Below, in pieces: positions 1 to 64,000 of a stretch of DNA of 64,000 nt (position 1 is its first letter; every line of letters starts with the position of its first letter). The DNA comes from Selenomonas sputigena ATCC 35185. GTDB taxonomy: Bacteria; Bacillota; Negativicutes; Selenomonadales; Selenomonadaceae. The stretch is taken from contig NC_015437.1 in the NCBI RefSeq assembly GCF_000208405.1, forward strand, positions 2,287,501 to 2,351,500, given 5' to 3'. The translations under genes and the position numbers were made by a program. The notes beneath the pieces are model-generated. The model was not told the origin of the DNA. It was given only the letters and a program-made list of their open reading frames with translations, and did no database searches.

Positions 1-23
1 ATTTCCTTGTTGATTAACGACAT
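1..23 (-). CDS. 5' end of a gene, probably ahpC (peroxiredoxin)
   Basis: Only the first seven codons are inside the window. They read MSLINKE, after an AGGAGTG ribosome-binding site 7-8 bases upstream. MSLIN- is the usual N-terminus of AhpC, the 2-Cys peroxiredoxin that reduces peroxides in the cytoplasm. A strong promoter and a PerR/Fur-type palindrome directly upstream fit a peroxide-stress gene. Seven residues cannot prove the identity, so the name is an inference from N-terminus plus operator. Confidence 0.4.
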
Positions 24-40
24 TTTCAATCACTCCTAGC

Positions 41-100
41 GAATAATTATTATTTGTTAGCTGATGAATAAAGAATATCACAACATACGGCGGCTGTCAA
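41..100 (-). promoter_or_regulatory. Sigma-A promoter with PerR/Fur-type operator
   Basis: On the minus strand a perfect -35 TTGACA (95-100) and a -10 TATTCT (72-77) are 17 bases apart and point toward the gene at position 23. Downstream of the expected start site, at 41-55, lies a 7-1-7 palindrome with the core ATAATNATTAT. This core is shared by Bacillus-type PerR and Fur boxes. Its position would block elongation or promoter clearance. The palindrome is visible; the choice between PerR and Fur is inference. Confidence 0.6.
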
Positions 101-179
101 GCATTTTTTGAAATAAATTTTCATTCACGTCTACTTCCATCCTCCATCGGTCAACTCTCCTCTTAAAATTCGCTAAGGT

Positions 180-956
180 TCAGCAATATTCCTTCCTGCG
201 GGCAAAAAAAGTTACGACACGAAGCCCGAGAGATTCTGCCATCTCGTGCGCTTCACGAAAGGCGAAGCCGATCGCGGCCGCATTGTGCGCATCCGAGCCG
301 AGCGTCACCTCGCGCCCGCCCATCTCGCGGTAGCGACGGAAGATCGGCACGAGCGACGACTTGCCCTGCGGCGCGTCGAAGCGGCGCGTGTTCAGCTCAA
401 GCACGGTGTCCGTCTCAATGAGCGCTTTGAGCACCTCGTCGATTTCTTCGCCGTAGGCCGCATAGGTCAGTTCCGTATCAAGGTAGGCGGCATAGCGCGC
501 AATATAGTCGATGTGCGCGAGGATGTCGATGAACTCGCCGTGCGAGCGCACGCAGTGCGCCATCGTTTTGAGGTAGAGCCGGTAGACCTCGTCCTTTTCG
601 CGCCCCTCGTAGAGGGCTTCATAGTAGAGGTCGAAGCCCAGCAGCGTGTGAATCGAGCCGATGACCTGATCGAAGGGCGCTCGAAGGAGGAAGGCGCGGT
701 TCTTTTCGGCAAGGTCTTCCTGCATGCCGAGTTCAACGCCGAGTCGAAGCCGCTCTCCCTTGCCGCGAAGCGCCTCGTACTTCTTCCAGTAGTCTTCGGG
801 CGAAAAGGTGAAGTCTTTCTCGCCCGGAAAGTCCATGTCCTCATGCTCGGTGAATACCGCGCCGATGCCGAGCTTTGCGGCTCTTTCGAGTGCGACCTCG
901 GCCTTCATCGCGGAGTCAGCGGAGACTTCCGTGTGCATGTGGCTGTCGAATATCAT
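180..956 (-). CDS. PHP-domain phosphoesterase, histidinol-phosphatase-like
   Basis: The 258-residue protein is a single PHP domain of the HisJ/HisK type, a metal-dependent phosphoesterase fold. Visible metal-ligand motifs are HMH at residues 6-8, TEHED near 37, GSIH near 100, HID near 148 and GSDAH near 222. The family includes histidinol-phosphate phosphatases, but no other histidine genes are nearby, so the substrate is uncertain. The start codon overlaps the rsmA stop by four bases, indicating translational coupling. It is the last gene of the tmk-rnmV-rsmA run. Confidence 0.8.
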   Translation of the reverse strand: MIFDSHMHTEVSADSAMKAEVALERAAKLGIGAVFTEHEDMDFPGEKDFTFSPEDYWKKYEALRGKGERLRLGVELGMQEDLAEKNRAFLLRAPFDQVIGSIHTLLGFDLYYEALYEGREKDEVYRLYLKTMAHCVRSHGEFIDILAHIDYIARYAAYLDTELTYAAYGEEIDEVLKALIETDTVLELNTRRFDAPQGKSSLVPIFRRYREMGGREVTLGSDAHNAAAIGFAFREAHEMAESLGLRVVTFFARRKEYC

Positions 957-1819
957 CGTTCTCCCTCCGTTTGCATGGCAGAAAAGGCGTCGGCAAGGCG
1001 CGCGAATTCGGCAAGGCTCAGCGTCTCACCGCGCCTTTTCTCGTCGATCGCGGCCGCGTCCAGCGCACGGCGCACGGCGTCCTTCGACGCTCCCGTGCCG
1101 AGGAGCGCGTTGGCGAGTGTCTTGCGCCTCTGGCCGAAGGAGGCGCGCGCGACGCGGAAGAACATGCGCTCGTCGGTTACCTCTACCGGCGGTTTCCCAC
1201 GCTTTTTGCACGCGATGACGGAGGAGGCGACCTCGGGCGCAGGAATGAAGGAGCGCGGCGCGACCTCGCGCACGATGCGCGGCTCCGTATGGTACTGCAC
1301 GGCGACGGAGAGCGCACCGTAGATCTTCGAGCCGGGCGCGGCAATCATGCGCTCCGCCACTTCCTTCTGCACCATGGTCACGATGTGCGTGATGGGCAGA
1401 TGCTGCTCAAGGAGCGCGAGGAGAATCGGCGTCGTGATGTAGTAGGGCAGATTCGCCGCGACCTTGAACGGCTGATTTTCCATGAGGGCGCGGATGTCCG
1501 TCTTCAAGATGTCGCCGGGCACGATGCGCAGATGATCGTAGGCGGCGAGCGTCTCGGCGAGGACGGCGGGCAGCTTCTTGTCAAGTTCGACGGCGGTGAC
1601 GTGTGCGCCGGCTTCGAGAAGCCCCTGCGTCAGCGTGCCGATGCCCGGGCCGATCTCCAAGACGCGGTCGCCTTCTTCAATTTCCGCCGCCGCCACGATG
1701 TCCTTGACGACAGAGCCGTCGACGAGGAAGTTCTGCCCGAGCCGCTTCGAGGCGCGAAGGCCGAAAGCCTTCAGAATATGGCGCGTGACGGCGGGGCTGG
1801 CAATCTCGGGAGCGATCAT
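953..1819 (-). CDS. rsmA: 16S rRNA dimethyladenosine transferase RsmA/KsgA
   Basis: This 288-residue SAM-dependent methyltransferase should dimethylate the two adjacent adenines in helix 45 of 16S rRNA late in 30S assembly. The family N-terminal motif KRLGQNFLVD is at about residues 25-34. The SAM loop EIGPGIGTLTQ follows, and the catalytic motif NLPYYIT is near residue 125. Length matches the family. Its start overlaps the rnmV stop by four bases. The rnmV-rsmA pairing is a standard Firmicute arrangement and supports both calls. Confidence 0.95.
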   Translation of the reverse strand: MIAPEIASPAVTRHILKAFGLRASKRLGQNFLVDGSVVKDIVAAAEIEEGDRVLEIGPGIGTLTQGLLEAGAHVTAVELDKKLPAVLAETLAAYDHLRIVPGDILKTDIRALMENQPFKVAANLPYYITTPILLALLEQHLPITHIVTMVQKEVAERMIAAPGSKIYGALSVAVQYHTEPRIVREVAPRSFIPAPEVASSVIACKKRGKPPVEVTDERMFFRVARASFGQRRKTLANALLGTGASKDAVRRALDAAAIDEKRRGETLSLAEFARLADAFSAMQTEGER

Positions 1820-2451
1820 AATGCGCCTCCTTTCGCGGCTGCTTTCGGCTCGTCATTTCGCACGGCAGCCGTTTCAGCGCCGTCTTCCGCGTTCCGTACG
1901 GCAGCCGTTTCATTGCCGTCCTCCAATGACGTCAGCGCCGCCTCGAACTCCTCACGCGTCACGCCGTAGCTGTTGAGGCGCTTGCAGAATGTACGCGCGT
2001 TCGCCCAGCCGACGCCGAGCCGCGCGCCAAGCCGCGCGCGCCGCCGACTCGCATCCTCGCCGCCCGAAAGCCCCGCGAGGATGAGATCTCGGCTCGTGAA
2101 GACTTCGCGCGGCGCGATCGTACAGGTGCGCACCTTGGCGAGTGCGCGGCGAATCGAATCGGGCGAGGCCTGCTCGACTCCGATGTCGCCCTTGGCTGTC
2201 GCCTCCTCCTTCGGGATGAAGGCATGACCCGCCTCGGGGAATCTCTTCGCGAGAAAGCGCCTTATGCGCTCGCCCGCAGAATCGGGATCGGTGAGGATGA
2301 TGATGCCGCGCCTCTTGTACGCCGCCTCGATGTCGGCGAGCGCACGCCTGCCCAGCGAGAAGCCGCCCGTCACGATGCAGTCGGCGTCTATCGCCTTGCG
2401 GACGGCGACGACGTCCATCTTTCCTTCCACAACAAGAACTTCTTTCAGCAT
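1816..2451 (-). CDS. rnmV: Ribonuclease M5 (5S rRNA maturation)
   Basis: The 211-residue protein has an N-terminal TOPRIM domain with the acidic glutamate in VVEGKMD (about residues 7-13) and the DPD motif of ILTDPDSAGE (about 57-66). A C-terminal helical region follows. RNase M5 cleaves 5S rRNA precursor to its mature ends. The start is the ATG of MLKEVLVVEG, preceded by GGAAGGG. An in-frame extension further upstream runs through a hairpin-rich intergenic stretch and is not credible as protein. The gene overlaps rsmA by four bases. Confidence 0.9.
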   Translation of the reverse strand: MLKEVLVVEGKMDVVAVRKAIDADCIVTGGFSLGRRALADIEAAYKRRGIIILTDPDSAGERIRRFLAKRFPEAGHAFIPKEEATAKGDIGVEQASPDSIRRALAKVRTCTIAPREVFTSRDLILAGLSGGEDASRRRARLGARLGVGWANARTFCKRLNSYGVTREEFEAALTSLEDGNETAAVRNAEDGAETAAVRNDEPKAAAKGGAL

Positions 2452-2470
2452 ATCTTTCCCTTCCACAAAG

Positions 2471-2508
2471 GGGCTGTGCATAAGCCCGCTTCGACTTATG
2501 CACAGCCC
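2471..2508. repeat. Perfect 14-bp inverted repeat between tmk and rnmV
   Basis: GGGCTGTGCATAAG (2471-2484) is followed by a 10-base loop and its exact complement (2495-2508). A second small hairpin, CCGCC...GGGCGG, lies at about 2530-2547. Neither has a T-run on the minus strand, so a classical terminator is unlikely. In the tmk-rnmV transcript this would be a strong stem just before the rnmV ribosome-binding site, possibly for RNA processing or protein binding. Confidence 0.6.
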
Positions 2509-2590
2509 TCGTTCACTGCAAATCATATTCCGCCTTCCACAAGGGCGGTTTTGCGGGCGGCGCACGATTGTACGCTTATGCGTATATTCC

Positions 2591-3265
2591 TCACAGGATG
2601 CGCCGCACCGCTTCGTAAATTTTTTCATGCACCGCCTCGCGCGAAAGCGGCTCGCCCGCCTCGCTGCAGCGGACGCGCTGCCAGCCGCAGCGCGCGGCAA
2701 GATTGACCGACGCCCGATGGCAGCGCACGAGGTAACCCTCGTCGCGCTCGTGGATGTCCCGTGCCGCGCCGCTTGCCGCCGCGCGCGCCGCGATGAGGCG
2801 GCGGCTCACGGCAGGATCCATGTCGAGAAAGAGGACGAGATCGGGGCGCGGCAGCGCGAGCTTTCCGTACTCGAAATCCTCAAGCCACGCAAGGAAAGCC
2901 TCGCGCTCAGCCGCCTCCTCAAGCTTCACGGCCTGATGCACCATGTTCGCCGTCGTGTAGCGGTCGGCGAGGACGATCGCGCCCGCCTCAAGATCCGCAC
3001 GCCATTTTGTCTGAAACGAAGCGTAGCGGTCGACGGCAAAGAAGGCAGATGCGGCGTAGGCATTGACTTCGGACGCACGTTCGCCGAAATCGCCGCCGAG
3101 GTACATGCGCACGAGCGCCGACGACGGCGAAGCGTAGTCGGGAAACTCGACCTGCCGCACGCAGCGGCCTTCGGCGACGAGCCTTTCCCTGAGCATCTTC
3201 GTCTGCGTCGCCTTGCCTGAGCCGTCGCCCGCCTCCAAGACGAGGAGCTTTCCCTTTGCCTGCAA
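2591..3265 (-). CDS. tmk: Thymidylate kinase
   Basis: This 224-residue P-loop kinase should phosphorylate dTMP to dTDP. The Walker A motif GDGSGKATQ is at about residues 13-21. FPDYASPSSALV and MYLGGDFG follow, typical of a Firmicute thymidylate kinase branch, then DRY motifs (VDRYASF, LADRYTT) and a lid-like Ala/Arg region near 145-160. The chosen start is TTG at 3265 because AAGGAGG lies 8 bases upstream of it. A GTG at 3283 is in frame but has no ribosome-binding site. It leads the rnmV-rsmA-PHP run. Confidence 0.88.
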   Translation of the reverse strand: MQAKGKLLVLEAGDGSGKATQTKMLRERLVAEGRCVRQVEFPDYASPSSALVRMYLGGDFGERASEVNAYAASAFFAVDRYASFQTKWRADLEAGAIVLADRYTTANMVHQAVKLEEAAEREAFLAWLEDFEYGKLALPRPDLVLFLDMDPAVSRRLIAARAAASGAARDIHERDEGYLVRCHRASVNLAARCGWQRVRCSEAGEPLSREAVHEKIYEAVRRIL

Positions 3266-3319
3266 GATTCCAGCCTCCTTCACGCTTCCGCGATTTCCGC
3301 CCTTGGGCAGCTCCTGCGC

Positions 3320-4804
3320 TCACTCCACGCACGGCACATGGAGGATGAACTTCGTGCCCTTGCCGAGATCGCTCTCCAGCCCAATGCCGATCGCATGCTG
3401 CTCGGCAATCCAGCGCGCGATCGAAAGTCCGAGTCCCGTACCGCCCGGCGCATCCTTGCCGCGCGTCCGCGCGGAATCGACGCGATAGAAGCGCTCGAAC
3501 ACCTTGTCCTGATGCTCCTTCGCAATGCCGATGCCGTTGTCGGCAAGCGTCAGAACCATCTCGCCCGCGCCGCGGCGCAGCTCGATCGTGATGCGGCCGC
3601 CCTTGGGCGTATACTTCATGCTGTTTTCGAGGATGATGCGCATCATGTGCTTGATGAGCAGCGGATCGGCATAGATCGCGCCCGGCTCGTTTGCGAGAAG
3701 CTCGACCTCGTGCCGCGTCGCGATGAGCGCCATCTTCTTCACGACATCCTCGACCAGGGGCGCGAGCTCCAGTCGCTCCTTGTGCATGGCAAGCCGCTTC
3801 TGATCGGCGCGTGCGAGGAACAGGAGCTTCTCGATCAGTCCCTGCATGTCCTCGGCTTCCGAGTGTATGGCGCTCAGTCCCTCTTCGAGCGTCTCGGGGT
3901 CGCTTGCACCCCAGCGGCTCAGCATATCCGAATAGCCGCGGATGACCGTCACGGGCGTCCGCAGCTCGTGCGAGGCGTCGGATACGAAGCGCCGCTGCTG
4001 CTCGAATCCCGCCTGTATGCGCTCAAGCATGTGGTTGAACGTCTCAGCAAGCTCGGCAAGCTCGTCTTTGACAGGCGGCACGGCGATGCGCCGCCCGAGG
4101 TCCGTGACCTCGAGGGAGCGCGCCGCCTGCGTCATCGTGCGGATCGGCCGCAGGATGCGGCAGCTGATGAAGTAGCCGGCGGCGAGCGCCAGAACGATGC
4201 CCGCGAGATTCGTGATGGTCAGCACCTTCTGCAAGGTCGTGAGGAAGTGGCGCTCCGCCGTGATCGTGCGGAAGAAGTGAAGCACATAGGTGTGCCCGCT
4301 CTGATTGATGATGATCTTGTGGTAATAGATGTGCGTGTTGCCGATGGTCGAAACGTACATCGCCGAATTCGCCCAAAGCGGTGGATGCTGGTCGATGTGC
4401 GCCTCGACGAGACTGATGGACGGATAGTGCGTATCCGACTCGTAGACGACGGGGCCGTCCGCGCCCTCTGTCACGCGCAGCACGACGCCGGGCATTAAGA
4501 GGTCGTCCTCGTAGACGGCGAAGGCGAGCGGATAGCGATGGCGCATATCGGGCGCCGTTTCATTAAAAATCTCCGTACCGTGCTCGATTGCGGAGAGCAC
4601 ATGCTCCTGCGAACGTGTAAGCTCGATCTCCGCCTGATGGTAGAGGGAATAATAGATGCCGATGGCGGAAACGATGCTCGTGAACACGAGCACGAAGACG
4701 AGCACAGCCGCATAGACGAGCGTCAGCCACGTCGATATGCGCATGTGGCGCGAGGAGCGCAGGCGGGAAAGTGCACGCCAGAGCCGCCTAGCCCTTGATC
4801 GCAT
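3320..4804 (-). CDS. Two-component sensor histidine kinase
   Basis: The protein (about 494 residues) has a first transmembrane helix near residues 25-50, a periplasmic sensor region of about 140 residues, and a second helix near 190-215. A HAMP linker follows, then a dimerisation domain with the phospho-acceptor histidine in SHELRTPV (about residue 279). The ATPase domain shows NSMKYTP, DNGIGI and GGTGLGLS. The start is placed at the ATG at 4804, overlapping the upstream response regulator by 17 bases. A later ATG at 4744, just before the first helix, is also possible. The stimulus is unknown. Confidence 0.88.
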   Translation of the reverse strand: MRSRARRLWRALSRLRSSRHMRISTWLTLVYAAVLVFVLVFTSIVSAIGIYYSLYHQAEIELTRSQEHVLSAIEHGTEIFNETAPDMRHRYPLAFAVYEDDLLMPGVVLRVTEGADGPVVYESDTHYPSISLVEAHIDQHPPLWANSAMYVSTIGNTHIYYHKIIINQSGHTYVLHFFRTITAERHFLTTLQKVLTITNLAGIVLALAAGYFISCRILRPIRTMTQAARSLEVTDLGRRIAVPPVKDELAELAETFNHMLERIQAGFEQQRRFVSDASHELRTPVTVIRGYSDMLSRWGASDPETLEEGLSAIHSEAEDMQGLIEKLLFLARADQKRLAMHKERLELAPLVEDVVKKMALIATRHEVELLANEPGAIYADPLLIKHMMRIILENSMKYTPKGGRITIELRRGAGEMVLTLADNGIGIAKEHQDKVFERFYRVDSARTRGKDAPGGTGLGLSIARWIAEQHAIGIGLESDLGKGTKFILHVPCVE

Positions 4805-5552
4805 AGCCGACGCCCCGCACCGTGTAGATGTACTTGTCGTCGAAACGCTCATCAATCTTCGCACGCAGATAGCGGATGTAGACGTCGACCACGTTCGTGT
4901 CGCCTACGTAGTCGTAGCCCCAGACCTCCTGCAGGATCTGGTCGCGCGTGAGGACATTGGGCTTGTTGCGCAGCATGTATTCGAGAAGCGAATACTCCTT
5001 CTTCGTCAGCTCGACGAGATCGCCCTTGACGCGCACCTCGTAGCGCCCCGGATAGAGCACGAGATCCTTGACGGCGAGCACGCGCTCGTCGCGGTTGCCC
5101 GCCTCGTTCGCCTTGTGCACGCGGATCGCCGCGCGCACGCGCGCCAGAAGTTCCTGAATGGCGAACGGCTTCGTTATGTAGTCGTCCGCGCCGATGTCGA
5201 GTCCGTTGACCTTGTCCTCGACATCGTCCTTCGCCGTCAGCATGATGATCGGCACGTCGCTGATCTCGCGCACGCGGCGGCAGACCTCAAGACCGTCCAT
5301 ATCGGGCAGCATGATGTCGAGGAGCACGAGATCGTACTGCTCCTGCACGATGCGCTCGTAGGCGCGGCGTCCGTTCTCCTCGGACTCCGTCTCGAAGCCC
5401 TCGTGCTCCAGCTCCATCTGCAGAAAGCGTGCGATGCGCCTCTCGTCCTCGACGATCATGATCTTCTTCGCCGCTTCTGCCGTCTCCGCTGCGCTCACCG
5501 TCTCCGTCGCTGCACTCTTCGCTGCCTTCACGGCCTTTGCTGCTCTCGCCAT
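4788..5552 (-). CDS. OmpR/PhoB-family response regulator
   Basis: The 254-residue protein starts with an unusual Ala/Lys-rich tail of about 28 residues, then a receiver domain (KIMIVEDE, phospho-site in LVLLDIMLPD, TAKDD and TKPF motifs). The C-terminus is a winged-helix DNA-binding domain (LTKKEYSLLEYML, VDVYIRYLRAKID). It forms a pair with the overlapping downstream histidine kinase. The Ala-rich tail is longer than in most family members. Its ATG has a GGAGG-type site upstream (GGAGGATACAGC), so it appears to be translated. Confidence 0.9.
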   Translation of the reverse strand: MARAAKAVKAAKSAATETVSAAETAEAAKKIMIVEDERRIARFLQMELEHEGFETESEENGRRAYERIVQEQYDLVLLDIMLPDMDGLEVCRRVREISDVPIIMLTAKDDVEDKVNGLDIGADDYITKPFAIQELLARVRAAIRVHKANEAGNRDERVLAVKDLVLYPGRYEVRVKGDLVELTKKEYSLLEYMLRNKPNVLTRDQILQEVWGYDYVGDTNVVDVYIRYLRAKIDERFDDKYIYTVRGVGYAIKG

Positions 5553-5655
5553 GCTGTATCCTCCTGTTCTTCACTGCGCCCCGCACATCTTGCGTGCGGA
5601 CGCTTCCTATCATCACTCTCGGCGGCTTACAGGAAGCACGAAAAAAATACGCCTC

Positions 5656-6531
5656 CTATAGAAGCCGCTCGCGAAGGAGCGACAAAAAGCTTGCCGCCGC
5701 CGCTGAAAGCGGTCGATCGCGCTTCCACGCGATCACCGTGTGCGTCAAGATCTCCGGCTCGACGATCCGCTTGCAGACCATCGCTTCATCCGTCAGAAGA
5801 CTCTTCGCCGACTGCGGCAGGATCGCCGCGCCGAGTCCCGCCTTCGCCGCCAGGACATCCTGTACGATGCTGTCGCTCAGGCACAGGATGCGCGGCTCGA
5901 AACCTGCCTTGCGGCAGGCAGTAAGAAAGATGCCCTGCCAGCGAAGCGGGATGATGATCGACTGCTCGGCAAGCTCTGCGAGCCGCACGAAATCTTCGGC
6001 CGCACCGCAAGACGCCGTGCGGTTCATCATCGCCGCGAGCGGTTCGTTCGCGAGCACGATGGACTCGTAGCTCTCGCGCTCGACCTCCGTGCGCGTGACG
6101 GCGATCTCGATGAGCCGATTGTCGAGCATGTCGAGGACGCGTGCGCCCTCGGCCTCGAAGATCTGGAAGGTCACGCGCGGATGCGTCTTGTGGAACGCCG
6201 CCAGAAGCCCCGGCACGAGATTCGCGCCCGAGCTTGTGATCGTGCCGATACGCACCTCGCCCGCTGTGCCTTCGCCCACGTCCTGGATCTCGCGCACCGT
6301 GCCGTCGACGAGGCCTAGAATCTGCTCGACGCGCTCCTTGAGCACGCGCCCCGCCTCCGTCAGCCGGATGCGGCGGCTGCCGCGCTCGAAAAGCTTCACA
6401 CCGAGCGCGCTCTCTAGCCGCTTCATCTGTCTCGACAGCGCGGGCTGCGCCACGGCAAGCCGCCCTGCGGCGTGGCTGATGTTGCCCTCCTCCACGATCG
6501 CATAAAAGGCGCGCATGTCCTTGATGTCCAT
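5656..6531 (-). CDS. LysR-family transcriptional regulator
   Basis: The 291-residue protein has the LysR winged helix-turn-helix at residues 1-60 (ISHAAGRLAVAQPALSRQ) and a periplasmic-binding-protein-like effector domain after residue 90. The ATG at 6531 is chosen because AGAAGGA lies just upstream. Longer in-frame extensions lack support. It is transcribed away from the large outer-membrane receptor at 6796, and LysR proteins often control the divergent gene. That link is only a positional inference, since a Fur-like box is also present there. Confidence 0.9.
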   Translation of the reverse strand: MDIKDMRAFYAIVEEGNISHAAGRLAVAQPALSRQMKRLESALGVKLFERGSRRIRLTEAGRVLKERVEQILGLVDGTVREIQDVGEGTAGEVRIGTITSSGANLVPGLLAAFHKTHPRVTFQIFEAEGARVLDMLDNRLIEIAVTRTEVERESYESIVLANEPLAAMMNRTASCGAAEDFVRLAELAEQSIIIPLRWQGIFLTACRKAGFEPRILCLSDSIVQDVLAAKAGLGAAILPQSAKSLLTDEAMVCKRIVEPEILTHTVIAWKRDRPLSAAAASFLSLLRERLL

Positions 6532-6650
6532 TCTTCCTTCTCCCCTTCGGCGCAGAAGCGCCCGTGCAGCATCCAGCCGCCGCACGATGTATACGCCTTT
6601 TATTATATGGGGGAATCTTTCGCAAGGCAAGTGAATTTCCGATGAAAGTC

Positions 6651-6682
6651 CAAGAAACCAAGCCCGAAGGGTGCAGACGGAT
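6651..6682 (+). repeat. Partial copy of dispersed intergenic repeat
   Basis: The stretch CAAGCCCGAAGGGTGCAGAC matches the left part of the longer repeats at 36846-36945 and 40170-40274 with one difference. The hairpin-forming right half is absent here. Instead the Fur-like box of the receptor gene begins immediately. Confidence 0.6.
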
Positions 6683-6753
6683 AATAATTATATTTTTTTA
6701 ATTGATAAAACTCTAACTTTGTAATTGTATTCATTTTTGTTTTCTTTTATAAT
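6679..6753 (+). promoter_or_regulatory. Promoter of the receptor gene with Fur-like box
   Basis: The -35 TTGTAT (6725-6730) and -10 TATAAT (6748-6753) are 17 bases apart. A ribosome-binding site AAGGAGG (6782-6788) precedes the ATG at 6796. Upstream, positions 6679-6693 read GGATAATAATTATAT, matching the Bacillus-type Fur box TGATAATNATTATCA at 12 of 14 informative positions. The surrounding DNA is very AT-rich. Iron (or a related metal) repression is inferred from this box. The box lies upstream of the -35 rather than over the promoter, so the mechanism is unclear. Confidence 0.65.
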
Positions 6754-6795
6754 AGAGACTGCATTTTATTTCATACTTACCAAGGAGGAAACAGC

Positions 6796-9700
6796 ATGGC
6801 AAGGAAGAGATTCCGTCTTCGCGATTACAAACTGCTCTCGCTGGGCGTGGCACTTTGGCTGGCGGCGCCTTTGAGTGCGGCGCACGCAGAAGATGCCCCC
6901 CCCCAGGAGACACAGCGCGTCCAGACGGAAGCCGTTGACGTCGAAGCGCAGGCGGCGCAGGAAGAAGCGAAGTACGAGTCGCAGCAGAAGACGATCATCA
7001 CCAAGGAAGATATTGAGAAGAAACAGGCGAAAGCCGTTGAAGACATCATCTTCTCCGAGACGGGCGTCTCGCGCACGGTCGACGCTATGGGGCGCGTCGG
7101 CATCTCGATTCGCGGCGCAGAGCCGCGCCACACGCTGATTCTCGTGGACGGACAGCCCGTCCTGGGAGATCTGGCGAAATATTCGGGCGCGGCGGACGAA
7201 GTCATGCGTCTCGGCACGGAGAACGTCGAGCGCATTGAGATCATCCAGGGCGCGGCGAGCGCGAAGTACGGCTCGGACGCCATCGGCGGCGTCGTCAACA
7301 TCATCACGAAGAAGGCGCAGCATGAGCCGGGTGTGCAGTTCAACGTCGAGAGCATGCGCCGCGCCGACGACGATCACACGATCCCCTATACGAACTTCTT
7401 CCTGCGCGCCGATTCGGGCGACATGGGAAAGTTCCGTATCGGCCTTTCGGGCAGCAAGCGCGAAGTCATGCCTGTGTACGCGAGCAGGGAGCGCAAGAAA
7501 ACTGGCATGAGCGGCTCTGATCTCGACTTTGAGCCGAATGCGCTGCGTTTCTACGGTGATACGGCGACGGTCGGTCTTGTAGGCACCTACGATGCCAATA
7601 AGAACAACTCCTTTGAGTTCCGCGTTGACCACTATGCTGAAGATCTCAGCCGCATCATCAAGCGGACGGACTCCGACCTTGAGCCGCAGCAGCATTTCAA
7701 ACGCAAGACAGGACGCGACGCATACAACCTCGGCTGGCGCGGCATGAACAAGATCAGCGATTGGAATGTTGAGTTCAATTATACGACGATCAAAGAAGAT
7801 GATGTATCGCTGATCAACTATGCGGGCAAGTCGGTTTATGAGGGAAAGAACGAGCTGCGCTACGTTGACAACGTCGATCACAGTCAGTTTGACCTCAAGG
7901 CATCGGCAAATACGCAGCTGAGTGACAAGCATCTCCTCAGCTACGGTTTCGGCTATACGAAGGAGTCCGGAGAGGGCAGCCGTCTCAAGAGTTCACCGAA
8001 CATCTCGACGCGCCACATCGACCCGTGGGATTATGACAAAAGTCTGCTGGTTGACAAAAAGGATCGCCTGATGCGCGGCGAAGATAACACCAATTATATT
8101 TGGTCGCATATTCACGATTATGCCTTTCCTAAGAACTATACGGGAAATCCTCGTTGGAAGGAAGAGCTTGAATATTATAACTACGACGATGAGACCGGTA
8201 TCGGCTATAATCCGAAGCTTACCTATGATGACTTTACAAAGTATCAATTCCAGAAAGGAATACTTTCGGAGGATTACTACTACGATCTCTATGTCGGCTC
8301 ACGCAAGATTACAGACATTGCACGGAGCAATCTTAAAGCGGACTATGATGAGCTTGAGTCAAAATTGAATGACGAATATAAGAGCCGGCATAACGGTGCC
8401 GCTTATCCCGGCAGCAACATCGTCGGAGAGTATTTCAAAAAGGGAATAGATCGTGCGGATAAGAATGATCAGTATACGCCTACTCTGAATGGGAAAATGT
8501 TCCTCGAAGAATATTGGGATCGCGACCAGCGCATTACCGTCGGTAGCGGTACGATTCAACGCTACAATCTGTTTGTTGGCGATACCTGGCAGATGTCGAA
8601 GAATACGATCTTCTCGCCGATTTTGCGCCTTGATTACAGCAGTCTCTTCGGCACGAATATCTCGGGCAACCTCGGCATCACGCACAACATCGCGGGCAAT
8701 CCGCATCGCCGCTTCAAGGCGAACATCGGCACGGGCTATACGGAGCCGGGCATGGGCGAGCTTTGGTATAACTGGGAGATGTATGCCAGTACACCGCTTC
8801 CCGGACTTTTTGGCGGCGGTGACGCAAAAATGGGCTGGTGGTGGGCAGGCAATCCCAATCTCAAGCCTGAGAAATCTTTCAATATTGACATGAGCATCGA
8901 GGGGGAAACAAAGGATACGTATGCGCGTGTCGGCATTTTCCACAACCGCATCCGCGATTACATGTCTGTTTACTACACAGGAAAAATTCTTGATTTTGCA
9001 CCGTATATCAAGGATCCAAACCAAAAATGGATGCGTGCGCCGGATTTGATTTACAGCTTCAAGAACATCGGACAGGCAGAGATCACGGGTCTTGAGGCAG
9101 AAGTGAGTCACAAGCTCAGTCCCTTCTGGAATGTGAAGCTCGGCTATACATGGCTCTATGCACTCAATAAGACGGATCCCTTGATGCCGGATCGGCTTCT
9201 TGACCGCCCGAAGCATAAGATCGACATCGCGTTTGCCTACGAAAACAAGCAATACGGTTGGAGCGGTCAGATCTGGGGCGATTACTATATCGATATGCTC
9301 GACAGCAATACGCTTGCGAATGGTGCAAACTATTGGACGGACTATCTGAAGGGCGGCTTGGCGCTCGACCAGAAGCACGCATATCAAAGTAAGACTTTTG
9401 GCATTTGGAACATCATGATCCAGAAGCAGCTTTCGCCCGATGCGATGGTCTACTTCGGCGTCAACAATCTCTTCAATCACCGTGACGACGACCGTGCGAC
9501 ACAGGAGCGCATCTATCGCTTCGGCGCGAACTTCAAGTTCGATACGGCATGGAAGAAGAAGGTCAGAAAGGCGGCAGGCTCACCCGTTGCGCTCAACGAA
9601 ACAGCGGAGGACGAAGTGCCGCGCCTGCAGGGCTTCCTGCTCAAAGATTTCGATGAGAGCCGCAAGGAAGGCATCGAGTTCTTCGGCGACTATCAGATGC

Positions 9701-11793
9701 GTTGGAACGCGCACAACGGCACGAATCGCCCGCAGTCAACGTATACAGAGAATTCTTCCGTCAGCGAAACAGCGCAGAAGAATATGCTTGATGCGGACGG
9801 TCATGCGTTTGAGCAGCGCGTGCGTGTCGGCGCAAGCGCACGTCTCGGCGAGAACACCGATCTCACCGTCGTCGGCAGCCTGTCGGGCAGAGGCGATGTC
9901 GATACGGCACAGAGTCTGCCCGATAACAAAGGCTTGAATGAAGCACGACTGGAACGTGCGGCGCTGACGCACAAGGCGAAGGATTGGACGTTCGCGCTCG
10001 GTCGCATCCAAGAGCCGATGGGCGTCACGGGCTATTGGTTCGGCAAGGAATACGACGGCGTGCGTGCCGTCTATACGAATACCGCGAAGGATATGCAGGT
10101 GCGCTTGGGCTTCGGTACATTCAAGCACTCGACGGGCGTTTCCGATACAGCATATACGCATGTGACAAATCAGACGTTCTATCGTCCGCCGACAGCCGCC
10201 GAGTTCCTTGGTCTTGATCGGGATGTGACGGATTCGGCGCATGCAGCTGATGCCGGCAATCAGGCATATGCTGCTGCGAAGGCGGCAGGCGATACGGCGC
10301 AGACGCAGAATCTGTACTTCTATCAGCAGCTCAAAGATGCTCCCACAATGGAGGCGAAGATGGAAGTATTGAAGCGCATGCAGTCCATCGTCAATCAGGC
10401 GTATGGCAGCGATCTTGCGAAGAAAACCATTCCGCTGCGCCCGCCGACGTTTGGTTCCTATGTCTACTATAGGATCAAAGATTCGCATGGCAATGTAAAG
10501 ATCAAGAAGGCGCCGGTGAATTTCAACGGTCCCGAGGGAGAAACCACCCCAGCAGGCAAGGCGTGGGCAAGGGATATGGAAAAGAAATTTTCCATCAAGC
10601 CGACCGATCCCGACGCATTGCAGTCCGATGGCTCGTATTTCCAGAAGCATTCTGCGGAAGTGGAAAGCACCTATAAAGAGATTGCGGAATACAGGGCGCG
10701 GGAAAACTGGAGAGACTACAAATTCGATTCTGAGGGAAACCCTACGAGTCAGTCCTTGGGCGAGGTTTGGGAGCTGTCTTCCGGGCGGGGGAAATCCTCA
10801 AGCGATTGGACAACGAAATCCGACGATTATACATTTGACGGCGTGGTTGGCACCTACGAAGATAAATATGAATGGGGTGAACCCAGCCCGTACAAATATA
10901 AGCTTACGAATGTCGATGTCCTAAAGTTCTTCAAAGAGGAACTTTACCAAAAGCCTTCTGCAGATGCGAACAGCAATTACGGCTTAGCCAATATGAGCCA
11001 GATGGGCTATGAGTATCTTGATATTCTTAATAGGATCGTATCGGAGGCTGAATCCGGCAACAAGCTGCCTCGCGCTTCTTTGGGCAATGTTGTCGGCAAC
11101 CTCATCAAGACGACGGGCGTCGTCCTTGAAAAGGACGATATCCCGCCGATCGACAAGGCGTTCTACCTGCAGGTCAGAAAAGAGCTTGCGCCGAATCTCG
11201 GCGTGACGGCATGGTATCTGCGCTCCGTCGGCGATAAGAGCCATACGATTCTCGCAGCGAACGGCACGGGCAACGATGAGCATACGTTCGACCAACTCGC
11301 GAATGTCATCGGTGTCGGTGCCAAGTGGCAGATCGGCAAGAAGACCGCCGTTTCCTTCGACTACGGGCAGAATCGCTCCGCGTTCGGCAAGTATATGAAC
11401 GGTCATTCGACCTTCGATCATCCCGCGCGTACCGACATCTTCACGCCGCGAGGACACCAGGACGGCGGTGTGCCGACCTTCTGGACGGCGCGTCTTGACA
11501 TCGGCGAAGCCGATATGGACAAGCCAGGCACATGGAATGCGTTCGTGGATTACAAGCATTTCGAGCACGGCTCCTTCTTCGGCGGCAACGGTACGGACTA
11601 CCTGCCCGATCGCTACCTCGACGGCATCGAGAGCTTCTCCATCGGCGGCGGCTACGTCCCCGCGAAGAACTGGCTCTTGGAACTTTTCTACACCTTCGAC
11701 GCCAAGAGCACAAACCAGCGCGACACCCTGCATGGCCCCGAGACCTTCAAGCTCGGCAACTTCGCAAGGGCGCAGGTCACCTATCGCTTCTAA
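6796..11793 (+). CDS. TonB-dependent receptor fused to a second porin-like barrel
   Basis: The protein is 1665 residues, about twice a normal receptor. Residues 1-31 are a signal peptide ending AAHA. Residues 60-190 form a plug domain (VGISIRGAEPRH, LVDGQPV, SAKYGSDAIGGVVNIIT) that would be opened by TonB-ExbBD to admit a bound ligand such as a siderophore or cobalamin. A first beta-barrel follows, with the usual GYTEPGMGELW and N-P-N-L-KPE features, ending near residue 915 in a phenylalanine-rich final strand. A linker (about 916-954) leads to a second barrel-like region (955-1665) with porin-type strands, a long soluble insertion near 1150-1440 and a terminal YRF. No ligand can be assigned. 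A C9 tract lies in codons 34-37. Confidence 0.85.
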   Translation: MARKRFRLRDYKLLSLGVALWLAAPLSAAHAEDAPPQETQRVQTEAVDVEAQAAQEEAKYESQQKTIITKEDIEKKQAKAVEDIIFSETGVSRTVDAMGRVGISIRGAEPRHTLILVDGQPVLGDLAKYSGAADEVMRLGTENVERIEIIQGAASAKYGSDAIGGVVNIITKKAQHEPGVQFNVESMRRADDDHTIPYTNFFLRADSGDMGKFRIGLSGSKREVMPVYASRERKKTGMSGSDLDFEPNALRFYGDTATVGLVGTYDANKNNSFEFRVDHYAEDLSRIIKRTDSDLEPQQHFKRKTGRDAYNLGWRGMNKISDWNVEFNYTTIKEDDVSLINYAGKSVYEGKNELRYVDNVDHSQFDLKASANTQLSDKHLLSYGFGYTKESGEGSRLKSSPNISTRHIDPWDYDKSLLVDKKDRLMRGEDNTNYIWSHIHDYAFPKNYTGNPRWKEELEYYNYDDETGIGYNPKLTYDDFTKYQFQKGILSEDYYYDLYVGSRKITDIARSNLKADYDELESKLNDEYKSRHNGAAYPGSNIVGEYFKKGIDRADKNDQYTPTLNGKMFLEEYWDRDQRITVGSGTIQRYNLFVGDTWQMSKNTIFSPILRLDYSSLFGTNISGNLGITHNIAGNPHRRFKANIGTGYTEPGMGELWYNWEMYASTPLPGLFGGGDAKMGWWWAGNPNLKPEKSFNIDMSIEGETKDTYARVGIFHNRIRDYMSVYYTGKILDFAPYIKDPNQKWMRAPDLIYSFKNIGQAEITGLEAEVSHKLSPFWNVKLGYTWLYALNKTDPLMPDRLLDRPKHKIDIAFAYENKQYGWSGQIWGDYYIDMLDSNTLANGANYWTDYLKGGLALDQKHAYQSKTFGIWNIMIQKQLSPDAMVYFGVNNLFNHRDDDRATQERIYRFGANFKFDTAWKKKVRKAAGSPVALNETAEDEVPRLQGFLLKDFDESRKEGIEFFGDYQMRWNAHNGTNRPQSTYTENSSVSETAQKNMLDADGHAFEQRVRVGASARLGENTDLTVVGSLSGRGDVDTAQSLPDNKGLNEARLERAALTHKAKDWTFALGRIQEPMGVTGYWFGKEYDGVRAVYTNTAKDMQVRLGFGTFKHSTGVSDTAYTHVTNQTFYRPPTAAEFLGLDRDVTDSAHAADAGNQAYAAAKAAGDTAQTQNLYFYQQLKDAPTMEAKMEVLKRMQSIVNQAYGSDLAKKTIPLRPPTFGSYVYYRIKDSHGNVKIKKAPVNFNGPEGETTPAGKAWARDMEKKFSIKPTDPDALQSDGSYFQKHSAEVESTYKEIAEYRARENWRDYKFDSEGNPTSQSLGEVWELSSGRGKSSSDWTTKSDDYTFDGVVGTYEDKYEWGEPSPYKYKLTNVDVLKFFKEELYQKPSADANSNYGLANMSQMGYEYLDILNRIVSEAESGNKLPRASLGNVVGNLIKTTGVVLEKDDIPPIDKAFYLQVRKELAPNLGVTAWYLRSVGDKSHTILAANGTGNDEHTFDQLANVIGVGAKWQIGKKTAVSFDYGQNRSAFGKYMNGHSTFDHPARTDIFTPRGHQDGGVPTFWTARLDIGEADMDKPGTWNAFVDYKHFEHGSFFGGNGTDYLPDRYLDGIESFSIGGGYVPAKNWLLELFYTFDAKSTNQRDTLHGPETFKLGNFARAQVTYRF
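6896..6904 (+). repeat. C9 homopolymer tract in the receptor gene
   Basis: Nine consecutive C residues fall in codons 34-37, directly after the signal-peptide cleavage region. Homopolymeric tracts at this position in surface-protein genes are classic slipped-strand phase-variation sites. In this sequence the tract leaves the gene in frame. Confidence 0.8.
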
Positions 11794-11836
11794 TCCCCCG
11801 CTTAAAGCAAGCGGCTTCAAAGAAGCAAACAAAAAA

Positions 11837-11877
11837 CAGGAGCACAGCCCCCTCGGGGTCTGTGCTCCTGTTTTTTT
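11837..11877 (+). terminator. Bidirectional intrinsic terminator
   Basis: An 11-bp perfect stem, CAGGAGCACAG (11837-11847) with its complement (11860-11870), is followed by seven T on the plus strand and flanked by A6 on the other side. It can therefore end both the receptor gene and the convergent gene at 11896. Confidence 0.9.
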
Positions 11878-11895
11878 GCCGCCGTACGTCCTGCC

Positions 11896-12276
11896 CTACA
11901 AGGCACCATCGCGGTGCAGCTTGAGCTTGCCGTCGAGGAAGATGTAGTCACTATCGTCGCCTTGGATGCGCCAGTCGAGCTGCATCATGCGCTCGCCTTC
12001 TTCTTCGACGATCCAAAATACCGTCGTGCCCATGGTCGAGCGGTCAACGAGATCTTCGTACTTCGTGATCTCACAGCCGTTGATCTTCTGCCCTTGAATC
12101 TCCAAGATGAGCGTTCCCTTGGGACTGAGCCAATCTCCTTCGAGGAGCTTCAGCCGCGCCTCCATGCCGACCGCAGGCGCAGCTTCTGCCGGTGCGCCCG
12201 TCGCCGGTTCCGCCCCCGCCAGACTTGCCGGCAGAAGCAGCAAGGCACAAACGAGAACCAAGAAGATTTTCCGCAT
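11896..12276 (-). CDS. Small secreted protein of unknown function
   Basis: The 126-residue protein begins with a clear signal peptide (MRKIFLVLVCALLLLPASLAGA). A short Ala/Pro-rich linker and a compact domain follow, with LLEGDWLSPKGTLILEI and WIVEEEGERMMQLDW. That domain looks like a small lipocalin-like or META-type beta fold, but I do not recognise the family. There is no lipobox cysteine. GGAGGG precedes the ATG. It is convergent with the receptor gene and shares its terminator. Confidence 0.7.
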   Translation of the reverse strand: MRKIFLVLVCALLLLPASLAGAEPATGAPAEAAPAVGMEARLKLLEGDWLSPKGTLILEIQGQKINGCEITKYEDLVDRSTMGTTVFWIVEEEGERMMQLDWRIQGDDSDYIFLDGKLKLHRDGAL

Positions 12277-12441
12277 GATACATCCCTCCCAATACAGTTT
12301 TCCCGCAAGACCTTTCTATTATTTGGATTCTCTAAAAGAATGCGTTTCCCTGCTCGAAAAATAAATTTGATGCGATTCGATGGGCATCCTCACCTCCACA
12401 AAGGATGTCATACGGTTTCCATCGGAAAAACCTGCACGCGG

Positions 12442-15400
12442 TCAGAATGCCCATCGGACAGCGGCGCCGCCGCTGAATCCTTTGCGCTTTCCTTGCCAAC
12501 CATTGATGTGGAAATCATAGCTGACGCGGCTATTTTGCGGCAGGAAGCGATAGCCGAGTTCGAGCATATAGCTCGATCCCTTGAGACTCGGGCTGGGCGC
12601 TGCGTCGCCGCCGACGCTCGCACTCGTCTCGCCGCCCAATTCATGCTCCCAGGCCAGCCCAGCGTAGCACTCGCCCGTGCTCCTGTCCTTCCTGCTGTAG
12701 CGGAGGCCGAGGCGCAGGCGATGCGAGTCGACATCGGCGAAGTCATAGGCGTCGCCCGAGCCGCGCAGTTTCACTGACATACCGTCTTGGTGCGACCAAA
12801 AATAGCGCACATAGGCGTCGAGGGAAATGCCCTTCTGCAGAGCAAAGGTCTTGCCGACGCCGAGGTGGATGCCATAGTAGGCATTCGAGCCGTCATATTC
12901 TGCATTCTCGCCGTGCAGGCTGTAGTCGCTCTTGGCGCGGCCTGCGCGTGCGGAGGCTTCGAACCACAGGCCGCCCTGCTGCGTCAGCTTGCCCATGACG
13001 CCGAGGCCAAGATAGCTGAGCTTGCCACTGCCATGTGCGCCGTTGTCGAGATAGGAATCATAGGTGCTGCGTCCGTATTCGACAAAGGGGCTGAAGAGTC
13101 GCTTCGTGCCGTCCTTCGCCGCATCTTCACGCGCCCAGCCAACGCCGAGATTCCAGCCCTTGGAGTCAACGTGGGAGCCGCTCTCCACACGCATGGCATT
13201 GGCTCCTGCGCCTGCCCATAGATGATAGGACGCCGGATCTGACGCAGCCGTCCTGCGCTGCGTGTCCTTGGCAGATGCGCGAGACTCTGCCGCATCGTCG
13301 GCACTTGCATTTTCTGCGCTCAGCTCAGCGGCGGCAAAACCGATTTCCACAAGATAGTCCGCGCCTTGGTTGACGAAATTCGCGAGACCCGCACGCGTCT
13401 CCACGGGGGATTTCGCCGTCTCGCCAACACCCGTCTTGGTCACGGTCGCCCGGAGTTTCTCAGGATGCGCCTTGTCGGGCGCAATCGCAAAGAGGCAGTC
13501 GTGTGCGATGCCGTCCGTCCCCTTCATCGTGACACCTTCGCCAACGGTGATCTTGCCGTTCGCGTTCTCCAACAGCGTGAATGAATCACCTGCCTGAAGT
13601 TTCCTTGCTGCGCCGCTGCGACGGAAGTCGAGCGTCATGTTCGTGAGATTCTTGCTGCCGCCGCTGACATTCGTGAGCTTGAGCAAGGTATGCGCCGTGC
13701 CGTCGGTCGGGGCATCCTCGACATCGAGTCGGAGGTTCTCGATCCCCTTGAAATCATGGATCGAGGATGTGCCTGCACTGTAGTAGACGGCGAGCGTGTT
13801 GCCCATGCCGCCCGACGCCGTGCCGCCCGTGACGATGCCGTTGACGACAGTGTTGCGCAGATGGATGATGTTGCTGTTCGTCGCCGTGCCATGGCCGCCT
13901 GTGACTGCGCCGTTGACCATCGCATTCTGCAAGCTGACGATATTGCCGTCACTCTGTACCGTGCCATGACCGCCCATGACCGCGCCGTTGACAGCTGCGT
14001 CCTTCAAGTCGACCGTGTTGCCATTTGCCGCCGCACCTCTGCCGCCTATGACATCATTCGTGACGGTCGTTCCGTCCATGCTGACGGCGTTGCCCTCTGC
14101 AATCGTCGCGGCATCGCCTCCTACAACACTAGTGGCAGTAATGTTTCCGAGCGTCACGCGGTTGTTCGACGCCGCACCTGCGCCTCTGCCGCCCGTGACT
14201 GCTGCAGCGTTCGCTCGAATATTCACGGTGTTGCCCGACGCCTCGCCCGCGCCTTCGCCGCCGACGACATCGTGCACGGCACTCTCAATCGTAACGGTGT
14301 TGCCCCTCGCCTTGCCGCCTGCGGCATCGGTATAGCCGCCGTAGACCGTGCCCGTGACATTTGCCGTGCCGCTGATCTTGACTTTGTTCTCATAGCTCGC
14401 GCCCTTGTCCGCAGCCGTCGTGCCTACGCCGCTTGTCCAGCCGCCATAAACGTTCGCATGTGTGCCGCTCGAAAGCGCGATCTCGTTTTTGCGCGTCGAA
14501 TTGCCCGCCTTGGAGCGGCCGCCGTAGGCGTCTCTTCCTTCTCGCGTCGCTTGTGTCGCTCCCTTGAAGCGATAGCCCTCGTAGGTGATGGCGGTGATGC
14601 GTGCGCCCGACTTGCGAACGTCGATGTTCGTCTCCGCCTCATCGCCCGTCTCGGACTTCGCCGCGCCCGTGTAGTGCGCGAGGTTGATGCCCTGCTCGTT
14701 CTTGAGAAGCGTGAGCGGCTTCGCCGCCGTGCCCGTCGCCGTGAGGCTTGCCCAATCGACGTCAGTCTCACCCGTGCCTGTGACTTCGAGCATCGTATCA
14801 TCCTTGGCAAGGCCTGCGGCATCGAAGGTCAGCTTCTGGAAGCCAGTGATTTCCCCCGCCTTGTTGCCCCTTCCCTTGATGCTGAGCGTGTTGCCCGTAC
14901 CGCTTGCCTGCGAACCGCCTTTGATTGCGCCTGCGACTCGCACATTGCCGTTGAGATGGACTTCGTTGTTGTTTGTCGTTGCACCTTCGCCGCCCGTGAC
15001 GGAGGTGACCGTGACATTTCCGAGGTTCACGATGTTGTTCGACGCCGCGCCCATGGATCTGCCGCCCGTGACGGCTGCCGCGTTCGCGCGGATGTCCACG
15101 GTATTGCCCGACGCCTCGCCCGCGCCTTCGCCGCCGACGACGTCGTGCACGGCACTCTCAATCGTGACGGTGTTGCCCCGCGCCCTGCCGCCTGCGGCAT
15201 CGGTATAGCCGCCGTAGACCGTGCCCGTGACATTTGCCGTGCCGCTAACGGTGATCTTGTTGCCCGTGCTGTCGCCGAGCTTGTCGGCGGCGGCGTCCGA
15301 GCCTGTGCCCGTCGTCCAGCCGCCGAAGGCATTCGCATAGCTGCCGCTTGCGAGCGCAACGTCGTTGCCCGTCGTCGTGTTGCCGATGGCAGAGCGGCCG

Positions 15401-16764
15401 CCCCATATATGCGTGCCGTCACTCTCAGCCGTCGTCGCGCCCTTGAAGATCAAGCGCGAATAGAGGATCTTCCTGCCCGTCGCGTCCTTTTCCAGCGTGA
15501 CCTCCACCGTATCGCCTGTTCGTACGACCGTGTTCACGCCGTCGCGCACGACGATGCCGCCCGACGTGTTGTTCTCGATCAGCGTGCCCGAGGGGGTGCT
15601 CGGCGAGCCGTAGATGGCGATGTCCTTGAGGCTCTTGAACTTCGTACCCATCGAATCGCGCAGCGTGAGACGCGGCTGCAGCGTATCAGTAAAATAGAAG
15701 TTGACCTTGTCGAAATTGACGATGTTCTTCGCCCGTGCACTCGCCTTGACGTTGAGCGTATTGCCCGCATAAGATGCACGATTGCCGCCCGATGCACCGA
15801 AGATGTACTTCGCGATCCGGTAACCCGCCTTCATCTCATTTTTCCCGTCGCCGAGATTGACGACGTTTCCCTTGATCTCGCTGACATTGCCCGCAGAATG
15901 CGCAGCATAGACGTTGTTCAGCTCGCCGCCCGTGATCGTGACGATATTCCCCGTCAAGACGCCGCCACGCCGCGTATAGCCGCCGTAGACGTCCCCGCGG
16001 AAGACGCCGCCCGCGACGGTGACCTCGTTGTGCGCCACATTGCCTGTGGAATCTGCTTTTTCAAGCGATCCGCCGCATACCGCTTTCTTCAGCGTGCCGC
16101 CCGTGATCGTGACCGTGTTGTGCGTCACATCGCCCGTGGCATGCGCACCGCCGAACGCGCCACCGTAGACCTTTCCCGCAATCGTCCCGCCTCGAATGAC
16201 AACATGATTCTTCTGGATTTGCCCCGCCGCATTCCTGCTGTTGGAAAAGCCGCCGTAAAGAGACTCCGTCTTGCCGCCGTTTACCTCGACGGTGTTTTCT
16301 TCCGCCGTGCCGCTGCGTCCGACGTAGCCGCCGACCAGCCATTCGGCAAACGACATCGTCCCCGCATCGAAGCGAACCCGATTCTCTCTCGCATGACCTA
16401 TGCCCCATGCCGCGCCGCCATAGACGGAGGCGATCTCCGTCGTCGCGCCCTTGATGCGCACGGTATTGCCGTCGGCGTTTCCCGTACCTCGGGCGACGCC
16501 GCCGAAGACACTCAGCGGACCCTCTTGATACCGATCGACCGTCAGGCTGTTGCCCGACGCATCCTCGCTGCCCGTCCCGACACTCGCCGCACTGTTCGGC
16601 GTACTGGGATCATCGGGGTTCGGCACATTCCTCTGGGGCGGATGCGTGCTGTCGATCGTCACATCCGCAGCAGAGGCGAAGGACGGTACAAAGAAAGCGC
16701 CACCGCTCAAGGCGATGGCTGTAAAAAGCGCCAAGGATGGGCGCGAGAATTTCTTGTTGGACAT
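12442..16764 (-). CDS. Autotransporter (type V secretion) adhesin-like protein
   Basis: The 1440-residue protein has a signal peptide (residues 1-32, ending FASA). Its long passenger is built of short repeated beta-helix rungs of the type GNTVTITGG...VYGGY. A C-terminal autotransporter beta-domain covers about residues 1165-1440 and ends in the canonical aromatic WAF. The beta-domain should form an outer-membrane pore and export the passenger to the surface. The passenger contains a duplicated block of about 290 residues. A good ribosome-binding site (AGAGGAG) and a strong promoter precede the ATG. Ligand unknown; surface adhesion is a family-based guess. Confidence 0.9.
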   Translation of the reverse strand: MSNKKFSRPSLALFTAIALSGGAFFVPSFASAADVTIDSTHPPQRNVPNPDDPSTPNSAASVGTGSEDASGNSLTVDRYQEGPLSVFGGVARGTGNADGNTVRIKGATTEIASVYGGAAWGIGHARENRVRFDAGTMSFAEWLVGGYVGRSGTAEENTVEVNGGKTESLYGGFSNSRNAAGQIQKNHVVIRGGTIAGKVYGGAFGGAHATGDVTHNTVTITGGTLKKAVCGGSLEKADSTGNVAHNEVTVAGGVFRGDVYGGYTRRGGVLTGNIVTITGGELNNVYAAHSAGNVSEIKGNVVNLGDGKNEMKAGYRIAKYIFGASGGNRASYAGNTLNVKASARAKNIVNFDKVNFYFTDTLQPRLTLRDSMGTKFKSLKDIAIYGSPSTPSGTLIENNTSGGIVVRDGVNTVVRTGDTVEVTLEKDATGRKILYSRLIFKGATTAESDGTHIWGGRSAIGNTTTGNDVALASGSYANAFGGWTTGTGSDAAADKLGDSTGNKITVSGTANVTGTVYGGYTDAAGGRARGNTVTIESAVHDVVGGEGAGEASGNTVDIRANAAAVTGGRSMGAASNNIVNLGNVTVTSVTGGEGATTNNNEVHLNGNVRVAGAIKGGSQASGTGNTLSIKGRGNKAGEITGFQKLTFDAAGLAKDDTMLEVTGTGETDVDWASLTATGTAAKPLTLLKNEQGINLAHYTGAAKSETGDEAETNIDVRKSGARITAITYEGYRFKGATQATREGRDAYGGRSKAGNSTRKNEIALSSGTHANVYGGWTSGVGTTAADKGASYENKVKISGTANVTGTVYGGYTDAAGGKARGNTVTIESAVHDVVGGEGAGEASGNTVNIRANAAAVTGGRGAGAASNNRVTLGNITATSVVGGDAATIAEGNAVSMDGTTVTNDVIGGRGAAANGNTVDLKDAAVNGAVMGGHGTVQSDGNIVSLQNAMVNGAVTGGHGTATNSNIIHLRNTVVNGIVTGGTASGGMGNTLAVYYSAGTSSIHDFKGIENLRLDVEDAPTDGTAHTLLKLTNVSGGSKNLTNMTLDFRRSGAARKLQAGDSFTLLENANGKITVGEGVTMKGTDGIAHDCLFAIAPDKAHPEKLRATVTKTGVGETAKSPVETRAGLANFVNQGADYLVEIGFAAAELSAENASADDAAESRASAKDTQRRTAASDPASYHLWAGAGANAMRVESGSHVDSKGWNLGVGWAREDAAKDGTKRLFSPFVEYGRSTYDSYLDNGAHGSGKLSYLGLGVMGKLTQQGGLWFEASARAGRAKSDYSLHGENAEYDGSNAYYGIHLGVGKTFALQKGISLDAYVRYFWSHQDGMSVKLRGSGDAYDFADVDSHRLRLGLRYSRKDRSTGECYAGLAWEHELGGETSASVGGDAAPSPSLKGSSYMLELGYRFLPQNSRVSYDFHINGWQGKRKGFSGGAAVRWAF
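14161..14373 (-). repeat. Internal direct repeat of autotransporter, copy 2
   Basis: This 213-bp block is nearly identical to 15034-15246, offset by exactly 873 bp (291 codons). It encodes beta-helix rungs containing ANVTGTVYGGYTDAAGG and VHDVVGGEGAGEASGN. The high DNA identity suggests a recent duplication or gene conversion. Confidence 0.85.
15034..15246 (-). repeat. Internal direct repeat of autotransporter, copy 1
   Basis: Partner of 14161-14373, in the same reading frame. Homology continues at lower identity on both sides, so the protein-level duplicated unit is about 290 residues. Confidence 0.85.
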
Positions 16765-16825
16765 TCATTTTCTCCTCTTGGGTCTTTAGACTTGAAACTT
16801 TTTCTATAACTAGATATTTCGGTTC

Positions 16826-16854
16826 ATTATAGCAGTTTCTTCCCGTCTGAGCAA
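16826..16854 (-). promoter_or_regulatory. Promoter of the autotransporter gene
   Basis: On the minus strand, TTGCTC (16849-16854) and TATAAT (16826-16831) are separated by 17 bases, about 60 bases upstream of the start codon. Confidence 0.7.
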
Positions 16855-16873
16855 CCAGAGTGTCACAACGAAA

Positions 16874-18895
16874 TTATTTCATCAGCTCTTCCTGCGCGGC
16901 GCGCGGTTTTTCGCCCTTGGCGCGGCGCACGCGGCGGTAGCTGCCGTCGGGCTGCATGAGCCAGGCGCGCGTGTTGTCGGCAAGGTATGTGGCAAGGAGC
17001 GCGAGCAGGCGCTTCTTGTGCGCCTTTTTGCGCACGGGCGTCATGAGTTCGATGCGGTTGTTGAGGTTCCTCGGCATCCAGTCGGCGGACGAGAGGAAGA
17101 CATCCTCCTTGCCGCCGTTATAGAAGCAGAAGATGCGGCTGTGTTCGAGGAAGCGGCCGACGATGCTGCGCACGCGGATGTTTTCGCTGACGTCCTTGAG
17201 TCCGGGGCGCAGCACGCAGATGCCGCGCACGATGAGGTCGATTTCAACGCCTGCCGCCGAGGCTTCGTAGAGCTTGGCGATGATGAAGCGGTCAAGGAGC
17301 GAATTCATTTTCGCCGCGATGTAGGCGCGTTCGCTCCGCTTGGCGTGCGCGATTTCCCGCTCGATGCTTTCGGTGATACGCTCTCGGAGCGTCAGCGGGG
17401 CGACGGCGAGGCGATTCCAGACGGGCGGATCGGAGAAGCCCGAGAGAAAGTTGAAGAACGCCGAGGCGTCGACGCCCGTGAGGACTTCGGCGGTGAAGAG
17501 GCCGACATCGGTGTAGATCTTCGCCGTCGCGCCGTTGTAGTTGCCCGTCGCGAGATGGCAGTAGCGGCGGATGCCGTCTTCTTCGCGCCGTATGACCATC
17601 GTGATCTTTGAGTGCGTCTTGAGCCCCAAGATTCCGTAGATGACGTGGCAGCCAGCCTCTTCGAGGCGACGCGCCATGAGGATGTTGTTCTCCTCGTCGA
17701 AACGCGCCTTGACCTCCATGAGCACGGTGACCTGCTTGCCGTTTTTCGCGGCCTCTTCGAGCGCGGCGATGATGGGTGAGTCGCCTGCGACGCGGTAGAG
17801 CGTCTGCTTGATGGCAAGCGTGCGCTCGTCGGCGGCGGCACGGGCGAGGAAGTCTTCCACGATGGCGAAGGAGTCGAATGGATGGTGCACGAGGATGTCG
17901 TCTTTTTCAATCGCCTGCCAGATGTCGCCCTCGGCGGCAAGCTCTGCCGGGCGCGGGGAAAAGCGCGGGTAGCGCAGGCGGTCGAAACCCGCGAGATTGG
18001 CGAGCGCGGCGAAGAAGGCCGCGCCGAGCGGGCCTTTCGCACGGTAGACATCCATTTCTTCTAGGGAAAGCTGCTCCTTGAGGAAATCGAGGAGATCGGC
18101 GGGAAAGTCCTCGGCGACTTCAAGGCGCACGGCTGCGCCCTTGCGCCTTTTTTCGAGCGATTTCTCGACTTCTGCCAAGAGGTCTTCGACGTCGTCGCGA
18201 ATGTCGAGGTCGGCGTCGCGCGTGAGGCGGAAGGCCGCCGTCTGCACGATTTCCCAGCCCGTGAAGAAGCGTGCGGCGAAGAAGCGCAGAATGTCCTCCA
18301 AGAAGAGGAAGGTCGGCTCGCCCGGCAGTTTCCACAGGCGGTCGAGCACGGGCGCGGGCACGGGAACGATGGCGAGATGCTCGGCGCTTTCGCCCGCACG
18401 GCGAAGTTTCACGGCGAGGTTCAGGCTGCGGCTCGCGAGGAAGGGAAAGGGGTGCGCGGGGTCGAGCGCCATGGGCGTGACGACGGGATAGATCTCGCGC
18501 TCGAAAAGCTCCGCGAGCCACAGCGCTCGCTCTCCCGTCAGCTCTTCGGGGCGCACGAAGCCTATTCCCTCTGCGGCGAGTTCTCGGGTGACGAGAGCGA
18601 GGCAGCGATAGATCGCGCGGTATTGGCGGTGCGCCTGGCGCGAGACGGCGAGCATCTGCTCGCCGGGAGAAAGCCCCGCGATGTCCTTGTGCGCGACGCC
18701 GCTCGCGACGAGGTGCTTCAGGCCGGCGACGCGGATCATGAAGAATTCATCGAGGTTCGAGCAGGCGATGGCGATGAAGCGCAGGCGCTCCAACAGGGGA
18801 TTCTCCTCGCGCGTCGATTCCTTGAGGACGCGCTGGTTGAAGCTCAGCCACGAACATTCGCGGTTCAGGAAATAGGCTCTTTTCAACATGTCCAT
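16874..18895 (-). CDS. ppk: Polyphosphate kinase 1
   Basis: The 673-residue enzyme reversibly transfers the ATP gamma-phosphate to polyphosphate. The N-terminal domain begins with NRECSWLSFNQRVL. Two phospholipase-D-like catalytic domains follow. The autophosphorylated histidine is in LKTHSKI (about residue 428) and a second histidine motif is HLATGNYN (about 447). Length is normal for the family. The gene lies 12 bases downstream of a Ppx/GppA-family gene, so synthesis and breakdown of polyphosphate (or its sensing) are probably co-expressed. Confidence 0.95.
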   Translation of the reverse strand: MDMLKRAYFLNRECSWLSFNQRVLKESTREENPLLERLRFIAIACSNLDEFFMIRVAGLKHLVASGVAHKDIAGLSPGEQMLAVSRQAHRQYRAIYRCLALVTRELAAEGIGFVRPEELTGERALWLAELFEREIYPVVTPMALDPAHPFPFLASRSLNLAVKLRRAGESAEHLAIVPVPAPVLDRLWKLPGEPTFLFLEDILRFFAARFFTGWEIVQTAAFRLTRDADLDIRDDVEDLLAEVEKSLEKRRKGAAVRLEVAEDFPADLLDFLKEQLSLEEMDVYRAKGPLGAAFFAALANLAGFDRLRYPRFSPRPAELAAEGDIWQAIEKDDILVHHPFDSFAIVEDFLARAAADERTLAIKQTLYRVAGDSPIIAALEEAAKNGKQVTVLMEVKARFDEENNILMARRLEEAGCHVIYGILGLKTHSKITMVIRREEDGIRRYCHLATGNYNGATAKIYTDVGLFTAEVLTGVDASAFFNFLSGFSDPPVWNRLAVAPLTLRERITESIEREIAHAKRSERAYIAAKMNSLLDRFIIAKLYEASAAGVEIDLIVRGICVLRPGLKDVSENIRVRSIVGRFLEHSRIFCFYNGGKEDVFLSSADWMPRNLNNRIELMTPVRKKAHKKRLLALLATYLADNTRAWLMQPDGSYRRVRRAKGEKPRAAQEELMK

Positions 18896-18907
18896 GACGA
18901 TTCCTCC

Positions 18908-20446
18908 TCACGCTTTGCACAGGACAGGCTCGATGCCGAAGATTTCACGAAAGAGCGCGGCGGCGCGGGCGAATGTCCAGCGAATCAAGGAGATGTCCTC
19001 TTCCGCTTCGAAGTGCACGCAAAGCTCCTCCTTTGAGAGCTTGACCGAGAGTTTTGCTATCTTGCCGCTGTGCCCTTGGTCGAGCGCGTCCGCAAGCCGC
19101 AGGACAGCGCAGAGCTTGAGCATCGTGACCTGCTGCTCGTGCGAAAGGCGCGCATAGTGCTCATCCTTGCTGCCGGGGTTCTCGCGGTTGTAGTAGTAGG
19201 CGACGCTCGCGACGATTTCCTTTTCCGCCTCGGAAACGCCGAAGAAGTCGGTGCCCATGATGATTTGATAGGAATAGCGGCTGTAGTGGCGCAGGTTGAT
19301 GAACTTGCCTGTCTCGTGCAGGATCGCGCTGAGTCTGAGCAGCAAGAGTGCGCGCGAGGAAAGCCCATGTGCACCGCCCAAGGCACAAAAGATCTCCGTG
19401 GCCGCTCGCTCGACGCGCGCGCAGTGCTCTCTCGTCGAGCCGTATTTCTCCGCCGTCGTGCGTGCGAGCTGCACGGTGCGCTCTTCCTGCTCGGCGAGGC
19501 ACGAAAGTTCCGCCAGCTGTGCGCCGCGATAGACGCTGTAGCTCATGAGAAATGTCGTGCCCATGAGGAACATGCCCTTGACGCGCGTCGCACGCACGAC
19601 TTCGCCGTAGAGGAGCAGTGTCGGCATGAGGAGATGGGCGCGGCTCTCGGTGACGGCGCAGCGCGTCATGAGCTTCTGCGGCGTCAGCCCCGCGAAGGAG
19701 TCGAGGAAGCGCAGGAAGTCCTCGCCCTCTACGAACGTATACGCGCCTTTCGCGCCCGGCGCGAGGAGCGCGGCGACGGTGCGCGCTTCGAGTCCCGAGA
19801 GCACGAGATGGCGAATCGCATGATGCTCGATGCTCGGCCAGAGCGGCGAGAGCGTCGCGTGGATGTAGTCGCGCACGGCAGAGGGAAAGATCAGGCTCTC
19901 GTGTTCCTTCTCGCTGAAATGCTCAAGGATGCTCAGGCTGCCGCTCGCGACGTTCTGCTGAAAGAGCAGCCTGCCCCCCTGCCAGCCCGTGAGGCCGAGT
20001 CCGCTCGACGTGATGTCCATGAGCAGCACGGGCTTTTCGCCGAAGTTCTCCGCATTCTCCAAAAGCTCGTGACTCAGGGCAAAGAACTTGTAGTAGATCT
20101 CCTGCGTCATGTCGGCGACTTCAACCGTAAAGCCTGTGCGAATGCGAATCTGGTCGAGGATGCCGAGGCGATTTTCCGCCTCGCGCAGGACGGACGTGCC
20201 GATGGCGAAGACCTGCGCCACGCCGTAGTCGGCGAGAAGCCGGCGAAAGCCTGCAAGGATGCGGCAAAGCTCGCGAATCGAGTCAAAGGAGAGCCGCCCG
20301 TGACGGAACACCTCCTCGCCGAACCGCGTCTCCTTGCGCACGCGCTCGATGATCTCGACATCGTCGAGCGCGGCGAATGATGCGATGAGTAGACTCGTAT
20401 GAACAGAGCCGATATGCACGACGCCGTAGGTGAATCGCTGCTTCAT
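18908..20446 (-). CDS. ppx: Divergent Ppx/GppA-family phosphatase with HD-like C-terminus
   Basis: The 512-residue protein has the Ppx/GppA layout: an actin-like ATPase-fold N-terminal half (to about residue 300) and an HD-type helical C-terminal half. The fit to exopolyphosphatase is supported by the adjacent ppk. Several signature positions are altered. The usual DIGSNS reads HIGSVH near residue 11, and the glycine-rich DxGGGS loop reads DITSSGLG near 150. The C-terminal motif is LHETG, not HD. It may be a weak phosphatase or a nucleotide-binding regulator. The start is the ATG at 20446. Confidence 0.8.
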   Translation of the reverse strand: MKQRFTYGVVHIGSVHTSLLIASFAALDDVEIIERVRKETRFGEEVFRHGRLSFDSIRELCRILAGFRRLLADYGVAQVFAIGTSVLREAENRLGILDQIRIRTGFTVEVADMTQEIYYKFFALSHELLENAENFGEKPVLLMDITSSGLGLTGWQGGRLLFQQNVASGSLSILEHFSEKEHESLIFPSAVRDYIHATLSPLWPSIEHHAIRHLVLSGLEARTVAALLAPGAKGAYTFVEGEDFLRFLDSFAGLTPQKLMTRCAVTESRAHLLMPTLLLYGEVVRATRVKGMFLMGTTFLMSYSVYRGAQLAELSCLAEQEERTVQLARTTAEKYGSTREHCARVERAATEIFCALGGAHGLSSRALLLLRLSAILHETGKFINLRHYSRYSYQIIMGTDFFGVSEAEKEIVASVAYYYNRENPGSKDEHYARLSHEQQVTMLKLCAVLRLADALDQGHSGKIAKLSVKLSKEELCVHFEAEEDISLIRWTFARAAALFREIFGIEPVLCKA

Positions 20447-20615
20447 GGGGCGTGCCGCCTCCCTTCTATTTCCATTCGAAAAACAGGTATTCCTATCGTA
20501 TGCGCCACAGCACAGACGTGCTGGCCTGCTAGGGTTCTTGAAGCGCCTCCCCGCACAAACGGCGCTTCAAGAATTGCAGTCCGACATCCGCCAGCCACAT
20601 TTCGCAGAGCCGCCT

Positions 20616-21131
20616 TCACTTCACGTCGACTTGGCACATCTTCATCGCACGCAGTGCGTCCTCGTGGCTCTCAACCGTCACGCCCGCACAGCAGGAGGCG
20701 TCGACCGATATGCGCTTTTCGGGATAGAACGCCTTGAGCAGCAGGGCATTGGAAATGACGCATATATCGGTGCAAAGGCCGACAAGCTCGATCTCGTCAT
20801 AGCCTGCGAGCACGGCGGGCAGTTCTGTCGAGCCGAAGGAGGGCTTCTCGACGACGGCTGCCGCCGCCTGAACGAACGGCTGCAGGGATGCGGCAATTTC
20901 CCAGCCTTTCGTGCCGCGAATGCAATGCGGCACGGGAAGCCGCTTCCCCTCCTGCGTTGCCAGATAGTCCTCGCCGTGCGTGTCCATCGTAAAGACGAGC
21001 GCCGTCCCCGCCGCACGCGCCGCCACCAGCTTCGCCTCCATGCGCGGCAGCATCGCCTGCGCCTCCTTCGTCCCCAATGCGCCGTCGATAAAATCCTTCT
21101 GCATATCGACGACGACAATCGCTTTTTTCAT
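20616..21131 (-). CDS. pncA: Nicotinamidase-type cysteine hydrolase
   Basis: The 171-residue isochorismatase-fold protein has catalytic Asp in VVDMQKDFI (about residue 9), conserved DTHGEDYLATQEG and LPVPHC...GTKGW in the middle, and the nucleophile cysteine in GLCTDICV. This pattern fits nicotinamidase, which deamidates nicotinamide to nicotinate. The next NAD-salvage enzyme, nicotinate phosphoribosyltransferase, is 3.8 kb away at 24927. AAGGAGG precedes the ATG. Other cysteine hydrolases share the fold, so the substrate is likely but not certain. Confidence 0.8.
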   Translation of the reverse strand: MKKAIVVVDMQKDFIDGALGTKEAQAMLPRMEAKLVAARAAGTALVFTMDTHGEDYLATQEGKRLPVPHCIRGTKGWEIAASLQPFVQAAAAVVEKPSFGSTELPAVLAGYDEIELVGLCTDICVISNALLLKAFYPEKRISVDASCCAGVTVESHEDALRAMKMCQVDVK

Positions 21132-21259
21132 GATGATTCTGCCTCCTTCACCCGATGGAGCATCTTTATGCACCTTCTCATCCTTATCATAACCACAAAG
21201 CGCACCCTTTGCAAGCTGCCAGGAAAATTCGTGCGACGGACGGATTGCAAAGCAAAAGA

Positions 21260-21304
21260 ACCGTCTCATGCGTCGAATCCGCTGCATGAGGCGGTCCTTT
21301 TTTT
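21260..21304 (+). terminator. Hairpin with T-run upstream of dacF
   Basis: ACCGTCTCATGC pairs with GCATGAGGCGGT across a 9-base loop (with G-U pairing) and is followed by a T-rich run to 21305. No plus-strand gene ends just before it, so it may insulate or attenuate dacF rather than end a known transcript. Confidence 0.45.
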
Positions 21305-21316
21305 CTCGCCGTGTGC

Positions 21317-21346
21317 TATAATAGGGAAAGCAATCACGACAGGAGG
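21317..21346 (+). promoter_or_regulatory. -10 element and ribosome-binding site of dacF
   Basis: TATAAT is at 21317-21322. No good -35 is present at normal spacing, because the T-rich terminator arm occupies that place. AGGAGG at 21341-21346 lies 7 bases before a TTG start and decides that start. Confidence 0.5.
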
Positions 21347-21353
21347 CTTTTTC

Positions 21354-22484
21354 TTGCATTTCCAGCGAATCCTTTCCCTCTGCGTGCTCGTCCTCCTGCT
21401 TCTCACAGCGAGGGCGGGCGCGGCGGAAAACATACAGATCACGGCGGCCTCGGCGATTCTCATCGAGGCCTCGACGGGGCGTGTGCTCTACGAGAAGGCG
21501 GCGGATGTGCCGCGCTTTCCCGCGAGCACGACGAAGATGATGACATGCGTGCTCGCCATCGAGGAGGGAGATCTCTCGTCCATCCTCACCGTGAGCCGCA
21601 CGGCAGCAGAAACGGAAGATACGGAGGTCGGCGCAGGCGATCGCTTCGTCCTCGCGGAGCTCGTCGCCGAGATGATGCTGCGCTCGGACAACGGCGCTTC
21701 TGTCGCCATTGCCGAAGACCTCGCCGGCTCTGTCGGCAGCTTTGCCGCACACATGAATGAGAAGGCGAAGGCCATCGGCGCGAAGGACACGCATTTCCTC
21801 AATCCGAACGGGCTGCCCGATCCCGCGCATGTCTCGACGGCGCACGACATCGCTCGCATCGCCGCCTACGGCATGAAGAATCCGAAGTTCCGCTCCTTCG
21901 TCGGCACGAAGGAGCGTGAGATCACCTGGGTCACGCCCGAGAAGAAACGCGCCCGGATGGCGAACACGAACCGCCTGCTCTCGACGTACGAAGGCGCAAC
22001 GGGCATCAAGACGGGCTACACGAATGCGGCGGGCGGCTGCCTCGCGGCCTCGGCGCGGCGCGGCGGCGTCGAGCTGATCGCCGTCGTCCTCGGCGCGGCA
22101 GACGAAGAGGCACGCTTCTCTGATGCGGCAAAGCTCTTGGACATGGGCTTTCGCCGCGTGAAGGCCGCGCCCGCCTATACGAAGACGGATCTCGCGCGAA
22201 GGGTTTGGGTCAAGGGCGGCAAGGAAGGCCGCCTTGCCGTCTATCCGACGGAGGATCTGCGCCTGCCGCTCGTCGACGGCGAGGCCGAGGAAAACTATCG
22301 CCTGACCTACGACCTGCCGCGCGTCATCGCCGCCGGAGTCAAGGAGGGCGACCGCGTCGGCGATCTCGTCGTCTCCCACGGCGGCAAGGAGCTTACGCGC
22401 ATCCCGCTGCTCGCCGAAAAGAGCGTCGGCAGAGGGCTGAGCATCGAGGGGCTTTGGGCGTATGTCCTCGGGCTGTTTGCGTGA
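21354..22484 (+). CDS. dacF: D-alanyl-D-alanine carboxypeptidase (DacF/PBP5 type)
   Basis: The 376-residue penicillin-binding protein trims the terminal D-Ala from peptidoglycan stem peptides in the periplasm. It has a signal peptide (LSLCVLVLLLLTARAGA), the SxxK active-site motif in STTK (about residue 60), SDN in RSDNGAS (about 118) and KTG in GIKTGY (about 218). A C-terminal PBP5-like beta domain ends in a possible amphipathic anchor. The start is TTG at 21354, with AGGAGG 7 bases upstream. The reading frame stays open far upstream, but that portion overlaps pncA and is not coding. Confidence 0.92.
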   Translation: MHFQRILSLCVLVLLLLTARAGAAENIQITAASAILIEASTGRVLYEKAADVPRFPASTTKMMTCVLAIEEGDLSSILTVSRTAAETEDTEVGAGDRFVLAELVAEMMLRSDNGASVAIAEDLAGSVGSFAAHMNEKAKAIGAKDTHFLNPNGLPDPAHVSTAHDIARIAAYGMKNPKFRSFVGTKEREITWVTPEKKRARMANTNRLLSTYEGATGIKTGYTNAAGGCLAASARRGGVELIAVVLGAADEEARFSDAAKLLDMGFRRVKAAPAYTKTDLARRVWVKGGKEGRLAVYPTEDLRLPLVDGEAEENYRLTYDLPRVIAAGVKEGDRVGDLVVSHGGKELTRIPLLAEKSVGRGLSIEGLWAYVLGLFA

Positions 22485-22516
22485 AGGGTATCATCACTAT
22501 ACAGGAGGTGTTTTCT

Positions 22517-22747
22517 ATGGAAACAGCAAAATTATTCCGAAATGGGCAAAACCAAGCCGTTCGCTTACCCCCAAGATTCCGTTTCAGTGGCGATGAAGTA
22601 TTCATTCAACAGCTCGGTGAGGCTGTTCTCCTTGTCCCAAAGAATGATGTCTGGAAAACTTTTCTCAATGGTATTCACAGCTTCTCCGAGGATTTCTTTG
22701 AACATGGCAGAGATGTAGAAATCATTTCACCGAGGGAAGTCCTATGA
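22517..22747 (+). CDS. vapB: VapB-type antitoxin (SpoVT/AbrB family)
   Basis: The 76-residue protein begins METAKLFRNGQNQAVRLP, the signature of VagC/VapB antitoxins, whose swapped-hairpin domain binds the operon promoter. The C-terminal tail should wrap the toxin. It is preceded by AGGAGGTG. The stop overlaps the vapC start by four bases. GC content drops here compared with flanking dacF and the YibE/F gene, which suggests an acquired module. Confidence 0.92.
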   Translation: METAKLFRNGQNQAVRLPPRFRFSGDEVFIQQLGEAVLLVPKNDVWKTFLNGIHSFSEDFFEHGRDVEIISPREVL

Positions 22748-23145
22748 GATATATGCTAGATACCAACATCTGCATCTATGCAATAAAAAACCAACCGACG
22801 CAGGTACTGCAACGCCTTCGATCACATGTTTCTGAAGGAATTTCCATATCATCGGTCACATTGGCGGAATTGGAACATGGTGTCTGCAAAAGTGCCTATC
22901 CGGAAAGAAACGCTGCCGCTCTGCTGCAATTTTTAATCATTTTGCAAATTTTACCGTTTGATGCTGTAGCAGCAAGGGAATACGGCAACATTTGTGCTGC
23001 ACTGCAAAAGAAAGGCACTCCGATTGGAACAATGGATATGTTGATTGCTGCACACGCACGCGCAGAAAAGTTGATCTTGGTCACGAATAATGTACGAGAA
23101 TTTGCTCGCGTGCCGGATTTACCAATAGAAAACTGGGCACAATAA
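22744..23145 (+). CDS. vapC: VapC-type toxin, PIN-domain ribonuclease
   Basis: The 133-residue PIN-domain protein has the acidic active-site residues of the family: Asp in MLDTNICIY (residue 6), Glu in LAELEHG (about 42), Asp in GTMDMLIAAHA (about 99), and a late TNNVREF motif. PIN toxins cleave tRNA or rRNA when the antitoxin is lost. All the acidic residues are intact, so the toxin should be active. It is translationally coupled to vapB. Confidence 0.93.
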   Translation: MRYMLDTNICIYAIKNQPTQVLQRLRSHVSEGISISSVTLAELEHGVCKSAYPERNAAALLQFLIILQILPFDAVAAREYGNICAALQKKGTPIGTMDMLIAAHARAEKLILVTNNVREFARVPDLPIENWAQ

Positions 23146-23174
23146 CGCGCAATAAACCACCTTAGGAGACCACT

Positions 23175-24338
23175 ATGAAAATCCAGCCGCAACCGCGCCG
23201 TTTGGGCGCATTCCTTTCCTTTTGCTTTCTCATTGCCCTCGCTCTCTACGGGCTTTTCCACCTGCCGGGCGGCGAGGGGGACGATCCGCCGACGTGCAAG
23301 GCACAGATTCTCGCCGTCGAGGAGAGCGCGAACGATATGGAGAAGTTCGCGCCGGGCAGCGAGAAATATTATGTGACGATCCGTCTCGAATCCGGACCCA
23401 ACGAGGGCGAGGAGGCGCGCATCGTCCACCGCACGCTCAACAATCCGGCCTTTGACATCCATCCGAAGGAGGGCGAGAATATCCTCGTGCGCGAGGAACA
23501 CGGCTCCTATGCCATCGTCGACTACGACCGTCTGCCCGGCGTGCTGTGGCTGCTCTTCGGCTTCGCGCTCGTCCTCATCCTCTTCGGCGGCATAACGGGG
23601 CTCAAGGCTCTTCTCGTGCTGCTCTTCGCCGTCTTCCTCATCGCCAAGGGGCTCATATCGCTGATCCTCTTCTCGCCGACGCACATCCTCTTGTGGACGT
23701 TCCTCATTGGCTCTCTCATCACGCTCAGCACCCAGCTCGTCGTCAACGGCTGCAATATGAAGTCGGCGGGCGCGATCGTCGGCACGATCGGCGGCATCTT
23801 CGTCGCAGGCCTGCTCGCTCTCCTCGCCATCCACTTCACCTACCTGACGGGAATTGCCGAGGAGCACGCAGGCATGCTCAAGGTATTGTATCTGAAGGAT
23901 GTCGATTTTCGCGAACTGCTCTTTTCGGGCATCGTCCTCGGCGCACTCGGCGCGGTCATGGACGTCGCCGTTTCCATCGCGTCCGCGCAGTGCGAGATGA
24001 AAAACCTCGCGCCCAAGACATCGTTCACCGTGCTCGTCGCTTCGGGACTCGCCGTCGGCCGCGACGTCATGGGCACGATGGCGAACACGCTCGTGCTCGC
24101 CTATATCGGCGGCGCACTGCCTTTAATGCTGCTGCTCTTCTCGCAGCCAAACCTCTCCTTCGTGCACGTCGCGAACCTCGACATGATCGCAACCGAGATC
24201 GTGCGCTCGCTCATCGGCAGCATCGGATTGCTCTTCGCCATTCCCATCACGGCGTATGCGACGGCGTTCCTCGTGACGCGGCCTGCGCCGAAAGAGCGCC
24301 TGCACAGGAGAATGCCGCAGGAACATTCGCAAGAATAA
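23175..24338 (+). CDS. YibE/F-family membrane protein
   Basis: The 387-residue protein has one N-terminal membrane anchor, an extracytoplasmic beta-rich domain (residues 40-120) and then seven or eight hydrophobic helices. The order and motifs (GGITGLKALLVLL, DVMGTMANTLVLAYIGGALPL) fit the YibE/F family, whose molecular role is not established. AGGAGACC precedes the ATG. It is followed after 11 bases by a thioesterase gene. Confidence 0.85.
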   Translation: MKIQPQPRRLGAFLSFCFLIALALYGLFHLPGGEGDDPPTCKAQILAVEESANDMEKFAPGSEKYYVTIRLESGPNEGEEARIVHRTLNNPAFDIHPKEGENILVREEHGSYAIVDYDRLPGVLWLLFGFALVLILFGGITGLKALLVLLFAVFLIAKGLISLILFSPTHILLWTFLIGSLITLSTQLVVNGCNMKSAGAIVGTIGGIFVAGLLALLAIHFTYLTGIAEEHAGMLKVLYLKDVDFRELLFSGIVLGALGAVMDVAVSIASAQCEMKNLAPKTSFTVLVASGLAVGRDVMGTMANTLVLAYIGGALPLMLLLFSQPNLSFVHVANLDMIATEIVRSLIGSIGLLFAIPITAYATAFLVTRPAPKERLHRRMPQEHSQE

Positions 24339-24349
24339 GGAGGTATCCC

Positions 24350-24781
24350 ATGGACTTCCCTTTGACCCAAAGACAGCAGGAAATCATCCGCTTCTACCAT
24401 CTCAATCCGTTCATCGAATACCTGCATGCCGCCGTCGTGCCGAAGCCGGACGGCGCAGTCGAGCTTCGTCTGACGATCGAGCCCGAGCATACGAACCTCT
24501 ACAACATCGTGCACGGCGGCGTTCTGATGACGCTCGCCGACACGGCGATGGGCGCGGCCGCGCTCGCGCGAAACAAGAAGGTCGTGACGATGTCGCTCTC
24601 GATGGACTTCATGCATGCCGTGCCGCTCGCCAAGACGATCATCGCGACGGGCGTCTGTCTGCACGACGGCAAGCACGCGATGACCTTGGAGAGCGAGATC
24701 AAGGACGAGGACGGCAAGATCTACGCCAAGGGACACGGCACGTTCTACGTGCTCGGCAAGTTCCTTGAAGACGAGGAGTAG
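24350..24781 (+). CDS. PaaI-type hotdog-fold thioesterase
   Basis: The 143-residue single-domain hotdog protein carries the helix motif NIVHGGVLMTLADTAMG, where the HGG and the following Asp form the thioesterase active site. PaaI-family enzymes hydrolyse acyl- or aryl-CoA thioesters. The substrate cannot be read from sequence. AAGGAGG lies just upstream. It may be co-transcribed with the YibE/F gene. Confidence 0.88.
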   Translation: MDFPLTQRQQEIIRFYHLNPFIEYLHAAVVPKPDGAVELRLTIEPEHTNLYNIVHGGVLMTLADTAMGAAALARNKKVVTMSLSMDFMHAVPLAKTIIATGVCLHDGKHAMTLESEIKDEDGKIYAKGHGTFYVLGKFLEDEE

Positions 24782-24926
24782 CGCTGCGCTTTTAAGAAGC
24801 CTAGCCTCTTTGACGATAACAAGACGCAGGGATTTTTGCCCAAGGAAGCAGACGAACATACATTTTCCATTGACGGGGGACGACCGATTGCCGCTTTTGC
24901 GGCGGCCGCCAGAAAGGACGATCTCG

Positions 24927-26387
24927 ATGGCACAGTTTGAATCGCGCAACATCACGATGATGATGGATCTCTATGAGCTGACGATGGCCTACGGCTATTT
25001 CCGCGAGGGCGAGGAGGCTAGAAAAGCACGCGCCTCCTTCGACGTCTTCTTCCGCCGCCACCCCGACGGCGGCGGCTTTTCCATCTTCGCGGGGCTTGAG
25101 CAGATCGTCGAGTACATCGAGGCGATGCACTTCTCGCCGGATGACATCGAGTATCTGCGCTCGCTCTCGCTCTTCGACGAGGACTTCCTCGACTACCTCG
25201 CGCACTACCGCTTCACAGGCGACATCCGCGCGTTTCGCGAGGGCACGATCATGTACCCCGAAGAGCCGATCCTCACCGTGACCGCGCCCATCATCGACGC
25301 GCAGCTCGTCGAGACGGCGCTCCTCGCCGAGATCAACCACCAGTCGCTCATCGCGACGAAGACGCGCCGCATCGTGCGAGCGGCAGGCGGGCGCATCGTT
25401 TCCGACTTCGGCGCACGCCGCGCACACAACGTCGACGCCGCCGTCTACGGCGCACGCGCCGCCTACATCGGCGGCGCGGCCTCGACGGCGACGGTGCTCG
25501 CGGGTCAGCTCTTCGGCATCCCCGTCAGCGGCACGATGGCGCACAGCTGGGTCATGTACTATGACGACGAATACACGGCATTCAAGAAGTATGCCGAGAC
25601 GTACCCCGACAATGCCGTCTTCCTCGTCGATACCTACGACGTCATACACTCGGGCATTCCGAACGCCATTCGCGCCGCCAAGGACGTGCTCGATCCGCTG
25701 GGCAAAAGGCTCAAGGGCGTGCGCATCGACTCGGGCGACCTCGCCTACCTCTCCAAGCGCGTGCGCACCATGCTCGACGCGGCGGGGCTTTCCGACTGCA
25801 AGATCATCGCCTCGAACAGCCTCGACGAGTATACGATCTCCTCGATCCTCAACGCGCAGGGCGGCAAGATCGACGGCTTCGGCGTGGGCGAACGCCTGAT
25901 CACGTCGAAGAGCGAGCCGGTCTTCGGCGCGGTCTACAAGCTCGCCGCCGTCGAAAAGGACGGCGAGATTCTCGCGAAAATCAAAGTCTCCGAAACGGTC
26001 GAGAAGATCACGAACCCCGGCAGGAAAAAGGTCTACCGCATCTACGACGCCGAAGGCCACGCCATCGCCGACCTCCTGACGCTCGCCGACGAAACGCCCG
26101 ACATGACGAAGCCCTATCGCTACATCGACCCCAAGAAGCCGTGGAAGCACCGCTTCTTCACGAACTGCACGGCGCGCGAGCTGCAGGAAGATGTCATCAA
26201 GAACGGCAAATTCGTGTCGAAGCAGCCCCCGCTCGAAGAGATCCGCGCCTACGTCAAGGCGCAGCTCGACCGCGAGATCTGGCAGGAGGAGCAGCGCTTC
26301 GAAAACCCGCACACGCACTACCTCGACATGAGCCCCGCCTACTACGAGATGAAGCTCGCACTTTTGAATGAGATGCAGCAGTATTGA
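24927..26387 (+). CDS. pncB: Nicotinate phosphoribosyltransferase
   Basis: The 486-residue enzyme joins nicotinate to PRPP to make nicotinate mononucleotide in NAD salvage. The N-terminal MMMDLYELTMAYGYF is a strong family signature. SDFGARRAH (about residue 157) carries the catalytic region, and RIDSGDLAYLSK (about 265) and GVGERLITS (about 317) form the phosphate-binding barrel. The C-terminus carries the usual extension. The ATG at 24927 follows AGAAAGGA. Together with the nicotinamidase at 20616 it completes a nicotinamide-to-NaMN route. Confidence 0.95.
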   Translation: MAQFESRNITMMMDLYELTMAYGYFREGEEARKARASFDVFFRRHPDGGGFSIFAGLEQIVEYIEAMHFSPDDIEYLRSLSLFDEDFLDYLAHYRFTGDIRAFREGTIMYPEEPILTVTAPIIDAQLVETALLAEINHQSLIATKTRRIVRAAGGRIVSDFGARRAHNVDAAVYGARAAYIGGAASTATVLAGQLFGIPVSGTMAHSWVMYYDDEYTAFKKYAETYPDNAVFLVDTYDVIHSGIPNAIRAAKDVLDPLGKRLKGVRIDSGDLAYLSKRVRTMLDAAGLSDCKIIASNSLDEYTISSILNAQGGKIDGFGVGERLITSKSEPVFGAVYKLAAVEKDGEILAKIKVSETVEKITNPGRKKVYRIYDAEGHAIADLLTLADETPDMTKPYRYIDPKKPWKHRFFTNCTARELQEDVIKNGKFVSKQPPLEEIRAYVKAQLDREIWQEEQRFENPHTHYLDMSPAYYEMKLALLNEMQQY

Positions 26388-26565
26388 AGAGCTATCTTCC
26401 CTCGGGCAGCGAGAACGGCTGACCGGCGATGCGTCAGATCAAGTTCAGATAATCCCTTCGTCCATCTACGATGGCATATAAACAATGACCATTTTGCACT
26501 CCAAAACAGTTTCGGCGTGAAAAGATGGAATCCGACGATGACTGTGATACGCCTGCCGCCATCTC

Positions 26566-26594
26566 TTGACAATAACCGAAAGCAATGATATTCT
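26566..26594 (+). promoter_or_regulatory. Promoter of the riboswitch transcript
   Basis: TTGACA (26566-26571) and TATTCT (26589-26594) are 17 bases apart, about 40 bases before the aptamer. The upstream 26388-26565 stretch holds nothing else I recognise. Confidence 0.75.
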
Positions 26595-26635
26595 TCCTCT
26601 TGGAAGCCATCATCACGACAAACAGCATATTGACG

Positions 26636-26785
26636 GATCAGGTGTCGCAAGACTCAATAGAGAAGCCGGAAGAGCCGGCGCGGTCCCGCCACTGTAACAG
26701 CGAGCGAATCTGCAAGAAACGTCACTGGGGAAACCCGGGAAGGCGCAGAGGAGCGATGAACTGGAGCCAGGAGAACTGCCTGATC
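26636..26785 (+). ncRNA. Cobalamin (B12) riboswitch aptamer
   Basis: The closing stem is GATCAGG (26636-26642) with CCTGATC (26779-26785). Between them lie the conserved elements GGTCCCGCCACTGTAAC, GTCACTGGGGAAACCCGGGAAGGCGC, a GATGA segment and the B12 box GAGCCAGGAGAACTGCC (26764-26780). These match the adenosylcobalamin/cobalamin aptamer class. Ligand binding normally switches expression off. A terminator at 26920 is the probable expression platform for the DASS transporter and the genes after it. Confidence 0.93.
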
Positions 26786-26919
26786 GACGATCACCGTCTG
26801 ACCTGCGAGCGATGGGGAGGGGATCTGCGCCTTGCGATTGGTTCGCGTCTTTTGGATGCTGTTCCAGCGATGGTTTCGTGCGCATATACAGCACGATACG
26901 CGGCAAGGCAAGGATATTT

Positions 26920-26964
26920 TGCAGCCTCTCTTTCCTTTGCAGGAAAAGAGGCTGCATTTATTTT
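26920..26964 (+). terminator. Terminator downstream of the cobalamin aptamer
   Basis: TGCAGCCTCT...TTTCCT (26920-26936) pairs with AGGAAAAGAGGCTGCA (26941-26956), followed by TTTATTTT. It lies 135 bases past the aptamer and 150 before the transporter start. It is a plausible off-state terminator. The anti-terminator pairing is not obvious by eye. The rest of the leader to 27113 holds only one more small hairpin (GCCGCAG/CTGCGGC). Confidence 0.75.
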
Positions 26965-27113
26965 GCGAACGAGAGGACACAAAGCGTGTTGCTCTTCGCA
27001 AACGTCCAGCCGTATGCCTTGTGCGTCCATCGCTTCCACAGATGCCGCAGAAAAATGCTTTCAGCAAATGGGGACTGCGGCTGAGAACTCATATCTTCAG
27101 ATGGGGTGAAAAC

Positions 27114-28523
27114 ATGAACGCTAACAGAAGAAACGCTCTCCTCACGATCGGCGTCGGAATCGTCCTGTGGTTCCTGCCGATTCCTGACGGCGTCACGCCG
27201 CTCGCCTGGCATTTGCTCGCGGTCTTTGTCGCGACGGTGCTCGGCTTTATCCTGCATCCGCTGCCCATCGGCGCGGTGGCTTTCATCGCGATTTCCTTTT
27301 CCGTCTGGGCGGGGCTTTTGAAGACCTCGGACGCCCTTGCGGGCTACGGCAACAGCACGATCTGGCTGATCGTCTGCGCCTTCCTCTATTCGCGCGGCTT
27401 TATCAAGAGCGGACTCGGCAAGCGCATCGCCTTCCGCATCATCGAGGCGATCGGTAAGAGTGCGCTGTCGCTCGGCTACGCCATCGCTCTGAGCGAACTT
27501 GTGATTTCGCCCGCGACACCCTCGGCCACGGCACGCGGCGGCGGCATCCTCTATCCGATCGTGCGCTCCTTGGCAGAAGCTCTCGGCTCGAAGCCCGGCG
27601 AGAGTGCGCGGCGCATCGGCACTTATCTCATGCAGGTAGGCTACCATACGGACGCCGTGACCTGCACGATGTTCGTGACCTCGATGGCAGGCAACCCGCT
27701 CTGCGTGGCGCTCGCCGAAAAGACGCTGGGCGTCCAGGTCACATGGATGGGCTGGGCGAGCGCTGCCATCGTGCCGGGACTCATCGCGCTCCTGCTCGTT
27801 CCCTATGTCATGATGAAGCTCTCTCCACCCGAACTCGTGCACATTCCCGACGCTAAGGGACTGGCGCAGCGCGAATTGTCCGAGATGGGACCAATGAGCC
27901 TTGCCGAGAAAGGACTGTCGGTCATCTTCGTCGTCTCCCTCGCGCTCTGGGCAAGCTCGGGACTCACGGGCATCGACGCGACGCCCGTCGCCATGGGCGC
28001 GGTCTGCCTCATGCTCATGCTCGACATCATCAACTGGCAGGATGTCATCAAGGAAAAGGGCGCGTGGGATGCGATGTTCTGGATGGGTTCCTTAATGACG
28101 CTCGCCTCGGCCCTCGCAAAATCCGGCATCATCACTTGGATTGCCAACGGCGCCGGCGCGGCGATTTCCTCGCTCGGTTTTGACTGGGTCATCTCCTGCC
28201 TCATCATCCTGCTCTTCTACACTTACATCCACTATGCGTTTGCCAGCGTCACGGCGCGCATCAGTGCGCTCTATGCGGCGTTCATCGCTGTCAGCGTCAC
28301 CGTCGGCGCACCGCCGCTCCTGGTCGCCATCGTCTTCGGCATTTTCGCCGATGTACCGATTTCCCTCACGCACTACGGCAACGGCTGCGCCCCCATCTAC
28401 TTTGGCGGTGACTACGTCTCGCAGGGCGAATGGTGGAAGAACGGCTTCATCATGACGACCATAACGACACTGATTTACCTGACGATCGGCGCAGCTTGGT
28501 GGAAAGTCTTGGGGCTTTGGTGA
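27114..28523 (+). CDS. DASS-family (CitT-like) anion transporter
   Basis: The 469-residue membrane protein has about 12 hydrophobic segments and the two-fold repeat layout of the divalent anion:sodium symporter family. Two substrate-site regions are visible: SPATPSATARGG (about residue 133) in the first half and a matching hairpin in the second half. Family members move dicarboxylates such as succinate, malate or 2-oxoglutarate, or citrate. It follows a cobalamin riboswitch, which is unusual for this family. The start is the ATG with GGGGTG upstream. Confidence 0.88.
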   Translation: MNANRRNALLTIGVGIVLWFLPIPDGVTPLAWHLLAVFVATVLGFILHPLPIGAVAFIAISFSVWAGLLKTSDALAGYGNSTIWLIVCAFLYSRGFIKSGLGKRIAFRIIEAIGKSALSLGYAIALSELVISPATPSATARGGGILYPIVRSLAEALGSKPGESARRIGTYLMQVGYHTDAVTCTMFVTSMAGNPLCVALAEKTLGVQVTWMGWASAAIVPGLIALLLVPYVMMKLSPPELVHIPDAKGLAQRELSEMGPMSLAEKGLSVIFVVSLALWASSGLTGIDATPVAMGAVCLMLMLDIINWQDVIKEKGAWDAMFWMGSLMTLASALAKSGIITWIANGAGAAISSLGFDWVISCLIILLFYTYIHYAFASVTARISALYAAFIAVSVTVGAPPLLVAIVFGIFADVPISLTHYGNGCAPIYFGGDYVSQGEWWKNGFIMTTITTLIYLTIGAAWWKVLGLW

Positions 28524-28654
28524 ACTGCGGCAAACGGATTCTCAACTGGGAGGGAAGCCCGTGAAAGACAGGGCTTTCCTTCTATGGTATTTCAGCCCGA
28601 GCCCACATGAGGCCAGCCGACGCAGGACCACTTTGCAAGAAAGGACTCTTTTTC

Positions 28655-29953
28655 ATGTTACTCCTCTATCGTCTGCACCGCTGGATCAGCGCTATCTGTG
28701 CAGCATTTTTCCTCCTGCTTTGCCTCACGGGGCTGCCTCTTCTCTTCAAGGAGGAGATCACGCAATGGAACCGTGTCGAGCCTCTGCCCCATGCGGAATC
28801 CTCCTCCTACCATGCGCTCTGGCAGGGAACTTCCGCCGGACTCGACAAGGTTCTGGAAGAGAATCCCGACAAGAAGGTGCAGGCCATCTCCGCCATGCCC
28901 GAGCACGGTCTTCTGCTCTACCGAATCGCCGCCAAGGACAGCCACGGGCGCACGGGGCGCATGAGCATGGGCGGCACGCAGATCGCCTATTCGCCCATGA
29001 CGGAACAGGCCGTTCCGTGGCGCAGCGGCGCGGTGAAGTCGCCTGCCGTCGCGAGCCTCATGCACACGCTGCACATCCTGCACCTGCGGCTCGCCATGGG
29101 GCAGGGCGGTATGATCTTCCTCGGCATTATGTGTTTCCTCAGCTTCCTCTCCATTCTCGGCGGACTGCTGCTCTACCCGACGTTCATGCGCCGCCGTCTT
29201 TTCGGCGGCACGCGCGGCGGCGTCTCGGCGGGCAGTTCCTTCGACTGGCACAACTTCCTCGGCGTCGTCACGGCGGTCTGGGCGGGGCTTCTGACCTTGA
29301 GCGGCGTCGCCATCGTCATCTTCTCCGTGGGCTACGGCGCTTACCTCGCGGATGTCGACGCCCACGCGCCGCAGGGGGATGCTGCAAGTGTCCGCTACGA
29401 GGATATGCTCGCCTATGCGAAAGAAGCCTTCCCCGGGCAGGACGTCCTGAGCATGGAGGCCGCGACGGGCAAGCTCCCCGCGACGCTCTACCTGACGGAT
29501 GTGGCACACCCCGCGATGTTCATGGGGCAGAAGGTGCTCTTTTCCCGCACGGCAGACGGCGAGCTCCTGCACTTCACAGAGCCGCTGCCGCGCTACTTGG
29601 CCGTCTGCGCCTCGCTGCTCGACCTTCACATCCACAACCATTCGACGATTCTCTTGAAGCTCTTTTGGGCGCTGCTCGACATTTTGACAATCACCGTCAT
29701 TGTCACGGGCTTCCTCGGCTGGTGGCGTCGCTGCCACAGGCAGAAGGAGCGCCGTCCCGTCTTTGCCGACGGAAGAGGCCGCTCCCTCATGGCGTCCGTT
29801 TGGAAACTGCCGGCGCTCCTCGCGGGGCTTTCCCTCATCGGCATGACGGCACCGCTCTCGGACACCTTCCTCGGCAACACGGGCGGCGCCCTTGCCTGGC
29901 TTCTTGTCCTCGCCGTAAGCCTTGCTGCATGGCTTTTCGCCAAGCGGCCGTAA
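28655..29953 (+). CDS. PepSY-domain transmembrane protein (PiuB-like)
   Basis: The 432-residue protein has four clusters of membrane helices (near residues 10-32, 150-175, 205-235, 345-430), separated by two extracytoplasmic PepSY-type domains. The start LYRLHRWISAICAAFFLLLCLTG is the standard opening of PepSY-TM proteins. Many members are found beside metal, siderophore or cobalamin uptake genes, but the biochemical role is unsettled. AGAAAGGA precedes the ATG. It lies 131 bases after the transporter and 31 before the ABC permease. Confidence 0.85.
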   Translation: MLLLYRLHRWISAICAAFFLLLCLTGLPLLFKEEITQWNRVEPLPHAESSSYHALWQGTSAGLDKVLEENPDKKVQAISAMPEHGLLLYRIAAKDSHGRTGRMSMGGTQIAYSPMTEQAVPWRSGAVKSPAVASLMHTLHILHLRLAMGQGGMIFLGIMCFLSFLSILGGLLLYPTFMRRRLFGGTRGGVSAGSSFDWHNFLGVVTAVWAGLLTLSGVAIVIFSVGYGAYLADVDAHAPQGDAASVRYEDMLAYAKEAFPGQDVLSMEAATGKLPATLYLTDVAHPAMFMGQKVLFSRTADGELLHFTEPLPRYLAVCASLLDLHIHNHSTILLKLFWALLDILTITVIVTGFLGWWRRCHRQKERRPVFADGRGRSLMASVWKLPALLAGLSLIGMTAPLSDTFLGNTGGALAWLLVLAVSLAAWLFAKRP

Positions 29954-29984
29954 GGCAGCGCAATCGAACAGAAAGGAAAGATCT

Positions 29985-30920
29985 ATGGCACAAATCCTCC
30001 TGCGTCGTCTCTTGATGATGCTCGTCATCCTCTTTTTGCTCTCGGTCATCACCTTCATCCTCATGCACACGTCGGACTCCGATCCCGTGAAGCTCTACAT
30101 GATTCGCTCGGGAATCATCCCGACGCCCGAGCTGATCGCGGAGGTGCGCGTGCGCTACGGACTCGACGAGCCGATCTGGGTGCAGTATTTCGTATGGCTG
30201 CGCGACCTCCTCACGGGCGATCTCGGCTACTCGCTACTCTTCTCCATGCCCGTGGCGACACTCTTAAAGGACGCGATACCAAACACGATTCTTCTGGCGA
30301 TTTCGGCGATGGGGCTTTCAATCCTCATCTCCGTGCCGCTCGCAGTTCTCGCATTTCGCTTCTATGCGCGGCCGCTCGATCTCATCATTCGCTTCGGCTC
30401 GTTCTTTGGTATCACGATACCAACGATCTGGCTGTCTTTGATCTTCATCTACATCTTCTCGGTCAAGCTGTCCCTGATACCAATCCATACGACGGGACTC
30501 ACGGGGCTGATTCTGCCGTCTCTCGTACTCTCCTTCTACTACATGGGGCTGTATGTGCGCCGCCTGCGCGGTGCGCTCCTCGAAGAGCATCAAAAGGACT
30601 ATGTGACGGGCGCGCGCGCCCTCGGGCTTTCCGATTCGCGCATCCTCTGGCGCTACATCATGCCGAACGCGCTGCCGAACATCATCACGATGTTCGGCCT
30701 GTCCTTTGGCAGCCTCTTGGGCGGTACGGTCGTCATCGAGGCGATCTTCGGCTGGCGCGGCATGGGATTTCTGATGGTCGAGGCCATAAAGAACAACGAC
30801 TTCACGCTCATGCAGGCCTACGTCCTCTGGGGCGCGGGCATCTTCATCCTCGTCAACCTCGCGGCGGACATCCTCTGCCTGTGGCTCAATCCCAAGGTGC
30901 GCGAACAGGAGGTGGGCTGA
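29985..30920 (+). CDS. ABC transporter permease, DppB/NikB type
   Basis: The 311-residue inner-membrane permease has six helices. The N-terminal RRLLMMLVILFLLSVITFILMH is typical of OppB/DppB/NikB subunits, and the EAA coupling loop lies in GARALGLSDSRILWRYIMPNAL (about residue 205). It should form the channel together with the next gene. GAAAGGAAAG precedes the ATG. Peptide and nickel subtypes cannot be told apart from this subunit alone. Confidence 0.92.
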   Translation: MAQILLRRLLMMLVILFLLSVITFILMHTSDSDPVKLYMIRSGIIPTPELIAEVRVRYGLDEPIWVQYFVWLRDLLTGDLGYSLLFSMPVATLLKDAIPNTILLAISAMGLSILISVPLAVLAFRFYARPLDLIIRFGSFFGITIPTIWLSLIFIYIFSVKLSLIPIHTTGLTGLILPSLVLSFYYMGLYVRRLRGALLEEHQKDYVTGARALGLSDSRILWRYIMPNALPNIITMFGLSFGSLLGGTVVIEAIFGWRGMGFLMVEAIKNNDFTLMQAYVLWGAGIFILVNLAADILCLWLNPKVREQEVG

Positions 30921-30921
30921 C

Positions 30922-31767
30922 ATGGGACTCTTCTTCTCGCGCATGAGGCGCGACCCGCTCTTCTGCGTGCTCGCAGCGCTCCTTCTCCTGTGGATCGCCG
31001 CGATGTTCGCCGTGCCGCCCTTCCTTCCCTACGACGCCTATACGAACGACATGGGCGCACGCCTCCTGCCGCCGTCGGCAGAGCACATCCTCGGTACGGA
31101 TCAGCTCGGGCGCGACCTTCTCTCGCGCGTCCTCGTCGGCGGTCAGGCGAGCCTTTCGGCGTCCCTTGTGAGCGGCATCCTCTCTGCCGTCTTCGGCATC
31201 GGCGTCGGCGCGGCGATGGCTCTGACGCGCGGCCGCATGCAGCTCATCTCGACGGGAATCGTCGACTTCTTCCTCGCCTTTCCGAGCCGCGTCTTCCTCG
31301 TCGCGCTCCTCGGCTTCCTGGGGCCGAACGTCGGCAACGTCATCCTCGCCGTCTTCATCACGACGTGGGCGGAGTATGCACGCATCGTGCGCACGATCGT
31401 TCGCACGGAGCGCGAGAAGCCTTACGTGCGCTACGCTGACGCGTCGGGCATCCCGTTTTCGCGGCGGCTCTTTCGCTATGTGCTGCCGAACGTCGTGCCG
31501 CAGATGTTCGTCTTCTTCTTCCAGCACTTGAGCGACATCGTGCTCGTCGTCGCGGGACTGTCGCTCATCGGCATCGGCATCCAGCCGCCGACGCCCGAAT
31601 GGGGCATGCTCCTCATGGGATCGAAGGACTACATGCAGACGGCGCCGTGGCTCTTGATGTTCCCCGGACTTGCCATCTTCATCACGGTCATCCTCTTCAG
31701 CCTCATGGGCGACGAACTGCGCGACATCTTCGAGCCGCGCTGGGAAAGGAGGGGGGAGAAATCATGA
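30922..31767 (+). CDS. ABC transporter permease, DppC/NikC type
   Basis: The 281-residue partner permease has an N-terminal helix, the GTDQLGRDLLSRVLVG motif (about residue 54) characteristic of OppC/NikC proteins, and the coupling loop near YADASGIPFSRRLFRYVLPN. It starts one base after the first permease ends, using an AGGAGGTGG site inside that gene. Its stop overlaps the first ATPase gene by four bases. Confidence 0.92.
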   Translation: MGLFFSRMRRDPLFCVLAALLLLWIAAMFAVPPFLPYDAYTNDMGARLLPPSAEHILGTDQLGRDLLSRVLVGGQASLSASLVSGILSAVFGIGVGAAMALTRGRMQLISTGIVDFFLAFPSRVFLVALLGFLGPNVGNVILAVFITTWAEYARIVRTIVRTEREKPYVRYADASGIPFSRRLFRYVLPNVVPQMFVFFFQHLSDIVLVVAGLSLIGIGIQPPTPEWGMLLMGSKDYMQTAPWLLMFPGLAIFITVILFSLMGDELRDIFEPRWERRGEKS

Positions 31768-32579
31768 GCGAAAAGAACATAGCCGCGCACAGCGCGAAAT
31801 CCTCGCCGCATCTGCCCTTCCTCGCCGTCGATCATCTTTCCATTGATGTGGCGAAAAAGCGCGTCCTCGACGACGTGTCGCTCGCATTGGAGGCAGGCGA
31901 GGCGCTTTCCATCATCGGTGCAAGCGGCTCGGGCAAATCGACGCTCCTGCGCGCCATCCTCGGGCTTCTGCCGCACGAGGGCAAGGCGATCGCGGGCGAC
32001 ATCCTCTACCACGGCACACCGCTTTTGAAGAATGCCGCGCTGCAAAAGGAACTGGCAGGGCGCGACTTCGCCATGGTCTTCCAGAATCCCGGCAACTACC
32101 TGAACCAAAACCTGCGCGTGCGCCGCCAATACGAGGACTTTCTGCGTACACACGGCGTTCTCAAGAAGGAGTGGCCGGCCCTGATGGAAGACCGCCTCAG
32201 AGCCGTCGGCTTCAGCGAGCCGAAGCGCGTGCTCAGCGCCTACCCGTTCCAACTGTCGGGCGGCGAGCGCCAGCGCACGGCGACGGCGATCACGCTCACG
32301 CTCTCGCCGAAGCTTCTCCTGCTCGACGAGCCGACGAGTGCGCTCGACCCCATCGCTTCGCTCGAATTCCTCGACCGCATGAAGCTCCACCAGTCGCGCG
32401 GCGCGGCTCTCATCTTCGTCACGCACAACATCCGCGCGGGCGCCTACCTCGGCGACCGCCTGCTGATCTTGAAGGACGGGCGCGTCGTAGAAACCGGCCC
32501 GACACAGGAAGTCATGGAAGCGCCGCAGGAAGCCTACACGAAGGAACTCTTGGCGGCGATCTTGGAGGTGAAGTCATGA
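31764..32579 (+). CDS. ABC transporter ATPase, DppD/NikD type
   Basis: This 271-residue nucleotide-binding subunit has Walker A GASGSGKST (about residue 50), the Q-loop in VFQNPGNYLNQ, signature LSGGERQR and Walker B LLLLDEPTSALD, then the switch histidine in FVTHN. The ATG at 31764 overlaps the previous stop. Upstream in-frame codons lie inside that permease and are not used. It acts with the next gene as the heterodimeric motor. Confidence 0.92.
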   Translation: MSEKNIAAHSAKSSPHLPFLAVDHLSIDVAKKRVLDDVSLALEAGEALSIIGASGSGKSTLLRAILGLLPHEGKAIAGDILYHGTPLLKNAALQKELAGRDFAMVFQNPGNYLNQNLRVRRQYEDFLRTHGVLKKEWPALMEDRLRAVGFSEPKRVLSAYPFQLSGGERQRTATAITLTLSPKLLLLDEPTSALDPIASLEFLDRMKLHQSRGAALIFVTHNIRAGAYLGDRLLILKDGRVVETGPTQEVMEAPQEAYTKELLAAILEVKS

Positions 32580-33337
32580 CGGCAGAAAAGAGGAAAGGCG
32601 AAATGCCCGCCGTGCACGAAGATATGCGCGCGCTCCTTGAGGTCACGGACGTAAAGAAGTCCTTCGATACGCCGCGCGGCAGGCAAGAAGTCTTGCGCGG
32701 CGTATCGCTTCGCCTCGCGCCCGGCGAAGTCTGCGGCATCGTCGGCGCAAGCGGCTCGGGAAAATCGACGCTCTTTCGCATCATCGCAGGTTCAGAGCTG
32801 CCCGACGAAGGCACGGTGCAGAAAAGGGGCGTCGTGCGCATGGTCTTTCAAGATCCGCGCGAGGCCTTTTCGCCGCGCATGCAGATGCGCGACTTCTTCC
32901 GCACGGCGCTCGAAAAGGCAGGCGAGACGAAAGCCGCGCTCGAAAGACGCATCCTCGCCATGCTCGCCGAGGTGCATCTCGCGCCCGCCGTCCTCGCGGC
33001 CCTGCCGCACCAGCTTTCGGGCGGCGAGCTGCAGCGCGTCATCATCGCGCGAACGCTGCTCCAAGAGCCGGACATCGTGCTCTTCGACGAGCCGACGAGC
33101 GCACTCGACGTCATCACGCAGAAGGAAATCCTCGACCTCATCGCCGCGCTCCGCCTGCGCTTTCACTTCGCAGGTCTCTTCGTCGGCCACGAACTCGGCG
33201 CCGTGCAGCACGTGGCAGAGCGCATCTATGTGCTCGCGGACGGCCGCTTCGTCGAAACGCTCGCGGCGAAAGACCTCGCGCACGCCAAGCACGAAGCGAC
33301 GCTCGCGCTGCTGCACGCAAGCGAGCTTCTCGGCTGA
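32576..33337 (+). CDS. ABC transporter ATPase, DppF/NikE type
   Basis: The 253-residue second ATPase carries Walker A GASGSGKST (about residue 54), Q-loop VFQDPREAF, signature LSGGELQR and Walker B IVLFDEPTSALD. GGAGGTG lies before the ATG, which overlaps the previous stop by four bases. The protein lacks the longer C-terminal oligopeptide-binding extension of OppD/F, so the system is closer in size to nickel/metal or short-peptide transporters. Confidence 0.92.
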   Translation: MTAEKRKGEMPAVHEDMRALLEVTDVKKSFDTPRGRQEVLRGVSLRLAPGEVCGIVGASGSGKSTLFRIIAGSELPDEGTVQKRGVVRMVFQDPREAFSPRMQMRDFFRTALEKAGETKAALERRILAMLAEVHLAPAVLAALPHQLSGGELQRVIIARTLLQEPDIVLFDEPTSALDVITQKEILDLIAALRLRFHFAGLFVGHELGAVQHVAERIYVLADGRFVETLAAKDLAHAKHEATLALLHASELLG

Positions 33338-33544
33338 GGGCACGCGATCTCACCGAAGTCTGCCAAGCGGCATCAGTCCGCTTGTATCATAAATCGCAGG
33401 GACGCAGAACGACAAGACCGTGCGGCCAAGAGTAAGGGGCTGTACGCAATTCCTTGTAGCCGTTCCTGCAAGGAGACGGACGCGGAAGCGTCCGAGATTC
33501 ATTTGAGGAAAATGCTGCTGTATTTTCCACGGGGAGGTTTATTC
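33338..33544 (+). other. Structured leader between ATPase and binding-protein genes
   Basis: The 207-base gap contains two consecutive hairpins: TCCTTG...CAAGGA (about 33451-33473) and CGGACGC-GGAA-GCGTCCG (33477-33494) with a GNRA loop. A GGGGAGG ribosome-binding site precedes the ATG at 33545. No T-run follows the hairpins, so they look like processing or stability elements. They could raise the binding protein over the membrane components. Confidence 0.45.
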
Positions 33545-35056
33545 ATGAAACGTATCTTTACCGCGATCTTCCTCATCTGCTCTCTACTGGCCTTCACAGG
33601 CTGCGGCGGGGGCGGCATGAAGAGCAAGGCAGGGCACCTCAATCTCGCCCTTTGGTGGTTCGGCGAGACGCTCGACCCCGCGCACGCCTGGGACGGCTGG
33701 ACACTGACGCGCATCGGCGCGGGCGAGACGCTCGTCGCCGTCAACGAGCACATGGAGTTCGTGCCGCAGCTCGCCGACAAGTGGGAGCACATCAACGCTA
33801 CGACATGGCGCTTCCACATCCGCCCGAACGTGAAGTTCCAGGACGGCACGCCGATGACGCCCGAGCTGGTCAAGGCGTCGCTCGAACGCACGATGCAGGA
33901 AAACGACCGTGCGAAGAAAGCGCTGCACGCGAAAGAAATCCGCGTAGACGGGGAAAACATCGTCATCGAGACGGAAGAGCCCAACGCCTCCTTGATCTCG
34001 GCGCTTTCCGACCCGCTCTTCATCATCGTCAACACGCAGGCGGACATGTCGAAGGTCGCCTCCACGCCCGTTCTCACGGGACCTTATACCATCACGGAAT
34101 GGAAGAAAGGCTCCGAGATCCAGATGAAGCGCAACGAGCACTATTGGGACGGCAAGCCCGGGCTTGACACGGTCACGGTCAAGCTCTTCGAGGACGACAC
34201 CTCGCGCGCCATGGCTCTGCAGTCGGGTGAGATCGACCTCATGCAGCGCATGACGGAAGCAAACCGCAGCCTTTTTGCAGACAAGCCCGATTATACCATC
34301 TACGAAACGACAGGCGTGCGCGTCTTCATGGTCACGCCATACCAAGGCGATGGCATTTTCACGGACAAGAACCTCAGAAAGGCGCTCGCCTACATGCTCG
34401 ACAACGACGCTCTCGCCAAGTCCTACGGCAATTCCGTAGCAGCGGGCGAGCCGTTCCCGCCGAGCGTCCCCTACGGGCACACAGGACAGAAGGTCACCTA
34501 CGATCCGGCGAAATCCGAGGCGCTCTTTGCGGCGGCAGGCTGGAAGAAGAACGCGCAGGGCATGTACGAAAAGGACGGCAAGCCCCTGACGCTGCGCTTC
34601 GCAACCTGGGGCACGAAGACGACGCTCTATGAAGCCATCGAGTCGCAGCTTCGTGCCGGCGGCATTGATGTGAAGATGGTTCATGTGCAGGAGCCGGACA
34701 AGGTCGATGAAGTCGGCGGCTTCGACCTGCTCGAAGAAGATTGGTCCGTCGCGACGACGAACGATCCGTACCCGTGGCTGCGCGGCATGCTCTACTCGAA
34801 GAGCGGCAAAAACACGAACCACAGCCGTTACGCCAGTCCCGCCTTCGACGCCATCATAGACGAGATGGCCACGGCGCTCGACCCCGCACAGAAAGACGCC
34901 CTCGTCATGAAGGCGGCGCAGCAGATCATGGAAGATCAGCCCTCGATCTACCTCATCGTGCCGACGACGACCGTCGTGGGCAAGTCGAACGTCAAGAACG
35001 TCAAGATCTTCCCGCTCGACTACTATCTGCTGACGAAAGACATCACGGTCGAATGA
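33545..35056 (+). CDS. ABC substrate-binding lipoprotein, Nik/Dpp family (SBP_bac_5)
   Basis: The 503-residue lipoprotein has a signal peptide with lipobox LAFTGC (about residue 20), so it is anchored by a lipidated cysteine. The mature protein is a large family-5 solute-binding protein (TLDPAHAWDGW, WRFHIRPNVKFQDGTPM, TGPYTITEWKKGSEI). Such proteins bind peptides, nickel or metallophore complexes. The opening region resembles NikA/CntA-like metal receptors more than OppA. Its place in a cluster led by a cobalamin riboswitch makes cobalt or a related compound a reasonable but unproven substrate. Confidence 0.88.
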   Translation: MKRIFTAIFLICSLLAFTGCGGGGMKSKAGHLNLALWWFGETLDPAHAWDGWTLTRIGAGETLVAVNEHMEFVPQLADKWEHINATTWRFHIRPNVKFQDGTPMTPELVKASLERTMQENDRAKKALHAKEIRVDGENIVIETEEPNASLISALSDPLFIIVNTQADMSKVASTPVLTGPYTITEWKKGSEIQMKRNEHYWDGKPGLDTVTVKLFEDDTSRAMALQSGEIDLMQRMTEANRSLFADKPDYTIYETTGVRVFMVTPYQGDGIFTDKNLRKALAYMLDNDALAKSYGNSVAAGEPFPPSVPYGHTGQKVTYDPAKSEALFAAAGWKKNAQGMYEKDGKPLTLRFATWGTKTTLYEAIESQLRAGGIDVKMVHVQEPDKVDEVGGFDLLEEDWSVATTNDPYPWLRGMLYSKSGKNTNHSRYASPAFDAIIDEMATALDPAQKDALVMKAAQQIMEDQPSIYLIVPTTTVVGKSNVKNVKIFPLDYYLLTKDITVE

Positions 35057-35091
35057 CCCGAAAGCAAAAAGAAAATGAAAGGTTGTCGTTC

Positions 35092-36417
35092 ATGAAAAAA
35101 TATATATGCGGCGCGGCTCTCAGCGCCGCCCTCCTCACCTCCTCCGCCCTCGCCTCTGCAGCGGCGAACCCCTTCAGCGACGTGCCCGCCGATCACTGGG
35201 CGTATGACGCTGTCGCACAGCTTGCCGACGACGGCGTCATCGAAGGGTACGGCGACGGCACCTACCGCGGCCAGAACGAAATCACGCGCTACGAGATGGC
35301 GCAGATGGTCGCCAAAGCCATGGCGAAGGAAGATCAAGTCAATGCACAGCAGAAGGCCATGATCGACCGCCTCGCCGCAGAATTTGCTGAAGAGCTGGGC
35401 AACCTCGGCGTTCGCGTCGAAAATCTTGAGCAAAAGGTGGACAACGTGAAGTGGGAGGGCGAGCTTCGCTACGTCCACCTCTCGCACCGCGACGAAAATG
35501 CCGCAGGCGCGACCGACAAGCACTCGGTCAACACGCTGCAGCTGCGCCTCCTGCCCGTCGCCACCGTCAACGATCATTGGAAGGTGCGCGCGCGTCTGAC
35601 CGGATCGGTGAAGCTCTCAGAAGATCAGGCGAGCAACGTCGCCCTGAGCTACCTCTACGCCGACGGCAACTACGGCAATCTGCGCATCCAAGCGGGCAAG
35701 ATGTCGCACTTCTGGTCGTACTCCGACGACGGCCTCGTCGCCGACTCGTGGTTCTCGGGCGCGATCTTGACCTACGGCACAAAGACGAAGATCATGGTCG
35801 AAGGCGGACGCTGGAACATGGGGAACGCCGCCCTCAACGTCTCCGGCAAGGACAAGCTCGGCGGCCGCACAGCCTCGGACTACACGGCAAATCACTACGG
35901 CATCGGCGTCGACCATGCGACGGGAAAACTGCAGGCGGGCGTCGCCTACCGCCACTATGATTCGGACGTGTTCCAGTTCCTGCCCGCCTATCGCGACGGC
36001 GCCGTGACGGACAAGGCGGGCATCCTCTCCGTCGGCGGCAAATACAAGTTTACGAAGGATGTCGCCCTCTCCGCGCACTACGCGAGGAATCTCGAAGCGG
36101 ACAACTACAACCAGTCGGCAGACGTTCAGCTCAACTACAAAGGCTCGAACGTCGCGAACCCCGGCTCGTGGGGCATGTACCTCGCCTATCGCCACCTCGG
36201 CGGCTACAGCACGCTCATGCCAACCTACGAGCTGCACCGCCAGACCTACAAGATCCCCGTGGCGGGCGGCGAGTACGGCACGAAAGGCTGGGTCATCGGC
36301 GCAAGCTACGCGCCGATGAAGAACACGAACATCGACATGGCCTACTTCCACGGCACGTCGCTCGGAAGCGACCACAGCGCGAAGACCTTCTACACGCGCG
36401 TGCAGATGTTCTGGTAA
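35092..36417 (+). CDS. OmpM-type porin with SLH domain
   Basis: The 441-residue outer-membrane protein has a signal peptide (to about residue 25) and one SLH domain (NPFSDVPADHWAYDAVAQL, residues 26-80). A coiled-coil linker (about 85-118) and a 16-strand-like beta-barrel ending in MFW follow. In Negativicutes, OmpM proteins tether the outer membrane to peptidoglycan through the SLH domain and act as general porins. This protein is a main reason for placing the organism in that class. It follows the binding-protein gene by 35 bases. Confidence 0.93.
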   Translation: MKKYICGAALSAALLTSSALASAAANPFSDVPADHWAYDAVAQLADDGVIEGYGDGTYRGQNEITRYEMAQMVAKAMAKEDQVNAQQKAMIDRLAAEFAEELGNLGVRVENLEQKVDNVKWEGELRYVHLSHRDENAAGATDKHSVNTLQLRLLPVATVNDHWKVRARLTGSVKLSEDQASNVALSYLYADGNYGNLRIQAGKMSHFWSYSDDGLVADSWFSGAILTYGTKTKIMVEGGRWNMGNAALNVSGKDKLGGRTASDYTANHYGIGVDHATGKLQAGVAYRHYDSDVFQFLPAYRDGAVTDKAGILSVGGKYKFTKDVALSAHYARNLEADNYNQSADVQLNYKGSNVANPGSWGMYLAYRHLGGYSTLMPTYELHRQTYKIPVAGGEYGTKGWVIGASYAPMKNTNIDMAYFHGTSLGSDHSAKTFYTRVQMFW

Positions 36418-36450
36418 TTTCCGCAAGGAAGTCAAAAGAAAATAGATCGC

Positions 36451-36488
36451 AAAAGGAGAGAGTCGCAAGACTCTCTCCTTTTGTTTTA
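36451..36488 (+). terminator. Intrinsic terminator after OmpM
   Basis: AAAAGGAGAGAGTC (36451-36464), a GCAA loop and the exact complement (36469-36482) are followed by GTTTT. It ends the long same-strand cluster that starts at the cobalamin riboswitch. Confidence 0.9.
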
Positions 36489-36845
36489 ATACCGCAAGCG
36501 GTATGGATTGCATGCAATACTGTCTCCCGAAGCCCTTGGAAACAGTGAACCCAAAAGGTGGTTTTCTAATACTCCCTCCCTGTTTGCGCTTCTCCCCAAA
36601 CCGCAGGGAATTTTTTGTCGCAAAAAGCGGCTCAAAAGGGGTGCGAAGCCAGCAATACCAAGGAAACTTTTATCCACGAAGAAAACCTAAAACTCATGGC
36701 ATTTTCCCGCAAATCTCGAACTTCACCGTAATGAAGTATATCATGAAGCAGAAATGCTGTCAATAGCCTTTAAGAAATAAAGCGTCGTCTATAAGATACA
36801 GATCTCCCTGCCTCTTTGCAGGCCTCTACCGAGTTTACTATGAGC
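36489..36845. other. Intergenic stretch without recognisable genes
   Basis: This AT-richer stretch contains a 12-base palindrome (ACCGCAAGCGGT, about 36490) and TGCATGCA, but no open frame with a ribosome-binding site. I see no RNA motif I can name. It may be a decayed gene. Confidence 0.4.
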
Positions 36846-36945
36846 GTCCAAGAGGTCAAGCCCGAAGGGCGCAGACGGATTGGTAAACTTTCATTAAGGG
36901 CGGCGCACAATATCCACAAAGTGGACGTTTGTGCGTGTAGTTTAC
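36846..36945. repeat. Dispersed hairpin repeat, copy A
   Basis: The element begins with CCAAGAGGTCAAGCCCGAAG and ends with an imperfect hairpin. The outer arms are GTAAACT (36883-36889) and AGTTTAC (36939-36945). The inner arms are CGCACAA..TCCAC and GTGGA..TTGTGCG. A near-identical copy lies at 40170-40274 and a partial one at 6651. Confidence 0.8.
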
Positions 36946-36952
36946 ACCAGGC

Positions 36953-37675
36953 TCAAAAAATCACCTCATCCCTCCACCGCGCGACCATCTCCCGCGCCGC
37001 ACCTTCTGCATCTGCCGCCGCTGCGACGGCGGAGATCACGAAGAAGCCGGCGGCGCCCGTCGCCTTGATGGCGGGAAGATCCGCCGCCTTGACGCCGCCG
37101 CCGACGATCACGGGCACAGGGCTCTTTTGGGCGAAGGCGGCGATTTCCGCCAGGCTGCGCGTGCGGAAGCTGCCGTCCGCCTCGATGCCGGCGTCGGGCT
37201 TTGACGCTGTCGCGTGCAAGGGACCCGTGCCGATGTAGTCGGCAGCCGCCAGATCCTCAGGCGCAAGCCGAGGCAGATCCTGCGGATGCGCCGACAGGCC
37301 GACGATCGCCGCTTCCCCGAGAAGGCGGCGGCAAATGTGCGCGGGCACGTCCTTCTGCCCCACATGCACGCCCGCGACGGCAACGCCCATCTCGCGCGCC
37401 GCGAGCGCGACGTCGAGCCGATCGTCGACGAGAAGCGGCACGCTTGCTGCCGCGCCGGCCGCCTCGATCGCCCGCGCCGCCTCGCCGAGCAGCGCGATCT
37501 GCTCGCGTGCGCTCTCCTCCTTCGCGCGAAGCTGCACCGCTGTGAAGCCCGCGCACACCGCAGCCTTGACGATCTCGCCGACACGCCGCCCCTTCGTATC
37601 ACGAGGCCCGATGACGAGATACGCCGTGACCGCGAGATGCGAGCGCAAAGTCATATCGCTCACGGAAAAGCCCAT
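36953..37675 (-). CDS. thiE: Thiamine-phosphate synthase (ThiE/TenI family)
   Basis: The 240-residue TIM-barrel protein should couple the thiamine pyrimidine and thiazole phosphates. Visible motifs are VQLRAKE (about residue 47), LLVDDRLDVALA (about 80), GVHVGQKDVP, YIGTGPLHATASKPDAG (about 140) and VGGGV near the end. The start is the ATG at 37675, because GGGAGG lies 7 bases before it. An ATG five codons earlier has poor spacing. TenI-type regulators are close relatives, but the phosphate-loop motifs are complete. No TPP riboswitch is seen. Confidence 0.85.
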   Translation of the reverse strand: MGFSVSDMTLRSHLAVTAYLVIGPRDTKGRRVGEIVKAAVCAGFTAVQLRAKEESAREQIALLGEAARAIEAAGAAASVPLLVDDRLDVALAAREMGVAVAGVHVGQKDVPAHICRRLLGEAAIVGLSAHPQDLPRLAPEDLAAADYIGTGPLHATASKPDAGIEADGSFRTRSLAEIAAFAQKSPVPVIVGGGVKAADLPAIKATGAAGFFVISAVAAAADAEGAAREMVARWRDEVIF

Positions 37676-37703
37676 AGGAGCGCCTCCCATCCCTTATCCA
37701 TAC

Positions 37704-37729
37704 AAAAAGAGAGCCTTTCGGCTCTCTCT
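37704..37729 (-). terminator. Terminator after rpsR
   Basis: On the minus strand AGAGAGCC (37727-37720), a GAAA loop and GGCTCTCT (37715-37708) are followed by TTTTT. It lies just past the rpsR stop. Confidence 0.9.
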
Positions 37730-37732
37730 TCC

Positions 37733-37966
37733 TTACTCCGCAGTGAACGGCAAAAGCGCAATGTTGCGCGCGCGCTTGATTGCGAGCGTCACCTGGCGCT
37801 GATGCTTCGCGCAGTTGCCCGAAATGCGGCGCGGCAGGATCTTGCCGCGCTCCGTGATGAAACGGCGCAGCTTCGCGACATCCTTATAGTCGATGACATC
37901 CACCTTGTCCACGCAGAACGTGCAAACCTTGCGGCGCGAACGTCTGCCTCTGTCACGTCTGATCAA
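37733..37966 (-). CDS. rpsR: 30S ribosomal protein S18
   Basis: The 77-residue basic protein carries the S18 core ([42 protein letters not shown]). The CxxC of the zinc-binding S18 form is partly present (CTFC). It begins with TTG at 37966, with GGGAGGG 7 bases upstream. It is last in the rpsF-ssb-rpsR operon, the standard bacterial arrangement. Confidence 0.96.
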
Positions 37967-37984
37967 ATCAATTCCCTCCCCTGT

Positions 37985-38422
37985 TTAGAATGGGATTTCC
38001 TCATCGGGTATGGAAGGGCCGAAGGACTCCTGTCCGGCAGGCGGCTGATGGCTCGGCGCACTGCTCTGCATCGGCGTGCCCGGCGCACCCGCGCCCTGCG
38101 GACGCGAGCCGGCGAACTCGATGTCGTTTGCGACGACTTCCGTCACATAGCGCTTCGAGCCGTCCTGCGCATCGTAGCTTCTCGCCTGCAGACGCCCCTC
38201 GACGAGGATGCGGCTGCCTTTCGTCAGGTAGTTGCCGCAGAACTCCGCGAGCTTCTCCCATGCGACGATGGAAATGAAGTCTGCCGACGGCTGCTGCCCG
38301 TCGTTCGCCTTGCCGAAGCGGCGGTTCACGGCGAGCGAAAACGAAGCGACCGCCTTGCCGCTCTGCGTGTAACGCACCTCGGGATCGCGGGCGAGATTTC
38401 CGGTCAAAAGCACCTTGTTCAT
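37985..38422 (-). CDS. ssb: Single-stranded DNA-binding protein
   Basis: The 145-residue protein has an OB-fold domain (MNKVLLTGNLARDPEVRYT to about residue 108), a Pro/Gln-rich linker and the acidic C-terminal tail DEEIPF. That tail recruits replication and repair partners. Its place between rpsF and rpsR is typical. Confidence 0.96.
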   Translation of the reverse strand: MNKVLLTGNLARDPEVRYTQSGKAVASFSLAVNRRFGKANDGQQPSADFISIVAWEKLAEFCGNYLTKGSRILVEGRLQARSYDAQDGSKRYVTEVVANDIEFAGSRPQGAGAPGTPMQSSAPSHQPPAGQESFGPSIPDEEIPF

Positions 38423-38440
38423 GGCATTTCCTCCCTCAGC

Positions 38441-38779
38441 TTACTCTGCCTCGCCGGCTTCCGGCTCGGCCGCAGCCTTCTCGCCGGCTGCGATGAGCTC
38501 CTCCGCGCGCACGATCATGTGCTTCAGAAGATCGTCGGTGATCTTCATGACGCGGTCACACTCCTTCATGCAGGCAGGCTCAGCCGTGACATTGAGCAAG
38601 CAGTAGTAGCCGTCCGTGTAATCCTTGATCTCATACACCAGACGCTTCTTGCCCCAACGGTCTTCCTTGTCGATCATGCCGCCGTTCGTCTGAATCAGCT
38701 TGACGAACTTCTCGATAACAGCGTTCGTCGCTTCCTCCTCCATCGGCTTCACGATAAAGATAACCTCGTATTTTCTCAC
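38441..38779 (-). CDS. rpsF: 30S ribosomal protein S6
   Basis: The 112-residue S6 protein starts MRKYEVIFIVKP and binds S18 in the 30S platform. It has a Glu/Ala-rich C-terminal tail. It begins with GTG at 38779 with GAGGAGGTG upstream. It is the first gene of the operon. The MITE at 38835-39000 lies directly upstream in its leader/promoter region. Confidence 0.96.
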   Translation of the reverse strand: MRKYEVIFIVKPMEEEATNAVIEKFVKLIQTNGGMIDKEDRWGKKRLVYEIKDYTDGYYCLLNVTAEPACMKECDRVMKITDDLLKHMIVRAEELIAAGEKAAAEPEAGEAE

Positions 38780-38834
38780 AAAAACACCTCCTCTATGGTC
38801 TGTGGCTCCCTCGGGAGCAGGGAAGGCTCAAAAT

Positions 38835-39000
38835 GAGGGAAGCGCTGATAAAATGAGGTCGCCCAGATTTGCACAGATGCGCTGGTTCTATCGAGGAGAC
38901 AAACCACAGGCGTAGCGGTGCTACGTCGAGGATTTGTCGACGAAGAGAGGACAGCGCAGATGTGTGAAGATGGGCGGCTGAATTTATCAGTGATTCCTAA
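38835..39000. mobile_element. 166-bp MITE-like element, copy A
   Basis: The ends are imperfect inverted repeats of 18 bases: GAGGGAAGCGCTGATAAA at the left, and at the right (38983-39000) TTTATCAGTGATTCCTAA, whose complement matches it at 13 of 18 positions. Inner arms also pair, and GTAGCGGTGCTAC marks the centre, so the whole element folds into one long hairpin. A copy of exactly the same length lies at 53650-53815. No transposase is encoded. It sits upstream of rpsF. Confidence 0.85.
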
Positions 39001-39074
39001 ATATTCGAACCAACTGTCCTGTGACTGAATGATTATATCATAAGAAAAGCCTTGGGGCAAGGAGAAATTCCCAT

Positions 39075-39103
39075 TTGACAAAGCGCGGCGCCTCCTCTAT
39101 ATT
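39075..39103 (+). promoter_or_regulatory. Strong sigma-A promoter before a short ORF
   Basis: TTGACA (39075-39080), 17 bases, TATATT (39098-39103). It leads toward the 29-codon ORF at 39136 and the FliD-like gene at 39288. Confidence 0.7.
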
Positions 39104-39135
39104 TGATGTAGCAGATATTCAGGGGGAGGTACGTC

Positions 39136-39225
39136 ATGAAGCATCATTACAGCACGATCTTTTGGTCGCTTGTGAGCAATCCGAGGGCTAAAGAAATTTC
39201 TCCCACCTTTCGATATACTCAATGA
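39136..39225 (+). CDS. Short 29-residue ORF or leader peptide
   Basis: The ORF starts at an ATG preceded by a very strong GGGGGAGGT site and encodes a 29-residue peptide starting MKHHYSTIFWSLVSNPRAKE. Promoter and ribosome-binding site are both good, which argues that it is translated. It could be a small membrane-associated peptide, a leader for the next gene, or a truncated gene remnant. I do not recognise a family. Confidence 0.4.
   Translation: MKHHYSTIFWSLVSNPRAKEISPTFRYTQ
39189..39216 (+). promoter_or_regulatory. Possible sigma-28-like (motility) promoter
   Basis: TAAA (39189-39192), 16 bases, TTCGATAT (39209-39216) resembles the flagellar sigma consensus TAAA-N15-GCCGATAA at the central CGATA. 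It lies about 75 bases before the FliD-like gene, with AAAGGAG between. The match is partial and the spacing one base long. Confidence 0.3.
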
Positions 39226-39287
39226 AACGGTATATTTTCTCGTGAAGAATCAATGCTATCTTACATTCTCGAAAGGAGCTGGCCACC

Positions 39288-40100
39288 ATGCCAACGATAT
39301 ATTCCATGACGCAGGCGAACTACGGCATGTACCGCTTCGCACAGAAGAGCGGCTACTCGCTTTTCGGCGGAATGGGCACTGCGGGTAATTCGCTTTTTGG
39401 AACGCAGTCTTCCCGTGCTTCCAAGGGGCTTCCCTCGCTCTTAAACTCGCAGGGCTTCGGCTCGAACGCCTACGCCCTGATGAACCTCAAGGCGAACACG
39501 CGCGCCGTACTGAAGTCTTACCACGAAGCCTCCGACGGCTTCTACAAGACGTTCGATACAGCGATGAACTCTCTTTCCAAAACGTCTGCCGCACTCAAGA
39601 ACACGAACTTCAACGTCACGGGCGCGACCGAGGCGGACACGCAGAAGAACACGGAAGCCGTACTCAAGAACGTCAAAGACTTCGTTTCCGATTACAACGA
39701 CACGATCAAGATGTTCGGCGACTACTCCGACGTCTCAAGCCGCGCTTCGGGCATGGAAAAGCTCTTCGGCGACGCTTCGTACAAGGCGGACACCCTGCGC
39801 CAAGTCGGCATCACGGTGAATTCGGCGTCGGGCACGCTCTCCGTCAATGACGCGGCGCTGACGAAGGCGCTCAAAGAAGAGCCGAACCGCGTCGAGAACA
39901 TCCTCGGCAAGAACGGCCTTGCGGGTGCAACGGAAAAGAAGGTCGACTTCGCCAAGACGCAGCGCGACAAGATCTTCCCGTCGGCACAGCAGATGCTCGG
40001 TCCCAACTACCAGCGCGCGCTCGCCTATACATCGGCAGGCTCCTTGACGAGCATGAATTCCTATGCCAATGTCGGAACGCTGCTGTCGATGTTCTTCTGA
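39288..40100 (+). CDS. FliD C-terminal-like protein, function unknown
   Basis: The 270-residue protein has no signal peptide. Its middle (about residues 125-210) resembles the C-terminal domain of the flagellar cap FliD: VSDYNDTIKMFGDYS, LFGDASYKADTLRQVGI, TLSVNDAALTKALKEEP, VENILG. The hook-type D1-D3 domains of a complete FliD are absent, and no flagellar genes are nearby. Residues 1-60 are Gly/Ser-rich. It may be an exported filament-capping relative or a stand-alone structural protein. It ends at a strong terminator. Confidence 0.6.
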   Translation: MPTIYSMTQANYGMYRFAQKSGYSLFGGMGTAGNSLFGTQSSRASKGLPSLLNSQGFGSNAYALMNLKANTRAVLKSYHEASDGFYKTFDTAMNSLSKTSAALKNTNFNVTGATEADTQKNTEAVLKNVKDFVSDYNDTIKMFGDYSDVSSRASGMEKLFGDASYKADTLRQVGITVNSASGTLSVNDAALTKALKEEPNRVENILGKNGLAGATEKKVDFAKTQRDKIFPSAQQMLGPNYQRALAYTSAGSLTSMNSYANVGTLLSMFF

Positions 40101-40130
40101 AGCCTCTCTTAATACAAAACGATACCAAAA

Positions 40131-40165
40131 ACGGTCGGAGCTTTTGAGCTCCGACCGTTTTTTTA
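40131..40165 (+). terminator. Terminator after the FliD-like gene
   Basis: A 13-bp perfect stem, AACGGTCGGAGCT (40131-40143) and its complement (40148-40160), is followed by T5. Confidence 0.93.
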
Positions 40166-40169
40166 CCAT

Positions 40170-40274
40170 GAAACCCCAAGAAGTCAAGCCCGAAGGGCGC
40201 AGACTGATTGGGTAACTTTCATTAAGGACGGCGCACAATGTCCACGAAGTGGACGTTTGTGCGTGTAGTTTACT
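40170..40274. repeat. Dispersed hairpin repeat, copy B
   Basis: Near-identical to 36846-36945. It has AAGTCAAGCCCGAAGGGCGC at the left, then the folded part with CGCACAATGTCCAC and GTGGACGTTTGTGCG arms and a terminal AGTTTAC (40268-40274). The outer left arm has lost one A (GTAACTT). Confidence 0.8.
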
Positions 40275-40304
40275 ATGAAATTCCCAGTGGTCACGCCCAT
40301 GCCG

Positions 40305-40928
40305 TTATTTCATCAGCTCTCCTCCCGCCGTTTCGAGGATCTTGTCTGACGTGCCTACCATATCGTTCGGCATCCATACGCCCTTGGAGCTGTCATAGGT
40401 GCATTCCACCTGGATCGTCTTCGTGCCCTTCGGCTGGAGACCCTCGATCGCCTTTGCGAAGTTCTTCATAAACGCGTCCATGAGCGTATCCAACTCCGCA
40501 TCTTTCGCAGCGCCAGCCTGCGTCTCTTCCGCAATCTTATCCATATCGATCGAGCTTGCGTCGATCGTATCGATCGTCAATTCGACCTTCGCCTTGTCGT
40601 CCTTCTTTTCCAGCGTCTTTGCCTTCACATTGCATTTTTTCAGCACATTGAGGCAAGCCTCGCCGATCTGCTGCGCCTGATCGTTCGTGAAAAGTCCGCC
40701 TGAAGCAGCCTTGAAAGCCGTGACGAAGGATTTCATGAAGTTACTGCGGACTTCCCCTTCCTTGATGCCGAACTTCTCCATGCCGGCCTTGTCTTCCTGG
40801 AGGAGCGCCTTGCCGAGGGATTCCATACTGACTTCCGGCTCTTCCTTCTGTCCACAGCCTGCGATGAGAAGGGTGACGAGGAGGATGCCGAGGAGGGCGG
40901 TGAAGGACTTCCAAACGGATTTTTTCAT
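40305..40928 (-). CDS. Lipoprotein of unknown function
   Basis: The 207-residue protein has a signal peptide with lipobox LLIAGC (cysteine about residue 25). The mature part is mixed alpha/beta, with many Lys and Asp residues and two cysteines near 95-100. It resembles DUF5105-type lipoproteins in size and in the KAKVELTIDTIDASSID region, but this is a weak impression. GAAAGGAG precedes the ATG. It lies upstream of no obvious partner; the next gene on the strand, gpmI, ends a separate cluster. Confidence 0.75.
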   Translation of the reverse strand: MKKSVWKSFTALLGILLVTLLIAGCGQKEEPEVSMESLGKALLQEDKAGMEKFGIKEGEVRSNFMKSFVTAFKAASGGLFTNDQAQQIGEACLNVLKKCNVKAKTLEKKDDKAKVELTIDTIDASSIDMDKIAEETQAGAAKDAELDTLMDAFMKNFAKAIEGLQPKGTKTIQVECTYDSSKGVWMPNDMVGTSDKILETAGGELMK

Positions 40929-41001
40929 ATCTTGCGTTCTCCTTTCGTTGACAAAAACATAGCGGGGAAAAGCCTTGCCTTTCCCCGCCGCAAAACAAAC
41001 C

Positions 41002-42534
41002 TTACTTCATCTCCACGAGGGGTTTGCCCGTCATTTCGGGCGGGATGTCGAGTCCTGCGAGCGTCAGGAGCGTCGGTGCGATGTCGCATAGTGCGCCGTC
41101 ATGCGCCTTCTTCACGCGGTCGGACACGCATATAAACGGCACGGGATTCGTCGTATGCGCCGTGAAGGGCTGCCCTGTCGCGTGGTCGACCATGCGGTCG
41201 GCGTTGCCGTGATCGGCGATGATGCAAACTTCGCCGCCCATCTTCTGCGCCGCCTCGACGAAGCGGCCGACGCAGGCATCGACCGTCTCGACCGCCTTGA
41301 CGGCGGCTTCCATGACGCCCGTATGACCGACCATGTCGCCGTTCGCGTAGTTCAGGATGATGAAGTCGTACTTGCCCGACTCGATGGCGGCGACGACCTT
41401 GTCCGTGACTTCGAGTGCGCTCATCTCGGGCTGCAGATCGTACGTCGCGACCTTCGGCGAGGGAACGAGGATGCGGTCCTCGCCCTTGTACGGCTCTTCG
41501 ACGCCGCCGTTGAAGAAGAACGTGACGTGCGCGTACTTCTCCGTCTCGGCGATACGAAGCTGCGTCATGCCCTTCTGCTCGATGATCGAGCCGAGCGTAT
41601 TCTTGATGCTCTCGGGCGGGTAGGCGATTTCGACGTTCATGCCTTCCTCGTACTGCGTCATCGTCGTGAACGCGAGATCAAGCCCTTCGACGCGCGGGAA
41701 GCCGTCGAACTTCGTGTCGGTGAAGGCATGCGTGAGTTCTCGCGCACGGTCGGGGCGGAAATTGAAGAATATGACACCGTCGCCCTTCTTCATGCCCGCA
41801 TAGCCGCCGATGACGGCAGGGACGACAAATTCGTCCGTCACCTTCTCCGCGTACGAGGCTTCGATAGCTTCCTTCGCCGTCGCCTTCTTCACGCCGTCTC
41901 CCTTGGCAATGGCGTCATACGCCTTCTCGACGCGCTCCCAGCGCTTGTCGCGATCCATGGCGTAGTAGCGCCCCGAGATCGTCGCGATCTCGCCGACGCC
42001 GATCTCACGGCATTTCTCTTCGAGCTCGGCGAGATAGCCTGCCGCGCTCGTCGGCGGCACGTCGCGCCCGTCAAGGAAGGCGTGCACATAGACCTTTGAG
42101 AGTCCATTCTTCTTCGCCATTTCGAGAAGCCCGTAAAGATGCTTTTCGTGGCTGTGCACGCCGCCCGGCGAAACGAGGCCGAAGAGGTGAAGTGCGCCGC
42201 CCGACTTCTTCGCGCTGTCGATGGCGTGGAGCAGAGCCTTGTTTTCGAAGAACGTGCCCTCGGCGATCGCCTTCGTGATGCGTGTGAGCTCCTGGTAGAT
42301 AATGCGCCCCGCGCCGATGTTCGTATGCCCGACCTCGGAGTTGCCCATCTGCCCGTCGGGCAGGCCGACGTACTCGCCCGACGCCTGCAGCTGGGCGTGC
42401 GGATATTTCGCCGTGAGGCCGTCCAAGACGGGCGTCTTTCCGACGGCGATGGCGTTCGTCGGGTCTTTCGGGTCGCCGATTCCCCAGCCGTCCATGATGA
42501 TGAGCGCGACCGGTGCATTTTTCAAAGTTGCCAT
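41002..42534 (-). CDS. gpmI: Phosphoglycerate mutase, cofactor-independent
   Basis: The 510-residue alkaline-phosphatase-fold enzyme interconverts 3- and 2-phosphoglycerate using two metal ions. The N-terminal IIMDGWGIG holds metal ligand Asp (about residue 15). The catalytic serine is in GQMGNSEVGH (about 64). DGRDVPP, FFNFRPDRAREL and ADHGNAD follow in order. Length is normal. It is last in the gap-pgk-tpiA-gpmI cluster, 150 bases after tpiA. Confidence 0.96.
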   Translation of the reverse strand: MATLKNAPVALIIMDGWGIGDPKDPTNAIAVGKTPVLDGLTAKYPHAQLQASGEYVGLPDGQMGNSEVGHTNIGAGRIIYQELTRITKAIAEGTFFENKALLHAIDSAKKSGGALHLFGLVSPGGVHSHEKHLYGLLEMAKKNGLSKVYVHAFLDGRDVPPTSAAGYLAELEEKCREIGVGEIATISGRYYAMDRDKRWERVEKAYDAIAKGDGVKKATAKEAIEASYAEKVTDEFVVPAVIGGYAGMKKGDGVIFFNFRPDRARELTHAFTDTKFDGFPRVEGLDLAFTTMTQYEEGMNVEIAYPPESIKNTLGSIIEQKGMTQLRIAETEKYAHVTFFFNGGVEEPYKGEDRILVPSPKVATYDLQPEMSALEVTDKVVAAIESGKYDFIILNYANGDMVGHTGVMEAAVKAVETVDACVGRFVEAAQKMGGEVCIIADHGNADRMVDHATGQPFTAHTTNPVPFICVSDRVKKAHDGALCDIAPTLLTLAGLDIPPEMTGKPLVEMK

Positions 42535-42684
42535 AGATCTACCCCTTTCCTATGGAGTATGTTACAAATATTGCAGGAAGTCGCCCATAGAGGCTACTCC
42601 CCAAAAGGAGCGGCATCGCATGTGCAGTGCCGCTCAAAAGTTTTCCTTCTCGTCAGAACTTCCTTGCGTCAGAATTTCCTCACG

Positions 42685-43437
42685 TCAGAATTTCACGATC
42701 TCGCTGAAGTCCTTCGCCTTGAGCGATGCGCCGCCGACGAGAGCGCCGTCGACGTTCGGCTTCTCCATGAGTCCTGCGATCGTTGCGGGCTTGACGCTGC
42801 CGCCGTACTGGATGCGGATGCCTTCCGCCGCGTCCTTATTGAACACCTCGGCGACCGTCGCGCGAATGGCGGCGCAGACTTCCTCCGCCTGCTCGAACGT
42901 CGCCGTCTTGCCCGTGCCGATCGCCCAGATCGGCTCGTAGGCGATGACGAGCTGCGCGGCCTCGTCGGCGGAGAAGCCGTCGAGCGCCGCCTTGATCTGC
43001 TTCGTCACGAAGTCGATGTAGGTGTTCGCCTCGCGGATCTCAAGCGGTTCGCCGCAGCAGATGATCGGCGTGATGCCCGCAGCAAAAGCCGCTTTGGCGC
43101 GCTTGTTGACTCCCTCGTCCGTCTCGCCGAAGTACTCGCGGCGCTCGGAGTGGCCGAGCACGCAGTAGTCGACGCCGATCTCCTTGAGCATATCCGTCGA
43201 AATCTCGCCCGTATAGGCGCCGCTCTTCTCCCAATGCACGTTCTGTGCGCCGATGTGGATGTTCGAGCCTTTGACGGCTTCTGCCACAGCGGCGAGCGCC
43301 GTTGCCGTCGGGCAAGCGACGACATCGACATCCTTTGCATCCTTCACGAGCGGCATGAGCTCCTTGACGAGCGCTACGCCCTCGGCGATCGTATTGTTCA
43401 TCTTCCAGTTGCCTGCGATGATGGGTCTTCTTGCCAT
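42685..43437 (-). CDS. tpiA: Triosephosphate isomerase
   Basis: The 250-residue TIM barrel interconverts dihydroxyacetone phosphate and glyceraldehyde 3-phosphate. GNWKMN holds the active-site lysine (about residue 12), VLGHSERR the catalytic histidine (about 96), [12 protein letters not shown] the catalytic glutamate (about 167), and GGSVKP the phosphate loop. GAGGAGG precedes the ATG. Confidence 0.96.
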
Positions 43438-43581
43438 AAAATCTTCCTCCTCGTATGGAACATCGGGAGCACGTCAAAACGGCACGCGCTCCCGCAAAGC
43501 TTCTATCTTTGCTCCTGCTTCTTTTGCGGCGAGCACGAGTGTCCGACTTTGCGGACGCTGTGCGCCATCTTTCAGAAGCTC

Positions 43582-44799
43582 TTACTTCTCGGCAATCGCC
43601 GCGATGCCCGGCAAGACCTTGCCCTCAAGGAACTCCAGCGTCGCGCCGCCGCCCGTCGAGATGTGCGAGATCTTGTCCGAAAGCCCCGTCTTCTTCAGCG
43701 CCGCGATGGAATCACCGCCGCCGACGATGCTCGTCGCGCCCGCCTCCGTCGCATCGGCGACGGCTTTCGCGACTGCGAGCGTGCCCTTGGCGAACTCGTC
43801 GCACTCGAAGACGCCCATGGGGCCGTTCCAGATGATCGTCTTCGCGCCGTTCAGCGCTTCGACATACGCCTCCGACGTCTTCGGGCCGCTGTCGAGCGCT
43901 TGCCAGCCGTCCTCCACCTTGTCGACATCGACGACCTTCGTCTTGCCCTCAGAGGCAAACTTCGCCTCGTCAGCGAGCGGGAACATGTTCGCGACGGCGA
44001 CGTCGAGCGGCAGGATGACCTTGACGCCCTTCGCCTTCGCCTTTTCGAGAAGTTCCTTCGCGAGATCCATCTTATCCGGCTCGCACAGCGAATCGCCGAT
44101 CGCGAGCCCCTTGGCCGCGTCGAACGTGTGCGCCATGCCGCCGCCGATGATGATCGTGTCGACCTTCTCGATCATGTTGCTGATGACGCCGATCTTGTCC
44201 GAGACCTTCGCGCCGCCGATGATGGCGACGAAAGGATGCGCGGGCGCTTCGAGCGTCTTGCCGATGTAGTTGATCTCCTTTTCCATGAGGAAACCTGCGA
44301 CCGTTTCAAGATCGGAAGCGATGCCGACGTTCGAGGCATGAGCGCGATGCGCGACGCCGAAGGCGTCGTCAACGGCGATGTCCGCCAGCGAGGCGAGCTG
44401 CTTGGCGAAAGCGGGATCATTCTTCTTCTCTTCCTTGTGATAGCGCAGGTTTTCGAGGAGCAGAACCTCGCCTGGCTTCAAGTCCGCAGCTGCCTTCTCC
44501 GCTTCAGGGCCGACGCAGTCGGATGCCCACTTCACGTCCTTCTTCAGAAGTTCCGAAAGATGCTTGACGAGATGCTTCGTCGAGAACTTCTCTTCCTTCG
44601 CCTCCGTCGGGCGACCAATGTGGCACGCGAGAATCAGCGCCGCGCCGCCGTCCAAGAGATGGTTGAGCGTCGGCAGCGTGCGCACCATGCGCGTGTCGTT
44701 CGTGATATTCATCTTGTCGTCGAACGGCACATTGTAATCGACGCGCACGAAGACCTTCTTGCCCTTTACGTCGATATCCTTGATCGTCTTCTTGTTCAT
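43582..44799 (-). CDS. pgk: Phosphoglycerate kinase
   Basis: The 405-residue two-domain kinase makes ATP from 1,3-bisphosphoglycerate. The signature RVDYNVPFD is near residue 19. HIGRPTEAKEEKFS, GGAKVSDK (about 205), NGPMGVFE and the nucleotide loop GGGDSIAA follow. GGGAGG precedes the ATG. It sits between gap and tpiA in the usual Firmicute order. Confidence 0.96.
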   Translation of the reverse strand: MNKKTIKDIDVKGKKVFVRVDYNVPFDDKMNITNDTRMVRTLPTLNHLLDGGAALILACHIGRPTEAKEEKFSTKHLVKHLSELLKKDVKWASDCVGPEAEKAAADLKPGEVLLLENLRYHKEEKKNDPAFAKQLASLADIAVDDAFGVAHRAHASNVGIASDLETVAGFLMEKEINYIGKTLEAPAHPFVAIIGGAKVSDKIGVISNMIEKVDTIIIGGGMAHTFDAAKGLAIGDSLCEPDKMDLAKELLEKAKAKGVKVILPLDVAVANMFPLADEAKFASEGKTKVVDVDKVEDGWQALDSGPKTSEAYVEALNGAKTIIWNGPMGVFECDEFAKGTLAVAKAVADATEAGATSIVGGGDSIAALKKTGLSDKISHISTGGGATLEFLEGKVLPGIAAIAEK

Positions 44800-44962
44800 A
44801 AAAATCCTCCCATAAAAAGAACAGAGGCCCGGCCCAAACGCGGCCGGACCTCATGGATCTTGACTCAGCTGATTTTTTCAGAAAGGCGCGCTAGCTTCGC
44901 CTTTCCCGTATTTCGCCGACCGCTCTCGCTCTCAGAAAGCGCTGAAATTATCCGTGCTTCCC

Positions 44963-45976
44963 TTACTTCAGTTCAGCAAAGTACTTGATCGTGCGAACCA
45001 TCTGGCTCGTGTAGCTGTTCTCGTTGTCGTACCACGAAACAACCTGCACCTGCGTGTTGCCGTCACCGATGGGGCTGACCATCGTCTGCGTCGCATCGAA
45101 GAGCGAGCCGTAGCGCATGCCGATGATGTCGCTCGATACGATCTCATCCTCGTTGTAGCCGTAGGACTCCGTCGCTTCCTTCTTCATCTGCGCGTTGATC
45201 TGCTCGACCGTGACTTCGCCCTTGACGACAGCGAAGAGAAGCGTCGTCGAACCCGTAGGAGTCGGGACGCGCTGCGCAGCGCCGATGAGCTTGCCCTTGA
45301 GCTCGGGGATGACGAGGCCGATCGCCTTCGCCGCGCCCGTCGAGTTCGGTACAATGTTGACGGCAGCGGCACGGCTGCGGCGCAGATCACCCTTGCGCTG
45401 CGGGCCGTCCAAAGTCATCTGATCGCCCGTGTAGGCATGAATCGTCGCCATGATGCCGCTCTGGATCGGCGCGAGGTCGTTGAGCCCCTTCGCCATCGGA
45501 GCGAGGCAGTTCGTCGTGCAAGAAGCCGCCGAAATGACCTTGTCCTCGGGCTTCAGAATCTTGTGGTTAACGTTGAAGACGACAGTCGGCAGATCGTTGC
45601 CGGCAGGCGCCGAGATGACGACCTTCTTCGCGCCGGCGGCGAGATGCGCCGAAGCCTTTTCCTTCGAGGTATAGAAGCCCGTGCATTCAAGCACGACGTC
45701 GACGTCATGCTTGCCCCAAGGAATCTTCGAAGCATCGGCTTCCTTGTAGATGTTGATCTTCTTTCCCTTAACCGTGATGGAATCCGCACCGGCTTCCACC
45801 TGGTCGGCATATTCGTACTTGCCCTGCGTCGAATCGTACTTCAAGAGGTGCGCGAGCATCTTGGGGTCCGTGAGATCGTTGATGGCTACGACTTCATAGC
45901 CCTCTGCATCAAACATCTGACGAAACGCGAGGCGGCCGATACGTCCGAAACCATTGATCGCTACTTTTACTGCCAT
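44963..45976 (-). CDS. gap: Glyceraldehyde-3-phosphate dehydrogenase
   Basis: The 337-residue enzyme has the NAD-binding [12 protein letters not shown] (residues 8-19) and the catalytic cysteine in [12 protein letters not shown] (about residue 155). HAYTGDQ and [17 protein letters not shown] follow. The ATG at 45976 gives the normal N-terminus MAVKVAING. Further upstream in-frame sequence is leader. It is first in the glycolytic cluster, behind its own promoter. Confidence 0.97.
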
Positions 45977-46102
45977 TTGTAAAATACCCCCTAGTCCTTC
46001 CCCCGGCTTTGCCCGGCGGCGATACAGACGAAGCACAGAAAACCCGTGCACCGTCCGCGAAACCTTCCGGCAAGGGCAAAAGCCCCTGCCAATTCTTCTT
46101 TA

Positions 46103-46132
46103 ATATTACACTAAAACGGGAGCGATTGTCAA
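46103..46132 (-). promoter_or_regulatory. Promoter of the gap-pgk-tpiA-gpmI cluster
   Basis: On the minus strand TTGACA (46127-46132) and TAATAT (46103-46108) are 18 bases apart. A leader of about 120 bases follows, containing GGCAGGGGC...GCCCTTGCC, a small hairpin. No CggR- or CcpA-type operator is obvious. Confidence 0.75.
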
Positions 46133-46167
46133 TGATATTCTAGGTTAGGAAATATTCCGGGAATACA

Positions 46168-46196
46168 TTGAATACAAAAGAAATATTTGTTATAAT
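46168..46196 (+). promoter_or_regulatory. Promoter of the 42-residue-repeat protein
   Basis: TTGAAT (46168-46173), 17 bases, TATAAT (46191-46196), diverging from the gap promoter. Confidence 0.75.
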
Positions 46197-46271
46197 ATGG
46201 GGAGAATATCCTAGGAAGATTCCATGTGAATCATCAGCATGACCCGGCAGGGAAGCAGGGAGGAAAGAACG

Positions 46272-47102
46272 ATGAGCATCTCTTCAATTTCAGTCAACCC
46301 CTACGGCTCGGCAACGTTCGAGAAGATCAACTTGAACCTCGCCGAAGTGGGTCGCCAGAAGGCCGCCCAAGGATGGCACGAGGCAAAGGAAGTCTACAAG
46401 TCTTCGCCCTTCGGCAACGATACGAAGCTCGGCACCTCGAAATTCCAGCAGTCAAACAAGGAAGCAGAGCAGCTTGCCAATCGCTCGATCGCGAAGTCTG
46501 CACGCGCGGCGAAGGAAATCTACATGTCCTCGCCCTTCGGCAATGACACGAAGATCGGCACGTCGAAGTTCCAGCAGTCGAACGAAGAGGCAATCGCCCT
46601 CGCCGGCCGCTCGATCGCCAGCTCCGCCCGCGCCGCCAAGGCGTACTACATGGGCTCGGTCCTCGGCAACGACACGAAGCTCGGCACGTCAAAGTTCCAG
46701 CAGTCGAACGAGGAAGCGGCGCGGCTCGCCGACCGCTCGATTGCAAAATCGGCACGCGAAGCAAAGGCCGTCTACATGGCCTCGCCCTTCGGCAACGATA
46801 CGAAGGTCGGCTCATCGAAGTTCCAGCAGGCAAACGAAGAAGCGTTCGCCCTCGCCCAGCAGTCGGCATCGCGCGCCTCACGCGCAGCGAACGCCGTTTC
46901 CAAATCCTCCCCCTTCGGCAACGACACGAAGGTCGGCTCGTCCGCTTTCCAGCAGGCGAACAAGCGCATCGTCCAGACGGCCGCGAGCCATACGCCGCCC
47001 GTGCTGCAGCAGGCAAAAGCCGCCTACATACGCCAGATGCAGAATGCCGCCGAAGCCGCGAAGAACCCCACGCGCAACACGAAGGTCGATGTCGGCGCAT
47101 AA
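46272..47102 (+). CDS. Protein of five 42-residue tandem repeats
   Basis: The 276-residue protein has five tandem units starting at residues 44, 86, 128, 170 and 212. The consensus of each unit is SSPFGNDTKxGTSKFQQSNEEA followed by xxLAxRSIAxSARAAKxxYM. The DNA period is 126 bp. Units 1-4 are well conserved; the fifth decays into a Lys/Ala-rich tail. There is no signal peptide, cysteine or catalytic motif. Each unit looks like a loop plus a helix, which would suit a filament or scaffold. I do not recognise the family. GGGAGG precedes the ATG. It is followed after 40 bases by the Panacea-domain gene. Confidence 0.8.
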   Translation: MSISSISVNPYGSATFEKINLNLAEVGRQKAAQGWHEAKEVYKSSPFGNDTKLGTSKFQQSNKEAEQLANRSIAKSARAAKEIYMSSPFGNDTKIGTSKFQQSNEEAIALAGRSIASSARAAKAYYMGSVLGNDTKLGTSKFQQSNEEAARLADRSIAKSAREAKAVYMASPFGNDTKVGSSKFQQANEEAFALAQQSASRASRAANAVSKSSPFGNDTKVGSSAFQQANKRIVQTAASHTPPVLQQAKAAYIRQMQNAAEAAKNPTRNTKVDVGA

Positions 47103-47142
47103 CGAGTGAAAACCGCGTACAGTAAAGGAGGTGCACCGGCAC

Positions 47143-47577
47143 ATGGCGAATGTATTCGATGCAGCAAGGTATATCTTGCTCAAGACAGGCGAAATCAGTA
47201 CATGGAAGCTTCAGAAGCTCTGCTACTATGCGCAGGCGTGGACGCTTGCCTGGACGGGGAAGCCGCTTTTTCCCGAAGACTTCGAGGCGTGGCGCAACGG
47301 GCCGGTATGCCGGCCGCTTTTCGCGCGCCACAAAGGCATGTACTCTGTCACGGAAGATTTCCTGCCGGATGGAAATATTGACGCTTTGACCGCAGACGAA
47401 AAGGACAGCATCGACACGGTTCTCTCCGCATACGGTGCCATGGAGCCCTATCAGCTGCGCGCGCAGACGCACGCCGAAACACCGTGGAAGGCCGCGCGCG
47501 GATCGCTGGACGAAATGGCGTTCAGCGATTCCGTCATCTCCAAGGAAGCCATCGGTGCGTATTATGGGGCTCTTTGA
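47143..47577 (+). CDS. Panacea-domain (SocA-like, DUF4065) antitoxin candidate
   Basis: The 144-residue protein has the Panacea/DUF4065 pattern. It opens ANVFDAARYILLKTGEISTWKLQKLCYYAQAWTL, followed by FEAWRNGPVCRPLF and a helical C-terminus ending GAYYGAL. Panacea domains act as antitoxins for many unrelated toxins and as proteolysis adaptors (SocA). AAAGGAGGTG precedes the ATG at 47143. The stop overlaps the next start by one base (TGATG), so the pair is translationally coupled. This matches the typical Panacea toxin-antitoxin layout. Confidence 0.85.
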   Translation: MANVFDAARYILLKTGEISTWKLQKLCYYAQAWTLAWTGKPLFPEDFEAWRNGPVCRPLFARHKGMYSVTEDFLPDGNIDALTADEKDSIDTVLSAYGAMEPYQLRAQTHAETPWKAARGSLDEMAFSDSVISKEAIGAYYGAL

Positions 47578-48038
47578 TGAAGCGCCAGAAGCAAGTTCAC
47601 AAAAAGGGTAACGTACGGCAAAAAAAAGAAGTCGTCCTATCTCCCAAAAGTCAAAGCACAGGCTTCCCCATATTTCGTTTCGACCGCATCGACAAACAGG
47701 GCGCCTTCGCTTTCGATACGACACGCACGGATTTCAACCATAGGGATTTCCTCGATAAGATGATTGCCTACTCGCAAATGACATGGGCAGAAATCGCCCG
47801 TCAGACGCACGACAGCGGCAAATCAAAGCATCACTACGTCAAGGAGATCCAAAGATTTTCCCCCGCCGCGCGTGAGCGGCTCAAGTCTTTGAAACTTGAA
47901 GACTTTTCCGACGATCTCTTTTCCTTCGCGCTGAACAACAAGCTGCGAATCATCGGGTTGCGCCTTGATGACCACTTCCATGTTCTGTGGTATGACAGTG
48001 AGCATCTTGTATATCCTTCAGTGAAAAAGCATACATAA
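47577..48038 (+). CDS. Probable toxin partner of the Panacea protein
   Basis: The 153-residue protein starts in the Panacea stop codon. Residues 1-20 are strongly basic (KRQKQVHKKGNVRQKKE). The middle reads FRFDRIDKQGAFAFD and MTWAEIARQTHDSGKSKHHYV. The C-terminus RIIGLRLDDHFHVLWYDSEHLVYPS resembles the closing strands of RelE/HigB-type toxins, where aromatic and His residues contact mRNA. That resemblance is by eye only. Position, size and coupling support a toxin role. A strong terminator follows immediately. Confidence 0.65.
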   Translation: MKRQKQVHKKGNVRQKKEVVLSPKSQSTGFPIFRFDRIDKQGAFAFDTTRTDFNHRDFLDKMIAYSQMTWAEIARQTHDSGKSKHHYVKEIQRFSPAARERLKSLKLEDFSDDLFSFALNNKLRIIGLRLDDHFHVLWYDSEHLVYPSVKKHT

Positions 48039-48079
48039 AGAGCCTGCCGCACATTGCACATGCGGCAGGCTCTTTTTAT
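48037..48079 (+). terminator. Bidirectional terminator
   Basis: A 15-bp stem AAAGAGCCTGCCGCA (48037-48051) with its complement (48061-48075) is followed by T-rich sequence. It separates the toxin-antitoxin pair from the convergent PepSY gene. Confidence 0.92.
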
Positions 48080-48090
48080 CCGTATTTCCT

Positions 48091-48759
48091 TTAATCATCG
48101 ATCTCGCGGTAAAGCACATCGCCCGACTGCGCGTCGAGGATCAGCTCGTACTTCACATTGTTCGCGTAGCATTTCACACGATAAACGGGCTGGAACAGCG
48201 CGGGGCTCGGCGCAGTGGCAGCGGACGCTGTGCTGGGCGCGGCCGACGCAGGCATTGCAGCATCCGGCGCAGGAGCAGCCAGCGGCTGCTGCGGTGCAGC
48301 AGGAGCGCCCCCGGGCGCGGACTGTGGCATTTGCCTCGTATCCATTGACTGATCGCCGCGACGAGCCTTTCTCTCGTGCTTGTCCTTCTGATCTCGATGA
48401 TCTCCGTCACGATGATCACCCTTGTACTTATCGTCACCGTGCTTCATCCCCTTCGCGCGATTGTCCGTCAGCTCGACCTTGCGGTAGGTGATCGCCGTCT
48501 CATCGACGCCGAGGGCATCTGCGACGAGCGTGCGCACCTCATTCTCCGAGCGGAGTGCGAGCCCCGCCTTATCTGCCTGCGTCCGAACCATTTGCGTGCG
48601 TGCCTCGCTGACACGCTCCTTGGCGGCGACCTCCTGTCCATGATGCCAATAAGCGCCGCCGCCCGCGAGCACCGCGCCAAGAGCGACGACGACGCCTGCA
48701 CGCTTCAAATTCTTCGCCGAGAAGATACCCTTTGCCGTTTCCATGATTCTGTTTTCCAT
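48091..48759 (-). CDS. Membrane-anchored PepSY-like protein
   Basis: The 222-residue protein has one N-terminal membrane anchor (residues 20-40), a first PepSY-type half (about 75-100: VADALGVDETAITYRKVEL), a Lys/His/Asp-rich stretch, and a long Pro/Ala linker (about 140-190). It closes with a PepSY strand set (VKYELILDAQSGDVLYREID). The domain is therefore split by a low-complexity insert. PepSY proteins often inhibit proteases or modulate sensors in the envelope. The ATG at 48759 is chosen because AAAGGAGG lies 8 bases before it. Confidence 0.75.
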   Translation of the reverse strand: MENRIMETAKGIFSAKNLKRAGVVVALGAVLAGGGAYWHHGQEVAAKERVSEARTQMVRTQADKAGLALRSENEVRTLVADALGVDETAITYRKVELTDNRAKGMKHGDDKYKGDHRDGDHRDQKDKHERKARRGDQSMDTRQMPQSAPGGAPAAPQQPLAAPAPDAAMPASAAPSTASAATAPSPALFQPVYRVKCYANNVKYELILDAQSGDVLYREIDD

Positions 48760-48842
48760 GAGGAACGCCTCCTTTTCCATTGAACGTCATATCATGAATG
48801 CTTCTGCAGGGAGGCTCATGTGTTCGTCCCTTGCATAGTTCA

Positions 48843-48902
48843 AGTATACGGCGCGCTCCTAAATCCCCAACAAACGAAAGCTAAACAAAAACGAAACAAA
48901 AG
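48843..48902 (-). promoter_or_regulatory. Promoter with three 11-bp direct repeats
   Basis: On the minus strand -35 TTGGGG (48865-48870) and -10 TATACT (48843-48848) are 16 bases apart. Directly upstream lie three 11-bp units in head-to-tail array: 48892-48902, 48881-48891 and 48870-48880, of the type CTTTTGTTTCG. Direct repeats at one-turn spacing are the usual binding pattern of OmpR/PhoB-family response regulators, two of which are encoded in this window. Confidence 0.6.
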
Positions 48903-48982
48903 GAAAACAGTTTAGTCATGGGAATGTTGTGATCAATCTTATTGAACATGAATGTCCAATAAAATTATGACGAATACCTCGC

Positions 48983-51478
48983 TTAGAATGATTTGAGGTC
49001 TTCGTCATAGAAATGCGGTCGCAAATGATGTCCTCGCATACACATCTCCAATGCAAGCTCCAAAAGTTCAATTTTGCCGTTGCTCGATTCCTCGAAACTT
49101 TCCGTGTCCGTATAAATTGAGAGGCGCTCTTTTATAGCCGTTTCCCCTGATTTTATGACTGCCAGATCAGACGCATCAGCCATGGTTTCAATATATGCTC
49201 GATAAAATTCCTGCGGATGATGCGCCTTGTAATACGCCAGACGATAATTCGACATGACATGATCCACGACATGAGCACGAGGAAACATATATCCCATTTT
49301 TTGACAAGATTGAATATACCAAGAGGGAACACCTTTTTCCTGCAGAATTTTTATGGTTTTGGGAAGGATGCCATTCCCCTTTCGCACGGATTCCATGATT
49401 TGAAAAGCACGCAGCGGGTCGATTCCCTTTCGTATCAAGTACATCATGACATCATCACGAGTTGCAGCGACTTCGTTCAACGTGCATACGCCTCGGCTAA
49501 TCAGTTTCTGTGCATTTCCTTCCCATGCTCCGGTTCCATGAGAAAAAGCGGAAATTTTGACCAGTTCACTAAAGAATCTCGGCTGCAATTCCTGCAGCAT
49601 TTGACGAACCTTGGGAGAGTGAAATTCGGGGATGCCAACGGTATCGGCTTTCCGGAATAAAGAGATGGCGGAAGGGTCATCGAAGGGAATATTCGAAAGA
49701 CTGCAGCCTGTGCCGCGCTCTAATTTTTCGAGGAGAGAGAGTACAAAATAACGCAGCAGATTGAGTTTAAGAAAATGATTGGTGAGATTTTGGTAGGAAA
49801 AATGGGGGATTCGATATGTATGACCTTCCTGATCGCTCACATCTTGAAGAGGAAGAAAGAAGCCGGGTTCTGCATCCTCAGGGAGTATGATGAAAGCCGA
49901 ATCGTTGATTCCCATCGCTTTTTTCGTGCCAACACATTGTTCCGCCACATCCTGCATGGGGATTCCCACGGGAATGCGATCCGTTGTATCAAGAGCGTTT
50001 TGGATATATGCCACGGCTTCATCATAGGATATCGTTTCGATGGTTCCAGCCGGATAAACTCGGACACGCTCCCATACTTTTTCGATATTTTCGGCTGCAA
50101 TGGAACGATACGAATCTGGATAACTCATGACGATATCAGGCTGTCTGCTCCCATCAAAGCCAACAAGAGCGGCATAGGGGATATCGTGTCCATCGCCCAG
50201 GAGTGTTTCTCCGCATTGGGGGCAAATGTTCGCCTGCAAATTAAAACCGGAAGCTACGGAACCATCTGTGATGAATTGGCTGTATTGACATTTTGCGCAA
50301 CGCCAATGCGGAGGGAGCGGATTGACTTCCGTTATCCCGATCAGATGCGCTGCCAAAGAAGCACCGATCGAGCCGTTCGTACAGGTGATGTGACCATCTT
50401 CATGCGCTTTTTGCACAAGTTTTTGCGGCAGCAAATACAGCGACGAATATTCATGTTCAAGGATGACGGCAAGTTCCTGCTCCAATCGTTCCTGCACAAT
50501 TCGCGGCAGATTTCTACCATATAATTCGGTTGCCTTGTCGTAAGACATGGATTTGATGATATCATGCGCATGGGGAATTTGGGGAAGACATTTTTCATAC
50601 GATGGGTCTATCTCATCCATCAAATCCGCGATGCGGTTCGAACCTGTGATCACAGCCTCATAGGCGGCTTCTTTTCCAAGATGGCTAAAGTTTTGAAGCA
50701 TTTCTTCTGTCGTACGAAGAAAACGTGATGACTGGGTGTCATCGTCTTTTTTACCGGCAGCGTTTAGGAGCACTCTGCGGCAGAACGCATCCTCCGGGTT
50801 CAAGTAATGCACGTCACCCGTCGCGACTAAGATTTTACCGGTTCTCTTGGAGATTTCGACGATTTTCCGATGGATGTTCCTCACATCTTCCTCGGATTGA
50901 ATGCAGGAGAAAGTTTCATCTGCAATTAAACCGACATAATTTTCCGCAGGCTGAATTTCCAGGTAATCGTAAAAATTGGCGATGGCTAAAATTTCATCAT
51001 CGCTCTTGGCGGCTGCGATTGCCCGAACGAGTCCCCCCTCCGCGCCCGCCGAGCCGAGCAGCAAGCCCTCTCGAAGTTCATGGAATACGCGTTTCGGAAT
51101 ATGGGGCTGATGATGAAAAACATTCCTGTGCGACAGAGTTACCAGTTCATACAAATGGAGCAGGCCTTTTTTATTCTTCGCTAACATAGAAATCCGATAG
51201 GGAATGGACTCCTTGCCATCTTCCTGCGCCATAGATCCGTCCATACCGTAAATAACCTTTACGCCAAGACGTGCGGCAATTTTCATGGCATCGGGAAATA
51301 CCTGCACAACGTCGTGGTCGGTAACGGCTACTGCCTTCCAACCCCAAGCGGCAGCCGTGCGAAGGAGTTCTCGCACAGAGAGTACGGACTCCATTTCGCT
51401 CATTTGCGTATGAACACTGAGTTCAACCCTTTTGACATCGGCTGTATCGCACCTCATGCCATCGCCAGAAAGTAGCAT
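48983..51478 (-). CDS. Inactivated PolC-type DNA polymerase III paralogue
   Basis: The 831-residue protein aligns by eye with Gram-positive PolC from the PHP domain to the finger domain, but it is much shorter than the usual ~1430. The N-terminal OB region is missing, and the exonuclease normally inserted in the PHP domain is cleanly absent near residue 90. The zinc module is kept (CAKC near 395, CPQC further on, NPLPPHW). The palm motif PDIDLNF reads PDIVMSY (about 445), and KLDILGHD reads KLNLLRYF (about 570), so two catalytic aspartates are lost. The PHP HxH is SVH. RPKTFSELV- and SVRKGKGL-type motifs remain. It should bind but not extend DNA. AAGGGG precedes the ATG. Confidence 0.85.
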   Translation of the reverse strand: MLLSGDGMRCDTADVKRVELSVHTQMSEMESVLSVRELLRTAAAWGWKAVAVTDHDVVQVFPDAMKIAARLGVKVIYGMDGSMAQEDGKESIPYRISMLAKNKKGLLHLYELVTLSHRNVFHHQPHIPKRVFHELREGLLLGSAGAEGGLVRAIAAAKSDDEILAIANFYDYLEIQPAENYVGLIADETFSCIQSEEDVRNIHRKIVEISKRTGKILVATGDVHYLNPEDAFCRRVLLNAAGKKDDDTQSSRFLRTTEEMLQNFSHLGKEAAYEAVITGSNRIADLMDEIDPSYEKCLPQIPHAHDIIKSMSYDKATELYGRNLPRIVQERLEQELAVILEHEYSSLYLLPQKLVQKAHEDGHITCTNGSIGASLAAHLIGITEVNPLPPHWRCAKCQYSQFITDGSVASGFNLQANICPQCGETLLGDGHDIPYAALVGFDGSRQPDIVMSYPDSYRSIAAENIEKVWERVRVYPAGTIETISYDEAVAYIQNALDTTDRIPVGIPMQDVAEQCVGTKKAMGINDSAFIILPEDAEPGFFLPLQDVSDQEGHTYRIPHFSYQNLTNHFLKLNLLRYFVLSLLEKLERGTGCSLSNIPFDDPSAISLFRKADTVGIPEFHSPKVRQMLQELQPRFFSELVKISAFSHGTGAWEGNAQKLISRGVCTLNEVAATRDDVMMYLIRKGIDPLRAFQIMESVRKGNGILPKTIKILQEKGVPSWYIQSCQKMGYMFPRAHVVDHVMSNYRLAYYKAHHPQEFYRAYIETMADASDLAVIKSGETAIKERLSIYTDTESFEESSNGKIELLELALEMCMRGHHLRPHFYDEDLKSF

Positions 51479-51558
51479 CTACATACCCCTTCTATAAAAA
51501 TCTTTATTACACGCAAATTCGACACATCGTTCCAATTCAAGCGAAGAACTTTGACGGC

Positions 51559-52329
51559 TCACACATCTTTCGACGCAACGCCTGCGTGATGCATTTCATA
51601 CGCAGAAAACATCAGTATCTCATTCTCTTCCCATGGCTCGACCTGCCACACAAGATCAACCTCTCCTCGGAAGCCGTCAGCGATTGCTTCCACCTTTTTT
51701 GCAATATGATAGAAGTTGAAGTCTTCTCCTGTCCCTCGGAAGATGAGCTGCACACCCCGCACTGTTTGATTCGCGGCAGGCATTTCTTCCCAAAGCAGAT
51801 GTTCTAGAGAGATACACCGAAGATCTCCTTTCGTCGACGCAAGCATCGGGAGAATATCCCGCCTGTCTACACCGACCAGTTGGATATTCATCGGCGTCCA
51901 TAGACCTGATGCGATTATGCAAGCCTTTGCCGCTGCCTCATCTGCAAAGCACATAAGAATCGGTCTGATGCAGCCGTCATCATCCTCCTGCAGTGCCGCC
52001 AGCCGCTCTGCACATGCGACAAAGTTTTTTTCAGAGGCTGTACGATAGATGCAGAGTATATCCTGTTGCCGCAATATCTCGAACGGGATCGTCATCGCCT
52101 GCGCATCCGAAATCAGCATGGTATGGGGCAACGATACCTCTTCCGTTGCGATGGACGCAGCATCCTCCTGTTCTGATTCGGAGGAAAATTGACGCACCGG
52201 CATACCGAGGAGCGGCTCACACTTTTCCATGTGGGAATAATATCGCGCCAGCGCAGAAAAGATGCTCTCATCCTCGCAGGCAAGGATCACACCACTGTCC
52301 TGCAGAGTATTTTCTGTATATGGCATCAT
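51559..52329 (-). CDS. Unknown protein with FtsZ-C-like C-terminal region
   Basis: The 256-residue acidic protein has no signal peptide. Residues 1-170 include an alternating strand/helix pattern (VILACEDESIFSALARYY, ILMCFADEAAAKACIIASG). The last 60 residues (VRGVQLIFRGTGEDFNFYHI, VDLVWQVEPWEENEILMFSAYE) resemble the FtsZ C-terminal domain in strand order and spacing. No tubulin GTPase loop (GGGTGTG) is present. The similarity is an eye judgement and could be chance. It lies 16 bases after the nuclease gene and 80 before the PolC-like gene, so the three are probably one operon. Confidence 0.6.
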   Translation of the reverse strand: MMPYTENTLQDSGVILACEDESIFSALARYYSHMEKCEPLLGMPVRQFSSESEQEDAASIATEEVSLPHTMLISDAQAMTIPFEILRQQDILCIYRTASEKNFVACAERLAALQEDDDGCIRPILMCFADEAAAKACIIASGLWTPMNIQLVGVDRRDILPMLASTKGDLRCISLEHLLWEEMPAANQTVRGVQLIFRGTGEDFNFYHIAKKVEAIADGFRGEVDLVWQVEPWEENEILMFSAYEMHHAGVASKDV

Positions 52330-52345
52330 GTTCGTTCCCTTTCCT

Positions 52346-53638
52346 CTATTCTTCCTTCGTCGCTTGCTGCGAATACGCTATGTCAGACTGCTTCGACAGT
52401 TCATCAAACATATGGAAAACTCGTCGAATGTCATCCTTTGAAATGCTCATCAAGGGTAAATCTACATAATAACAACCCCGCAAGCCAGCGTGTTTTTCCG
52501 AGTCATTGATATCTCTTTGATGTAACGTCATAGTCATTCCATCCACACCGATATCGCGAGTATTCCTTTCTGTATTCGCAGTGTCATCAAGTGCCTCTAC
52601 TAAGTCTTTCCTAGTGAGATTTTTTGAAACAGCATTTGACGAAACATATCTCAAAACGCTGAAAGTTGGATTCGACGGATGTTCTTCATTTGCGTTCGTC
52701 AAAAAGATATTCACTGCATACAACGACGTGTCCCCGCTACCGGAATTTGCTTCTTTGCTAAACGTCAGCCAAAGATCATCCACAATACCGGCGTACGTCT
52801 CTTCATACCTCTTGATAAACGTATATCCGCATTCCTGGGATTTAGAATGTATAGCCTTGAGCAATTTATCTACATTTCTGTATGTCATAAAAACCACAAA
52901 GGCGGCATCCTTATAGTTCTTTGTATAATCCTTATGATTCAGCATAAAGTATCCCTTCTTTTCTATTGACTGATCTGGTCTATCTGAAATGCCGTTTGTC
53001 ATAGACAAAAAGGGTTCGAACCCCTTTCTTGTCAATAATCTTACCAAATCACATATCATCAATTTCTGCCCAAAGGTATATTTGCTTCCTTTCCCCCCAT
53101 GTAAAATGTCCTTCATCGATTGCAATATATCTTCCCAACTCGCAAAAACGAAATGGACTCCTTGCTTGCTTATATCCTTCCTATATTTACGGTAAACCGA
53201 TATGCATGATTCATGCTTCGCAATGAACAGCAGGATTTTCTTTTTATCTTTGGGCAAATCGCACAAAATGTTTGCTTCGCGAATGAGCTGATCGTCTGAG
53301 GACAGTCCGCTCTGAAACTTTACCTCAATGCCAATATAGCAATTGTCAAATTCCAACAAAACATCCAATTCCCCCAGATCGTGTTTCGGCCAGAATTTGA
53401 TATGCTCCTCATCTCTGATATTTGTGCAATTCACGTTTTCTATGAGCTGAATTGCAGCCTGTGATTCAGCCTGCTGCTTCTCCGATTTGCGTAATGCCCC
53501 GCATAGTATGGGCTGCAATCCATCACAAAAATCCATGTACCTTAATGTACCGAAAAAATCTCCGGTCAGTTTATCCTCCAAACTGTCGGATAGGTTCGAG
53601 CCCGATCGGCTGATTTTTCCATAAAATTCCTCGACCAT
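52346..53638 (-). CDS. PD-(D/E)XK-family nuclease
   Basis: The 430-residue protein has a restriction-endonuclease-like core at about residues 65-135. A glutamate in the preceding helix is followed by GELDVLLEF and IGIEVKFQ, giving the D...E-x-K triad near residues 91-105. The C-terminal 280 residues are not recognised (YFMLNHKDY, FIKRYEETYAGIVDDLW). Such enzymes are common in anti-phage and DNA-repair systems. AAGGAGG lies 5 bases before the ATG at 53638, exactly where MITE copy B ends, so the native leader has been displaced. GC content is clearly lower than in the backbone. Confidence 0.8.
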   Translation of the reverse strand: MVEEFYGKISRSGSNLSDSLEDKLTGDFFGTLRYMDFCDGLQPILCGALRKSEKQQAESQAAIQLIENVNCTNIRDEEHIKFWPKHDLGELDVLLEFDNCYIGIEVKFQSGLSSDDQLIREANILCDLPKDKKKILLFIAKHESCISVYRKYRKDISKQGVHFVFASWEDILQSMKDILHGGKGSKYTFGQKLMICDLVRLLTRKGFEPFLSMTNGISDRPDQSIEKKGYFMLNHKDYTKNYKDAAFVVFMTYRNVDKLLKAIHSKSQECGYTFIKRYEETYAGIVDDLWLTFSKEANSGSGDTSLYAVNIFLTNANEEHPSNPTFSVLRYVSSNAVSKNLTRKDLVEALDDTANTERNTRDIGVDGMTMTLHQRDINDSEKHAGLRGCYYVDLPLMSISKDDIRRVFHMFDELSKQSDIAYSQQATKEE

Positions 53639-53649
53639 GAGTACCTCCT

Positions 53650-53815
53650 TAAGGAAACGCTGATAAAATGAAGTTGCCCAGATTTGCACAGATGCGCTGA
53701 TCCTATCGAGGAGACAAACCGCAGGCGTAGCAGTGCTACGTCGAGGATTTGTCGACGACGAGAGGACAGAGCAGATGTGTGAAGATGGGCGGCTGAATTT
53801 ATCAATGGTTCCTTA
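53650..53815. mobile_element. 166-bp MITE-like element, copy B
   Basis: The ends TAAGGAAACGCTGATAAA (53650-53667) and, at the right, the complement of TAAGGAACCATTGATAAA (53798-53815) match at 14 of 18 positions. The internal sequence is largely the same as copy A (38835-39000), and the length is identical. The element sits between the WYL regulator and the nuclease, directly touching the nuclease ribosome-binding site. Confidence 0.87.
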
Positions 53816-53847
53816 CGAAGCCGTTGACACTCCCGCCCCAATTTGCG

Positions 53848-54852
53848 TTATTCCATCTCACCTGACAGATACTTCTTTCCCATATCCCTTACCACCTTAC
53901 GAATCTTATCCCGCAGGCTTTTCGGCTCTAAGATCTCCGCATATTTTCCATACTGCAACGCCCAATATTTCATCGCCTTTTCGTTGCAGGCAACGGAAAC
54001 GATGAGTTCATCCGCATCCTCCTGCACAATGCGGAAATCCTTTCCGAACCAGTCGATCAGCTGGCCCATCATTTGATCCCAGACGCGCATCTTCACCTGC
54101 ACGCTCGGACCGCTGAACATATAGATGTGCTCTGCCATGTGCTTGGGCAAACTGTAGCCTTGGGCAAAGTCCTCCACCTGCTTCTTCGGCTTGGCCTTGT
54201 CCTCAAGCATTTTTACTTTCGTCATGCAATCCAGGCGATAATGGGAAATATTATTGTATTTATCATAATTGCCAAGCAAATAATATCTGCCTTGATTTGC
54301 CACCATCTGATACGGACTTACGATGTACGGTTCTTCCCGCTTGGGGTGCAGCTTGAAGTCCTTGCCATAGCTGTTATAAATGAAGCTGACTTTCCGCCCC
54401 TGCTCAATGGCATCGTTCAGCACATCCAAATTCAGCAGGACTTGCTTGTTGTCCGAGTGTATGAGTTTCGGCAGATGGGAAACGTGCTTCACTTTGGCAT
54501 GGAAGTATTTGTTTCCAAGCCCTACCAGCTTCTCAATCAGCCGTTCGGCCTGTGCGCCGGAAAGCGTGCGGGAGAAGAGGACGCTGTCGATCAGCATCCT
54601 CAGTTCCGCATCCTCAAACTGGCGCGACGTAAGGCAGACGCCGCCTTGCAGGGAAATCTCATACCCCATATCCTTAAGGAGCATAAGATTGTTCTTGACC
54701 GTCTGCCGAGTGCATCGAATACCATAGTTTTTTTCCAGCAGATCCACGATTTCCAGCTGCGTCAAGCGGTGGTCGCTGTCCGTATACTGCTCCAAAATCT
54801 CCAGGATCAGCATGTTCAGGAGCTTCTTGTCCTGCCGTCCATAGGGATACAT
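53848..54852 (-). CDS. WYL-domain transcriptional regulator
   Basis: The 334-residue protein has an N-terminal winged helix (ILEILEQYTDSDHRLTQLEIVDLLEK, RQTVKNNLMLL), a WYL domain (about residues 130-210, FIYNSYGKDF and GRYYLLGNYDKYNNISHYRLD) and a WCX C-terminal domain. WYL regulators bind nucleic acid or nucleotide ligands and frequently control defence genes. It is encoded on the same strand as, and upstream of, the nuclease-PolC cassette, so it may regulate it. The ATG at 54852 follows a GAGG within an 11-bp tandem repeat array. Confidence 0.9.
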   Translation of the reverse strand: MYPYGRQDKKLLNMLILEILEQYTDSDHRLTQLEIVDLLEKNYGIRCTRQTVKNNLMLLKDMGYEISLQGGVCLTSRQFEDAELRMLIDSVLFSRTLSGAQAERLIEKLVGLGNKYFHAKVKHVSHLPKLIHSDNKQVLLNLDVLNDAIEQGRKVSFIYNSYGKDFKLHPKREEPYIVSPYQMVANQGRYYLLGNYDKYNNISHYRLDCMTKVKMLEDKAKPKKQVEDFAQGYSLPKHMAEHIYMFSGPSVQVKMRVWDQMMGQLIDWFGKDFRIVQEDADELIVSVACNEKAMKYWALQYGKYAEILEPKSLRDKIRKVVRDMGKKYLSGEME

Positions 54853-54855
54853 ACG

Positions 54856-54896
54856 CTCACATCCTCACATCTAACTCACATCTAACTCACATCTAA
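54856..54896 (-). repeat. 11-bp tandem repeats in the WYL gene leader
   Basis: The unit TCTAACTCACA (plus strand) occurs in two exact copies plus flanking partial copies (CTCACATC...ACATCTAA). The array supplies the GAGG-like ribosome-binding sequence of the WYL gene. Copy-number change by slippage would alter promoter-to-start spacing. Confidence 0.7.
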
Positions 54897-54963
54897 ATGC
54901 AGACACTTTCGATGCGATATGTGTCGATTCCTGCTATTTTTTATCGTCGGGCAGGTTTTGCTG

Positions 54964-55389
54964 CTAGTCGAGGAGAAGTCCGTCCAATTCGACAAGTTTG
55001 GCATGAATGTCAAAACCGCATTCGCCCTCCTTGTAAAGCACGGTGGAAGATTCCGACCATCCGCCTCCCATCTGCTTGCCTCGGACATACAATGCACACG
55101 CCTTCTGCACATCAAACGCTTGGGGCGGGAGATGACCTTCCCGAACCGCCATTCCGTCCATGAGCACGGGATACCCCGTGATGTCGAGCATGGGGCTGGC
55201 ATTCTTATCCGGCTCGTCATCGTACATATACAGCTCAAATGCCCCCTCATAGCTCCGCTTGTCTACCTCGGAGTGCGCCTCATTTCGCACGAAATATCGG
55301 GGAATCGTGCGGATGCCATAGCCTTCGATGGAGTCTAGCCTTATCCGATCGTCTCCAAATCGAATAAATGCATGTTCCTTTCTGTTCAT
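54964..55389 (-). CDS. Hypothetical protein
   Basis: The 141-residue protein has no signal peptide or recognisable motif. It is beta-rich at the start (HAFIRFGDDRIRLDSIEGYGIRTIPRYFV), then acidic (ELYMYDDEPDK), and closes with HAKLVELDGLLLD. Two cysteines are present. The ATG at 55389 is chosen because AAGGGAG is 8 bases upstream. It lies upstream of the WYL gene on the same strand and has the same lower GC content, so it may belong to the same acquired region. Family unknown. Confidence 0.65.
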   Translation of the reverse strand: MNRKEHAFIRFGDDRIRLDSIEGYGIRTIPRYFVRNEAHSEVDKRSYEGAFELYMYDDEPDKNASPMLDITGYPVLMDGMAVREGHLPPQAFDVQKACALYVRGKQMGGGWSESSTVLYKEGECGFDIHAKLVELDGLLLD

Positions 55390-55620
55390 GGTGATTTCTC
55401 CCTTCATTACGATAGGAAAACCTTTCTGCTCTTGCTGATTACAGTATATCATATCCGATGTTAAAAATTTTTACCTTTCTTTCCATATACTCCTTGACCT
55501 TTTTGCCGGCAACTGCTATCTTGGAAGAAGCAGAGGCGGAAACATGTCCGTCAACCGGCGAATCAAGCGCCTTAGGAAGCAGCTTAACCCTTGTTGCAGT
55601 AAACGAAAAAGGAGGCCTCC
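55390..55620. other. Intergenic region at the island edge
   Basis: It contains the divergent starts of the hypothetical gene and the kinase at 55621. On the minus strand TATACT (near 55447) could be a -10 without a clear -35. The stretch 55500-55600 is again GC-rich and may hold remnants of an older gene. Confidence 0.3.
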
Positions 55621-57123
55621 ATGCTCAAACTCCGAGACATTTCCCTCAAAAAGCGCATCCTCATGACCAACTTCCTGATGATCGCGCTTCCCGTCGGCTT
55701 CCTGCTCGTACTCGGCGGCTTGCTCTTCGCGGGGCTCAAGACGACAGGCACGATCCGCGAAGCGGAGCTTGCGCTCCTGTGGCAGGACAAGCGCGAGGCT
55801 CTGTCCATACAGCTCGCCGTCAGCTCCCTCAAGGCGAAGGCAGATCGCGGCAAGAAGGTCAGCGAGATGGAGGCGGACTGCCGCGCACTTGAGCGATGGG
55901 GGATCGATAGCCTCATCGCGAAGAACGGCGAGATCGTCTACGCCTCGCCCGGAGCCGACCCGCAGGAACTCCTGCAGGACGTCCAAATTCTCGCCGACGG
56001 CTCTCGCTCCTTCCTGCGTTGGGATGAGCGCGGTCTCGCACTCCTCTATCGCGCCGAGAAAACGCGTACCGTCATCATCGCGCGCGGCCTCATCCCGTTC
56101 CACGCTCGTGCACCAAAGGAAGAAGATTCGCTGCACGATGTATGGGAAATCCTCGCCTACATCTTCCTCGCGGCCATGGCCATCGTCATCACTGCGCTCG
56201 GCCGCTATCTCGCACGCCTGCTCTCCGAGCAGATCCTCTCGCCCTTGGAAAAGCTTAAGACCTCCGCCGAGGAAATTCGCCGCGGCAACCTTGACGCCTC
56301 CCCCGCCATCGATTCGGCGGACGAGATCGGCGCGGTCGGCCGCTCCTTCGACTTCATGCGGCAGGCGCTCAAAGAGGAAAAGGCGCGGCGCGAAAAGTAT
56401 GACGAGAACCGCAAGGAACTCATCGCGGGCATCTCGCACGATCTCGCGACGCCCCTGACCGCCATCAAGGGCTACGCGAGCGGCATCCTCGACGGCATCG
56501 CCAAGAGTCCGGAGAAGGAACGCCGCTACATCGAGCAAATTCACGAAAGCGCCTGTCTGATGGAAAACATGGTCGAGAACCTCTTTCTCTTCTCGAAGCT
56601 CGATCTCAAGAAGATTCCCTTCCATCTGGAAAGCGTCGCCCTCGCTGACTACCTCGCCGACTTTGCAAGAGATCGAAGCGACCTGTTCGCCGTGCGCGGC
56701 CTCGCGCTTTCCTTTTCTTCTGACGGCAAGCCGTGCCGCGCCGCCATCGACCGCACGCAGTTCCCGCGCGTTCTTGAAAACTTCCTCGAAAACAGCATCA
56801 AGTACCGCCGCGAATACGTGCCCGCCGCGCTTCACATCCACGTCGAAGAAGCGGAAGAAACCGTCCGCCTGAGCTTCACCGACAACGGGCAGGGCGTGCC
56901 GGAAGAAGCCTTAGGCAAGCTCTTCGACACCTTCTACCGCACCGACCGCGCACGCACTGACACGAGCAAGGGCAGCGGCTTGGGTCTGGCCATCGCGCGT
57001 GAGATCATCTGCGCCTGCCACGGCACGATACATGCTGAGGCAAATCCTGCAGGCGGACTCATCCTCAAGATCACCCTGCCGCGACAAAAAGAAACGACTG
57101 AAGAAAGAAGGGGCGACGCATGA
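55621..57123 (+). CDS. Two-component sensor histidine kinase
   Basis: The 500-residue kinase has membrane helices near residues 15-40 and 180-205 with a sensor domain between them and a HAMP linker. The histidine-phosphotransfer motif ISHDLATPLTAIKGY has H at residue 273. The ATPase domain shows NSIKYRR, DNGQGVP and GSGLGLAIA. AAAGGAGG precedes the ATG. Its stop overlaps the response regulator start by four bases. Confidence 0.92.
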   Translation: MLKLRDISLKKRILMTNFLMIALPVGFLLVLGGLLFAGLKTTGTIREAELALLWQDKREALSIQLAVSSLKAKADRGKKVSEMEADCRALERWGIDSLIAKNGEIVYASPGADPQELLQDVQILADGSRSFLRWDERGLALLYRAEKTRTVIIARGLIPFHARAPKEEDSLHDVWEILAYIFLAAMAIVITALGRYLARLLSEQILSPLEKLKTSAEEIRRGNLDASPAIDSADEIGAVGRSFDFMRQALKEEKARREKYDENRKELIAGISHDLATPLTAIKGYASGILDGIAKSPEKERRYIEQIHESACLMENMVENLFLFSKLDLKKIPFHLESVALADYLADFARDRSDLFAVRGLALSFSSDGKPCRAAIDRTQFPRVLENFLENSIKYRREYVPAALHIHVEEAEETVRLSFTDNGQGVPEEALGKLFDTFYRTDRARTDTSKGSGLGLAIAREIICACHGTIHAEANPAGGLILKITLPRQKETTEERRGDA

Positions 57124-57824
57124 AACGCATCCTGATCATTGAGGACGACAAAGCGATTGCAGAGCTTGAGCGCGACTACCTCGAAGCCAACGACTTTTCC
57201 GTGGAAATTATCTCCGACGGCAAAAATGGCGAAGAAAAGGCTCTCGCCGAAGACTTCGACCTCATCCTGCTCGACCTCATGCTGCCAAGTGCGGACGGCT
57301 TCGCCGTCTGCCGCGCCATCCGCCAGAAAAAAGACACGCCGATCCTCATGGTCTCGGCACGTCAGGAGGAAATCGACAAGGTTCGCGGCCTCGGCCTCGG
57401 CGCCGACGACTACATCGTCAAGCCCTTCAGCCCCAATGAACTCACGGCTCGCGTCAAGGCGCATATCGCACGCTACGAGCGCCTCACGCAAAAGACGGTA
57501 CAGAAATCGGACAGCATCTTCACCGGCGGACTCGAAATCTGCCCCGAAGCGCGCCGCGTCTTCACAGACGGCAAGGAAGTCTCTCTCACGCGCCGCGAAT
57601 TCGATCTCCTGCTCTTCTTCGCGGAGAATCCCGGCATTGCTTTCAGCAAAGACAAGCTCTTCGACCGCATCTGGGGCATGGACGCCCTCGGCGACACGGC
57701 GACCGTCATGGTTCACATCAACCGCATCCGCGAAAAGATCGAACCGAACCCCGCCACGCCCGTCTATATCGAAACCGTCTGGGGCGTCGGCTACCGATTT
57801 CAGGGCGGCGGGCACAAAGGTTAA
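57120..57824 (+). CDS. OmpR/PhoB-family response regulator
   Basis: The 234-residue regulator has a receiver domain (ILIIEDDKAI, phospho-Asp in LILLDLMLPSADG near residue 52, SARQEE, KPFSPNEL) and a winged-helix output domain (LTRREFDLLLFFA, TVMVHINRIREKIE). It is the cognate partner of the preceding kinase. Targets are unknown. The 11-bp repeats at 48870-48902 would be a candidate site for this class of protein. Confidence 0.93.
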   Translation: MKRILIIEDDKAIAELERDYLEANDFSVEIISDGKNGEEKALAEDFDLILLDLMLPSADGFAVCRAIRQKKDTPILMVSARQEEIDKVRGLGLGADDYIVKPFSPNELTARVKAHIARYERLTQKTVQKSDSIFTGGLEICPEARRVFTDGKEVSLTRREFDLLLFFAENPGIAFSKDKLFDRIWGMDALGDTATVMVHINRIREKIEPNPATPVYIETVWGVGYRFQGGGHKG

Positions 57825-57845
57825 AACGTCTCACGACGCATCGAA

Positions 57846-57893
57846 ACACAAAGAAGGAGCTGCCGCACCATCGCGGCAGCTCCTTCTTTGTGT
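57846..57893. terminator. Long hairpin between convergent genes
   Basis: A perfect 21-bp stem (57846-57866 with 57873-57893) has a 6-base loop, ACCATC. The T-run is weak and partly within the stem (TTCTTTGTGT). It lies between the response regulator and convergent metQ and probably ends both. Confidence 0.8.
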
Positions 57894-57905
57894 TCGATTC
57901 CTATC

Positions 57906-58706
57906 TTAGAACGCGGGGACGATCGCGCCCTTGTACTTCTCGTCGATGAACTTCTTGACTTCCTCTGATCTCAGCGCCTTCATCAGCGCCTGGATCTCGG
58001 GACGCTTCTCGTCGCCCGTGCGCACGGCGACGATGTTGACGTAGGGCGAGGTGCTGTCTTCCATGAAGAGCGCATCCTTCGTCGGAACGAGGTTCGCCTG
58101 CATCGCATAGTTCGTGTTGATGACGGCGGCATCGACGTCATCGAGCGTGCGCGGCACCTGCGCGGCTTCGACTTCCTGGAACTTGAGGTTCTTCTTGTTC
58201 TCCGTGATGTCATGCACCGTCGGGTTCGTGCCCGAGCCTTCCCTGAGCTTCAAAAGGCCGGCCTTTTCAAGGAGCAGGAGCGAGCGGCCGCCGTTCGTCG
58301 GATCGTTCGGGATGGCGACGGACGCACCGTCAGAGAGTTCGTCGAGCTTCTTGATCTTGCGCGAGTAGACGCCCATCGGCTCGATGTGGACGCCGCCGGC
58401 GTTCGCGAGCTTCATTTCCTTGTGCTCGGAAATGAAGTTGTCGAGATACGGCAGATGCTGGAAGAAGTTCGCGTCAAGCTCCTTGTCGTTCAGCGCGACA
58501 TTCGGCTGCACATAGTCGGTGAACTCGACGATTTCAAGCTTGTATCCTTCCTTTTCCAAGAGCGGCTTGATCGTCTCAAGGATCTCGGCGTGCGGCACAG
58601 GCGTCGCGCCGACCTTGATGGTCTTGGAGTCGCTCCCTCCGCCGCAGCCCGCGAGGGCGAGGACAGAGAGCGTGAGCGCAGCGAGGATAACGAATAGTTT
58701 CTTCAT
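57906..58706 (-). CDS. metQ: Methionine ABC transporter substrate-binding lipoprotein
   Basis: The 266-residue NlpA-family lipoprotein has lipobox ALAGC (cysteine about residue 21). The mature protein is a type-II periplasmic fold (VGATPVPHAEILE, VEFTDYVQPN, FFQHLPYLD, IPNDPTNGGRSL). These features fit D/L-methionine receptors. AAGGAGG lies before the ATG at 58706. It closes the metN-metI-metQ operon. Confidence 0.93.
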   Translation of the reverse strand: MKKLFVILAALTLSVLALAGCGGGSDSKTIKVGATPVPHAEILETIKPLLEKEGYKLEIVEFTDYVQPNVALNDKELDANFFQHLPYLDNFISEHKEMKLANAGGVHIEPMGVYSRKIKKLDELSDGASVAIPNDPTNGGRSLLLLEKAGLLKLREGSGTNPTVHDITENKKNLKFQEVEAAQVPRTLDDVDAAVINTNYAMQANLVPTKDALFMEDSTSPYVNIVAVRTGDEKRPEIQALMKALRSEEVKKFIDEKYKGAIVPAF

Positions 58707-58780
58707 GATTTTTCCTCCTTGTGGATGGGATTCTCCGGTGAAAGCCGACGAGGCTGCGCCTTCGCCCTCTTTCATGAAAG

Positions 58781-59434
58781 TTACTTTTTATTCAAGCCGT
58801 TCGCCAGGCGATTGCCCAGGAACTGGACGATTTGCACGAGGACGATGAGGATGACTACGGTCGCGATCATGATGTCGGGGCGGAAGCGCTGATACCCGTA
58901 GCGAATCGCGAGGTCGCCGAGGCCGCCGCCGCCGATTGCGCCCGCCATCGCCGACTCGCCGACGAGGGCGATGACGACGGTCGTGAGCTGAGCGACGATG
59001 CTCGGCATGGACTCAGGCAGAAGCACGCGCCGCACGATCTGATAGGGCGTAGCGCCCATCGAGAGCGCCGCTTCGACGAGTCCTGCGGGCACTTCCCGAA
59101 GCGACGTCTCGACCTGCCGTCCGATGAACGGGATCGAGGCGAGGACGAGCGGCACCATCGCCGCCGTCGTGCCGATGGACGTGCCGACAATGAAGCGCGT
59201 GAACGGGATGATCGCAACCATCAGGATGATGAACGGGATCGAGCGAAGCGCGTTGACGACAGCGCCGATGGCGCGGTTCAAAGGCATACATTCGAGGATC
59301 TGTCCCTTCGCCGTCGTTGCGAGCAGCACGCCGAGCGGGATGCCGATGAGGCTCGCGACGATCATCGAGACGACGACCATGTAGACCGTCTCGCCGAGCG
59401 CCTTCGTAAGGAGCGGCAGCATATCAGCGGACAT
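58781..59434 (-). CDS. metI: Methionine ABC transporter permease
   Basis: The 217-residue permease has five or six helices and the coupling loop EAALSMGATPYQIVRRVLLPE (about residue 122). The final part GESAMAGAIGGGGLGDLAIRYGYQRF is characteristic of MetI. Its start overlaps the end of metN by 11 bases, indicating coupled translation. Confidence 0.95.
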   Translation of the reverse strand: MSADMLPLLTKALGETVYMVVVSMIVASLIGIPLGVLLATTAKGQILECMPLNRAIGAVVNALRSIPFIILMVAIIPFTRFIVGTSIGTTAAMVPLVLASIPFIGRQVETSLREVPAGLVEAALSMGATPYQIVRRVLLPESMPSIVAQLTTVVIALVGESAMAGAIGGGGLGDLAIRYGYQRFRPDIMIATVVILIVLVQIVQFLGNRLANGLNKK

Positions 59435-60467
59435 AGCCGATCACCTCCTTCGTGAGATCGCGCGTATCGAGGTAAGCGAGCGCACGGTCGATCTCCGCCT
59501 GCTCGCCCTTGATGCCGACGATCATGCGTCCGTAGGGCACGCTCTTGATCTGGTCGAGCGTGCCGTAGAGAATGGACACCTCGATGGAAAAGCGCCGTAT
59601 GACGTCGGCAATGACGGGATCGTCCGCGCGTTCGCCGAGGAACGTCAGGCGAAGGAGCAGCTCGCCGCCCTCGACAGGCTCAGGCGAAAGCTCCTTCTTG
59701 CGGTAGTTGATCGGCAAATCGTTCGACAGGAGCGTGCTGACGAACTCGCGCGTGATTCTTTCTTTCGGCTTCGTGAAGATGTCGAGCACGGAGCCTTTTT
59801 CGGCGATGACGCCGCCCTCGATGACGGCAACCTTGTCGCAGATATCCTTGATGACCTGCATTTCATGCGTGATGATGACGACGGTCAGGCCGAGCTTCTT
59901 GTTGATGTCCGCGATGAGATGCAAGATCGACTTCGTCGTCTGCGGGTCGAGCGCACTCGTCGCCTCGTCGGACAAGAGCACCTTCGGATCGGACGCGAGC
60001 GCCCGCGCGATGCCGACGCGCTGTTTCTGCCCGCCCGAGAGCTGCGCCGGGTACTGCTGCGCCTTGTCGGCGAGTCCGACGAGCGAGAGGAGCGGCTCGA
60101 CCTTCGTGCGGATCTGCGCCTCGTCCGTGCCGGAAAGGCGCAGGGGGAAGGCGACGTTGTCGTAGACGGTCGCCGAAGAAAGCAGATTGAAGTGCTGGAA
60201 GATCATGCCGATGCCCTTGCGCTCTTCGCGAAGCTCCGCCTCACTGAGCGCGGTCAGATCCTTGCCGTCAACGACGACCTTGCCCTCCGTCGGCCGCTCC
60301 AGCATGTTGATGCAGCGAATCAAGGTCGACTTGCCCGCGCCCGAAAGGCCGATGATGCCATAGATCTCGCCGCGCTCGATTTCGAGGTCGACGCCTTTGA
60401 GCGCCGTGACCTCGCCCGCCGCGCTCTCGTAGCTTTTCTTGATGGCAGCAAGCCTTATCATGCTCAT
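59424..60467 (-). CDS. metN: Methionine ABC transporter ATPase
   Basis: The 347-residue ATPase has Walker A GLSGAGKST (about residue 40), Q-loop IFQHFNLL, signature LSGGQKQR, Walker B VLLSDEATSALD and switch histidine IITHE. The C-terminal NIL domain (after about 265) is the methionine-sensing domain that gives trans-inhibition. The LLSDEATSALDP wording is typical of MetN. Confidence 0.96.
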   Translation of the reverse strand: MSMIRLAAIKKSYESAAGEVTALKGVDLEIERGEIYGIIGLSGAGKSTLIRCINMLERPTEGKVVVDGKDLTALSEAELREERKGIGMIFQHFNLLSSATVYDNVAFPLRLSGTDEAQIRTKVEPLLSLVGLADKAQQYPAQLSGGQKQRVGIARALASDPKVLLSDEATSALDPQTTKSILHLIADINKKLGLTVVIITHEMQVIKDICDKVAVIEGGVIAEKGSVLDIFTKPKERITREFVSTLLSNDLPINYRKKELSPEPVEGGELLLRLTFLGERADDPVIADVIRRFSIEVSILYGTLDQIKSVPYGRMIVGIKGEQAEIDRALAYLDTRDLTKEVIGYVR

Positions 60468-60533
60468 AAAATCACATCCTTGTGACTGCCGCTTTCGCAG
60501 CAGTAAAATTCATACCAAATTTATATGATTTGC

Positions 60534-60562
60534 ATGTTATCACAGTACAGGCCTCTTGTCAA
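60534..60562 (-). promoter_or_regulatory. Promoter of metN-metI-metQ
   Basis: On the minus strand TTGACA (60557-60562) and TAACAT (60534-60539) are 17 bases apart. The leader of about 60 bases has one small hairpin (ACTGC...GCAGT). It is too short for a SAM riboswitch or a T-box, so control must lie elsewhere. The remaining 60563-60718 holds only a short GTGCAGC/GCTGCAC hairpin. Confidence 0.7.
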
Positions 60563-60718
60563 GAACATTTCTGACGACTGCCAAAAAGTCGCCTGCGTCT
60601 CTGCCCGCCACATACACTCTATTCTACGCGATTCGTCTTCTTTTGTATAGTCAAAAAACGCGTGCAGCGTCGAAATGCTGCACGGGTAAATTTCCAAAGT
60701 AAATCCCACATAATAGGT

Positions 60719-62036
60719 CACTAACGGGATTTACTCTGAGAAGAATTTATGGCTGAATTTAGTGTGAGAAATCTCTCTACACAAAGGAGGCTGTCATCAT
60801 GAAGCAAGCAGACAACAACAAGAAGAACAAGCACCTTACTGCACAAGACCGCCAGGAAATCATGAACGGGCTCGACAGGGGATTGTCCTTCAAGGCGATC
60901 GCCCTGCTCGTTCAGAAAGATCCTACCACCATATCTTACGAAGTGAAGCGACATCGCAAAGAGCACCGCAATGCGTTCGTGCAAACAGACGAACTCTGCC
61001 CCTTGCTCGAAAAGGCACCCTTCGTCTGCAACGCCTGCCCCAAGCGCCGTTCTGCTAACTGCCGCTTCCTCCGCCTTCTCTATGTCGCTCCGCAGGCACA
61101 TGCCGAATACGAAGCGCTCCTGCACGATGCACGCGAAGGCATTCCGTTGAACCGTGCGTCTTTTTACAAGCAGGATCGCATCATTTCCTCTTGCATTGAG
61201 AAGGGGCAGCACATTTATCATATCGTCGCTTCTCACCCAGAGCTCAATGTGTCTCTCAGCACAGTTTATCGGCATTTTTCCAAGGGATATTATTCGGCTT
61301 CCAAGATTCACCTTCCACGCGCCGTAAAGTTCAAGCCTCGCAAAAAGAAGCGGGCGGATGTCGTTCCTTCTGCCATAAAGAAGGAACGCACCTATGCGGA
61401 TTTCCTCGCTCATATGGAACGGGAAGGGCTTAGCGCACATACGCAGCTTGATACCGTTATCGGAGTTTCAGGCGGCAAAGTCATCCTCACCGTCCACTTC
61501 ACTGCGTTCAATTTCATGTTCGGGCTTCTGCTCGAAAACAAGACGGCTGTGCAGGCTGCCTTGAAGTTCCAAGAGGTCAAACGAACTTTGACTGCAGGCG
61601 GTTTTGCTTTTCCTGCCCTTATGCCCGTGATGCTTACGGACAACGGTGGAGAGTTCTCCGATGTTTTCGCCTTTGAGAACAATCTTGAGGGGGAAAAGGA
61701 GGCCTGCCTTTTTTTCTGCGATCCCATGCAGTCTTACCAGAAGGCGCAAATTGAGAAGAATCACACGCTTTTTCGCGATATTGTGCCGAAGGGGTCTTCT
61801 TTCGACCATTTCACACAGGATACCGTCAATTTGATTTTTTCGCACATCAATGGCGTCCGTCGCAACATTTACAGCGGCAAGTCTCCCTATGAGATGTTTA
61901 CGTTCGCTTTTTCCGAGGAACTGGCTGCTCTTTTGGGCATCTCGTATGTTGCGCCGGAAGATGTCGTGCAGTCTCCTAGACTTCTAAAGGGCTGATCTTG
62001 CGCTGCACATCTTTCTCATAGTAAATCCCGCCAGGG
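60719..62036 (+). mobile_element. IS30-family insertion sequence
   Basis: The element is about 1318 bp, with 24-bp imperfect ends. The left end (60719-60742) is CACTAACGGGATTTACTCTGAGAA; the right end (62013-62036) read on the other strand is CCCTGGCGGGATTTACTATGAGAA, matching at 19 of 24. It carries one intact transposase gene. Just outside each end is a sequence resembling the opposite end, so it may have inserted next to pre-existing IS ends. Exact boundaries and target duplication are uncertain by a few bases. Confidence 0.8.
60799..61995 (+). CDS. IS30-family transposase
   Basis: The 398-residue transposase has an N-terminal HTH (LTAQDRQEIMNGLDRGLSFK, AIALLVQKDPTTISYEVKRH), a cysteine cluster (CPLLEKAPFVCNACPKRRSANC) as in IS30 proteins, and a DDE core. 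The core reads LDTVIG (first Asp), LTDNGGEFSD (second Asp) and KAQIEKNH (Glu), then the NRRSPYEMF-like GKSPYEMF. All catalytic residues are present, so the element may be active. AAAGGAGG lies upstream of the ATG. Confidence 0.93.
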   Translation: MKQADNNKKNKHLTAQDRQEIMNGLDRGLSFKAIALLVQKDPTTISYEVKRHRKEHRNAFVQTDELCPLLEKAPFVCNACPKRRSANCRFLRLLYVAPQAHAEYEALLHDAREGIPLNRASFYKQDRIISSCIEKGQHIYHIVASHPELNVSLSTVYRHFSKGYYSASKIHLPRAVKFKPRKKKRADVVPSAIKKERTYADFLAHMEREGLSAHTQLDTVIGVSGGKVILTVHFTAFNFMFGLLLENKTAVQAALKFQEVKRTLTAGGFAFPALMPVMLTDNGGEFSDVFAFENNLEGEKEACLFFCDPMQSYQKAQIEKNHTLFRDIVPKGSSFDHFTQDTVNLIFSHINGVRRNIYSGKSPYEMFTFAFSEELAALLGISYVAPEDVVQSPRLLKG

Positions 62037-62277
62037 TGGAACTTACTCTGAAAAGCCTCGCTTTTCGGAGTGCGAAGCATGTCCTTCTTTCTAGCTTATC
62101 CCTTATGGTTCGGTCGCTTTTAAGACGATATTGTGCTCAGGTCATCCATTGCATACAAATTCTGATGCTTCTCGCACTTACTCCTATCGGCTTTCTTAGA
62201 CTAAATCCCATAGACTTACATCAGCGGAAGTTACTTTGCGAATTTACGGAAATGCTGCACGCAGAAGCACATCTCCG
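62037..62277. other. IS-flanking intergenic region
   Basis: The region begins with AACTTACTCTGAAAAG, similar to the IS left end, and contains ACTAAATCCCATAGACTTAC near 62200, similar to the right end. It may be remnant IS sequence. No gene is seen. Confidence 0.35.
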
Positions 62278-63846
62278 TCAGTCGCGCGAAAAGCCGCCGC
62301 TTGCCTCCCCTGCCGCTCTTTCCAGCGCGCCAAGCTCGCCCTCCTCGGTCAGCACATAGAGCATGTCGCCCGCCTTGAGCATGAGGCTGCCCTGCGGCAG
62401 AAGCTCGATCGTGCCGCGCCGCACATTCATGACGTGACCGTGCGCTCCCCAGTCGATCGCCGAGACGCATCGCCCCTCCATCGCGCTTCCCGCTGCGACG
62501 CAAAGCTCCGCCATGACGCGGCGGCGCGAGCCTCTCGCGCCCTGCCCCCGCGAACGCTCGTAAAGCTCGTCGTAGATGGGTCTGCCACCCGTGAGGTCGT
62601 TGACGAGCGCGGCGCAGGCGGCGACGCAGACGACAGCGAGCAGGTGCTCAAAAGAGCCGGTGATCTCCATGATGAGGAGGCTCGCCGTCAGCGGCGCCTT
62701 GATGCTTCCCGCGAAGAAGCCTGCCATGCCGAGGACGACGAAGGTCGGGCAGAGCGCCGCGGGCAGAGCGCCGAGCGCAACTGCCGCCGCAGAGAAGAGC
62801 GCACCCGAAAGCGCACCGAGGACGAGGACGGGCAGAAAGATGCCGCCCGGCACGCCCGAGCCGTAGCAAAAGACCGTGAAGAGGAACTTGCCGAGAAAGA
62901 TGACGAGGATCGCGCCGAAGACGAGCGGCTCCTGCACCATGCGATTGACGAGAAAGTTGCCGCCCGAAAGGATCTCAGGCAGCAAGAAGCCGAGAACGCC
63001 CGCCGCGAGGAACGGAATCGCCGTGCGAAAGCCGAGAGAAGGCACGAAGCGCCCCCAGGTGTCGAGCGCGAGGCAGAGCACGCGGTTGAAGAGCCTGCCG
63101 AGCGCACCCGAGAATACGCCGAGCAAGAAGAGCAGCAGATACGCGCCGCCGAGCGGCACGGCGGGCACGGAGCCGACGGCGAACATCGGGCCGACGCCGA
63201 AGATCTCCTGCGTCACGAAGCCTGCGGCGATGGCAGAGCCAAGGACGCCCATGAGCATCTGCGGAGAGAAGTTCTTCGCCAGCTCTTCGAAGGAAAAGAC
63301 GAGGCTCGCCAAAGGCGCGTTGAAGATGGCGGCGAAGCCTGCGCCAGCACCCGCCGTCAAAAGGAAGCGCTCCTCGGCACGCGAACGCCCGGCCGCGCGG
63401 CTGACGCCTGCGCCCACGCAGGCGCCGATCTCGACGCTCGGGCCGCCGCGCCCGAGCGACAGTCCCGCGCCGATGCCGAGCACGACGCTGGCGAACTTGC
63501 CGAAGAGCACGCGCGCCCAGCGCAAGTGACTGTCGCCGCGCAGCACGCCCTTGAGGTCGGGGATACCGCCGCCGCCGACCATGGAGTCAAGCTGCATGAG
63601 ACGACGGACGATGACGGAAAGCGCAAGGAGCGCGAGAAAATACCCCGCCGTCCAGAGCGGCGAAGCGTCGCGCAGGAAGTCGTAGAGCATGGGACGCAAA
63701 TGATCGGCGCTTTCCAAGAGCCAGTGATAGAGCGCGATGACAGCGCCCACGAGGACGCCGATCAGAAGCCCGTCGGCGAAGAGCCGCAGGCGAAAGTGTG
63801 CGGGCTGTTTCACATAGAGAAGCGCACGCTCAATATTTTCCGGCAT
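62278..63846 (-). CDS. CLC-family chloride channel/transporter with RCK_C domain
   Basis: The 522-residue membrane protein has the CLC fold (about residues 20-430) followed by a TrkA-C/RCK_C-type domain (about 450-520, EGRCVSAIDW, GDMLYVLTEEGEL). Selectivity motifs are GGGGIPDLK (about 93), GRGGPSVE (about 135) and GVPGGIFLP (about 350). The gating glutamate of the usual GREGP motif is glycine here; the glutamate pair FEEL on the internal side is kept. The ATG at 63846 is chosen because GGGAGGG precedes it. Confidence 0.9.
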   Translation of the reverse strand: MPENIERALLYVKQPAHFRLRLFADGLLIGVLVGAVIALYHWLLESADHLRPMLYDFLRDASPLWTAGYFLALLALSVIVRRLMQLDSMVGGGGIPDLKGVLRGDSHLRWARVLFGKFASVVLGIGAGLSLGRGGPSVEIGACVGAGVSRAAGRSRAEERFLLTAGAGAGFAAIFNAPLASLVFSFEELAKNFSPQMLMGVLGSAIAAGFVTQEIFGVGPMFAVGSVPAVPLGGAYLLLFLLGVFSGALGRLFNRVLCLALDTWGRFVPSLGFRTAIPFLAAGVLGFLLPEILSGGNFLVNRMVQEPLVFGAILVIFLGKFLFTVFCYGSGVPGGIFLPVLVLGALSGALFSAAAVALGALPAALCPTFVVLGMAGFFAGSIKAPLTASLLIMEITGSFEHLLAVVCVAACAALVNDLTGGRPIYDELYERSRGQGARGSRRRVMAELCVAAGSAMEGRCVSAIDWGAHGHVMNVRRGTIELLPQGSLMLKAGDMLYVLTEEGELGALERAAGEASGGFSRD

Positions 63847-63870
63847 CGTATCTTTCCCTCCCAAACGAAA

Positions 63871-63899
63871 AGCCGCGCAGTCTCAAAGGATGCGCGGCT
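63871..63899 (-). terminator. Terminator of the gene to the right
   Basis: A 9-bp stem AGCCGCGCA (63871-63879) with TGCGCGGCT (63891-63899) is followed on the minus strand by TTTTCG. It precedes the CLC gene and so ends an upstream minus-strand transcript entering from beyond 64000. Confidence 0.7.
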
Positions 63900-63911
63900 C
63901 TTGACGCTTGC

Positions 63912-64000
63912 TCAAAACGGCTCGCTTATGGGCGTCACGCCAAGCCAAAGGCGAACACCGTCCGCGCCTGCCACTTCTTGCCCGAGCGCAGGAGCGGCTG
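63912..64000 (-). CDS. 3' end of an unidentified gene (frame uncertain)
   Basis: A gene should end here, because a terminator follows at once. Two minus-strand frames are open to the window edge. One ends at TGA 63912-63914 (28 residues ending WLGVTPISEPF). The other ends at TGA 63935-63937 (21 residues ending ARTVFAFGLA) and has a higher third-position GC. The fragment is too short to identify. Confidence 0.35.
   Translation of the reverse strand, partial: AAPALGQEVAGADGVRLWLGVTPISEPF

Follow-up and report, generated by a model that had tools for sequence, protein, structure and literature searches.

A WYL-led locus of Selenomonas sputigena with a predicted nuclease and degenerate PolC and FtsZ relatives: a candidate genome-conflict system

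INTRODUCTION

Regulators of the WYL family control the CBASS and BREX defence systems, through CapW and BrxR, respectively (PMC9122588, PMC9122601). The PADLOC library also contains the nuclease families PDC-M15A, PDC-S02 and PDC-S26 as single candidate models, with no mechanism described there and no PolC- or FtsZ-like partner. In the ImuA-ImuB-DnaE2 mutasome an inactive polymerase, the Y-family protein ImuB with its clamp motif, is encoded beside its partners, while plant guard/decoy immunity joins paralogues of pathogen targets to an executor. Known targets of phage early proteins include FtsZ, FtsH, DnaG, DnaI, DnaN and HolA (PMC3594737).

Here we analyze a locus in a 64,000-nucleotide stretch of the S. 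sputigena ATCC 35185 chromosome (the window). An earlier note, made from the letters of the window alone, had proposed a new system composed of a PD-(D/E)XK nuclease, a protein with an FtsZ-C-like tail and a PolC paralogue without catalytic aspartates, under a WYL regulator. Our comparison of gene neighborhoods indicates that this combination recurs in variable settings, and that the trio exemplifies a broader WYL-locus pattern.

RESULTS

Organization of the locus

The features of the locus, numbered from the first letter of the window, are as follows.

54964-55452, minus strand: c11, accessory gene upstream of the WYL gene, 162 aa ORF
53848-54852, minus strand: WYL regulator gene, upstream of the trio, first gene of the locus
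53655-53815, no strand: MITE of 161 bp between the WYL gene and the nuclease operon
52346-53638, minus strand: nuclease gene, 430 aa product
51559-52329, minus strand: middle gene, 256 aa product
48983-51478, minus strand: PolC-like gene, 831 aa product
48966-49009, minus strand: terminator-like hairpin (inverted repeat) at the 3' end of the PolC-like gene

The three operon genes share one strand and are separated by 16 bp (nuclease/middle gene) and 80 bp (middle/PolC-like gene), as had been described, and the cluster is AT-rich, with a GC content of 44-51% against about 58-62% over most of the window. The reported MITE is also present and has 49 genomic matches, of which about 20 are complete or almost complete (81-100%); however, it lies between the WYL gene and the nuclease gene rather than bordering the block. 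In the sister species the equivalent site has no MITE and the gap between the WYL gene and the operon is about 51 bp. Folding of 48940-49015 as RNA gives -24.7 kcal/mol (z -6.25) with an AT-rich tail after the stem, and a similar repeat is visible in the sister species. The nuclease, middle and PolC-like genes probably form one transcription unit, terminating in the hairpin located at the stop codon of the PolC-like gene.

The regulator directly upstream matches Pfam WYL (5.8e-14) and WCX (5.6e-9), both above cut-off, as well as the PADLOC WYL model (4.8e-31). Its N-terminal HTH scores weakly (HTH_11, E 0.13), giving an HTH-WYL-WCX architecture in which the HTH part is the weak element. WYL relatives with 56-97% identity head equivalent loci. 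The c11 product has no Pfam match, and in a tblastn comparison of all loci analyzed its homologues occur solely beside WYL genes of the same type, at 91% identity in the sister species (L027), 86% in L084, 56% in L099 and 43% in L079 and L107. Every locus with c11 also has FtsZ-like or middle-protein genes, and c11 is part of the locus as its fifth gene.

The cluster is conserved in the sister species, with reading frames intact between the two. dN/dS values of 0.27 for the PolC-like gene, 0.42 for the middle gene and 0.44 for the nuclease gene (GAPDH, for comparison, 0.064) show that all three genes are retained under purifying selection, and together with the intact frames they disfavor a reading of the genes as pseudogenes. 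The sister-species PolC-like gene has lost its PHP domain in frame, with the reading frame kept.

A shortened and damaged PolC paralogue

The PolC-like protein is made up of a PHP domain, a partial palm, a Zn knuckle and fingers, and its Pfam matches are restricted to PHP, DNA_pol3_alpha and finger. Compared with a housekeeping PolC (Geobacillus kaustophilus, 3F2B), it is collinear over residues 10-819 (E 1.1e-192) and shares homologous PHP, Zn knuckle and finger regions, but its palm is eroded and it lacks the N-terminal/OB region, ending before the HhH region and the clamp motif. The host's own PolC is encoded elsewhere in the genome and is 46% identical to it overall; identity to this protein is 46-66% over residues 1-450 and 601-750, against 22-28% over the catalytic palm (residues 451-600), so that erosion is concentrated in the palm and at the C-terminal end. 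Two of the three catalytic aspartates are replaced, by V450 and N573, and D448 is retained. In the PHP domain, a serine takes the place of the first histidine of the HxH pair. Judged on these residues and motifs, the protein does not have the Asp triad and HhH/clamp motif expected of an active PolC replicase.

It is a PolC paralogue, as first described, although the phrase "without catalytic aspartates" was an overstatement, given that one is kept here and that three related paralogues keep all three. The short PolC paralogues have no PHP domain, and none of the shortened paralogues has the C-terminal clamp motif or the HhH region. This absence led us to reject the earlier suggestion of a clamp-binding sensor. 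At two Anaerovibrio-group loci, the PolC is full length with all checked residues.

A degenerate tubulin/FtsZ fold

Neither Pfam nor NCBIfam gives a match for the middle protein, so a structure model was needed to place it. The AlphaFold model is of moderate confidence (pLDDT 61). The PDB matches listed for it, with a best E of 4e-5 and a VIA Z of 8.3 over 197 residues, are without exception TubZ, CetZ, FtsZ or tubulin. Comparison by hhalign suggests similarity to the FtsZ C-terminal domain (prob 45, E 2e-4), the sole outside match of an HMM of the middle-protein family is an FtsZ paralogue (E 1e-3), and relatives of the protein score weakly against the FtsZ profile (E 0.1-0.7). The tail noted earlier is thus real, and by the model the whole protein adopts a degenerate tubulin/FtsZ fold. 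With the FtsZ/TubZ family it shares this predicted fold and the C-terminal similarity; identity, however, is 9-15% and the GTPase signature GGGTGTG was not found. Most FtsZ-like relatives likewise lack the signature, which is present as GGGAGTG in L033 and as GGGTGTG in L148, and the FtsZ-like proteins form a graded series from L033, with an intact signature, to members that Pfam does not recognize.

A predicted nuclease of exchangeable family

The sequence GELDVLLEF-IGIEVK, conserved in L108, corresponds to a PD-(D/E)XK core motif, and the protein matches PADLOC PDC-M15A (7.5e-7), in agreement with the original assignment as a predicted nuclease. The homologue in L099 matches the same family (4.3e-10) and, under the Pfam cut-off, PDDEXK_4 (0.0026). 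The structure model of the window nuclease (pLDDT 48) is too poor to support a fold, and a PDB sequence search gave no credible match.

The earlier note had named a PolC-like protein always found without the nuclease as speaking against a system; this pattern was not observed. An annotated or motif-supported restriction-type nuclease is present at six of nine Selenomonadaceae PolC-like loci (the window, L027, L028, L029, L030 and L068), its family changing between them. A seventh, L032, has a nuclease candidate only, and L031 has PolC-like genes with no recognized nuclease. Across the WYL loci, nucleases match the PADLOC candidates PDC-S02, PDC-S26 and PDC-M15A and also ZorD-Mrr. Motif-based enrichment of nucleases is suggestive only and not significant (13/522 versus 3/368, p 0.075).

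A wider family of WYL-led loci

Regulators of the same WYL subfamily are patchily distributed across Selenomonadaceae and Lachnospiraceae, and related loci recur beyond the genus, reaching a second bacterial class. They head variable operons with conserved same-strand gene order, which are enriched in shortened paralogues of PolC, DnaE, DnaA, DnaB, DnaG, FtsZ and FtsH and often carry exchangeable restriction-type nucleases. Counting PolC-, DnaE-, DnaA-, DnaB-, DnaG-, FtsZ- and FtsH-like genes, same-strand paralogues cluster around this WYL type (65/549 versus 10/486, OR 6.4, shared ancestry being ignored). As the seeds for that count were drawn partly from the loci themselves, the test was redone with canonical seeds, giving 35/550 versus 9/489 (OR 3.6, p 3e-4, shared ancestry again ignored). 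With canonical seeds, a PolC, DnaE or FtsZ relative is present in 23 of 79 named loci, leaving about 70% without one.

PolC has been recruited along at least four separate lines of the tree, and every Lachnospiraceae genome tested has an additional, standard PolC. Among 60 relatives, nine of the eleven non-standard PolC-like loci adjoin a WYL gene of the same type. In the Selenomonadaceae loci, relatives of division proteins usually come together with relatives of replication proteins. In the example paralogues, no DnaB N-domain, DnaA DNA-binding domain or PolC clamp motif was detected; Walker A and HExGH are kept in most FtsH-like proteins, as is Walker A in the majority of the DnaA- and DnaB-like ones. 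Some paralogues are truncated or fragmented.

Individual loci differ further in content. On a Butyrivibrio plasmid, mcrC is followed by a WYL gene of the same type, transposase-like genes are found in L067 and L084, and the WYL locus L119 includes an IMS-family polymerase fragment.

DISCUSSION

The cluster probably has a role in defense or conflict, and loci of this type may be read as genome-conflict loci, most likely anti-phage. That such clusters arose repeatedly in two bacterial families suggests an undescribed anti-virus system. The presence of DnaA, DnaB, DnaE, DnaG and FtsH paralogues in equivalent loci shifts the best reading of the PolC-like protein from a DNA sensor to a bait or brake built from paralogues of phage targets, and the recruited set overlaps the known targets of phage early proteins (PMC3594737).

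We tentatively propose a model, to which we give somewhat less than an even chance, in which replisome and divisome paralogues of a WYL-controlled locus would bait phage takeover proteins and license the nuclease. By analogy with CapW and BrxR, the WYL protein would repress or tune the operon, with expression rising on nucleic-acid or phage stress. The paralogues appear to have lost much of their catalytic and recruitment capacity while largely keeping the shape of the host proteins, and for this reason phage proteins that take control of the replisome or divisome could bind them as bait. Such binding would release or direct the nuclease, which the inactive polymerase may license, as proposed at the outset. 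Stated in full, as immunity by target mimicry, the model holds that PolC, DnaE, DnaA, DnaB, DnaG and FtsZ, together with FtsH, were repeatedly duplicated and disabled in Selenomonadaceae and Lachnospiraceae, and that phage capture of these copies triggers the linked nuclease, a combined reading that we hold slightly more cautiously still. In favor of the bait model count the selective erosion of the PolC palm, the tubulin fold predicted to persist without its GTPase signature, the purifying selection, the clustering of core-gene paralogues around this WYL type, the repeated recruitment of PolC, the nuclease matches to PADLOC candidates and the position of a WYL gene after mcrC. Against it stand the active-site residues kept by some paralogues, the two full-length PolC proteins of the Anaerovibrio group, the PolC-like genes of L031 with no recognized nuclease, the merely suggestive nuclease enrichment and, with canonical seeds, the lack of a PolC, DnaE or FtsZ relative at about 70% of named loci.

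The main rival, which we consider rather unlikely, is a dominant-negative brake on replication and division, in which WYL would induce the operon on DNA damage or infection, truncated PolC, FtsZ, DnaA or DnaB paralogues would enter the replisome and divisome of the host (or phage) or poison them, and replication and division would halt while the nuclease degrades DNA. Truncated subunits are classic poisons, and the usual pairing of division- and replication-protein relatives in Selenomonadaceae fits such a role. Furthermore, WYL proteins are reported to be able to sense single-stranded DNA and to govern responses to damage (PMC11804915, PMC12340889). However, the modules with which the paralogues would reach the replisome are missing (the clamp motif and HhH region of PolC, the N-domain of DnaB, the DNA-binding domain of DnaA), and a brake has no need of an adjoining nuclease of changing family.

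Less likely again is a chance hotspot, that is, a recombination-prone island at the WYL locus in which duplicates of core genes become trapped and go on to decay. The highly variable cargo, the transposase-like genes of L067 and L084, the MITE insertion and the truncated or fragmented paralogues would all fit, but decay is difficult to reconcile with the dN/dS values and intact frames, or with the in-frame PHP deletion in the sister species. Likewise, a chance trap would not explain the bias toward replication and division proteins, the focus of PolC erosion on the catalytic palm and C-terminal end, or the conserved same-strand order.

We regard an accessory role in repair or mutagenesis, with the inactive polymerase as an ImuB-like adaptor or as a PHP nuclease, as improbable. 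There is precedent in the PolX family with its PHP domain, where polymerase activity is reported to have given way to an exonuclease role (PMC9226535), and the polymerase fragment of L119 belongs to the IMS family. The ImuB comparison raised in the earlier note is nevertheless not favored, because the PolC-like protein has no clamp motif and its Pfam domains are not those of the Y family. A PHP nuclease is disfavored by the damaged HxH pair here and the in-frame deletion in the sister species, the domain also being absent from short paralogues, and FtsZ partners are unsuited to repair. Finally, a phage or plasmid replicon remnant, with PolIII and tubulin genes of jumbo-phage type left in the chromosome, is very improbable: FtsZ-like proteins and Pol III alpha both figure in a survey of jumbo phages (PMC7824862), but the PolC-like protein groups with host Selenomonadaceae PolC in the tree, its best phage-collection matches reach 35-39% against 46% to host PolC, matches to the WYL gene in that collection are all distant (31% or less), and no phage structural genes were seen.

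If the bait model is correct, these loci would document at the genome level that bacteria maintain disabled versions of their own essential machines to serve as bait. Each locus would then name its presumed trigger target, making the triggering of orphan nucleases in defense islands testable, and the recruited proteins would reveal which host parts phages target in Firmicutes of the gut, rumen and mouth, for which, to our knowledge, few phage inhibitors are known. Should the brake reading hold instead, the loci would represent a new way of stopping replication and division together.

Comparison with known systems

As had been anticipated, no described system of this composition was found. No named system in PADLOC 2023 matches the locus as a whole; its matches are confined to the WYL protein and the nuclease candidate family, with none for the PolC-like or middle protein. 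A literature search, whose coverage leaves out most preprints and subscription journals, returned no relevant paper on a PolC, FtsZ, DnaB or FtsH defense locus or on decoy paralogues. The nucleases of the WYL loci match PDC-M15A, PDC-S02 and PDC-S26, here in the company of partners that those models lack. The ImuA-ImuB-DnaE2 mutasome is similar in encoding an inactive polymerase beside its partners, although ImuB differs in both its polymerase family and its clamp motif. In CapW-CBASS and BrxR-BREX, a WYL-WCX regulator likewise stands beside a variable, nuclease-containing operon of defense type; in contrast, the window locus has no CBASS or BREX parts, and its cargo consists of replisome and divisome paralogues. 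In logic, though in logic only, the bait model would work in the same way as the integrated decoys of plants, with pathogen-target paralogues coupled to an executor, and if true it would make the WYL-led loci a bacterial equivalent of decoy immunity in plants.

Locus organization

The window is part of a complete 2,568,361-bp Selenomonadaceae genome, and the locus within it, with a GC content of 44-51% against ~60% in its surroundings, contains a run of four genes.

Genes of the four-gene run
53848-54852, minus strand: WYL regulator, heading the run
52346-53638, minus strand: nuclease, second, after the WYL gene
51559-52329, minus strand: middle protein (256 aa), third
48983-51478, minus strand: PolC relative (831 aa), last

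The nuclease and middle genes are separated by 16 bp, and the middle and PolC-like genes by 80 bp. Because a strong hairpin stands at the stop of the PolC-like gene (z -6.25 by RNA folding; inverted repeat), the transcription unit probably ends there. Between the WYL and nuclease genes lies a 161-bp MITE, for which the genome gives 49 matches; in the sister species (G001) it is missing from this site and the gap is ~51 bp. Among all loci compared, homologues of the gene at 54964-55452 occur only beside WYL genes of the window's type.

Adjoining the locus, a SocA/Panacea antitoxin-like gene (47131-47577; Pfam SocA_Panacea, 2.7e-18) overlaps a 184-aa ORF (47484-48038), possibly forming a toxin-antitoxin pair, and a 287-aa ORF at 46239-47102 is built from repeats like SSPFGNDTKxGTSKFQQSNEEA.

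The PolC-like protein

Pfam recognizes PHP, a partial polymerase NTPase domain and fingers in the PolC-like protein, residues 10-819 of which align with the Geobacillus PolC structure 3F2B. The normal host PolC, 46% identical to it, is encoded elsewhere in the genome. Of the catalytic aspartates D448 is kept, with V450 and N573 replacing the other two; the Zn cysteines are retained, the PHP HxH pair has Ser in place of its first His, and the protein has neither HhH region nor clamp motif. It shares 46-66% identity with host PolC at residues 1-450 and 601-750, 22-28% in the catalytic palm (451-600) and ~30% over the final 80 residues, a profile typical of a pseudoenzyme rather than of a gene decaying uniformly along its length. 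The sister-species protein has lost PHP through an in-frame deletion and kept the remainder. Comparing the two species, dN/dS amounts to 0.27 (PolC-like protein), 0.42 (middle protein), 0.44 (nuclease), 0.17 (WYL) and 0.064 (GAPDH).

Separately, Selenomonadaceae PolC, as represented by host PolC (L002), apparently lacks the proofreading exonuclease that L133 and Lachnospiraceae PolC carry as an insertion in their PHP region.

The middle protein

The middle protein matched nothing in the profile libraries searched (Pfam, NCBIfam, PADLOC) and carries no GTPase signature. Its AlphaFold model, built from six sequences, is of moderate quality (pLDDT 61), and every PDB match listed by Foldseek is a TubZ, CetZ, FtsZ or tubulin structure (best E 4e-5). 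VIA-align gave Z 8.3 over 197 residues, although a Z of ~8 alone could reflect a common arrangement; the tubulin/FtsZ fold is supported beyond this score because three further observations agree: the one outside match of the family HMM in the loci is an FtsZ paralogue (E 1e-3), the end of the protein aligns with the FtsZ C-terminal region in profile comparison, and FtsZ-like genes hold the same position in sister loci. In L083 and L084, three tandem divergent copies of this tubulin-fold protein and two other genes follow the WYL gene, and the PolC-like gene is absent from the locus.

Recurrence in related genomes

Non-housekeeping PolC relatives are present in several related genomes: of 11 such loci counted in 60 genomes, 9 have a window-subfamily WYL gene nearby, even though just 42 of 151 family genomes encode this WYL type. 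We fetched 48 WYL-type loci for operon comparison, which revealed variable operons with FtsZ-, PolC-, DnaE-, DnaA-, DnaB- and FtsH-like and HD genes, as well as ADP-ribosylglycohydrolase-like genes (named from sequence alone). PolC-like proteins span 860-900 aa with PHP and 445-523 aa without it, and DnaE-like proteins 565-701 aa. Pfam confirmed FtsZ, FtsH (AAA + M41), DnaB_C, Bac_DnaA, DnaE and HD on examples, and in one DnaB-like protein (L099) the Walker A lysine is gone, GMT standing in place of GKT.

The same WYL subfamily occurs in Lachnospiraceae (Butyrivibrio, Oribacterium, Lachnoanaerobaculum, Pseudobutyrivibrio and others; GTDB scan), again with PolC-, DnaE-, DnaA-, DnaB-, FtsZ- and FtsH-like genes. 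In Butyrivibrio FCS014 (L186) a single operon after WYL contains RNase J-like and FtsH-like genes, DnaE and PolC fragments, a DnaA-like gene and a DnaG N-terminal piece, the last assigned from its sequence. In all Lachnospiraceae genomes tested a standard PolC is encoded as well, split over short contigs in G177.

Replication/division seeds matched 65 of 549 same-strand genes (within 4 kb upstream or 8 kb downstream of WYL) and 10 of 486 other flank genes (OR 6.4, shared ancestry uncorrected). As these seeds were taken partly from the loci themselves, we repeated the comparison with canonical PolC, DnaE and FtsZ seeds only, which gave 35/550 against 9/489 (OR 3.6, p 3e-4, shared ancestry again uncorrected). 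A quick-method PolC tree answers the ancestry concern in part, placing PolC-like proteins on at least four lines: that of the window protein is sister to Selenomonadaceae PolC, one is common to Selenomonadaceae short forms and one Lachnospiraceae locus, and two are exclusively Lachnospiraceae. A full-length pair is nested among Selenomonadaceae PolCs.

The WYL loci of the Anaerovibrio-group genomes G103 and G022 (L103, L106) hold a full-length PolC of 1272 aa in which every catalytic residue checked is present, and another G022 contig encodes a second full-length PolC. The WYL operon of Anaerovibrio sp. RM50 (L081/L164) combines genes named RtcB- and PrfH-like by sequence with DnaA-like and FtsH-like genes. 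The genome that contains the window has a second WYL gene of this subfamily (L067, G000:C1:1089758-1090741), which heads an ADP-ribosylglycohydrolase-like fusion gene and has transposase-like genes at its flanks. On Butyrivibrio proteoclasticus plasmid pCY186 (L187), mcrC is directly followed by a WYL gene, with a second WYL gene and dnaX after. The family MDVLSFVNSKDIREYLHEIDYKCDSMQAAWL... is common to Selenomonadaceae and Lachnospiraceae WYL loci (L031, L082, L162), two of the three with PolC-likes.

Nucleases

The core of the window nuclease, GELDVLLEF-IGIEVK, is a textbook PD-(D/E)XK motif and predicts an enzyme of that type. PADLOC PDC-M15A matches it, and matches the L099 homologue more strongly. 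Full-length relatives occur in 4 of 189 family genomes, all four in loci led by a window-type WYL gene followed by a middle-protein or FtsZ-like gene; in two, a PolC-like gene could follow, because the contig ends there. A restriction-type nuclease tends to accompany PolC- or FtsZ-like genes, its family changing from locus to locus; none was recognized in L031, and a motif-based test of nuclease enrichment in the loci was not significant.

Nuclease families in WYL-type loci
PDC-M15A: window, L099 (PADLOC)
PDC-S02: L028, L029 (PADLOC)
PDC-S26: L030 (PADLOC)
Mrr/ZorD-like and PDDEXK_4: L068 (PADLOC/Pfam)
PDDEXK_4, slightly under cut-off: L162 (Pfam)

Discussion

The locus is a recurrent selected unit that combines a WYL regulator with exchangeable nucleases and reduced replication/division paralogues, and we are highly confident that it is real and under selection. 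A role in defence or conflict is reasonably likely. Phage early proteins attack FtsZ, FtsH, DnaG, DnaI, DnaN and HolA (PMC3594737), and we tentatively propose a model in which the paralogues would act as bait for such proteins and thereby license the nuclease. The paralogues might instead serve as a dominant-negative brake. The modules lost are mainly those that would carry the proteins to their normal workplace (the PolC clamp motif, the DnaB N-domain and the DnaA DNA-binding domain went undetected in the paralogues checked), and for this reason bait appears slightly favoured over the brake; the retention of catalytic residues by several paralogues counts against bait. Since most FtsH-like proteins look like active proteases, these may be effectors rather than bait.

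A nuclease operon with disabled replisome/divisome paralogues among its regular members has no match among PADLOC systems (2023 version), and we found no paper describing the same composition in a literature search thin on preprints and subscription journals; with this partial coverage and that PADLOC version, an earlier description is possible. The candidate nucleases, like the WYL regulator, are of known kinds, and WYL regulators control CBASS and BREX (PMC9122588, PMC9122601).
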